DNA from: a virus
Direction: 5' to 3' (one strand)
DNA: 32,370 nt
IMG/VR virus record: IMGVR_UViG_3300007513_000119
Location: 1 to 32,370 of that record
Shown here in pieces: positions 1 to 32,370 of this stretch (position 1 is the stretch's first letter; each line of letters starts with the position of its first letter). A program made the position numbers and the translations under genes. The notes beneath the pieces were generated by a model, which saw only the letters and a list, made by a program, of their open reading frames with translations, was not told the DNA's origin and made no database searches.

Positions 1-248
1 GCCTTAGCTCCTGAAGCCTTAGCCTTACCTGTCGTATTCTCAAACCAACATTCCATGATAAGAGGATTGTTCTTAACATCAAACAATTCAAATCTAAATC
101 CCTTTGCTTTGGAATGAATCCTTTTCTTTCCATCATACTCACATAGGTGCATAGGCACACCCTCTAGCATATCAGCTTTACAGTAATGCCAACTGTTCAC
201 TAATTCAAACTCATCTATATTCCAATTACTGCTTTGTTGTAGTTGCAT
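1..248 (-). CDS. Hypothetical protein, 3' end outside window
   Basis: This leftward reading frame starts at ATG 248 and stays open through base 1, giving at least 82 residues. The start overlaps the TAA stop of the upstream zinc-ribbon gene as TAATG, which is typical of translational coupling. The N-terminus begins MQLQQSSNWNIDEFELVNSW and has scattered Cys residues (YCKAD, HLCEYD, MECWF) without a clear CxxC pair. It ends in a Lys/Ala-rich run at the window edge. I do not recognise the family. Its position at the end of a run of small early-type genes suggests an accessory viral function. Confidence 0.6.
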   Translation of the reverse strand, partial: MQLQQSSNWNIDEFELVNSWHYCKADMLEGVPMHLCEYDGKKRIHSKAKGFRFELFDVKNNPLIMECWFENTTGKAKASGAK

Positions 249-487
249 TATTCTACACCACCCACCCTATGAACTATATGTCTACCATCTTTTCTGATTT
301 TCTTTTTTGGGGATTTATATACACCTGCTTTAGCTAGTGTTGATAATCTATCCCTTTTAGCAAACTTTTCAGGGTATTTAATAGTCGCACACGTAACACA
401 CATATTAAATTCACTCCAACATCTTCTAGTATTAGGGTTTTGATTTGGTTTTTTAAATACATTCCCACATTCTTTACATCTCATCAT
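248..487 (-). CDS. Small zinc-ribbon protein (79 aa)
   Basis: This is a 79-residue basic protein with CxxC at residues 4-7 (RCKECG), Cys23 and CVTC at 30-33, which fits one zinc-binding ribbon. The C-terminal half is rich in Lys and Arg, so nucleic-acid binding is possible but inferred. The start is one of two tandem ATGs (487 or 484) that overlap the stop of the AAA+ ATPase gene as ATGATGA. The stop overlaps the next gene's start. It could be a small transcription regulator or adaptor; nothing in the sequence proves a role. Confidence 0.7.
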   Translation of the reverse strand: MMRCKECGNVFKKPNQNPNTRRCWSEFNMCVTCATIKYPEKFAKRDRLSTLAKAGVYKSPKKKIRKDGRHIVHRVGGVE

Positions 488-1371
488 ATATTCACTCCAA
501 ACGTTTCATTTATTCTTATCCTTACCTGTTCTCTTTCCTGTGAATCACTATACTTGATTAGTATCACATTGTTTAACACATCTTCTAACTTCCATGTAGA
601 TATATATGTTCTATATACATCACAAAATTGGTCTATATCTCTTGGAGAGAATATATAATCAACCTGACCTTTATTCCTTAACCCAACTATCTGCTGACAT
701 AGTGTTAGTAGGCAATCCCTAGTTTCATCAGGTATATCTGACCAATCTATTAACTTAAGCAATTCAGTTGTCGAGGGATATGGTAATACCTTTCCTATAA
801 ACCTAGACCTAATTGATTCTGTTAGAGTATTAACACCACCATAATTAATAGGATTGATTGTTGCTACGAATGTTATCTTTACACCATCATCTAATCTAAA
901 TTCTCTACCATTTGCATATACTGAACGTCTTTTATCTAGTGGTTTATTAAACCTTATCTGCTCATCATGTGGTAATACATTAAACTCATCAAGATAGAAT
1001 ACTAAATTCTTCCAATGGTTTGCTAACTCAAATGCTTTAGGAAGAAATCCCATCTCAAAATATGATCCATCATTGTCTATTTGTGGGCGACCTATTATAT
1101 CTCCCTTATTCATACCAGCTCCACAACTCATTTCAAATAAAGGTATGTTATTTTTTCTGCATATATCATATACTAATAATGTTTTACCTGTTCCTTTTTC
1201 TCCCTCTAATAAAACATTATGCTTACCTGTTAATATCAAATCTGTTATTTCTTTTTTCTCCCCCCTGTTATCGATATAATCTCCCCAATTTACAATGTTA
1301 GCAGGATTAACTTGCTCATAATCCATGTATGCAAATGGAATACTCTTTTCCTTAATCTGTCCTTTAAGCAT
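484..1371 (-). CDS. MoxR/CbbQ-type AAA+ ATPase
   Basis: This 295-residue protein is a single AAA+ module. Walker A is GEKGTGKT (57-64), Walker B ends LVFYLDE (123-129), sensor 1 is ATINP (170-174), and an arginine-finger-like SIRSRF lies at 187-191. The GDIIGRP segment at about 90-96 and the NP after sensor 1 are typical of the MoxR/CbbQ/CobS branch, whose members remodel or activate partner proteins, usually with a von Willebrand A protein. No VWA partner is encoded in this window. Phages often carry CobS/CbbQ-like ATPases of unknown role. The gene is coupled to small zinc-ribbon genes on both sides: its start overlaps the end of the 47-aa gene by 8 bases. Confidence 0.88.
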   Translation of the reverse strand: MLKGQIKEKSIPFAYMDYEQVNPANIVNWGDYIDNRGEKKEITDLILTGKHNVLLEGEKGTGKTLLVYDICRKNNIPLFEMSCGAGMNKGDIIGRPQIDNDGSYFEMGFLPKAFELANHWKNLVFYLDEFNVLPHDEQIRFNKPLDKRRSVYANGREFRLDDGVKITFVATINPINYGGVNTLTESIRSRFIGKVLPYPSTTELLKLIDWSDIPDETRDCLLTLCQQIVGLRNKGQVDYIFSPRDIDQFCDVYRTYISTWKLEDVLNNVILIKYSDSQEREQVRIRINETFGVNI

Positions 1372-1507
1372 TTTTTACCACCTTTTTCTTGAATACAACA
1401 TAACCCATTTGTTTTAATTTATTAATCATATCATCAATAGGATTTAAACCATAATCTATATTCACATTAATTTCTCCACCACAATCATTACAATATATAC
1501 TAGGCAT
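1364..1507 (-). CDS. Zinc-ribbon miniprotein (47 aa)
   Basis: This is a short frame from ATG 1507 to TAA 1366-1364. The product starts MPSIYCNDCGGEINVNIDYG and has one CxxC pair (Cys6, Cys9) followed by a helix-like Lys-rich C-terminus. Its start overlaps the stop of the 36-aa gene as TAATG, and its end overlaps the ATPase start by 8 bases. This coupling on both sides is the main reason to call it a gene. With only two Cys it would need to dimerise or use other ligands to bind zinc. Function unknown. Confidence 0.65.
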   Translation of the reverse strand: MPSIYCNDCGGEINVNIDYGLNPIDDMINKLKQMGYVVFKKKVVKNA

Positions 1508-1617
1508 TATACTCCCCAATCCTCACACTTCTTACATTCATCAGGGTTAATCCAACTAACAAATCTACCACAACCACCACAATTAACCCAATGATAATCC
1601 TTAACACGATTAGCCAT
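1507..1617 (-). CDS. Zinc-ribbon miniprotein (36 aa)
   Basis: ATG 1617 opens a 36-codon frame ending at TAA 1509-1507. The peptide contains two Cys pairs, NCGGCG near residues 13-16 and CKKC near 28-31, so it is a nearly minimal four-Cys zinc ribbon with Trp residues between. It overlaps the end of the 160-aa gene by 8 bases and the next start by one base (TAATG). The four well-spaced Cys and the coupling favour a real gene despite its size. Confidence 0.65.
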   Translation of the reverse strand: MANRVKDYHWVNCGGCGRFVSWINPDECKKCEDWGV

Positions 1618-2092
1618 TCTTTAACTTCTCCACTATTAATGTGATACCCATACTTTCTTCGCCTTTATTCTTACAGTTGTTAGATTTTGTGTATGTTAGA
1701 TTATTATGAAATTCATCTATACTATTACCAACTCCTTTAGATTCATCTTTAAACACTAATCTACTACCACCACCACAGATAATATATGTATCATCATGTT
1801 CTTCATCTACACTTTCTGTGCATATTTCTCCACACTCATGACATATATGATTAGCAAACACATCAATAACACTCTTTACATCATCATCATCAGGTATGTT
1901 AATGTATATCATAGCCAATCCTTCTAATGATTTTAACCTTTGTTCTCCTGTCATACCCCTAGACAATAATATACTAGCTAATCCATTCTTAACTTGTTCT
2001 TCTTGTTGTTCTCTAATATCATACCATGTAGGTGATCCTTTTGGTCTAGGTTGTTTCTCATCTTTCTCATAAGCTTCATCTACTGTCATCAT
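1610..2092 (-). CDS. Hypothetical protein with Cys cluster (160 aa)
   Basis: This 160-residue acidic protein has the cluster CHECGEIC at residues 84-91 and a further Cys at 106, suggesting a metal site in the second half. The N-terminal 80 residues look helical and end in an Asp run (PDDDDVK). Two in-frame ATGs (2092 and 2089) overlap the stop of the gp88-family gene as ATGATGA. I do not recognise the family. Confidence 0.7.
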   Translation of the reverse strand: MMTVDEAYEKDEKQPRPKGSPTWYDIREQQEEQVKNGLASILLSRGMTGEQRLKSLEGLAMIYINIPDDDDVKSVIDVFANHICHECGEICTESVDEEHDDTYIICGGGSRLVFKDESKGVGNSIDEFHNNLTYTKSNNCKNKGEESMGITLIVEKLKNG

Positions 2093-2970
2093 TGTAATAC
2101 CAACCCCTTAACCCCTAACATATATCCACTTAATTTCAATGGATAACTTATTACATCTATATCTTTATCCCAACACTTTCTACAATCTCCACACGTACCA
2201 TCTCCTAACTTAGCTGGACATATATTATCATTCATAAACTCTACCATCTCTTTTCTTAATGTTCTTTCATCTGCAATAACTACACTAGACCTAACACCAA
2301 CATTTTTATTTGGCATTGGTCTAGCATTAATGAATGGCGTTGAAGCCCTTACAACAAGATTAGATATCTTATCTATACTACCATATTTCTGAACGAATGT
2401 AGCTATATGACTACCTGCTTCTAGCGTAGGCAACCAATGGCGAACAAATGGTGTACAAATACAGGCTACCACTATCTGTTCTAAATGTTGTAAGCTTTGT
2501 ATATCTCCACTATCATGCCACCTAAAATAATCATAGCCTTTCTTCTGTTCATTGTTAATCATATATACTAATGCTTCTATCCATAATGGATCAGTAATAG
2601 ATATCAATCTTCTATTCAATGCACTCTTAACACTAGGATAATTATAATTACCATTGTCATCACAATAGCATAAGGCACAGGTAGGTATGAGCTTACCATC
2701 TAACAATGCCACTTCAACATCATGCTGACAAGTAATATTTAATTTCTGTTTATTTAATTGCTTCATTACTTCTCCTGTTTGACAAGCCTTAGCTGTTATA
2801 CCATATGATCGGCATGGCATTTTACTTGTCTTACTTAATGTTCCTGCTATTGTATTAGCTTCCTTTAATGTTTTTATTTTATTCTGAACTAATGGTATAA
2901 AGAAATTTAATTTATCTTTATCATTATCATAATAAGATCGAATGATTGTTTCAATTAAATTTTTATTCAT
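2089..2970 (-). CDS. Phage gp88-family protein
   Basis: The protein has the signature of the phage gp88-like family (named for mycobacteriophage L5 gp88), whose function is unknown. It contains SKMPCRSYGITAKAC near 49-63, CALCYCDDNGNY near 98-109, and the strongly diagnostic YFRWHDSGDIQS at 148-159, followed by HWLPTLEAG near 178-186. A second Cys cluster (Cys251, 260, 263, 266) lies at the C-terminus, so more than one metal site is likely. I chose ATG 2970 (293 aa) over GTG 2979 because the centre of the upstream leftward TATA box is about 27 bases from 2970, fitting a leaderless start. The stop is coupled to the 160-aa gene. Confidence 0.82.
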   Translation of the reverse strand: MNKNLIETIIRSYYDNDKDKLNFFIPLVQNKIKTLKEANTIAGTLSKTSKMPCRSYGITAKACQTGEVMKQLNKQKLNITCQHDVEVALLDGKLIPTCALCYCDDNGNYNYPSVKSALNRRLISITDPLWIEALVYMINNEQKKGYDYFRWHDSGDIQSLQHLEQIVVACICTPFVRHWLPTLEAGSHIATFVQKYGSIDKISNLVVRASTPFINARPMPNKNVGVRSSVVIADERTLRKEMVEFMNDNICPAKLGDGTCGDCRKCWDKDIDVISYPLKLSGYMLGVKGLVLQ

Positions 2971-3088
2971 TTTCCTCACATTTTTTTTTCGGAATATAAA
3001 TCTTTCGCCGATCGCTTTTTATTTTTTCTAATTCTTCTTTAGCTTGTTGTTCCCACCACCATAGTTTAAACCCTATCTTATCTATCAT
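2963..3088 (-). CDS. Possible small protein (41 aa)
   Basis: This frame runs from ATG 3088 to TAA 2965-2963 and encodes a highly charged 41-residue peptide starting MIDKIGFKLWWWEQQAKEEL, with a triple Trp and a Lys-rich tail. It overlaps the end of the preceding 38-aa frame by 11 bases and the start of the gp88-family gene. The promoter-like element at 2989-3016 lies inside it. It fills an otherwise empty gap in a packed operon, but the overlap with a promoter leaves real doubt. Confidence 0.45.
   Translation of the reverse strand: MIDKIGFKLWWWEQQAKEELEKIKSDRRKIYIPKKKCEENE
2989..3016 (-). promoter_or_regulatory. Internal leftward promoter, copy of the 8.1-8.6 kb element
   Basis: On the minus strand this reads GCGATC, then a purine-rich block, then ATTTATATT. 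It matches the repeated elements at 8147-8640, including the 18-base offset between the TATA start and the GATCGC block. The TATA centre is about 27 bases from ATG 2970, so it likely drives the gp88-family gene and the small genes downstream of it. Confidence 0.65.
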
Positions 3089-3194
3089 TATCCTTAACCT
3101 TAAAGTGTTTGTCTAATTGTTTTTCTTTTAATAATTTATTTATTTTCTTTTTAATTTTATTATTCTCATCTCCTATTATTATTATATCTGTCAT
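3078..3194 (-). CDS. Possible small charged protein (38 aa)
   Basis: ATG 3194 overlaps the TGA stop of the upstream gene as ATGA, and the frame ends at TAA 3080-3078. The 38-residue product starts MTDIIIIGDENNKIKKK and is dominated by Lys, Asn and Asp, with no recognisable motif. The case for a gene rests on the ATGA coupling alone. Confidence 0.45.
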   Translation of the reverse strand: MTDIIIIGDENNKIKKKINKLLKEKQLDKHFKVKDNDR

Positions 3195-3661
3195 TGTTTT
3201 CTCATCTCTTGTTCCTTTAGTATGTCATCAAGTAAAGCATTTCTTTTTGGTATAGTTATTAATGTATCTATCATCTCTACTATTATATTAATAGCACATG
3301 GCACATGATAACTATTGAAGTTAGCTCCCTTACCATTCCTTACTATTAAATCATTAACTTCAATACGCTTACGACTTAATGTTCCATGACAAGCATGGCA
3401 TTGTCTATCTACATCTGTCTTGGTAGCAATATAATAATTCATGTGTAGCCACATATATTCTAGCCTATCATTAACAACAGGATAAATTTTATTTAATAGT
3501 CTAGCAGGATTAACCCATTTGTTATCTTTATTATTCCAACCACCTGCTTTCCAATTATATATATGCCAATCTTCTTTATTTAAATTAGGATCAAGAAAGA
3601 ATCCAAGCTCAATTAATTTTTTCTTTTTGTTTTCAAATATAATCTTCTCTTGTTTATTCAT
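3191..3661 (-). CDS. Zinc-finger hypothetical protein (156 aa)
   Basis: The product has a putative zinc site formed by CHAC (Cys88, Cys91) and HVPC (His119, Cys122), with a basic stretch SRKRIEV between. This resembles treble-clef or PARP-like finger arrangements seen in phage proteins. The N-terminal 80 residues are helical and rich in Lys and Trp. I chose ATG 3661 (MNKQEK) rather than the longer frame from 3697 because it lies one base after the stop of the upstream 67-aa gene, while the longer form would overlap that gene by 35 bases. Function unknown; nucleic-acid binding is a guess. Confidence 0.7.
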   Translation of the reverse strand: MNKQEKIIFENKKKKLIELGFFLDPNLNKEDWHIYNWKAGGWNNKDNKWVNPARLLNKIYPVVNDRLEYMWLHMNYYIATKTDVDRQCHACHGTLSRKRIEVNDLIVRNGKGANFNSYHVPCAINIIVEMIDTLITIPKRNALLDDILKEQEMRKQ

Positions 3662-3662
3662 A

Positions 3663-3866
3663 TCATTTACTCCAATCATCTTTTCTATCAAGACCATATA
3701 ATAATATATTATCAGATTCTTCTAGTTTCTTAATCATTATAACAAATTTATTATATCCTATATCATAATCTGTTGGTAAAGATTTAGGTAAGAATGTTCT
3801 AAGTATTTCAATCACACCTATGTTATTATATCTTATTCTTTGAACATCTTTTGATTTAACATACAT
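3663..3866 (-). CDS. Hypothetical protein (67 aa)
   Basis: This small frame begins two bases after the stop of the 250-aa gene and ends one base before the next start, so spacing supports an operon gene. The product begins MYVKSKDVQRIRYNNIG and has no Cys, membrane segment or familiar motif. Function unknown. Confidence 0.65.
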   Translation of the reverse strand: MYVKSKDVQRIRYNNIGVIEILRTFLPKSLPTDYDIGYNKFVIMIKKLEESDNILLYGLDRKDDWSK

Positions 3867-3868
3867 AT

Positions 3869-4621
3869 CTATACACCATACATCTCATCATCTAATCTTG
3901 ATTGTTTAAGTAATGCTTCTGCTTCTTTCTGTTTCTTTCTTAATTCTCTATCCTTTTGTTTAACTTCATCTGTTATACATCTCTTTAAATCAGCAGGTAA
4001 TTGATTCATGAATACTCTATCTTTTATGTTAGGTTTAAGACAGAAACCTATCTTAACCATGATAGTTTGTAGTAGTCTTGACATTCTTATAGCTCCAACA
4101 GCAGTATCAATTAACTTATCTCTTATGTAGCCATCAACTACAAGACATAAGCTATGCCAACCTTTACCTTTCTTATAATGAGCTCCACCATCATAGCCTA
4201 CCATAAAGTTATCATCAATTACTATGCCACGTTTCCTAAACTTTAATCTATCTGCATAAGCAAACAACAGTTTCATTAGTAATTCTTTACAGTTAATAAC
4301 TTGATACTTATCCCCACAGTATTTCATAAAGGAAGCACAATCATCATTGTTTATGAACTGACATATCTTATTAGCTTCTTCTTGTCTTGTTTGTAGTATC
4401 ACACCACTAAACATAAGATTAAATATTTTATCATTGTATGTTTCCTGTATCTTTTGTGTCCTAGTATAGAAGTGAAAGATTCTATTATCATTATCTCTTT
4501 TATCTATGTTAGCAGGATCATATTTAAGATGATAGTATTCATCATTAGATACCATCTCAATCTTACCATCATCATTCATTATAGTTAGATGATTATCATT
4601 ACAATCTAATATCTTAGGCAT
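3869..4621 (-). CDS. Hypothetical protein downstream of GHKL ATPase (250 aa)
   Basis: This 250-residue mixed alpha/beta protein starts MPKILDCNDNHLTIMNDDGK and ends in a charged helix (about residues 205-245) that looks like a coiled coil. Its start overlaps the end of the GHKL ATPase gene by 8 bases, so the two are likely co-translated. In many phages an rIIA-like GHKL protein is followed by an rIIB protein, and the position would fit. I see no helix-turn-helix or other sequence likeness to rIIB, so that is only a positional suggestion. Confidence 0.7.
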   Translation of the reverse strand: MPKILDCNDNHLTIMNDDGKIEMVSNDEYYHLKYDPANIDKRDNDNRIFHFYTRTQKIQETYNDKIFNLMFSGVILQTRQEEANKICQFINNDDCASFMKYCGDKYQVINCKELLMKLLFAYADRLKFRKRGIVIDDNFMVGYDGGAHYKKGKGWHSLCLVVDGYIRDKLIDTAVGAIRMSRLLQTIMVKIGFCLKPNIKDRVFMNQLPADLKRCITDEVKQKDRELRKKQKEAEALLKQSRLDDEMYGV

Positions 4622-7088
4622 GGTATAACTCCTTTACTCTTTTAACTTCATCACTTAACTCCTTGAATGTATTAGCATAAGTTAATGACCTAGCTACATC
4701 ATTAAAGAATTTACTTGGTATTGATCTATGTAGATCAACCAATGCTAATATCATACAACCTTTATGCTCAGCATTTTTCCATCTTGATATAAACCTATTA
4801 CTACTTAATAACTCTATCACTTCATCAGGTATTAATACTTTCATCTTCTCATCTATATTAACAGAATCACTACCATATCTATCTATCTCTATTATGTCCT
4901 TATCATTATAGTTAATAGTCCAATCCTTGTCATGTATATATCCATCAGTTATAAATGCTAATCCTAATCCAATTAACTCATCATTATTCTTAGCACATAT
5001 GTATAATTGTTTCTTGTTAGTGCCAAAACATTTCTCATTAATCACATCAGAATAAGGATAATAAACTAACTTAACTTCAAGCTCATCTGTATCTCTAAAC
5101 TTATCTAACAATTCATTCATCTTATAATTACCCTGACTTGTAAAGACATTCCTATTCATCACACCTTTAATATAATCATCAACCGAGTTAGCATTTAAAT
5201 CTGTATCTGCTTTACAAAACATTATATCTGTTGGTATTTGATTTAACAAACCTACTATATCAGCAATAGACAATCTGTGTTTCCCCCATCTCTTTTCTGT
5301 AAGCTGTAGCCTGATCTTTTTTTTTGCTATTATATCCTTCATACTATAATCATCATGTCTATTCTTATCATAATATATACTAGAGCTGACCTGTGTTTCA
5401 TCATAAGAATAGTTGCTAAGCTTATTGTAATGCCATACTATACTACCTTTCGGTCTAGCTACTCGTCTTATCTTTATCTTAACCTTTCTATTCTTTAACC
5501 AACTAACAGTATCATAGAAATACATATCATCTTTATCACATAACTTATTCATCTTCTCAACTAGATAGTTTAATGTATCAACATATTTATCAGTATCTTT
5601 ATAGGCTAATCTTATATAAGTGCAGGTTTCCCCTAGCTCCTCATCAATACCAACTATCTTATCCCTATAAAAGTTAGACATATAAAATACATGATCATAA
5701 TTAATAGCATGACTAGATGATTGAGTTAATAACTCTAAGAATGTTATGTGATCATACTTCTTTCTGTTATCCTTATAGATATTAAATCTTAAATCAATAC
5801 ATTCTTTTAATTGTTTTTTATCTTCATCATCATCATCATTCCTATCTTCTGAATATTGATACAACCAATGCCATGTATTAATATCCTGTGAAGTCATATT
5901 AAATAACTCATCTAACTTATTAATTCTATTCTCATCATACCATTCACAAACTAAATCATAACTATCTCTTAACATCTCATCAGTTAGCCAACCATCTTTA
6001 AGACTATCTCTACTAGCAACAGGTGGATAGATTGATTCATCTTTAAGGTTGATTAACATACCTGTGAAGTTAGGAAACCTAGACAGTAATCCATTAAGCT
6101 CAAGATCATTTATCTTACTAGAAATAGTGCTACCCTTATTATATTCATTGTTAATTGGAACATCTATTAACGTAGTAAAGAAATGACAATCATCATTAAC
6201 ATCAGCATTACTATTACTATTGTTAGCAAACAGAATAGTAATATCATAAGTATCATTATCTATATGTAATGTCTTAGTTGTTGAATGATCTATATTAGTA
6301 TAAGAATATCTTTCTCTTTCATTAGCCCTATCTATTAGTCTTAACATATATCTTTCTTTATCTAATAACTCTACTTCATGGTTGCCAATACTATAATCAT
6401 CATCATCATCAACTTCATCTTCTAAATGTATGGTAGTAGGAATACCATGTAATGATACTACATCTTTAACTCTTTCTATTAATTGTTTATAGAATTTAGT
6501 ATCGCCTAAATCTTTATTCAATACCATAGTTAATTTACAACCATAAGGTATGTTAGTTGCTTCTTCTAATGGTAGCCATGTCTTACCATCTCTACCTAAT
6601 ACTGTAAAGTTTTCAGGCGATTCTCTTGGATTAGATTCTATCTTTAACGTGCTACTTAATGTAGTATAAGCTTCAATACCCATGCCAAACATACCAATAC
6701 TATTCCTATCTTTATTATGTGATCGACCTAGCCATGCTACTATCTTACCGAATCGTTCAGCAGTTATACCTAATGAATCATAGCCTTGTATAATTAATTT
6801 TCTTTCAACAGGATTGATTGTTATTACCATGTAAGGATTAGCATTGAAGTTATCCCTAGCTAATTTACAAGCCTTTAATTCATTAGTTAATAATTCTCTT
6901 ATGCCTGACAACCATGAAGTATAGATAGTATTAGCTACCCTTTCTACTATAACATCATGCTCTAACTTAACCTTGATTGATCCATCTTCACTATCAATAA
7001 ACTCTTTCAAAGCTCCTGTATATTTACCAACATCATTAGATATATCCTTAGGCTTCTTTACATCAGGTATATAATAATCATCTGTCAT
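4614..7088 (-). CDS. GHKL (Hsp90/rIIA-like) ATPase
   Basis: The first 200 residues of this 824-aa protein form a Bergerat-fold ATP site. The N-box is RELLTNELKA (64-73, with Glu65 and Asn69), a G1-like box is YDSLGI (103-108), and the G2 box is IGMFGMGIEAY (131-141). Proteins of this fold include Hsp90, MutL, MORC, type II topoisomerase B subunits and the phage T4 rIIA protein. Length and viral context make an rIIA-like protein the nearest guess; T4 rIIA is of similar size and counters a prophage exclusion system. The other 600 residues are Asp/Asn/Tyr-rich with no domain I know. The G1 box lacks the first Gly of the usual DxGxG. The start overlaps the 65-aa gene as ATGA. Confidence 0.82.
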   Translation of the reverse strand: MTDDYYIPDVKKPKDISNDVGKYTGALKEFIDSEDGSIKVKLEHDVIVERVANTIYTSWLSGIRELLTNELKACKLARDNFNANPYMVITINPVERKLIIQGYDSLGITAERFGKIVAWLGRSHNKDRNSIGMFGMGIEAYTTLSSTLKIESNPRESPENFTVLGRDGKTWLPLEEATNIPYGCKLTMVLNKDLGDTKFYKQLIERVKDVVSLHGIPTTIHLEDEVDDDDDYSIGNHEVELLDKERYMLRLIDRANERERYSYTNIDHSTTKTLHIDNDTYDITILFANNSNSNADVNDDCHFFTTLIDVPINNEYNKGSTISSKINDLELNGLLSRFPNFTGMLINLKDESIYPPVASRDSLKDGWLTDEMLRDSYDLVCEWYDENRINKLDELFNMTSQDINTWHWLYQYSEDRNDDDDEDKKQLKECIDLRFNIYKDNRKKYDHITFLELLTQSSSHAINYDHVFYMSNFYRDKIVGIDEELGETCTYIRLAYKDTDKYVDTLNYLVEKMNKLCDKDDMYFYDTVSWLKNRKVKIKIRRVARPKGSIVWHYNKLSNYSYDETQVSSSIYYDKNRHDDYSMKDIIAKKKIRLQLTEKRWGKHRLSIADIVGLLNQIPTDIMFCKADTDLNANSVDDYIKGVMNRNVFTSQGNYKMNELLDKFRDTDELEVKLVYYPYSDVINEKCFGTNKKQLYICAKNNDELIGLGLAFITDGYIHDKDWTINYNDKDIIEIDRYGSDSVNIDEKMKVLIPDEVIELLSSNRFISRWKNAEHKGCMILALVDLHRSIPSKFFNDVARSLTYANTFKELSDEVKRVKELYHA

Positions 7089-7282
7089 AAGTCATAACAC
7101 TCCTGTAATCCTGTATTATATTCTTCAGCTCTTTCATTCATTAACTCATCAATATCTATCTCATCTATCACACATTGTATATCATTATGCCAACCTAATT
7201 TAGTATCAATAATATTATTCCATATCCATCTCTTTAATGGCTTCGCCATTACATTAGTCATAGAAAAAATGTAAGGGATCAT
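7085..7282 (-). CDS. Hypothetical protein (65 aa)
   Basis: The 65-residue product starts MIPYIFSMTNVMAKPLKRWI and has an acidic C-terminal half (DEIDIDELMNERAEEYNTG). The start overlaps the stop of the ubiquitin-like gene as ATGA and the stop overlaps the ATPase start as ATGA. The start codon sits in the loop of a predicted mRNA hairpin. It has no recognisable family. Its place between a ubiquitin-fold protein and a GHKL ATPase suggests a partner for one of them, but this is only context. Confidence 0.65.
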   Translation of the reverse strand: MIPYIFSMTNVMAKPLKRWIWNNIIDTKLGWHNDIQCVIDEIDIDELMNERAEEYNTGLQECYDL

Positions 7283-7584
7283 ATTGATCCCCCACTTACA
7301 ACAGGTAAAACGTATAGCTGATCGCTACCCTTAACGACAGTTTCCATACCATTTTGGAAAGCTATACTCTTACCATTCAGCATAACAGATAGGAACTTGT
7401 TAGGATCACCACGACTATCAAATAGTTTAGTGCGTAATGCCTTATCATCTATTTGTTCTAGGATAGATTGAACTGTTGATTTATCATCAACCTTTATTTC
7501 TATCTTCATGTCCTTACTACCTGTTATGGTATTGGGTATTTGTAATGTTGCTGTTTGATTCATTACTCTAATTTTGTCATTCAT
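7279..7584 (-). CDS. MoaD/ThiS-like ubiquitin-fold protein
   Basis: This 101-residue protein matches the beta-grasp pattern of MoaD, ThiS, Urm1 and archaeal SAMPs. A first strand pair covers TLQIPNTITGSKDMKIEIKV, a helix STVQSILEQI follows (about 36-45), then the conserved VMLNGKSIAF (67-76), a loop VKGSDQL (84-90) and the terminal YVLPVVSGG (91-99). Family members carry sulfur or are conjugated to lysines through a C-terminal Gly-Gly after activation by an E1-like enzyme. Here two residues (Ser-Ile) follow the Gly-Gly, so trimming would be needed. ATG 7584 overlaps the SWIM gene by 8 bases; a GTG at 7593 is an alternative. No E1 or JAB protease gene is visible, so host enzymes would have to serve. 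Confidence 0.82.
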   Translation of the reverse strand: MNDKIRVMNQTATLQIPNTITGSKDMKIEIKVDDKSTVQSILEQIDDKALRTKLFDSRGDPNKFLSVMLNGKSIAFQNGMETVVKGSDQLYVLPVVSGGSI

Positions 7585-8128
7585 TTTTCTCACTCACGCT
7601 TTTTTTGTTATCCACATATAAATCTTTGGAATTTTCTATGTCTTTATTATAGAATGATTTATAAATCTCTTGGATTTTATTACTAATATCTTCTCCTAAT
7701 GATTCAAATTCCCCTAGATATATAACACAGTCATTATGTATCATCATACTACCTGCCTTATTAATTAATATCTTCTTACCATCTTGATCATAAGCATTAA
7801 CTGATTCAATAGTATTATCTGTATAATCAGCGTTCTTTAATACTATATCGAGAAAAGGTGTTAGGCACATTATACAATAAGAATTATGCTCTATCACTCC
7901 CCTTATCTTATCTATATGCCAACACCTTTCTCTATGTTTATAGCCCAAACATTCACATTCAATATCTATACTAGTATCTGTATTGATATGGTCATCATCT
8001 ACTATCTTGACAACAATAGTATATACTATGTCATTATCAGATTTACTTTTAACTTGATAGAGATAACCATCATTAGTATTATTAATACCAATAAAGGCGT
8101 AATTCTGATCAGTATTTTCGGACATCAT
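7577..8128 (-). CDS. SWIM zinc-finger protein
   Basis: From ATG 8128 the 183-residue product carries a SWIM motif, Cys58-x-Cys60-x8-Cys69-x-His71 (ECECLGYKHRERCWHI), after a strand-rich segment (YQVKSKS, YTIVVK). A further CIMC lies at 85-88. SWIM domains bind DNA or proteins. The C-terminal half has beta strands and an acidic tail. The frame is open to ATG 8410 (277 aa), which also has a promoter element 25 bases upstream. I prefer 8128 because it is 25-26 bases from the TATA centre of the nearest element, the SWIM region is complete, and the 94-residue extension runs through repeated promoter elements. It is the first gene of the long leftward operon. Confidence 0.75.
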   Translation of the reverse strand: MMSENTDQNYAFIGINNTNDGYLYQVKSKSDNDIVYTIVVKIVDDDHINTDTSIDIECECLGYKHRERCWHIDKIRGVIEHNSYCIMCLTPFLDIVLKNADYTDNTIESVNAYDQDGKKILINKAGSMMIHNDCVIYLGEFESLGEDISNKIQEIYKSFYNKDIENSKDLYVDNKKSVSEKNE

Positions 8129-8146
8129 GGGCAAAAAATCACAAAT

Positions 8147-8174
8147 CCCTAATTTAAATGTATCGCTGATCGCA
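8147..8174 (-). promoter_or_regulatory. Promoter element copy 1, for SWIM gene start 8128
   Basis: The minus strand carries GCGATC, a purine-rich stretch and an ATTTAAATT box whose centre is about 25 bases before ATG 8128. This fits a leaderless transcript of the short SWIM protein. Confidence 0.6.
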
Positions 8175-8425
8175 TTTTTCGTGATTCGTTCAAAACTTTT
8201 TTGTGTTTTTTTCCGTAATTTAAATGTTTCCGTGATCGCACTTGATCGCTGTTCATTTACTACTATAATATAAGCATAACTAACACTATAAATAACAGTA
8301 TTGTTTAAGTAATTGGTATATAATCTTATTGTTTGTTTAATAGAACTAAGCTTATTAAGTGGTTTGCTACCTAATATAAACCTTTGTATAACATTTTTTT
8401 GATACAACATGAACGAAACATTAAG

Positions 8426-8453
8426 CCCTAATATAAATGTTATCCTGATCGCA
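8426..8453 (-). promoter_or_regulatory. Promoter element copy 4, for alternative start 8410
   Basis: The minus strand has GCGATC followed by an ATTTATATTAGG box centred about 24 bases before ATG 8410. It could drive a longer SWIM protein or a transcript with a 5' leader across copies 1-3. Confidence 0.55.
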
Positions 8454-8658
8454 ACATATATATTACCACCTGAAATAGCCTACCCTAATATAAACGTTCC
8501 GAATGGGTATGTATTATACCTAATATAAACGTTCCGATCCGTGCACAAATGCTTATAAGCCTTTCGGTAATATAACTGTTTGGATCGCTGGGATTGATAC
8601 GTCAGCTTATAGTGTGTGAATACCTAATATAAATGTATGCAAATGCAAACACATATAT

Positions 8659-8666
8659 GTATAATA
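8659..8666 (+). promoter_or_regulatory. TATA-like box for the gene at 8688
   Basis: GTATAATA is centred about 25 bases before ATG 8688, matching the spacing used by other rightward genes here. It overlaps an A/T-rich stretch next to promoter copy 8 on the other strand. Confidence 0.45.
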
Positions 8667-8687
8667 CGTTTGAAGGCAAATAAGAAC

Positions 8688-9005
8688 ATGACTTTAACAA
8701 AAGAACAAAAAGACAAAATAGCTCAAGAAGCAATAGAGCAAGCTGAAAACGAGGATCAAGGTATTAGTATAATGATACCTTTTATGAAATTCGCTGTAAA
8801 AGCTCTATTTGGTAATAGCCACTATGTAAAAAATGCAGATAAGAAAACAGGCTTAATTACCGACAAAACAGTATTAAACCTACCTTTATTCGTAAGGTTA
8901 AGCAATAAGGCACTTGAAGAGCTAAAAAGCGATCATAGAATTGAAGCTAACTATCTAGGTAAAATAGGCTTCATAGACTACGATCCTACCAAAAAGGATA
9001 TTTAA
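8688..9005 (+). CDS. Hypothetical protein (105 aa)
   Basis: From ATG 8688 the product is 105 residues, starting MTLTKEQKDKIAQEAIEQAE: a charged amphipathic helix followed by a strand-rich half (IGFIDYDPTKKDI at the end). A longer frame opens at ATG 8637, but the TATA-like box at 8659-8666 favours 8688 as a leaderless start. It is the only rightward gene between the early operon and the late module and is divergent from the repeat array, so a regulator or DNA-binding protein is possible. I see no known domain. Confidence 0.65.
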   Translation: MTLTKEQKDKIAQEAIEQAENEDQGISIMIPFMKFAVKALFGNSHYVKNADKKTGLITDKTVLNLPLFVRLSNKALEELKSDHRIEANYLGKIGFIDYDPTKKDI

Positions 9006-9207
9006 CCGATCAATAACAGATCGCTTAAATTCTCCCTATTTTTTTACATGATATTCAATACAAACATATATATTAGGGAACATTTCCACAGTATTCAGAA
9101 ATCAATTTTAGACGTTCAAGTGCTTATAGCCAAAAAGCAATTTTTAAACCTTTTATAAATACAAGTCAGGGGCGTTTCTGATACAAGTAATATTCATGAC
9201 ACTTAAA
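9006..9207. other. Intergenic region with weak terminator signal
   Basis: This gap between convergent genes holds a seven-T run at 9039-9045 that may end the rightward gene, and an unexplained TTTATAAATA-like box near 9152-9160. I found no convincing coding frame or RNA gene in it. Confidence 0.4.
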
Positions 9208-9405
9208 CTAACTACAGTCTATTTTCATTTTATAACACCATTCAAAGTAAGCGTTATCTGTCTTTGTTGATGATGTTGGAAATGGAATTTTATGATCTCC
9301 TTGTGCTAGTTCTATGCCAAATTCTCCTGATGCTATTCCAGCAGCACCCATTAGACATCCAACTATGATCACTGTTATGCAAATGCCAAATTTTTCGTAA
9401 TCCAT
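9208..9405 (-). CDS. Small membrane protein (65 aa)
   Basis: The product begins MDYEKFGICITVIIVGCLMG and has one hydrophobic segment (about residues 8-27) followed by a polar tail of about 38 residues containing two Cys. It looks like a signal-anchored or secreted small protein. A leftward TTTTATAAAT box at 9426-9435 is centred about 25 bases before the ATG, so it is probably a separate leaderless transcript. Function unknown; a lysis or envelope role is possible but unsupported. Confidence 0.6.
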   Translation of the reverse strand: MDYEKFGICITVIIVGCLMGAAGIASGEFGIELAQGDHKIPFPTSSTKTDNAYFEWCYKMKIDCS

Positions 9406-9425
9406 AAAACACCTACAATATAGTC

Positions 9426-9435
9426 ATTTATAAAA
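9426..9435 (-). promoter_or_regulatory. TATA box for the gene at 9405
   Basis: The minus strand reads TTTTATAAAT centred 25-26 bases upstream of ATG 9405, the same spacing as other promoters in the window. Confidence 0.55.
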
Positions 9436-9444
9436 GTTGTGGTC

Positions 9445-9594
9445 TTATCCCCTATTTTTAGGGTATCCTGTATCGTTTTTTTGGTATTTAAGATACTTCT
9501 GGTAACATCTTTCGCAGACTTGGGAGTTATTCCACCACTTTATATCCTTATCTTCAAATATCTTACAACAGGTAGTGCAGTAAAACCTAGTCAT
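9445..9594 (-). CDS. Zinc-ribbon miniprotein (49 aa)
   Basis: ATG 9594 to TAA 9447-9445 encodes 49 residues starting MTRFYCTTCCKIFEDKD. Two Cys pairs (CTTC at 6-9 and CERC near 27-30) separated by 17 residues form a typical zinc ribbon. The start overlaps the stop of the upstream 59-aa frame as ATGA, supporting expression from one mRNA. It is one of several such miniproteins in this virus; role unknown. Confidence 0.65.
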   Translation of the reverse strand: MTRFYCTTCCKIFEDKDIKWWNNSQVCERCYQKYLKYQKNDTGYPKNRG

Positions 9595-9770
9595 GTTGAT
9601 TCATCCTCATCTTCATCATATCCCTCTTCTTTTATCTTATCGTCAGAAAGGAATTTTAACTTCCAGAATGTACTCTTTGCCTGTGATGTGATATTTTGGG
9701 GGTTTCTTCCCATAATAAGGGTAAACCAGTCGAAAAGCTCATTGTAATCCTCTACCTCTAACTCCACCAT
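9591..9770 (-). CDS. Hypothetical acidic protein (59 aa)
   Basis: ATG 9770 to TGA 9593-9591 encodes 59 residues starting MVELEVEDYNELFDWFTLIM and ending in an acidic tail (DEDEDEST). It overlaps the preceding gene by 32 bases and is coupled to the zinc-ribbon gene by ATGA. No family recognised. Confidence 0.55.
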   Translation of the reverse strand: MVELEVEDYNELFDWFTLIMGRNPQNITSQAKSTFWKLKFLSDDKIKEEGYDEDEDEST

Positions 9771-10005
9771 ATCTAAGTGACATTTGCTCCAACGCAGTTA
9801 AAAGTTTTTTGTATAGTTTTTTATCCTTCTTTTCTAACACCATACCCCATCCTGCTATAATACCTGAAAGGGTACCTAAAAAGACCTCTAAAGTATCTTG
9901 GGAGTTAATAGCACTAATCGGTGGCACAATCTTATTTCTAATACTTAATAAAGCAAATTCACAGGCTTCTCCTGCTGCATCTTCATCTTTTTGTTCTTCC
10001 ATCAT
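9739..10005 (-). CDS. Hypothetical helical protein (88 aa)
   Basis: This is a mostly helical small protein with a hydrophobic middle (LGTLSGIIAGWGMVLEKKD) that may be one membrane helix, and a basic C-terminus. The frame is open to ATG 10026, but both leftward TATA-like boxes (10025-10034 and 10035-10044) would start transcription downstream of 10026. I therefore prefer ATG 10005, about 25 bases from the first box. It leads a small leftward unit of three overlapping genes. Function unknown. Confidence 0.6.
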   Translation of the reverse strand: MMEEQKDEDAAGEACEFALLSIRNKIVPPISAINSQDTLEVFLGTLSGIIAGWGMVLEKKDKKLYKKLLTALEQMSLRYGGVRGRGLQ

Positions 10006-10024
10006 GATTATTGATGCATCTACC

Positions 10025-10044
10025 ATTATATAATGTTTATAAAA
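10025..10044 (-). promoter_or_regulatory. Leftward TATA region
   Basis: The minus strand carries TTTTATAAAC followed at once by ATTATATAAT. The second box is centred about 25 bases before ATG 10005. The region abuts the nested inverted repeat that begins at 10045. Confidence 0.5.
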
Positions 10045-10118
10045 GCCTAACTGAGTCGCAACTTCAGTCCTCCCTTTCGTATGAATCTACTCAGGTATGC
10101 AAGCTCACACCATTAGGC
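10045..10118. repeat. Nested inverted repeat between divergent promoters
   Basis: GCCTAA (10045-10050) pairs with TTAGGC (10113-10118), and the adjoining CTGAGT (10051-10056) pairs with ACTCAG (10089-10094). This gives a two-stem fold across 74 bases. It lies between the leftward TATA boxes (10025-10044) and the rightward one (10140-10148). It lacks tRNA T-arm features. It may be a regulator site, a structured leader or a processing signal. Confidence 0.4.
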
Positions 10119-10139
10119 TTAATTACTAAAAGGGTAAGG

Positions 10140-10148
10140 TTTATATTA
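10140..10148 (+). promoter_or_regulatory. TATA box at the head of the late module
   Basis: TTTATATTA is centred 25 bases before ATG 10169 and begins the rightward structural gene block. Confidence 0.6.
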
Positions 10149-10168
10149 AGTATGTCTATATTTTTAAT

Positions 10169-10441
10169 ATGAAGAAAGATTCAAGGAAAAAAACAATCGT
10201 GGAGGTAGTAGTTGACACATCAATAGCCTGTGGAGTGGCAACTTGCTTAAATTATACCATACTACCCCATTACATTGATACCATAGAGAGTGGTGAACCA
10301 TTAGGAATGCTTACTATATCATTCTGGTATGTTGGTGCTAGCGTGATAAGAAAATACCTCACTAGACGGTGGTTCGTAAACAAAAACGTAACAAAATCGT
10401 TACAGAACCTGACAAAGTTTATAAAGTACCAAATTAACTGA
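10169..10441 (+). CDS. Small two-helix membrane protein of phage type (90 aa)
   Basis: This 90-residue basic protein has two hydrophobic segments, roughly 18-36 and 46-60, ending in SVIRKYLTRRWFVNK. The pattern SRKKTIVEVVVDTSIACGVA, a Pro in the first helix end, then a helix ending in a basic RRWF motif, resembles a family of small phage membrane proteins often found near packaging genes. The role of that family is not known to me. It starts at a leaderless ATG 25 bases after its TATA box and sits just before the portal gene, whose own TATA box lies within its last codons. Confidence 0.6.
   Translation: MKKDSRKKTIVEVVVDTSIACGVATCLNYTILPHYIDTIESGEPLGMLTISFWYVGASVIRKYLTRRWFVNKNVTKSLQNLTKFIKYQIN
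10418..10425 (+). promoter_or_regulatory. TATA box for the portal gene
   Basis: TTTATAAA lies inside the end of the preceding gene and is centred about 25 bases before ATG 10446. Confidence 0.5.
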
Positions 10442-10445
10442 AAAT

Positions 10446-12398
10446 ATGGGATTTGTAGATACAATTAAAGGTGTTTTCAGGTTAGGAACTGCAAATAAAG
10501 CATATACTGAAACCACAACAAGACCAAGCATAGCACAACCTTATATGAGCACTGATACTGGTGCCAAACTTCCAATATTCCCATTCCCACTTATAATGAT
10601 TTATGAGTTGGCAGATAACATAGATGCATTAAGAATACCAATAGAAACACTAAACAGAGAGATGTTTAAGAATGGATTTGAAGTAGTGGAGAAATGGAAG
10701 TATAAATGTGCCAACTGCTCAAAGGAGTTTCAATACGAACCAGCAGTAGGAGATAAACCTGATGATCAGCCATTTGAAAGTAATGATGATGCAGAGCCAT
10801 TTAATGCATTACCCAAAAAGAAAGGTGATATTAAGAAACAAGCAAAACAGGCAGAATTACAATGTGATACTTGTGGTTCTAATGACCTTAAAAGACCTAT
10901 TCCAGAACATAGGTCAAAATTAGAAGAATTATTAAATACACCAGTTAATGGTAACGATCAAAACCTAGAAGATGTAGCAAGGCAGTTGGAAAGAGATCTC
11001 GAGATTGCCGACAACGCTTATCTTTTAGTATTAAAAAATTATTATATAGACGATGCAAGTAATAGGATAGATCCTGACAGGACAGAAATAAAAGAGTTCC
11101 TTAGAGTAGATCCACCACAGGTAGCAATGATTGCTGACTCTGATGGAAGAATAGGATATGATGATAAAAGAAACCCAATATTTGTATGCCCAAAGTTTGA
11201 ACACAGAGACAGAAGACTATCAGAACCTGTATGTGAAAGATGTGGAGCAGAAGCCCTTAAAGCAGTAGCAGAAGTTAACTCTGTATACTCCATAGGAATA
11301 CCACAGCCTAAGAGAGTTATATATGGTGAGGGTGAACTTATCTGGAAAGCAGGAAAGTACAAACCAAGTCTTATATACGGCTATTCACCAATCTATTCAA
11401 TATGGTCTAAGGCAATGTCCTTATCACACATGGACGAATACATAAGAAAGTACTTTGACAAGATGAGACCACCACGAGGATTACTAGTAATAGCATCAAG
11501 GAACTACGAAACGTTTAGAAAGTCAATGGACGTTCTTGAGCAGAAAGCACAAGAAGACCCCTACATGATTCATCCGTTATTGGTTGAAAGTGACAAGGGA
11601 AGCAAGAATATGGCACAATGGCTAGACTTTACTGGTTCATTGAAGGAATTAGAATTTATTGCAATAAGAAAGGAATTAAGGATGATCATTGGTGCTATAT
11701 ATGGTGTTTTACCCCTCTATTACGGTGAACTTCCTTCTGGTTGGTCACAGGAGGGTTTGCAAGTTACTATAACGAATAGAGCAATCAAATGGGGTCAAGA
11801 CATCCTCATGAAGTCATTCTTTAGAAAGATAGCAGCATTATTGAACATAGATGATTGGGAATTAAGATTGAAGACTGGTGAGGAAACTGATCACCTTAGA
11901 GACTTGCAAATACAAGGAGTTGAAATCCAGAATATGCAAGCATTACAAGCGATGGGATTTGATATTACACGAACTCATACTGGCGAATTCAAGGTATCGA
12001 AAGATACGGCATTTAATGCAAAAGATATGTTGCAGATGGGTGCAGAGCAAAAGCAAGGTAGAGGTAGGGGAACAGCAGCACCTGAGGAAGACACACAGGA
12101 TTTCGAAGGGGAACCAAGCAGTAGACTGCCTACAGATGTGGGTGGAATTGGACAAGGACATCCTTCAAGTGGAAGTGGAACTTCTCTTAGTAGGAAGTCA
12201 TTTCCTGACGGTATTAATCCCAAGAACTACGAAATTGTCAAAAATACTCTGCAAACGGCAGTTGATTTTGGCTGGACAAAATCAAAGACTGTAAGCGAAC
12301 TGCGTAAGAATGCAGCGATGACAGTAAGAAGTGCCAGAGAATTAGTTAAGAATGAGTTTGATAGTGTAAGGAGGTGGGAAGATGGTAAAGAAGAATGA
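10446..12398 (+). CDS. Portal protein with zinc-ribbon insertions
   Basis: This 650-residue protein is the likely portal, the dodecameric ring for DNA entry and exit. Support comes from its place before protease, scaffold and capsid genes, and from portal-like features: ALRIPIETLNREMFKNGF near 61-78, DNAYLLVLKNYY near 189-200, LRVDPPQVAMIADSDGRIGY near 219-238, KYKPSLIYGYSPIYSIW, and the helical wing and crown region after 400. Two Cys sets are inserted: CANC 88-91 with CDTC 140-143, and Cys248 with CERC 263-266. Each fits a zinc ribbon, which is unusual in portals. The C-terminal 120 residues are low-complexity Gly/Ser/Gln-rich followed by a basic helix. The gene overlaps the next by 17 bases. 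Confidence 0.85.
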   Translation: MGFVDTIKGVFRLGTANKAYTETTTRPSIAQPYMSTDTGAKLPIFPFPLIMIYELADNIDALRIPIETLNREMFKNGFEVVEKWKYKCANCSKEFQYEPAVGDKPDDQPFESNDDAEPFNALPKKKGDIKKQAKQAELQCDTCGSNDLKRPIPEHRSKLEELLNTPVNGNDQNLEDVARQLERDLEIADNAYLLVLKNYYIDDASNRIDPDRTEIKEFLRVDPPQVAMIADSDGRIGYDDKRNPIFVCPKFEHRDRRLSEPVCERCGAEALKAVAEVNSVYSIGIPQPKRVIYGEGELIWKAGKYKPSLIYGYSPIYSIWSKAMSLSHMDEYIRKYFDKMRPPRGLLVIASRNYETFRKSMDVLEQKAQEDPYMIHPLLVESDKGSKNMAQWLDFTGSLKELEFIAIRKELRMIIGAIYGVLPLYYGELPSGWSQEGLQVTITNRAIKWGQDILMKSFFRKIAALLNIDDWELRLKTGEETDHLRDLQIQGVEIQNMQALQAMGFDITRTHTGEFKVSKDTAFNAKDMLQMGAEQKQGRGRGTAAPEEDTQDFEGEPSSRLPTDVGGIGQGHPSSGSGTSLSRKSFPDGINPKNYEIVKNTLQTAVDFGWTKSKTVSELRKNAAMTVRSARELVKNEFDSVRRWEDGKEE

Positions 12399-12699
12399 GC
12401 CCAAAAAGTTTATTATTAAAAAAGAGGAAACGAAACCGAAAGAAAAGGCTACTATAAAGATTAACGTAAAGGAAGTAGATGTATACAAGGCAGCAGAACC
12501 TAAGGTAGTTAAGGAATCAAAGCCTAGAGTTGTTGAAAAGATAGATTCCGAGCGTATTGAACTAGCAAAAACACTTATAGAGACTTGGAATAGGATAGGA
12601 GTTGTTGTACATGAAAATTCACATGATAAATACACTTTAAATAATATGTATATCATATTAGAAAACGCATTAAAGAAAATGTTGTTGGCACATAAGTAA
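12382..12699 (+). CDS. Lysine-rich hypothetical protein (105 aa)
   Basis: This is a strongly basic protein whose first 50 residues are mainly Lys, Glu and Val (IKKEETKPKEKATIK), probably disordered, followed by a helical C-terminal half (RIELAKTLIETWNRIG). It starts inside the portal gene with a good Shine-Dalgarno site (GGAGGTG, 12370-12376) at a normal distance and overlaps the next gene by one base (TAATG). Its location between portal and protease suggests a head or packaging accessory protein, by context only. Confidence 0.65.
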   Translation: MVKKNEPKKFIIKKEETKPKEKATIKINVKEVDVYKAAEPKVVKESKPRVVEKIDSERIELAKTLIETWNRIGVVVHENSHDKYTLNNMYIILENALKKMLLAHK

Positions 12700-13142
12700 T
12701 GGCTACAAAACTCAATGTTGATGATGGTGGGCTTGCTATTGGTAAAAAGCTCTGGAAAACTCATCAAGATAACGAATATACGCACGTAGATAACTATAAA
12801 GAAGCAATTTGTCTTAATTGCTTCAAAAAAGATGCTGCTGCTGCAACTATCGCTGATATTTGTGGAGAATGTGCTGGAAAACGTGGTAGAGAACCTTTAC
12901 TGGTTAAAATAGCTGATAAGATGTATGGATTATGTTTTTTTTGTGGTAAACATAAATTTGGCATAGAACAGATTAATGCAAGATTTTGTAGGGGATGCCA
13001 CAGAAGAATAGCTAACGTAACAAAGGAATATAACAAAAAGGGTGGTATGTTTAATGTTGATCCATTTTGGCTTAGTATGAAGAAGAAATTAGGTAAAGAT
13101 TGGAAAGCATTAATGTCAAATCCATCAAGTACTAGAAGATAG
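12699..13142 (+). CDS. Double zinc-ribbon protein (147 aa)
   Basis: Eight Cys in four CxxC pairs form two zinc modules: CLNC 38-41 with CGEC 55-58, and CFFC 79-82 with CRGC 97-100, the second followed by HRR. The C-terminal 45 residues are basic (KKKLGKDWKALMSN). The start is coupled to the previous stop by TAATG. The stop codon abuts the stop of the convergent leftward gene with no gap. It may bind nucleic acid or a head protein; no named family is evident. Confidence 0.7.
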   Translation: MATKLNVDDGGLAIGKKLWKTHQDNEYTHVDNYKEAICLNCFKKDAAAATIADICGECAGKRGREPLLVKIADKMYGLCFFCGKHKFGIEQINARFCRGCHRRIANVTKEYNKKGGMFNVDPFWLSMKKKLGKDWKALMSNPSSTRR

Positions 13143-13574
13143 TTACTTTAAGATTAAATTTATCCTATTTGATGTAAAATCGTAATATCTGTACTTGTAA
13201 TTTATTTTTGCTGTCTTATTTGGCTTATCACCATAAAATCTTCCAACCCTAAAGAATAAAACTGGTTTTCTTAATTTTCTTGGAAATATTTCTATTATTT
13301 CATCATTAGCGTTATATGCTATTTTACCATCTACTATTAGTTGTTCATCACCTTTTTTATAGTATGCAACTTCTCCTGCATAAAAATGAACTATAGACCT
13401 GTTTAATTGTGGTTTTGCTGCTTCTTCTGTAAAATTTGTCACAACCCATAATTTTTTATCTTCAGTAACATACATATCTTTTATTTTTGTCTGAAACATC
13501 TCTAATTTTGCTTTATCGCCATATCTCAGCTTGTACTCCTTTAATGTGTCATACACATAAAATGATGTAGCCAT
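13143..13574 (-). CDS. Leftward gene within the late module (143 aa)
   Basis: This 143-residue beta-rich protein (starts MATSFYVYDTLKEYKLRYGD) has alternating charged and aromatic residues and many strands (KLWVVTNF, VHFYAGEVAYYKK, KPVLFFRVGRFYG). It is the only gene of the late region on the opposite strand, a typical sign of an independently acquired cargo gene. A palindromic TTAATTAA at 13596-13603 is centred about 25 bases before its ATG and may also serve the divergent gene at 13621. I do not recognise the family. Confidence 0.65.
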   Translation of the reverse strand: MATSFYVYDTLKEYKLRYGDKAKLEMFQTKIKDMYVTEDKKLWVVTNFTEEAAKPQLNRSIVHFYAGEVAYYKKGDEQLIVDGKIAYNANDEIIEIFPRKLRKPVLFFRVGRFYGDKPNKTAKINYKYRYYDFTSNRINLILK

Positions 13575-13593
13575 ATATGGTATACAAAATACT

Positions 13594-13604
13594 TATTAAT
13601 TAAC
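13594..13604. promoter_or_regulatory. Probable shared palindromic TATA box
   Basis: TTAATTAA (13596-13603) reads the same on both strands. Its centre is about 25 bases from the leftward ATG 13574 and about 21 bases from the rightward ATG 13621, so one box may fire both ways. Confidence 0.4.
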
Positions 13605-13620
13605 GTTTCTAATTCAGTTT

Positions 13621-13812
13621 ATGAGGAAATGTAAGTGTGGTAAGAAGTTATACGGTTATAGTGATGGTAGGCATGAAGTATATGTCTGTTATAGCTGTGG
13701 TAAGTTTGTAGGTCACGCAAATGGAGATGCAGAGTTTGCAGCGATGGTCTTAATGAACCCCCACTCAATATTAGGCATGATTAAGGAAAAATTCCTTAGA
13801 CCACACAAGTAA
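13621..13812 (+). CDS. Zinc-ribbon protein (63 aa)
   Basis: The product starts MRKCKCGKKLYGYSDGRHEV and has CxC at 4-6 and CYSC at 23-26, a compact zinc ribbon, followed by a helical tail ending FLRPHK. It sits alone between two promoters and is probably leaderless. It resembles small zinc ribbons seen elsewhere in this virus; function unknown. Confidence 0.65.
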   Translation: MRKCKCGKKLYGYSDGRHEVYVCYSCGKFVGHANGDAEFAAMVLMNPHSILGMIKEKFLRPHK

Positions 13813-13813
13813 A

Positions 13814-13821
13814 TTTATATA
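13814..13821 (+). promoter_or_regulatory. TATA box for the gene at 13843
   Basis: TTTATATA is centred 25 bases before ATG 13843 and directly follows the stop of the previous gene. Confidence 0.6.
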
Positions 13822-13842
13822 CGTTCCATATAATTTAATTAT

Positions 13843-14061
13843 ATGACAATGCTAAAACCCACTGCTAGGATAGGTGGAAATTTCGGTATATCGTTTTTCT
13901 CTCCTTTAGTAGGTGGTAATGTTGCTGAATCAATTTATGATATAGGATTAACTTTTGATATGTCTATTGTTATTGCTTTTATCTCTGCTATATTTGTAAC
14001 AGGTCTATCTATATCTAAGGAAGTATCAGAGTGGGGTAAAAATGGTAAAAGCAAAAAATAA
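13843..14061 (+). CDS. Small membrane protein (72 aa)
   Basis: This 72-residue protein has a clear membrane segment at about 39-58 (MSIVIAFISAIFVTGLSI) and a Gly/Phe-rich N-terminal half (GGNFGISFFSPLVGG) that may form a second, weaker one. It ends in a basic tail. It is adjacent to another small multi-helix membrane gene, so the pair could act in lysis, but no holin family is recognised. Confidence 0.6.
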   Translation: MTMLKPTARIGGNFGISFFSPLVGGNVAESIYDIGLTFDMSIVIAFISAIFVTGLSISKEVSEWGKNGKSKK

Positions 14062-14116
14062 GAAAAAATGTGATTGGGTAAAAGAACTGACAGACTCATT
14101 CCTATTATTGACATAA
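14042..14116 (+). CDS. Doubtful 24-aa frame
   Basis: ATG 14042 overlaps the end of the previous gene by 20 bases and encodes a 24-residue basic peptide starting MVKAKNKKKCDWVKEL. There is no strong signal beyond the overlap, so this may be noise. Confidence 0.2.
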   Translation: MVKAKNKKKCDWVKELTDSFLLLT

Positions 14117-14119
14117 ATA

Positions 14120-14127
14120 CTTAAATA
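14120..14127 (+). promoter_or_regulatory. TATA box for the gene at 14149
   Basis: CTTAAATA is centred about 25 bases before ATG 14149. Confidence 0.45.
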
Positions 14128-14148
14128 CAGGATTAGAGTGGTCTTGTT

Positions 14149-14403
14149 ATGGTAGAAGCATTAGTATTAGTAGCAGTCGCTTCAATTATTGGAGCTGGGC
14201 TAAATACGCTAAGGGGTTATTTACACAGTAAAGAACCTTATAGTGCAAAGAAACTAGCAGGATCAGTTATCATAGCAACATTTGCAGCTTTGGCATTATC
14301 TCAAAACATAATTGTCGAAGGTCTGACTGAATCTGGGGTAGTTCTTATAGGTCTAGTAACAGGATTCGCAGCAGACTTCGCTATAACAAAAGCAAAGAAA
14401 TAG
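14149..14403 (+). CDS. Small multi-helix membrane protein, holin-like (84 aa)
   Basis: The product has three hydrophobic segments: about 2-19 (VEALVLVAVASIIGAGL), 37-52 (AGSVIIATFAALALSQ) and 60-76 (ESGVVLIGLVTGFAADF), with a basic tail AKKx. Size and topology are like phage holins, but holins are too varied for a call on topology alone. It is flanked by its own TATA box and a poly-T terminator, so it is probably a single-gene transcript. Confidence 0.6.
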   Translation: MVEALVLVAVASIIGAGLNTLRGYLHSKEPYSAKKLAGSVIIATFAALALSQNIIVEGLTESGVVLIGLVTGFAADFAITKAKK

Positions 14404-14414
14404 GTTAACCCCTC

Positions 14415-14423
14415 TTTTTTTTT
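14415..14423 (+). terminator. Poly-T terminator after the 84-aa membrane gene
   Basis: A run of nine T after a C-rich base stretch, with no needed hairpin, matches archaeal intrinsic termination. It lies between a stop codon and the next TATA box. Confidence 0.6.
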
Positions 14424-14427
14424 AATA

Positions 14428-14437
14428 TTTATATATA
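14428..14437 (+). promoter_or_regulatory. TATA box for the protease gene
   Basis: TTTATATATA is centred 25 bases before ATG 14457, which decides the start over the in-frame ATG at 14448. Confidence 0.6.
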
Positions 14438-14456
14438 GTAATGGTTAATGATTAAC

Positions 14457-17400
14457 ATGGTAAATGATCTGTTTTTCAATAGACTGGTAACGAAGAATAT
14501 GCAGCCTATTCATGGAGATGAAAGATTCTTTGAGGGATATCTAACAGTTCAGATAAAAGACAAGCAGGGTGAAATTACAGTTGTTGATGAACTCTATAAA
14601 GTTCTTCCTATATGGATGGACAGGGGAGCACCAATTTCAGATACTCATAGTAATAGAATTATAGGTAAGGGAATAAATTATTCAAAAGATACATACAAAG
14701 ATAAGGATGGAGAAGAATACCCAGCAATTAAGATAACAGGTAAGATACACAAGGATTATGAATTAGATAATGAGATATGGAAGAAGATTAAATCAGGAGA
14801 GTATAAGGGATTATCATTCGGAGGAGCCACGAAGTCTGACAGAGACCCTGTCAGGATGAAAGATGGCTCCATTGCTTATTCATTAAAAGATTTGGAACAC
14901 TATGAGGTTGCAGTATGTGCTGACCCAGCAGTTCCACTAGCATTAATTACTGACTACAATCCAGTTGCAAAATCTGCTACCAACGCAGAGGTAAGAGAAG
15001 ACGGTAAGATGATTATCAAATGCGATAAGTTTGGTTGTTATGTTTCAAAGGTAAGTATAGATCAGAAAGATGATGACGTTTCACAAAATAAGAAAATAGG
15101 CAGAGCTGTTGCAAGCTGGTCATCGGTGCCAGCAGATAACACAGAGAGATATTTAAAAGAGGTTGGTAATAAAACTAGAAGAATAAAACCATGTGAAAAT
15201 TGTGGAGCAAAAGATCAGATTGTTGAAGGACAAGGAAAGGATGGAAAATGGCATAGTTATGCAGAAACAGATGTGGTTGATGGAAAAAGAATAGATATAT
15301 GTCCAACTTGCAATAGAGCTAAAGTTGAACGAGAACTGTCACAAATGGATCCAAAACGATATGGTGGTAAATCTCCAAAAGATGATGTAGGTAAAGCAGA
15401 TAATATTACAAAACCAATACCTGATGGCAAGGGTGGTAAAGGAGACTTTGACCATTGTGAAGAAAAGAATCAGGATAAGAATGATCCTGCTGCGTTCTGT
15501 GGTGCTATTCAACATAAATTAGAAAAGGCAATAGAAGCAGGTATGATACAACAAGTTGCAAAAGATGGATTAGAAATATTTTTGACTAAAGAGGAATTAA
15601 ACAAAGTATGTTCTGGTTGTGGTAAAACACTGGCAGAGCATGGTATTGTTAAATATGATCACTCTAATTCTATGGGAGACCAACACTCTATGTATAATCA
15701 AAATACTGGAAGAGAGACATGGGTAGGTCAAGGATTACCACAGCCTACCGTTGAAGGTAAGGATGACCATCCAGCAGAGAGAGGTCTAACTATCAATGGT
15801 GATGCTAGACAGAATAGTGGTAAAAAAAAAGTTAAGAAGACATTAACATCAATATTTAAGGAAGATGATAAGTGGGAACCTAAGACAGATGAATATCAAT
15901 ATAAAAAAATGGGAAAAAAACCACCCAAGAAAAAGAAACCATTAATGCCTGCATCAACTACCAGAGCAGAATTAGATGCTGATGAAGATTATCAAGACTG
16001 GATGGCTGAGGGAGAATCAGAACATTATTACAATGATATGGAAAATGAATTTCAGAGTTTATCTCAGGGTGATGACCCTGATAAGGATAAGAAAATTGAT
16101 GCACTTGGTAGTGCAGGAACACCAGCCAATGTTGTAGCACAACAAAGAAAACAACAGAGAAAAGTAGAAGAAGATCTTAAACGATCACCAGACTTTTTTG
16201 AAGATGAAAAGCAAACTAACAAAGGACGAACAGCAAGAAATAGAAAAAGAAGAAAGCAAGAAATAGTTGATGCTGAAATAGGATCAATGGTAAATCAATC
16301 ATTTGTATCAATAGTTAAAGGAGAGTGTAGTGGTGTGGGTTGTAAAGAGGAAGGAACAATACCTATGCGTGTTAGATTAGATACTGGGGATGAAGGAGAT
16401 ATTAAAGTGTGCGAAAATTGTAATAGAAAAATTATAGAATTTGCTGAAGGTAAAGGAGATAGAGAAGGTATGGTAGGTAAATCATTTGAATCATTATTTA
16501 AAGATGCAGTTAAACCAACACAAGCTCAATTACATGGAGAAAGTAACAAACCAACAGATTATGAATATGAGAATATGCCTGAAGGTGTAAAATTTATGGG
16601 TAGGGATTTTAGTGAATTTCAAACTCCAAAACCATTAGATAATGAGTTCCAAAGACAATCAACAGAAGCAAGAATGGGAGAAGGTAGTAGTAATGAAGAT
16701 AATTATCTTGACATGGATGAACTTGGTTCTGCTGCAAATTTAGGATTACTTCCACAAACATTTGATGATAAAAGGAGTGGACAGATTAAAGAAAGGCATG
16801 AAGTGAAGCATCCACAATTAGATAAATCATTTAAATCAATATTTAAGAAAATGGGTAAGAAAAAAAAGAAGCCTGTTAAATCATGGGAAGATTTATTATT
16901 AGAAACATCTGATGTATATGAAGAGGAACCATGTCCACATTGTGGAAAGACTAAATCATTAGAATCAATAGTAAGTAAAGATTCTATGGATGGAAAAGGT
17001 AGTGACAAACCAAAACCAGAACCGACTCCAGAACAAAAAATCATGGATTTAGATATTTCTCATGAAGGTACTGGTTATGACCCTGAAAGGATGTCATATA
17101 GTAAACGCCCTACAGATAGAGCATGGGAAGAATGGGATGAAAGACAGAGAGGAATGTTCGATCAAGGTGACTATCAATCATTTGAATCAAAAAATAGAGA
17201 ACATTGGGCAGATAGAGGTGTTAAATCAGATGACATACCAGATTATGGTGATTGGCTTTATGAAAAATTTCCAGAAAAGGAAGGATTAAAGCCCCCCAGA
17301 AAAGATGCAATGCGTAAATCATTAGAATCAATAATAAGCAAGGTAACAGAAGGTCAATTTGGAGCAGGTCAAAGGGGCTTAGGATACGGTAATGAGGGTT

Positions 17401-17600
17401 ATACTAACGTTCAAGGAAGTGGTCAAAACCACACAATAACAGAAATACCACCTGAAATGGAGATAATTGTGCATGATGTTAATGATATAAAAGAATCTAA
17501 AAAGGAAGGTTATACTACTGAAGCAGGCAACAGTAAGAGAGGAGATCCCTCAAGAGCAATTGATGATGATGATTCTTTGCTTAGTCCGAAATATATATAA
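14457..17600 (+). CDS. Prohead protease fused to a long zinc-ribbon tail
   Basis: The first 165 or so of 1047 residues look like an HK97/herpes-type prohead protease. The candidate catalytic His is in APISDTHSNRIIG (His64), the Ser is in YKGLSFGGA (Ser120), and the domain ends with the typical LEHYEVAVCADPAVPLALI. The remaining 880 residues are unusual: Lys/Asp/Glu-rich, probably disordered, with several Cys modules (CENC/CPTC near 246-286, HCEEKN...AFCG near 333-349, CSGC near 385-388, CSGVGC/CENC near 624-655, CPHC near 826-829). Six copies of a KSFxSIFK-like motif recur. Known proteases are usually under 300 residues, or are fused to scaffold; the tail may act as an internal scaffold cut during maturation. 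A separate scaffold-like gene follows. Numbering is from ATG 14457. Confidence 0.8.
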   Translation: MVNDLFFNRLVTKNMQPIHGDERFFEGYLTVQIKDKQGEITVVDELYKVLPIWMDRGAPISDTHSNRIIGKGINYSKDTYKDKDGEEYPAIKITGKIHKDYELDNEIWKKIKSGEYKGLSFGGATKSDRDPVRMKDGSIAYSLKDLEHYEVAVCADPAVPLALITDYNPVAKSATNAEVREDGKMIIKCDKFGCYVSKVSIDQKDDDVSQNKKIGRAVASWSSVPADNTERYLKEVGNKTRRIKPCENCGAKDQIVEGQGKDGKWHSYAETDVVDGKRIDICPTCNRAKVERELSQMDPKRYGGKSPKDDVGKADNITKPIPDGKGGKGDFDHCEEKNQDKNDPAAFCGAIQHKLEKAIEAGMIQQVAKDGLEIFLTKEELNKVCSGCGKTLAEHGIVKYDHSNSMGDQHSMYNQNTGRETWVGQGLPQPTVEGKDDHPAERGLTINGDARQNSGKKKVKKTLTSIFKEDDKWEPKTDEYQYKKMGKKPPKKKKPLMPASTTRAELDADEDYQDWMAEGESEHYYNDMENEFQSLSQGDDPDKDKKIDALGSAGTPANVVAQQRKQQRKVEEDLKRSPDFFEDEKQTNKGRTARNRKRRKQEIVDAEIGSMVNQSFVSIVKGECSGVGCKEEGTIPMRVRLDTGDEGDIKVCENCNRKIIEFAEGKGDREGMVGKSFESLFKDAVKPTQAQLHGESNKPTDYEYENMPEGVKFMGRDFSEFQTPKPLDNEFQRQSTEARMGEGSSNEDNYLDMDELGSAANLGLLPQTFDDKRSGQIKERHEVKHPQLDKSFKSIFKKMGKKKKKPVKSWEDLLLETSDVYEEEPCPHCGKTKSLESIVSKDSMDGKGSDKPKPEPTPEQKIMDLDISHEGTGYDPERMSYSKRPTDRAWEEWDERQRGMFDQGDYQSFESKNREHWADRGVKSDDIPDYGDWLYEKFPEKEGLKPPRKDAMRKSLESIISKVTEGQFGAGQRGLGYGNEGYTNVQGSGQNHTITEIPPEMEIIVHDVNDIKESKKEGYTTEAGNSKRGDPSRAIDDDDSLLSPKYI

Positions 17601-17628
17601 ACCCCATTTATATAGATTAGGTAATAAC

Positions 17629-18279
17629 ATGACCGAAGAAGAAAATTCTAAACAAGCCGAAGAGAAAAAAGAAGATTCTGAAGACGAAAAAGAAGAAAGT
17701 CATGGAGAGGAAACTACTGAGGAATTACGCCAAGATGCTTCAAAAGCATTTTCGAAAGTAAAATCCAGTATTGATACTCTTACTGACGTTGTTCAATCAC
17801 TTGCTGAAACCCAAAAGGGTGTAAGCGAAACAATCGGAAAATTTGACTCGAGACTAAAGGCATTAGAAAAACCAACAGATTTACCACTGAAACCAGCAGG
17901 AAGTGCAGGTTCAGATAATGATGTAGGTGCTGATGTCAAAGTACCAGATACCTATCAGTCAAACTCAAGACAAGTTGGTCTTGACTCTGACCGAAAAGAA
18001 GTAGATGGTGCAAAGAAACCTCAAGCAGATCAAGGAAAACTTTCCATGCAAGAAAAGTCCGAAGAATTAACTTCAATTCAAAAGTCTGAGCATACTTTCT
18101 CAACCGAGACACCAAGACCAAGTGCAGCACTAGAGAACGTTGACAAATCCATGGGGGATTTCTCACCAATTCTTAAAGATGCACGAAGTAATGGATTCGA
18201 AGGTTTGAGCAATGTTGCACGAGATATCTTGAACGGAAAATACTACAAACCAACACCTGAAGAGGTCGGACAGTGGTAG
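17629..18279 (+). CDS. Probable scaffold-type head protein (216 aa)
   Basis: This very acidic protein starts MTEEENSKQAEEKKEDSEDE and contains a coiled-coil-like segment at about 45-90 (SKVKSSIDTLTDVVQSLAET) followed by a low-complexity Pro/Asp/Ser region. The composition, size and position directly before the capsid gene fit a scaffold. The frame is open to 17560, but that extension lies inside the protease gene, so ATG 17629 is preferred. The C-terminus (NGFEGLSNVARDILNGKYYK) is a conserved-looking helix that could bind capsid. The end overlaps the capsid gene start (GTG 18273). Confidence 0.68.
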   Translation: MTEEENSKQAEEKKEDSEDEKEESHGEETTEELRQDASKAFSKVKSSIDTLTDVVQSLAETQKGVSETIGKFDSRLKALEKPTDLPLKPAGSAGSDNDVGADVKVPDTYQSNSRQVGLDSDRKEVDGAKKPQADQGKLSMQEKSEELTSIQKSEHTFSTETPRPSAALENVDKSMGDFSPILKDARSNGFEGLSNVARDILNGKYYKPTPEEVGQW

Positions 18280-19499
18280 ATATGGTTCAGATAAAGACTA
18301 TTGATGAATTAGAAGCACTCTATTACGGATACAATAGAAACCTCCTACGAAAAGCAGATGCACCAGCAACTACTTCCACAGCAGGCGTTTTTAACGCAAT
18401 CTATGGAGCATATGCATGGGCACAGCTCAACCTTGAAGCCAATGCCTTTGGTATCTTACCAAAGTACCCTTGGGATAAATCAGGATGGAGGGTTATTACT
18501 GCAAAACCAGTGCTAAATACAACCAATGGTAATACTACTCTTGGTGGTACAGCAGAAGGTGGACTCATTGCTGAGACAGTAAAACCAACACTACAAGAAA
18601 TTGATGTTAGACCAAAGACAGCACAACTGCCTTTCTCAGCATCAGAAGTTATGGAGTGGTTGGCTACACACAGCAAAGACGACATTTGGGGTGGACTTGG
18701 TTCACTTCGATTGTATATGGCAGTACAACACAAAGAATTCCTAAATAGAATGCTCTTAGCCGATGTTGAAGGAACCATATCTGGTTCTGGAACAAATGCT
18801 GGCACCACAGATTGGGAGTCATTAGACCGAATTGTTTCATCCAACGCAGAAGAAACTGCATTAGGTGCATCAACTACTGGTTCATACGATCCATGGGCAG
18901 CAAATGCAACTATTGACAGAGACAGCTCAAGTGATTTTGACTGTACTGTTGAGTCAGCATCAGGAACTATTGGCACAAACGGAGTACTAACAGACGATAC
19001 ATTAAGAACTTTCTTACGAAAGATTCGTATTGCTGCTGGTAAAGATCCAAACGTATTCTTAGGTTCACACGAGGTCTATTCCGAAATTCAAGGACTATAT
19101 ATGCCTTCTGTCAGGATTCCAAATCCTTACGGAGAAGCATTGGTGCAAATCGATGTTAATGGTATACAAACCTTTAGAGGTACAGGAGTAGGTATTCATG
19201 TGGACAGCATTTACGGAATACCATTCATCCCATCAAAGGATGCACCAAGCGACTCTGGCGATGCCAGTGAAATTGGTAGACTATTTGCATTTGATACATC
19301 AGATGCAGAAGGATATGGTTATCCAAGAATTGGAATACAAATTGCAATCCCAACGGAATACTACGAAGCAACTCGTAGAAGTCCAGCATACCCATTCGTC
19401 AACAACGCATTTGTTGAGAAAGGTGTATTCAGAACTATGGGAGAAACTGTTTGTCGTCACTTCAAATCTCAAGGCAAGATTAGAGATATAAAACTCTAG
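18273..19499 (+). CDS. Major capsid protein, HK97 fold
   Basis: This 408-residue protein is the likely shell subunit. It follows portal, protease and scaffold and has the look of phage HK97-fold capsids: a Gly/Ala/Thr-rich E-loop-like region (TTNGNTTLGGTAEGG, 84-98), AQLPFSASEVMEWLA (117-131) at the spine helix start, and LRTFLRKIRIAAGKDPNVFLGSHEVYSEI in the P-domain. The start is uncertain: GTG 18273 has GAGGT six bases upstream and overlaps the scaffold stop (GTGGTAG), while ATG 18282 lies two bases after that stop. The coding sequence is less A/T-rich than its neighbours, as expected for a highly expressed gene. A strong poly-T run follows. Confidence 0.85.
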   Translation: MVDMVQIKTIDELEALYYGYNRNLLRKADAPATTSTAGVFNAIYGAYAWAQLNLEANAFGILPKYPWDKSGWRVITAKPVLNTTNGNTTLGGTAEGGLIAETVKPTLQEIDVRPKTAQLPFSASEVMEWLATHSKDDIWGGLGSLRLYMAVQHKEFLNRMLLADVEGTISGSGTNAGTTDWESLDRIVSSNAEETALGASTTGSYDPWAANATIDRDSSSDFDCTVESASGTIGTNGVLTDDTLRTFLRKIRIAAGKDPNVFLGSHEVYSEIQGLYMPSVRIPNPYGEALVQIDVNGIQTFRGTGVGIHVDSIYGIPFIPSKDAPSDSGDASEIGRLFAFDTSDAEGYGYPRIGIQIAIPTEYYEATRRSPAYPFVNNAFVEKGVFRTMGETVCRHFKSQGKIRDIKL

Positions 19500-19536
19500 G
19501 AATAGAGTAGGGATATCTTAATCTATAAAACCCCTC

Positions 19537-19545
19537 TTTTTTTTT
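19537..19545 (+). terminator. Poly-T terminator after the capsid gene
   Basis: Nine T follow a C-rich stretch 38 bases after the capsid stop codon, nearly identical in context (CCCCTC then T9) to the run at 14415-14423. Confidence 0.65.
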
Positions 19546-19580
19546 AATTTTGTGAAAAATCAAGAACATAGCTTACAAGA

Positions 19581-19589
19581 GTATATGTA
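19581..19589 (+). promoter_or_regulatory. TATA box for the gene at 19611
   Basis: GTATATGTA is centred 26 bases before ATG 19611. Confidence 0.45.
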
Positions 19590-19610
19590 CTAGTTAGTTT
19601 AATGAATAGT

Positions 19611-19826
19611 ATGACAACACTAACAGCAAATCGTGGAACATCAACCATAACAGATGATGGATTAGTTTTTGGTAAGAAAAGTTCAGTATTACCTAAGAAT
19701 GAATCAATCACAGTTAATCTTGGAACAAAAGTAATCAAGACATCAGATATTCCAACGAAAGAAAAGATAGACCTAAAAGGTCAAAGAATATCCGTTAATA
19801 GAGGAACGGACAGTATAGTCCTCTAA
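19611..19826 (+). CDS. Small beta-rich hypothetical protein (71 aa)
   Basis: From ATG 19611 the product starts MTTLTANRGTSTITDDGLVF. It is rich in Thr, Ser and short strands and has an internal echo, NRGTSTI near 7-13 and NRGTDSIV near 62-70. An ATG at 19602 is possible, but the TATA spacing favours 19611. It lies between the capsid gene and decoration-like proteins and is a candidate minor capsid protein. A poly-T run follows. Confidence 0.6.
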   Translation: MTTLTANRGTSTITDDGLVFGKKSSVLPKNESITVNLGTKVIKTSDIPTKEKIDLKGQRISVNRGTDSIVL

Positions 19827-19828
19827 TC

Positions 19829-19836
19829 TTTTTTTT
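19829..19836 (+). terminator. Poly-T terminator
   Basis: Eight T just after the TAA at 19826, before the next TATA box, fit archaeal termination. Confidence 0.5.
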
Positions 19837-19852
19837 AACTAACTTAGTTAAG

Positions 19853-19860
19853 TTTATATT
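19853..19860 (+). promoter_or_regulatory. TATA box for the 41-aa gene
   Basis: TTTATATT is centred about 25 bases before ATG 19882. Confidence 0.5.
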
Positions 19861-19881
19861 CAAGTGTTATTTTAAGGAAAT

Positions 19882-20007
19882 ATGGTACAGTTATATCATA
19901 ATGAGAAATTGGCAAAAGCTAGGGATTTAGTAATTATATTCCTATTTGGTTCTATAGTAATAGAAACCATTACTGGGATTGAGTTATTAGGTGCTTGGTG
20001 GAAGTAA
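19882..20007 (+). CDS. Single-pass membrane miniprotein (41 aa)
   Basis: ATG 19882 to TAA 20007 encodes 41 residues starting MVQLYHNEKLAKARDLVIIF, with one membrane helix at about 17-37 and a short Trp-Trp-Lys end. It has its own TATA box at the standard distance and sits alone between two others. Its expression signals are good, but its role is unknown. Confidence 0.6.
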   Translation: MVQLYHNEKLAKARDLVIIFLFGSIVIETITGIELLGAWWK

Positions 20008-20008
20008 T

Positions 20009-20016
20009 CTTTATAA
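20009..20016 (+). promoter_or_regulatory. TATA box for the gene at 20039
   Basis: CTTTATAA is centred about 26 bases before ATG 20039 and begins two bases after the previous stop. Confidence 0.5.
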
Positions 20017-20038
20017 GTGTTAATATAATCCTAATTAT

Positions 20039-20395
20039 ATGGCTTTAACAATCAGTACATCAGATTGGACAAATGCTAATGTTAGAAAGACTTTATCAGT
20101 ACAAGCAGCATTAGTATCTAAGCTACGAATATATAGTATCAAAGTCACATTTGGGGCTTCTGATAACTATGCAACCAACGGAGTGTCGGCTGATCTTAAA
20201 GAGAACAGAATATCCACACTAGTTGCAGTGATTCCTACATTTACGGATTCAAAACTAGTAGTGCAATACGACAAAACCAATGAAAAAATCAAAACTTTCA
20301 CTGGTTCAGGAAACGGTAATATCTTAGCAGAAGTACCAAATTCCTCAGCGTTAGTAAACTCAAAAATATTCGAGTTTCTAGTTATAGGCTACTAG
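20039..20395 (+). CDS. Probable capsid decoration or minor head protein (118 aa)
   Basis: This 118-residue beta-rich protein contains DNYATNGVSADLKENRISTL near 42-61 and VVQYDKTNEKIKTF near 74-87. This pattern resembles a family of small phage structural proteins with a YPTGG...L...D...YD..N.KIK layout found after capsid genes. A decoration role is therefore likely by likeness and position. Leaderless start, with a poly-T run after the stop. Confidence 0.55.
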   Translation: MALTISTSDWTNANVRKTLSVQAALVSKLRIYSIKVTFGASDNYATNGVSADLKENRISTLVAVIPTFTDSKLVVQYDKTNEKIKTFTGSGNGNILAEVPNSSALVNSKIFEFLVIGY

Positions 20396-20411
20396 AGTCC
20401 AAAAACAGCCC

Positions 20412-20420
20412 TTTTTTTTT
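20412..20420 (+). terminator. Poly-T terminator
   Basis: Nine T follow AGCCC 17 bases after the stop of the 118-aa gene and precede the next TATA box. Confidence 0.55.
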
Positions 20421-20427
20421 CTTAAAG

Positions 20428-20435
20428 TTTATATA
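20428..20435 (+). promoter_or_regulatory. TATA box for the gene at 20457
   Basis: TTTATATA is centred 25 bases before ATG 20457. Confidence 0.6.
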
Positions 20436-20456
20436 TGACAGAGTTAATGACTATAC

Positions 20457-20726
20457 ATGGTAGAACTGAATCATAATATAGTATCGTTTAATTCTGATAC
20501 TCTGATAAAAGGAAATCATGGTGTTATTGTAGGAGTTTTTGTAACAAAAGTGGGTTCTGGATCAGATAAGGTAGTATTTAAAAATGGAACTAGTGGAAGT
20601 GGAACAGCCGAATTTACTATTTTCACAGCAGCACAGGGTACATATCCAAACATTCATAGAAGGTTTGAATCTGGTATATATGCAGATGTTACAGGGAATG
20701 CTGAAGTAACTGTAGTCTTTAAGTAA
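20457..20726 (+). CDS. Small beta-sandwich structural protein (89 aa)
   Basis: The product is all-beta: GVIVGVFVTKVGSGSDKVVF (22-41), a Thr/Gly loop, then FESGIYADVTGNAEVTVVF (70-88). The closing motif, an F..G(I/L)Y...G.A.VTV pattern, recurs in small phage structural proteins of the head or tail. I cannot say which face it binds. It has its own TATA box and is followed by another. Confidence 0.55.
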   Translation: MVELNHNIVSFNSDTLIKGNHGVIVGVFVTKVGSGSDKVVFKNGTSGSGTAEFTIFTAAQGTYPNIHRRFESGIYADVTGNAEVTVVFK

Positions 20727-20727
20727 A

Positions 20728-20735
20728 TTTATATA
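20728..20735 (+). promoter_or_regulatory. TATA box for the connector gene at 20758
   Basis: TTTATATA is centred 26 bases before ATG 20758. A second box at 20746-20753 is too close to the ATG for a leaderless start. Confidence 0.6.
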
Positions 20736-20757
20736 CAATACAAAGTTTATATAATGT

Positions 20758-21393
20758 ATGGCTACGACATATTGTACTACATATGATATCGCTGATTTTT
20801 TAAGGATACCTATAACTGCTAATACAACACCTAATAAGGCTCAGGTTGAAAAACTAATCAACCGAAAGGAAGATGAAATTGACCGAAGAATGGGTCATGC
20901 TTGGAGGTCTAAAAAGGTAACAAGAGAGGTTCATGATTTACCATTGGTTTATACATTTGGATGGGGAACACCTATATTCCTACAGCACAGAAACATCTAT
21001 GAATTAGATGCCAGTGAGGGGGATAAGATTGAAATCTGGGAAGGAGCTGGTTCAAGTTGGAATAACATACTTGGAAATAGTCAATGGTATGATATAGAAT
21101 ATGAATATGGTAGACTATTCATGAGAGGATTTATCTTTTCCATCTTAAGAAAAAATAGAATTAGAGTTACTTATAGATACGGTGGAGAAGAGTTTGCTGG
21201 TGATACTACTGTTCCAGCAGATATTAAAGATGCAATTATTAAGATGGTATCTATTGATATTCTAAACACCAGTTTTAGAATGGATGAACTTCCTACAGGT
21301 GGTATAGCAAACCTCAGCGAATCTAAAAAGATCTGGCAAGAAGATATTGATAGATGTGTTGATAATCGTAGAGAAGTATTCGTGATTCCATAA
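20758..21393 (+). CDS. Head-tail connector (HK97 gp6-like)
   Basis: This 211-residue protein has the shape of phage adaptor proteins that bind under the portal. The N-terminal helices begin TTYDIADFLRIPITANTTPN, followed by QVEKLINRKEDEIDRRMGHAWR (28-49). A beta region follows (KVTREVHDLP, DIEYEYGRLFM, RIRVTYRYGG near 145-164), and then C-terminal helices (ADIKDAIIKMVSIDIL). This layout is characteristic of gp6/gp15-like connectors. It heads a unit of three connector genes, the next overlapping as ATGA-type coupling at 21393. Confidence 0.72.
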   Translation: MATTYCTTYDIADFLRIPITANTTPNKAQVEKLINRKEDEIDRRMGHAWRSKKVTREVHDLPLVYTFGWGTPIFLQHRNIYELDASEGDKIEIWEGAGSSWNNILGNSQWYDIEYEYGRLFMRGFIFSILRKNRIRVTYRYGGEEFAGDTTVPADIKDAIIKMVSIDILNTSFRMDELPTGGIANLSESKKIWQEDIDRCVDNRREVFVIP

Positions 21394-22148
21394 TGAAAGG
21401 AAGTGGGTTAATACTTTACCTTGCTATGAAGTATCAGGCAGGTAAACAAAAAGCAGAGGATTTGTTAGAAGGTGTCACTGATTATGTAAAAACCAAATTA
21501 AGAATGGAAGATTATACTCCTGTAGAAAATGAGAATGGAAATATTGGTGTTAAGACTCCAAAGGGAATTGAATATATTCCACAAAACATAGACCTCACTG
21601 ATGTTGATGATATAGTTGATTATTATAAACGAACTGTAGGAGAACCACAGGAGTTTCTATACGAAGAACCACCAGATGATGTGTTAACTAAGGGAAGATT
21701 TGACAAAACACATGAAGCATTACCAGAATATTATGAGGGAGAACTATTACCTGCCAATAGAGTTCCAAATATAATGGCTTTAAAGACATGGATAGAAACT
21801 GTAAAATGGGCTCATATGTCTCCATTAGATTTAAGAATGGAATATAACAGGCATAAGGGAACTACATCAGATAAACCTTTAACTGCTAAACAAAGATTTA
21901 CCTTATTAGATAGTGTTGCTTATAAGATAGCGAGAAAATTTTGGTATGTTGGAAGAAGATCATCACAAGAAACAGATTCAGAATTTAATGATAGAACAAA
22001 ACATATGAGACCAGCAATGGGTTCATTTAGTCCTAATGATACATGGGAAGGACAGACATTTCCTTATGATGAAACATATCAGTATTCAGCAGGAGAAATA
22101 CCTGAACTGGAGGAAAAACTTAAAGAGGGGGAAACCGTAAAGTGGTAA
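21393..22148 (+). CDS. Probable neck or head-closure protein (251 aa)
   Basis: This 251-residue protein begins MKGSGLILYLAMKYQAGKQK and ends in an acidic tail. The start overlaps the stop of the connector gene by one base. The middle (IETVKWAHMSPLDLRMEYNR near 132-151, then KQRFTLLDSVAYKIARKFWYVGRR near 164-187) resembles the helical end of HK97 gp10-type neck proteins, though only loosely. Its position between connector and tail-completion genes is the main support. Confidence 0.5.
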   Translation: MKGSGLILYLAMKYQAGKQKAEDLLEGVTDYVKTKLRMEDYTPVENENGNIGVKTPKGIEYIPQNIDLTDVDDIVDYYKRTVGEPQEFLYEEPPDDVLTKGRFDKTHEALPEYYEGELLPANRVPNIMALKTWIETVKWAHMSPLDLRMEYNRHKGTTSDKPLTAKQRFTLLDSVAYKIARKFWYVGRRSSQETDSEFNDRTKHMRPAMGSFSPNDTWEGQTFPYDETYQYSAGEIPELEEKLKEGETVKW

Positions 22149-22149
22149 T

Positions 22150-22584
22150 ATGGGATCTATAACATATTCAGCACTGGACGATTTAATCACATTACTTCAT
22201 AATGGATGGGGTGGTTCTGGAGATGCTGGTAGAGAACCATTATTCCAGAAGGCTTGGGAACGAAGATCTGTAGGATTTGGCAGCGACACAAGAGAGGTTG
22301 TATTTATAACTCCAAGACAGGAAAATATACAATATTTTGGTTTGCATGGAGATGATTTTTTTCATGATTTAAGTGTTGATTTGGATATAAGATCATATTA
22401 CAATGAGGAAAGACATAATATCATAGTAAAAGAAGTCATAAGAATAATCAAGGCTAATGTGAGAGGATCAACGACATTTCCATATACTGACTTGAGAATA
22501 ATGTCATCCTATTCTAGAAGTGAAACTGTTCGTAATATGTATAATCATATGATATCAATCTCTTATAGAAAAACCAATCCTTAA
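22150..22584 (+). CDS. Probable tail-completion/terminator protein (144 aa)
   Basis: This 144-residue alpha/beta protein starts MGSITYSALDDLITLLHNGW and has a central strand DLSVDLDIRSYYNEERHNI, a helix VKEVIRIIKANV and a closing strand YNHMISISYRK. This arrangement and size are usual for tail terminators that cap the tail tube and join it to the head. It begins one base after the previous stop and directly precedes the tail tube gene, which fits. Confidence 0.6.
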   Translation: MGSITYSALDDLITLLHNGWGGSGDAGREPLFQKAWERRSVGFGSDTREVVFITPRQENIQYFGLHGDDFFHDLSVDLDIRSYYNEERHNIIVKEVIRIIKANVRGSTTFPYTDLRIMSSYSRSETVRNMYNHMISISYRKTNP

Positions 22585-22589
22585 GAATA

Positions 22590-22597
22590 TTTATATA
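22590..22597 (+). promoter_or_regulatory. TATA box for the tail tube gene
   Basis: TTTATATA is centred about 28 bases before ATG 22622. Confidence 0.55.
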
Positions 22598-22621
22598 GTA
22601 ATATACCTCAAATAAGTCAGA

Positions 22622-23647
22622 ATGGTACGAACTGGAGCTAATGCATATATAAAATATGACTATGAAGACGACTATGGAACAGGAGCTTCCCCAAACAAAT
22701 CATTTGGGTTAAAAACTGCTGTAACAAGTTGGAGTTTAACAACTAATAGAACTGCTTTAGCAGCATTAGGTCAAGTAGAGCCCACGACTTTTGCATATGG
22801 ACAACAGTCAGGAACTCTGGGAGTGAGTTTTGTTTTAGGAGATACGACTTCTCATAGTATTTTTCAATCAATTTATGGAGCACCAACTGACAGTGGAACA
22901 GATAAGGTATATGGTAGTTTGACGGCAGGAGGTGCAGCAAAAAACATGAATCCTGATCCAGCAGGAAGTGATAATACTGGTCTTACATTTACAACAGAAA
23001 TAGGATTTGATTTAGAGACAGGTAATGTTGACGTTAGAACGTTAAAAGGATGTGTCTTAAACACATTAAGTATTGCAGCAGCAGTGAATGATACTGTTAA
23101 CTGTACTGCCGATATAACTTATGGTAAGGAAGATGCACCATCAGCAGCTTTTGGTACAGCAGCAGCAGAAACCTCAAAACCATTTACATTTGCTCATGGT
23201 ACTTTAGCCCTAAGAGCAACAAGTGGTGTTACAACTATAGCAGAATTACAGGAAGCAGATATAAACTTTACACAGAATAGCGACCTACTTTATCAGTTAG
23301 GTTCAAACCAAGCAGTAAAAGGTGTAAAGAGAATTTTAGAAATAACTGGAAGATTTAGAGCTTCATGGAAAGACCAGAACAAAGTAAATGCATTGATAAA
23401 CCAAATGAAGACAGGTGTGGGTGGCTCAACATTTAAAGAAACATGGGGAGATGCTTATGCAGGAGGTGGTGGTGAAGCAGAATTTAATTTAACATTTGAT
23501 ACTGAAGATGGAAAATCAATAGTGATTGTATTGTCAGGATTGAGTTTCATGGATCATGCAGTAACAGGCTTAGAGCCAGTAGAACCAGTATTTGAAGAGT
23601 TGAACTGGCAAGCAAAACAATGCCAAATTACAGCAGACGTAGCATAA
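22622..23647 (+). CDS. Major tail tube protein
   Basis: This 341-residue Gly/Thr/Ala-rich beta protein starts MVRTGANAYIKYDYEDDYGT. Segments such as WSLTTNRTALAALGQVEPTT, GTLGVSFVLGD and LNTLSIAAAVNDTVNCTADITYGKED are typical of tail tubes in long-tailed phages and archaeal tailed viruses. It sits between the tail terminator and the chaperone genes, the usual order. It has its own TATA box, consistent with high expression. Confidence 0.78.
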   Translation: MVRTGANAYIKYDYEDDYGTGASPNKSFGLKTAVTSWSLTTNRTALAALGQVEPTTFAYGQQSGTLGVSFVLGDTTSHSIFQSIYGAPTDSGTDKVYGSLTAGGAAKNMNPDPAGSDNTGLTFTTEIGFDLETGNVDVRTLKGCVLNTLSIAAAVNDTVNCTADITYGKEDAPSAAFGTAAAETSKPFTFAHGTLALRATSGVTTIAELQEADINFTQNSDLLYQLGSNQAVKGVKRILEITGRFRASWKDQNKVNALINQMKTGVGGSTFKETWGDAYAGGGGEAEFNLTFDTEDGKSIVIVLSGLSFMDHAVTGLEPVEPVFEELNWQAKQCQITADVA

Positions 23648-23650
23648 ACA

Positions 23651-23658
23651 TTTATATA
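23651..23658 (+). promoter_or_regulatory. TATA box for the tail chaperone gene
   Basis: TTTATATA is centred about 26 bases before ATG 23681. Confidence 0.55.
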
Positions 23659-23680
23659 ATACACCACAGTTAATATCTAC

Positions 23681-24043
23681 ATGGTATTAAAATCATTTGA
23701 AATTGATTATGAGGGAGCAAAGGCAACTGTTGAGTATGAAAGTGAATTAACCTTTGGAGAAATAGAATCAATTATAAATAGAAGTGTTGATTTAACAGAC
23801 TTCTCAAAACCAAAAATGAACATACCACAATACAGAATGGATATTTTACTAAAAGTACTAAAAACAGCACCATTTAAAACTGGTGATGCTGTTGCATTAC
23901 GAAACCAAAAATCAGGTACAGTTGGACAAATCATCTCAGGAGTGATGCAAGACTACCCTTTAGGGAAGTTCTTGACGGATTGGGTGGAAACGTTCGGAGG
24001 GAAGGAAACCGAGCAGAATTCTACGAATTATACTACTTCCTAG
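23681..24043 (+). CDS. Tail assembly chaperone, short (G) form
   Basis: The 120-residue product starts MVLKSFEIDYEGAKATVEYE, a beta hairpin followed by a helical domain (LTFGEIESIINRSVDLTDF). This matches the G-type tail chaperone that coats the tape measure during assembly. It lies between tail tube and tape measure genes. Codons 93-94 (CCT TTA) lie in a slippery heptamer, so a fraction of ribosomes should shift -1 into the next frame. Without the shift translation ends at TAG 24043 with a polar tail. Confidence 0.72.
   Translation: MVLKSFEIDYEGAKATVEYESELTFGEIESIINRSVDLTDFSKPKMNIPQYRMDILLKVLKTAPFKTGDAVALRNQKSGTVGQIISGVMQDYPLGKFLTDWVETFGGKETEQNSTNYTTS
23956..23962 (+). other. -1 ribosomal frameshift slippery site
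   Basis: CCCTTTA sits in the zero frame as C CCT TTA, a perfect X XXY YYZ heptamer. Slippage by -1 gives CCC TTT and then reads AGG GAA GTT in an open frame to 24192. Location and geometry match the G/GT frameshift of long-tailed phages. Confidence 0.65.
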
Positions 24044-24192
24044 CACAGGAATTCGGCTGGGATAAAAATCAAGTTGATGCATTACCTTATTCATACGTAG
24101 TGAATCTTATCAGTATACATATACTAGAACAAAAGAAGAATGAAAGAAATCAAAGAGTTACCACCAATCAAATGAGGAAGGGTTTTAAGTAA
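23962..24192 (+). CDS. Tail chaperone T extension, made by -1 frameshift
   Basis: This frame has no likely initiation site of its own and is reached by the -1 shift at 23956-23962. It adds about 76 residues to the first 94 of G, giving a GT protein of about 170 residues. The core (EFYELYYFLAQEFGWDKNQV, then SYVVNLISIHILEQ) is a helical domain like the T part of phage GT chaperones, which contacts the tape measure. The stop is followed by the TATA box of the tape measure gene. Confidence 0.65.
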   Translation, partial: REVLDGLGGNVRREGNRAEFYELYYFLAQEFGWDKNQVDALPYSYVVNLISIHILEQKKNERNQRVTTNQMRKGFK

Positions 24193-24193
24193 A

Positions 24194-24201
24194 TTTATAT
24201 A
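24194..24201 (+). promoter_or_regulatory. TATA box for the tape measure gene
   Basis: TTTATATA is centred about 26 bases before ATG 24224. A second TATA-like stretch at 24211-24218 is too close. Confidence 0.55.
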
Positions 24202-24223
24202 CATTAGAGATTTATATTAGGTA

Positions 24224-26188
24224 ATGGCTAAAAAATGGGATGACCAAGCTTCTGCTAATAGATTACTACAACAAATAACCCAATTAATGAGTGCTCTTAA
24301 AGCATGGGAAAATCAGATGGGATCAGCGAATGCTGTATTAGATGATATGACAAAGGCTTATTTTAAACAACAAGTTGCTATAGAACAAATGAATAAGTCG
24401 AATTTTATTTTCCAACAACAACAGCAGATGCTACAAAGAAATTTTCATGCAAAGCAAGCAAAACACATGAAAGTAATGACACACCAAGATAAACTTAGAG
24501 CTGGAGAACAAGCTAGACAAACACAAGAAGTAAATAAAAGAAACGCAGCATATTTCGCAATGCAGAAAGAAATGGTAGATTACAGACACTCATTTAAAGA
24601 CTTTGATGCTGGATTACAATTATTATCAAATGCTATGCAAGGATCACTTGGATTTGGTGGGGTAGCAGTTGGTGGTATCCAAGGTGGTAGAGGAATTATA
24701 GGTCAAACAGAAAGGGTAACACAAAAAAGATTTGCATCTGAACAAGCAACTCGTGATTATGATGCTTTTGTTAAACAAAATATGGCTGCTATGCAATATC
24801 AAGGAAAAGATAAGCAAAAACTTTTGGAAGCAGAAAATTTACAGAAAACTATGCAGACTTTATTAGCAGATAGAAGTAGAACAGGAAGTGCATATAATAA
24901 AGGTAAACAGGGATTTCTTTGGCAAATGGGTCAAACACAAACAGGAGGAGGAAAAAATCTTTCAGATAGATTAGGTGGCATAGCAGATTTTTTAAAGAAG
25001 CATAAACTAGGAGTATTTTTAGCTTTAGGAAGTTTAGTAGCATTGGGTGCTATAATTAAAACTGCTCTTGATTCATCTCCAATGTTCCAACAGATGCTTA
25101 AGCTTTGGAAGTTTGCAATCATGATGATATTCAGACCGTTGGGAGATTTCTTTGGATTCTTCTTTAGACCAATTCTTGTATTACTTCTTAGGAAATTTAT
25201 CATACCTTGGTATACTACAATGTATCCAGTAATGATTAAACTAGGAAATGATTTGGGTACATTTGTTGCAAGTGCATTAGAATGGTTTACAGATGTAGGT
25301 GCAAAGATAGTTGGGTTCTTTACAGGATTGGGTACAGGAACATTTGATGTTAATGCTCTTGTTGCTATGCTTATGGGTGGAACATCAACCATAGGTACTA
25401 GTTTTATTGATATAATTACATCAAAATTATTACCATCTGCATTTGCTTCTACAGGAAACACAATACTATCTGATTCATGGGATCTTTTCTATAAAGGAAT
25501 ATCAACAATACTTGATACTATGAAACCATTTGTAGTAACTGCTATAACATGGGTTGGAAATGTAGCCAAGTGGTTAGTGGGTGAAGGTTCAAATGTAGTC
25601 AAGTTTGCATGGGAAACTCTCAAAGAACAAATGCCATTTATAAAATCTATTTTTAAGTGGTTAAAAGATCAAATGCCAAATGTTAAAACATTATTTGCGA
25701 CATTTATGACATCTCTTGAATGGTTGAAAACTAAATGGGAGCAGACTTCTTCTGCATTAACCATTGCATATACAATGTTGAAATCTGCAGTCGATACTTT
25801 AACGATGCTTCCATCAAGAATATGGGTTGGACTAAAAAGCTTACCACAGAAAATTGCAGATGGATTCATGAGTGTTCTAACTGGTATATTTGATTATTTA
25901 GAGAGTCACTGGCTGGTTGGTGCTGCGTTCAAAGCTTTAAGACCACATCTTGGTTTCGCAGAAGGTGGAAGAATAACAGAGCCTATATTTGGTGTTGGTA
26001 AAAGTGGTAAAACATATTCATTTGGTGAAAGAGGTTCTGAAACAGTTATACCTGATGGTAAGGGTGGATTTGGTGGAATAACAATTAACATTCAAAATAT
26101 GTCAGGCTCACAGTCAGACTTAAATAATCTAAGACAAACAATATTATCTGTGATACAAGAAGCAAACACAAGAAGAGGTAGGATTTAA
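24224..26188 (+). CDS. Tape measure protein
   Basis: This 654-residue protein has a Gln/Lys/Met-rich coiled N-terminal third, a hydrophobic section at about 260-345 (GVFLALGSLVALGAIIKTAL and following), repeated amphipathic helices with many Trp, and a C-terminus with FAEGGRITEPIFGVGKSG, SETVIPDGKGG and ITINIQNMSG. That Gly-rich ending is common in tape measure proteins of siphoviruses. Using the known rule of about 1.5 angstrom per residue, the tail would be near 95-100 nm. It follows the chaperones and ends in ATGG overlap with the Dit-like gene. Confidence 0.85.
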   Translation: MAKKWDDQASANRLLQQITQLMSALKAWENQMGSANAVLDDMTKAYFKQQVAIEQMNKSNFIFQQQQQMLQRNFHAKQAKHMKVMTHQDKLRAGEQARQTQEVNKRNAAYFAMQKEMVDYRHSFKDFDAGLQLLSNAMQGSLGFGGVAVGGIQGGRGIIGQTERVTQKRFASEQATRDYDAFVKQNMAAMQYQGKDKQKLLEAENLQKTMQTLLADRSRTGSAYNKGKQGFLWQMGQTQTGGGKNLSDRLGGIADFLKKHKLGVFLALGSLVALGAIIKTALDSSPMFQQMLKLWKFAIMMIFRPLGDFFGFFFRPILVLLLRKFIIPWYTTMYPVMIKLGNDLGTFVASALEWFTDVGAKIVGFFTGLGTGTFDVNALVAMLMGGTSTIGTSFIDIITSKLLPSAFASTGNTILSDSWDLFYKGISTILDTMKPFVVTAITWVGNVAKWLVGEGSNVVKFAWETLKEQMPFIKSIFKWLKDQMPNVKTLFATFMTSLEWLKTKWEQTSSALTIAYTMLKSAVDTLTMLPSRIWVGLKSLPQKIADGFMSVLTGIFDYLESHWLVGAAFKALRPHLGFAEGGRITEPIFGVGKSGKTYSFGERGSETVIPDGKGGFGGITINIQNMSGSQSDLNNLRQTILSVIQEANTRRGRI

Positions 26189-27108
26189 TGGGTTCAATAT
26201 TTCTATATAGAAAAGCAGCAGCCACTAATAATAGTAGGAATATATCTTCCAGATTAGAAATAGATAATATTGAAACTGCCAGTATTGATATGAACCAACC
26301 AGTGGCTCCAATGCCATTACCTATGGAAGATGCAGATGAAAATATTCTGGTTAAAATGGAGGGAAACACAGAAACTATAAACATAACATGGAGAATACCA
26401 GATCATGGAACATCTATTTTAAAACAGAGAGACAGTGGTGATATAAGTGTGGGTGATATTGATCCAGATGCAGATTATGCACGATCAGGTGGATCATCAG
26501 GAACATCAATAACATGGACAACTAGTTCTCCGTCAAGCGACAACACATCAGGTAAAATAATTAGTTATCTTCTTAATACATTTCAAGGCAGGGATATTAA
26601 TGATGTTTATTGGATTTCATTTCCTGATATGGCAGCAAGAGAGGGATGGATAAACAAGATGACATTTACAATAACAGGAGATTCTCCTGTAGTTTGGCAG
26701 GGAAACATACAATTTATAACAGGAAACGTTATAGTGAGTTATGGTAGTGATAGTGCAAGTCATCCAAGAAATGTCACAGCAAATCAGGTTGATGCTAGTG
26801 GTGATGCATCAGGAGAGGGTGGGTATTCAGCACCAAACACACAGATAAGAGTAAGGTGGCAGGCACCTTCCGATAGTTCTTCAACAATAGAAAGTTATAA
26901 GGTATTTAGAAAGGGTGTTGAGGATAATTTTGTTGTGGTAGATCAGGATACACCAGCTAATTATCTAGATGGTAGTTATTATGAATATTTGGAACCAGCA
27001 ACTTCAGCAAACACAGGAAAAACATTCTGGTATTATGTAAAAGCAGTTAACGGAGGAGGAGATGGCTTGAAATCAGATGAGGTATCTGCAACACAGCCAG
27101 CAGTATAA
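26188..27108 (+). CDS. Distal tail-like protein with FN3 domain
   Basis: This 306-residue protein has a beta-rich N-terminal part (about 1-205) that takes the place of a distal tail (Dit) protein right after the tape measure. It contains KMTFTITGDSPVVWQGNIQF. A fibronectin type III domain follows at about 213-305: TQIRVRWQAPSDSSSTIESYKVFRKG and TFWYYVKAVNGGGDGLKS are typical strands. FN3 domains on tail tips often aid surface binding. GAGGT about ten bases upstream may serve as a ribosome site. The end overlaps the hub gene by one base. Confidence 0.65.
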   Translation: MGSIFLYRKAAATNNSRNISSRLEIDNIETASIDMNQPVAPMPLPMEDADENILVKMEGNTETINITWRIPDHGTSILKQRDSGDISVGDIDPDADYARSGGSSGTSITWTTSSPSSDNTSGKIISYLLNTFQGRDINDVYWISFPDMAAREGWINKMTFTITGDSPVVWQGNIQFITGNVIVSYGSDSASHPRNVTANQVDASGDASGEGGYSAPNTQIRVRWQAPSDSSSTIESYKVFRKGVEDNFVVVDQDTPANYLDGSYYEYLEPATSANTGKTFWYYVKAVNGGGDGLKSDEVSATQPAV

Positions 27109-29216
27109 TGACTAATAATGTTTCTTGTTTTGTAGAGAATATTCCTAGAGAACTATTAACAGCAGAAGTAGAAAGAAATGGAACAAGAGCAATAGACACA
27201 GGAGTGTTTATGTTTCCAAGAAACGTTCCTATAGATAAGGGTGATAATATATCATATATGCAAGACCCAGTGAATATAAGATATCTTGCTGGTATATGGA
27301 ATTTTGATCATAATACCAGAGATGAAAGTGGATATAATAATGACGGTGATGAGGGTTCAGATGAAACAACTGCAACATATACTGATGGTTGTAATGGTAG
27401 GGTGATATACTTTGCTGGTTCAGGGAAGGGAGTAAAAATTCCCAATGATTCATCTCATATGAAATTTGACGGTCAGTTTGATATTATTATATGGTTTGCA
27501 AATACATCTGCTTCTAATAACGGTGGGTGTTTGTTTTCTAAGGGTGATTCTACAAATTATATAAAAATTTTGGCATTAGACACCAGTAGTAGTGTTCAAC
27601 GTTTAAAAGCAACAGTAAAAATAGGTGGAACAACCACGGATTTTCTAGGTACAAACGTTAATACAAATACAAGTGGACAAAAAACACAGAAACAATATCA
27701 TTATGTAAGACTAAAAAGAGATGGAAATAATTTAATTACTTTCAGTGTTGATAATATAACAGAGGGAACCCCAACCAAAATGGAGGGAGATATTGTAAGC
27801 ACCTCTCCACTTTATATAGGCGAGGATGTTCTGGATGTGGGAAATCAAATCCCAAAGGCAAAACTAGCACAGGTAAGATTGTATTCTGGTGGATTTTTGT
27901 CTGATGAAGATTTTGCATCTTTAAGACAGGCTAGAAGACAGCCAAATACCATGAAGTTTGGTGGGAAAGTTTGGAAAATAGATGAACAACCAACTCATAA
28001 GATAGCACATTGTAAAGGCATGGCAAAGATATTACATGATTTAGAGGTTAATACTGGTAAGACCAATGGAAGTCATGTTACTTGGACAACAGGAGATTCT
28101 GATATATATAAAAACATATATTATGATAAGAATGGTGAAGAAATTGTAACTGATATATTAAAGGCTTGGAATACAGGAATAAAGGTTGTTGATGTTGATG
28201 GTAATATAGATAATAATGATTATGATGAATACGCAGCAGTCGGAACATTATATCAAAATATTGTGGTATTGACCTTAAATGGATCAAATGATTCTTCATT
28301 CAGTATTGGTTCTAGAGGAATTTTATTATTGGAAAATAATGATATTGATTATCATACTGGTTTAGAGTTAGGTCTTACAGATACAGATCATAATGATGAC
28401 AAATTTTCTTCAATAACATTCAAACAGGGAAACATTAAAGTCACTTCTCTTGGTAAAGACGATTCAACAACGGTGACACTTGCAACAGGAATAACAAGAA
28501 TACCAGTAAAAGAAAATGTGACTGTTGGAACACATAGTGGAAATACACCAAATTTCACTGATGGTTATACTACATTGCGAGCTGGAACTGCCAGAAAACC
28601 TATGGCACCTGCTGCTGTAAAAGTAACATATTCAGATGGAACTATATTAACAAACAAGGTTTATGGAACTGCCCCTGCCAATAATGAAGAATTTACAGTG
28701 GGATTCGAACCATCAGGAACCAGTGGTTATACAACTATTATATTAGGTGCTGCTGCTGAAACTACTGGTACTTATACTGTAGAATATCAATATGAGGATA
28801 TAACTAATCGTAATCATTTTTATACACACAGAGATAGTAATGCAGATACTCTGGGTGATATATCAAAAAGAATATTTATACCACAAATTACAAATTCTAC
28901 TGGAGCTGTCAATCTTACTAATTTTTTAGCCAGATTTACAGGTAGATTTAGTGGTTTAAATAGAAGATTTACAATAAGAGTTCCCACACTTGTAAATTAT
29001 ATAAGAGAGAATTATAAAATAAACGTTATTGATGAAGACCACGGTCAAACTACAAAATTAGCATTACCTGTAAAATCTGTCAAGTTTTACTATCCACAAG
29101 GCACCACAGTGATAGATTGTGGAGAACATTTCTTAGATGCATATGACTTAGATAATGCTTTAGGAGTGGCAGTTCATGAACTCAGAAGTGGAATAACAAC
29201 ATCTGAACCTGTATAA
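27108..29216 (+). CDS. Tail hub/baseplate-like protein with LamG-type insert
   Basis: This 702-residue protein starts with hub-like sequence (VFMFPRNVPIDKGDNISYMQ near 33-52). A concanavalin/LamG-like lectin domain interrupts it at about 57-280: GIWNFDHNTRDESGYNNDG, YFAGSGKGVKIPN, FDIIIWF, YHYVRLKRDG and AQVRLYSGGFLSDEDF are classic. Hub-like sequence then resumes (GGKVWKIDEQPTHKIAHCKG). The remainder is beta-rich and resembles phage hub or tail-associated proteins. The insert probably binds sugars at the host surface. The place after Dit fits. Confidence 0.7.
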   Translation: MTNNVSCFVENIPRELLTAEVERNGTRAIDTGVFMFPRNVPIDKGDNISYMQDPVNIRYLAGIWNFDHNTRDESGYNNDGDEGSDETTATYTDGCNGRVIYFAGSGKGVKIPNDSSHMKFDGQFDIIIWFANTSASNNGGCLFSKGDSTNYIKILALDTSSSVQRLKATVKIGGTTTDFLGTNVNTNTSGQKTQKQYHYVRLKRDGNNLITFSVDNITEGTPTKMEGDIVSTSPLYIGEDVLDVGNQIPKAKLAQVRLYSGGFLSDEDFASLRQARRQPNTMKFGGKVWKIDEQPTHKIAHCKGMAKILHDLEVNTGKTNGSHVTWTTGDSDIYKNIYYDKNGEEIVTDILKAWNTGIKVVDVDGNIDNNDYDEYAAVGTLYQNIVVLTLNGSNDSSFSIGSRGILLLENNDIDYHTGLELGLTDTDHNDDKFSSITFKQGNIKVTSLGKDDSTTVTLATGITRIPVKENVTVGTHSGNTPNFTDGYTTLRAGTARKPMAPAAVKVTYSDGTILTNKVYGTAPANNEEFTVGFEPSGTSGYTTIILGAAAETTGTYTVEYQYEDITNRNHFYTHRDSNADTLGDISKRIFIPQITNSTGAVNLTNFLARFTGRFSGLNRRFTIRVPTLVNYIRENYKINVIDEDHGQTTKLALPVKSVKFYYPQGTTVIDCGEHFLDAYDLDNALGVAVHELRSGITTSEPV

Positions 29217-29223
29217 GCAAGAA

Positions 29224-29233
29224 TATTTAAATA
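29224..29233 (+). promoter_or_regulatory. TATA box for the gene at 29255
   Basis: TATTTAAATA is centred about 26 bases before ATG 29255 and decides this start over ATG 29237. Confidence 0.5.
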
Positions 29234-29254
29234 CTAATGAGGTGGATATTAGGT

Positions 29255-29980
29255 ATGAAAATATCCGATTCATTCGATACAATCAACGAAAGGATAGAGA
29301 AATTCAACTCATGGAAAGATCACTCTCCTAAATATTGGAGTAGAGGAGTTCCTTTAAACCCTGATGACAATGTTTGTATAGTAAAAGGAGTTGGTCAGGA
29401 AGATGGTTCTATTAATAAAGAATGGATGTATACTCACAACCTAGTAACAACAGTTGGAGATGAATATTATTCTAAGAAAATTACACTAAAATCAGCAGAT
29501 GGCTCAGCCTATGCAGATACTAACTTTGCTTCAGATGGTATATTATTCCATCATGACGGTTCTACAACAGTATCTTCAAGCACAGTTTATGGTGCTATGG
29601 TACTAAGAAACGGTTCAGCAACCCCAGCACAAGGTCACGATTATTCAGATGTAACAGGTGCTTTAGATGCAAGTTCTGGTTCAGGAAGAAACACAACTAA
29701 AGTCCTAAGAACAAATTATCCTAGACACAACGATAACGATTCAGATAACACAGGTGGAGCAAACGACCAAGTAACATGGTCTTATGAATGGGCTACTAGT
29801 GACTTTAATACAACAAGTGTAAACGACCTAACAGGTGGTTGTATTGTTGATAGAGCAACATCAGCAACAGCAGGAGCTAATGCCAAACTATTAACTACAT
29901 TCTCATTTGCATCAGCATTCGAGAAGACAGCAAGCGACACACTTAAGATTTTCGTAAACCACACCTTCGAAGGAGCATAG
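29255..29980 (+). CDS. Tail tip structural protein (241 aa)
   Basis: From ATG 29255 the protein starts MKISDSFDTINERIEKFNSW and is mostly beta, rich in Thr, Ser, Asp and Asn, ending TLKIFVNHTFEGA. Such composition and the position between hub and fibre suggest a tail-tip or fibre-base protein. The TATA spacing excludes the upstream ATG 29237. A Shine-Dalgarno-like AAGGAG near its end serves the next gene. Confidence 0.55.
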   Translation: MKISDSFDTINERIEKFNSWKDHSPKYWSRGVPLNPDDNVCIVKGVGQEDGSINKEWMYTHNLVTTVGDEYYSKKITLKSADGSAYADTNFASDGILFHHDGSTTVSSSTVYGAMVLRNGSATPAQGHDYSDVTGALDASSGSGRNTTKVLRTNYPRHNDNDSDNTGGANDQVTWSYEWATSDFNTTSVNDLTGGCIVDRATSATAGANAKLLTTFSFASAFEKTASDTLKIFVNHTFEGA

Positions 29981-29981
29981 A

Positions 29982-30113
29982 ATGCCTAAGCCATTGAGTA
30001 TGGCTGGTATATTTCGGCTACTAGAAAAAATAGCACATAAACCACAACAAGGACTTAATGCTAAAGTAAAACATTATGAAACTGTAGTACCAATATTGAG
30101 GAGGGTTGACTAA
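29982..30113 (+). CDS. Basic miniprotein (43 aa)
   Basis: ATG 29982 to TAA 30113 encodes a 43-residue basic peptide starting MPKPLSMAGIFRLLEKIAHK. AAGGAG (29969-29974) is at a proper distance, and the stop overlaps the next start as TAATG, so it is likely translated between two structural genes. No family recognised. Confidence 0.6.
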   Translation: MPKPLSMAGIFRLLEKIAHKPQQGLNAKVKHYETVVPILRRVD

Positions 30114-31957
30114 TGGCACGAAAAGCATATGGATTACACGCAACACAGGTAAATACAAGTACATATGCAGATGATCCAGCTTATCCTATAGGTTCTAATG
30201 AATGGAATGAAGCTCTCGATAACGAGGGAATGTTAGGATTCACTCCACAGACAGCGACAGTAACATTATCTTCAAACGCATTATTAGTTACCGATACAGT
30301 AACTGTAGTTGCAGGAGAGAGTGGAGCAGCAGATGATATAGACACAATCACATTAACAAACACAAGTGAATATGATTTACTTTACTTATTTGGTCAATCA
30401 AGTTATGACGTAACATTAAAACATACATCAAGTCTTTCCTCAAACGGTCAAATACAAACAGTAAGTGGATCAGATGAGGTTTTATCAGCAACATCACCAA
30501 CAATTCTTATCAGAAAAGGAAACTATTGGTATGGATATGGGGGTGGAGTAGTAAATGCAGTAAGTGATATAGGAGATGTAACTATTTCAGGTATAGGTTC
30601 AGGAGAATTATTAAAATGGAATGGTTCAGCATGGATTAACCAAACATTAGCAGAATCAGGAATAGCAGCATCAGGAGCAAAGTTAAGTGACTTTGCAGCA
30701 ACATCATCATCAGAACTAGCAGGAACAATTTCAGATGAAACAGGAAGTGGTCTATTAGTATTTGCAACAAGTCCATCACTCACAACACCAGCATTGGGAA
30801 CACCATCAGCAGGTGTATTAACAAACTGTACTGCATTACCAGCAGCACAAGTATCACAAGGAACAATGGCTTCTGGTATGGTTTTAGTAGCACCAGCATT
30901 AGGTACACCTGCAAGTGGAAACCTAGCAAATTGTAGTTTTCCAACATTAAACCAAAGTACATCAGGTACAGCAGCAATAGCAACAACAGTCACTATTACA
31001 GATAATGAGAATACAAATGAAAGTAATGCAATAGTATTTACCTCAGGTGGTGCTGCAACAGGAAACTTAGGATTAGAATCAGACGGAGACTTGACATATA
31101 ACCCAAGTTCAGGATTAGTAACAGTTCCAGCATTAACAGTAACAGGAAATTTGACAGTATCAGGAACTACAACCACTTTAGACGTAACAAACTTAGCAGT
31201 AGAAGATCCTTTAATACAATTAGCAAAGGCTAATGCAGGAGCAGATACTATTGATATTGGTTTCTGGGGATTATATGATACATCAGGTTCACAAGATTTA
31301 CGATCAGGATTATTCAGAGATGCTAACGATTCAGGTAAATGGAAATTATTTAAGGATACTCAAGAAGACTTAACATCAGTCACAGCAATAAATACAGGAG
31401 CAACAGGCTATACAACAGCAACATTAGTAGCAAACATAGAAGGTAATGTTACAGGAGACGTTACAGGTAACGCAAGTGGAACAGCATTAACGGTTACACA
31501 AGCAGCACAATCAGCTATTACAAGTGTAGGAGAATTAACAGGATTAACAATGAGTAGTGCTACAAGCCATATAGATTTGGATGGTGCAAATATTACCAAT
31601 GGTGGTGTTATATTCCTAAAAGAGCAGGCATCAGCAGATTCTTCACAAGCAGGATTAGGTCAGATATGGGTAGATCTCGCAACGCCAAATAAATTATTCT
31701 TTACAGATGATACAGGAACAGATTTCGATTTAACAGCAGGAGGAGGAGCAACATTATTCCATGTCTTTTCAAACTCGACAACTACAACATATGCTGGTCA
31801 AACAGGCGAATCACAAACATTAGGTACGGCAGTAGGATCATTAGCTTCAGGAAGTGGAGATCGTGACATTTATATCCGTAAAATAGATACCAATAATGAG
31901 GGTGTCTTTGCTGTGGTTCACAAAAACGGTGCGTTAGTAGAAGTCCAAGTGGCGTAG
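30113..31957 (+). CDS. Tail fibre protein (614 aa)
   Basis: This low-complexity Ala/Ser/Thr/Gly-rich beta protein is typical of phage fibres. It contains the fibre repeat PALGTPSAGVLTNCTALP near 224-241 and its second copy PALGTPASGNLANCSFP near 257-273. It also has the LTVTGNLTVSGTTTTLDVTN segment near 340-359, common in marine phage tail fibres, and NIEGNVTGDVTGNASGTA near 440-457. The C-terminus (GDRDIYIRKIDTNNEGVFAV) is a different, globular sequence and may bind the receptor. A strong GGAGGG site (30100-30105) precedes the ATG. Confidence 0.75.
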   Translation: MARKAYGLHATQVNTSTYADDPAYPIGSNEWNEALDNEGMLGFTPQTATVTLSSNALLVTDTVTVVAGESGAADDIDTITLTNTSEYDLLYLFGQSSYDVTLKHTSSLSSNGQIQTVSGSDEVLSATSPTILIRKGNYWYGYGGGVVNAVSDIGDVTISGIGSGELLKWNGSAWINQTLAESGIAASGAKLSDFAATSSSELAGTISDETGSGLLVFATSPSLTTPALGTPSAGVLTNCTALPAAQVSQGTMASGMVLVAPALGTPASGNLANCSFPTLNQSTSGTAAIATTVTITDNENTNESNAIVFTSGGAATGNLGLESDGDLTYNPSSGLVTVPALTVTGNLTVSGTTTTLDVTNLAVEDPLIQLAKANAGADTIDIGFWGLYDTSGSQDLRSGLFRDANDSGKWKLFKDTQEDLTSVTAINTGATGYTTATLVANIEGNVTGDVTGNASGTALTVTQAAQSAITSVGELTGLTMSSATSHIDLDGANITNGGVIFLKEQASADSSQAGLGQIWVDLATPNKLFFTDDTGTDFDLTAGGGATLFHVFSNSTTTTYAGQTGESQTLGTAVGSLASGSGDRDIYIRKIDTNNEGVFAVVHKNGALVEVQVA

Positions 31958-31970
31958 GTGTTATAGACCT

Positions 31971-32370
31971 ATGGCAATAACATATCTTTCAGGAGAGAGA
32001 ATACAGGGAAGTAGTACAGCAATAGTTGTTGGTGCTGCAACTGTATGGGATAGTTCTACTGGAATTGAGAATGTAACAATAAGTAATAGTAATTTGACAG
32101 CAACATCACATAGTGGTAGTAGTGAATGGGATAATTATCAAGCACAATCTACTGTAACATGGAATCCAGCTAATTTGGCAAGTGGTGAGGAATTTCAAGT
32201 TACATTCAAAGTGACAGATGATTCAAAGATTGGTGGTTTAGCTTTTGAAAAAAGTCCATCAACAGATATAGGAAATTTTGGTGGAGTTGATTTTGGAATG
32301 TATATGGTTGGTAATGGTGGTACACCAAATTATATTAATTGTATGGAAAGTGGAACAAAAAAAGCTGAAT
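31971..32370 (+). CDS. Structural/adhesin-like protein, 3' end outside window
   Basis: The frame opens at ATG 31971 and is still open at the window end, giving at least 133 residues. The N-terminus MAITYLSGERIQG is a recurring opening in structural proteins of environmental viral and archaeal contigs. The rest is beta-rich with a FQVTFKVTDDSKIGGLAFEK segment reminiscent of lectin-like sandwiches. With the fibre gene 13 bases upstream, it is probably another tail-tip or surface-binding protein. Confidence 0.6.
   Translation, partial: MAITYLSGERIQGSSTAIVVGAATVWDSSTGIENVTISNSNLTATSHSGSSEWDNYQAQSTVTWNPANLASGEEFQVTFKVTDDSKIGGLAFEKSPSTDIGNFGGVDFGMYMVGNGGTPNYINCMESGTKKAE

Follow-up and report, generated by a model that had tools for sequence, protein, structure and literature searches.

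The closest described counterparts of the gene reported here are SAMP1 and archaeal MoaD (structure 3po0; family models NF041918 and TIGR01687). Some ThiS-like carriers extend past the Gly-Gly: PtmS2, which ends GG-MV, is a bacterial sulfur carrier capped by two residues and served by the JAMM protease PtmS1, and QbsD is the model JAMM protease, processing the thioquinolobactin carrier (PMC6006322). In archaea, Rpn11 and JAMM proteases cut back the precursors of ubiquitin and SAMP (PMC6043591), and Thaumarchaeota encode fusions of ubiquitin-like and E1 proteins (PMC2948915). Among viruses, lambda/T1 TAPI and the ubiquitin-like domain of tail protein J have beta-grasp folds related to ThiS/MoaD, and TAPI genes adjoin the gene for the JAB/NlpC protein K (PMC1779556). 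rIIA-type proteins, which in T4 combine a GHKL domain with a variable C-terminus, are regarded as counter-defence factors, and their role is poorly understood (PMC7824862).

Here we analyse a gene for a ubiquitin-like protein (Ubl) on 32,370 nucleotides of viral DNA, referred to as the window (positions 1 to 32,370 of IMG/VR record IMGVR_UViG_3300007513_000119). The product resembles SAMP1 and archaeal MoaD in its predicted beta-grasp fold, its P-x-V-[SA]-G-G sequence and its length, and SAMP1 is its best fold match; it differs in scoring below the curated cut-offs, in carrying Ser-Ile after the Gly-Gly and in being encoded by a virus, one in which we found no E1 gene. It shares with the capped carriers the residues past the Gly-Gly (two in PtmS2), but the PtmS2 and QbsD systems are bacterial and biosynthetic and have their own JAMM protease, of which none was found in the present virus records. 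In Caldiarchaeum the Gly-Gly of archaeal ubiquitin and SAMP precursors is uncovered by metalloproteases (CsRpn11, CsJAMM; PMC6043591), much as is proposed here, but that case is cellular, with a nine-residue tail on the ubiquitin and a full ubiquitin operon. The window protein is, like TAPI and the tail protein J domain, a viral protein with a predicted ThiS/MoaD-related beta-grasp. Unlike TAPI, it is encoded in a separate minus-strand block with neither tail genes nor a JAB gene, and its position away from tail genes agrees with a preliminary description made from the sequence alone. The neighbouring ATPase recalls rIIA in its N-terminal GHKL motifs and variable remainder (PMC7824862), but is tied to a Gly-Gly-tailed protein and to a third protein, p250. 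The protein belongs to a known class, the MoaD/SAMP-type ubiquitin-like proteins, but its setting, an archaeal virus cassette, is new; full-text literature searches did not bring up any archaeal virus described as having a SAMP-like protein. Our main result is that this cassette is conserved across a marine group of archaeal tailed viruses, with the Gly-Gly end present in seven lineages.

Results

Features of the window used below are as follows.

484..1371, minus strand: AAA_5 ATPase by family match, MoxR-like by context; its vWA partner lies outside the window, in contig G001
2089..2979, minus strand: GP88-family protein (PF17338; Pfam match), in the same minus-strand block
3869..4621, minus strand: p250, a 250-aa protein without assigned function, cassette gene 3 (homologues in the other cassettes)
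4614..7088, minus strand: 824-aa GHKL-type ATPase (Hsp90/rIIA-like), cassette gene 2 (motifs RELLTNELKA, DSLGI and GMFGMG, and homologues)
7085..7282, minus strand: 65-aa ORF between the Ubl and ATPase genes, no match in family searches
7279..7584, minus strand: ubiquitin-like (ThiS/MoaD/SAMP-type) gene, 101 aa (ORF, Pfam, NCBIfam, phmmer, AlphaFold, Foldseek)
7293-7282, minus strand: G-G-S-I codons of the Ubl gene, followed by its stop codon at 7281-7279
7282..7293, minus strand: within this stretch the Ser-Ile codons overlap the region where the next gene starts, the TGA stop overlapping the next ATG as ATGA
7577..8410, minus strand: 277-aa protein encoded ahead of the Ubl gene; its C-x-C...C-x-H stretch is SWIM zinc finger-like by sequence, and PHROG gave a weak zinc-finger match
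18273..19499, plus strand: major capsid protein, used to place the cassette contigs in one virus group

The major capsid protein shares about 26% identity with those of the haloarchaeal tailed viruses HCTV-1 and HVTV-1, and contig G001, of the same species as the window, adds archaeal-type MCM and RadA genes; both bear out an archaeal-type virus. G+C content is 30-37%. We call the source a marine archaeal tailed virus. A search for the host marker amoC gave no match, as did its control. Capsid relatives in the viral collection comprised 340 candidate stretches, the best 80 of the 340 being 89-100% identical.

Translation from the ATG at 7584 gives the 101-aa product (104 aa from an alternative GTG at 7593), and VMLNGKSIAF, LPVVSGG and the Ser-Ile tail of the preliminary description were all confirmed, the strand being minus. 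Two further contigs of the species encode an identical protein (three contigs in all). The Pfam ThiS family PF02597 matched at E = 3.2e-8 (34.4 bits; cut-off 22.5), so the ORF is not a chance product. The NCBIfam SAMP1 model NF041918 gave E = 9e-12, but its 45.3 bits fall short of the equivalog cut-off, 60; the moaD_arch model reached 35.6 bits where 49.5 are required. Solved ThiS/MoaD and SAMP1 chains were the phmmer matches. An AlphaFold model, with three cellular homologues included in its input, was a beta-grasp of order beta-beta-alpha-beta-beta-beta (pLDDT 81.6; residues 97-101, the C-terminal tail, at low confidence), and Foldseek ranked Haloferax volcanii SAMP1 first (3po0; E = 1.2e-6, TM 0.70/0.78), ahead of MoaD-, CysO- and Urm1-type proteins; TM reached 0.80 among the top SAMP1, MoaD and Urm1 matches. 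These results confirm, at the level of sequence and model, a MoaD/ThiS/SAMP-type ubiquitin-like protein with a predicted beta-grasp, as the preliminary description had held; a fold other than beta-grasp, which it had named as counting against it, was not obtained.

The nearest cellular MoaD-like proteins are 33-37% identical to the window protein; the IAF motif common to these matches is partly a product of the query, which was composed with IAF, and was not used as evidence. In a search of a viral fold library, domains of tail protein J and ubiquitins of giant viruses came up, and none of the best matches was a SAMP- or MoaD-named protein of a prokaryotic virus. We found no relative among 50,697 phage records, and a two-row alignment query for Ubl relatives recovered the same species only. 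Across 47 capsid-related records, PF02597 matched only the three contigs of the window species, with identical proteins. By sequence search alone the gene would thus look like a lone acquisition, and this was our first reading; it was set aside once synteny revealed Gly-Gly-ended genes in relatives.

The cassette runs, in order, Ubl gene, 65-aa ORF (in the window), 824-aa GHKL ATPase and p250. Further loci were located by a profile-guided search with the ATPase, and all five other loci whose upstream side was present carried a small Gly-Gly-tailed ORF upstream, either directly before the ATPase gene or one small ORF away; the homologue G038 begins at a contig edge and was left out of this count. 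A search with p250, run as a test after the Gly-Gly pattern had been noticed, yielded a single new contig (L157), which also carries the ATPase and p250. The C-terminal ends are as follows.

L127: GIPTVSGG, free
L128: GIPAVAGG, free
L129: GIPVVSGG, free
L130: GFPAISGGSI, capped
L132: GIPAVSGG, free
L157: RLPAVSGG, free (113-aa upstream ORF)
Window: LPVVSGG followed by Ser-Ile, capped

Thus, every other virus with an intact upstream side (6/6) has a protein ending P-x-[VI]-[SA]-G-G, five exactly at Gly-Gly and one with Gly-Gly-Ser-Ile. We checked 2173 distinct viral ORFs (60-160 aa) for this motif followed by at most two residues: seven have it (0.008 expected from composition), all of them in cassettes and none elsewhere in the viral loci fetched. 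Four 57-61 kb relatives that have neither the ATPase nor p250 (G011, G017, G024, G027) encode no such Gly-Gly-tailed protein. In all cassettes seen, p250 and the GHKL gene occur together; the slot of the 65-aa ORF holds a different small cysteine-rich ORF in several relatives and nothing in others. Of the other six contigs with a cassette, five have the capsid protein, at 73-90% identity; the L130 contig, which may be a fragment, had no capsid match. Homologues without the Gly-Gly, the other outcome that the preliminary description had set against itself, did not appear among the syntenic relatives. As for its question whether homologues keep both the Gly-Gly and the short tail, the former is kept in all six and the latter only in L130.

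The safest statement is that position and Gly-Gly end are conserved among the window gene and its relatives. A common fold is plausible, and the six relatives are putative homologues of the window protein. Three relatives share 45-54% identity with the L128 protein, the L130 protein is linked to this set more weakly (35%), and the L157 protein holds a MoaD-like stretch (VVVNVNGKPMF...LVPAGSHFVRD...LWRLPAVSGG). The protein bodies of window and relatives align poorly, and in a profile comparison only about the last 20 columns aligned (probability 53%). None of the six matched Pfam or PDB sequences, nor, L157 aside, PHROGs; the L128 AlphaFold model was poor (pLDDT 53), and at such low confidence the Foldseek matches of the relatives are not meaningful. 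A pattern-guided scan of a cellular genome collection (84,980 species) found no relatives of the Gly-Gly family. We noted two adjacent MoaD/ThiS-like ORFs on a Freyarchaeota MAG contig (L145:5001-5560), ending ...PPAAGG and ...LPRIAGG.

Exposed Gly-Gly appears to be the usual form of the group, and the cap not to be a family trait. The strictly terminal Gly-Gly of ThiS/MoaD is departed from in the window and L130 proteins, where two residues follow. The capped end described for the window protein is real, but a masked Gly-Gly does not extend to the group at large, since five of six relatives terminate exactly in Gly-Gly. In the window, GGGGGATCAATATGA could double as the ribosome-binding region of the next gene, and Ser-Ile may be a by-product because its codons overlap that gene's start region. 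The same Ser-Ile in L130 is followed by a TAA stop, with the next start 34 nt past it, so there the cap is not a by-product of overlap. In the free-ended relatives the stop directly follows the Gly-Gly, with 13 nt or more before the next start codon, so their Gly-Gly is not a disguised ribosome-binding site. We had considered p250 as a second capped protein, as four p250 proteins end with Gly-Gly plus three residues (L127:9538, L128:8936, L129:9059, L132:9047), and ruled this out: these codons are a ribosome-binding site of GGAGG type, belonging to a gene that overlaps or begins shortly after. Such p250 ends are a trap for Gly-Gly searches. The window Ubl gene has a similar overlap, but relatives that lack the overlap keep the Gly-Gly.

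The cassette ATPase has the conserved blocks RELxxNExxAC, DSLGI and GxFGMG, the N-box-like and G-box motifs of an N-terminal GHKL domain. It had no Pfam HATPase match and no match to PHROG rIIA, matching only PHROG families without known function or, in one case, a structural family weakly. The L127 homologue is a distant match to a protein of halovirus HGTV-1 annotated as HSP90 chaperone (KC292026.1 84276-85865; L152:4923-6512). HGTV-1 was ruled out as a cassette bearer, as neither p250 nor a Gly-Gly protein adjoins its GHKL gene. PADLOC gave no match for the Ubl, the ATPase or p250.

The minus-strand block (MoxR-like AAA, GP88, GHKL ATPase) runs opposite to the structural genes. This gene order is the one observation that agrees with the early-type operon of the preliminary description, and the block may be expressed early. 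SWIM-type zinc-finger proteins recur near the cassette (window 7577-8410, minus; L157:1994-2353; L128:10978-11388; L129:9624-9854), by Pfam match in L157 and by eye in the others, and are a possible fourth component. G001 encodes a MoxR-like AAA ATPase together with a vWA protein (L106:19125-20000 with L107:1-795); the ATPase gene is also present in the window (484-1371, minus), and a HExxH-like stretch (HECWH) precedes the G001 vWA protein. This layout is that of the MoxR-vWA-metallopeptidase pair of jumbo phages (PMC7824862), and the pair is probably a virion-assembly chaperone. G001 also encodes a secreted-looking matrixin-like metallopeptidase of this archaeal tailed virus (MTHEFGHALGLGH; L107:10068-10895).

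Discussion

The conserved cassette suggests that this virus group uses a ubiquitin-type tag or sulfur carrier, as opposed to an accidental pick-up. We consider it probable that the gene product is a virus-encoded ubiquitin-like protein of the MoaD/SAMP1/Urm1 kind that serves as modifier or sulfur carrier, activated by a host E1 and made together with the ATPase in host takeover. Neither ThiF/E1 nor Prok-JAB (PF14464) matched in nine virus records, several of them fragments, while the controls matched (for PF14464 in 11 of 14 genomes); activation and trimming would thus fall to host enzymes. The P-x-V-[SA]-G-G end would dock in a host E1-like enzyme of the MoeB/UbaA type and be adenylated, after which the Ubl would either be attached to lysine residues on proteins of the host or the virus, or be converted to a thiocarboxylate serving as sulfur donor. 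Either outcome may, along with the rIIA-like ATPase, help the virus to take over the host or to counter its defences. In the window virus a host JAMM protease would have to remove Ser-Ile beforehand, most relatives being already free-ended. A narrower version, which we hold only tentatively, is a viral SAMPylation cassette in which the Ubl tags proteins via the host E1 and acts with the GHKL ATPase and p250 in takeover or counter-defence, and in which the Ubl belongs to a fast-diverging family outside Pfam and PHROGs, recognisable mainly by P-x-V-S-G-G.

Because the window protein is recognisable by Pfam and 33-37% identical to cellular MoaD-like proteins, while its six relatives are without match and their bodies align poorly with it, one could suppose that a recently captured host MoaD replaced an unrelated small gene in one virus, the relatives' Gly-Gly ends being convergent. 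All share the cassette position and the P-x-[VI]-[SA]-G-G end, however, which makes this doubtful, and even so the replaced protein would have had the same kind of end, still arguing for shared function. The strict co-occurrence with GHKL ATPase and p250 in all seven cassettes with an intact upstream side, the confinement of the motif to them among the viral loci fetched and the lack of a viral E1 or JAB match would also fit a non-covalent partner, in which the Ubl and its tail bind the ATPase or p250 as subunit or adaptor, the tail fitting a pocket of its viral partner. We think this unlikely, given that the ending is the one cellular MoaD and SAMP use for E1 and sulfur chemistry, that it is more conserved than the remainder of the protein, and that the window protein is near enough to SAMP1 to gain a Pfam match.

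MoaD and ThiS were known first as sulfur carriers for thiamine and the molybdenum cofactor, and a role in archaeal tRNA modification has been proposed (PMC2948915), so the gene might simply supply sulfur for cofactors or tRNA as a routine auxiliary function outside takeover; but the family-matched neighbours are AAA, GP88 and GHKL proteins, none of them an enzyme of cofactor synthesis or tRNA modification, and with the conserved link to the ATPase cassette this appears decidedly unlikely. The preliminary description had also raised a decoy, in which the capped protein would fill a host E1 or MoaE-like partner unactivated and so block SAMPylation or sulfur transfer. The Ser-Ile shared by the window and L130 proteins agrees with this, as does the want of a JAB-kind protease in the virus records. 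The idea is weakened by the free Gly-Gly of five of six relatives, by the overlap of the window cap with the next gene's start and by bacterial capped carriers, which work after JAMM trimming (PMC6006322), leaving it the least probable of these accounts.

A conserved protein with a Gly-Gly tail, linked to an rIIA-like ATPase, would open to direct test whether a virus exploits ubiquitin-like conjugation in archaea, and the cassette would give a lead on the partners of rIIA-type proteins (PMC7824862). If the reading as a host-activated modifier or sulfur carrier is true, it would suggest that the hosts of these viruses have a SAMP pathway worth attacking or exploiting in infection.
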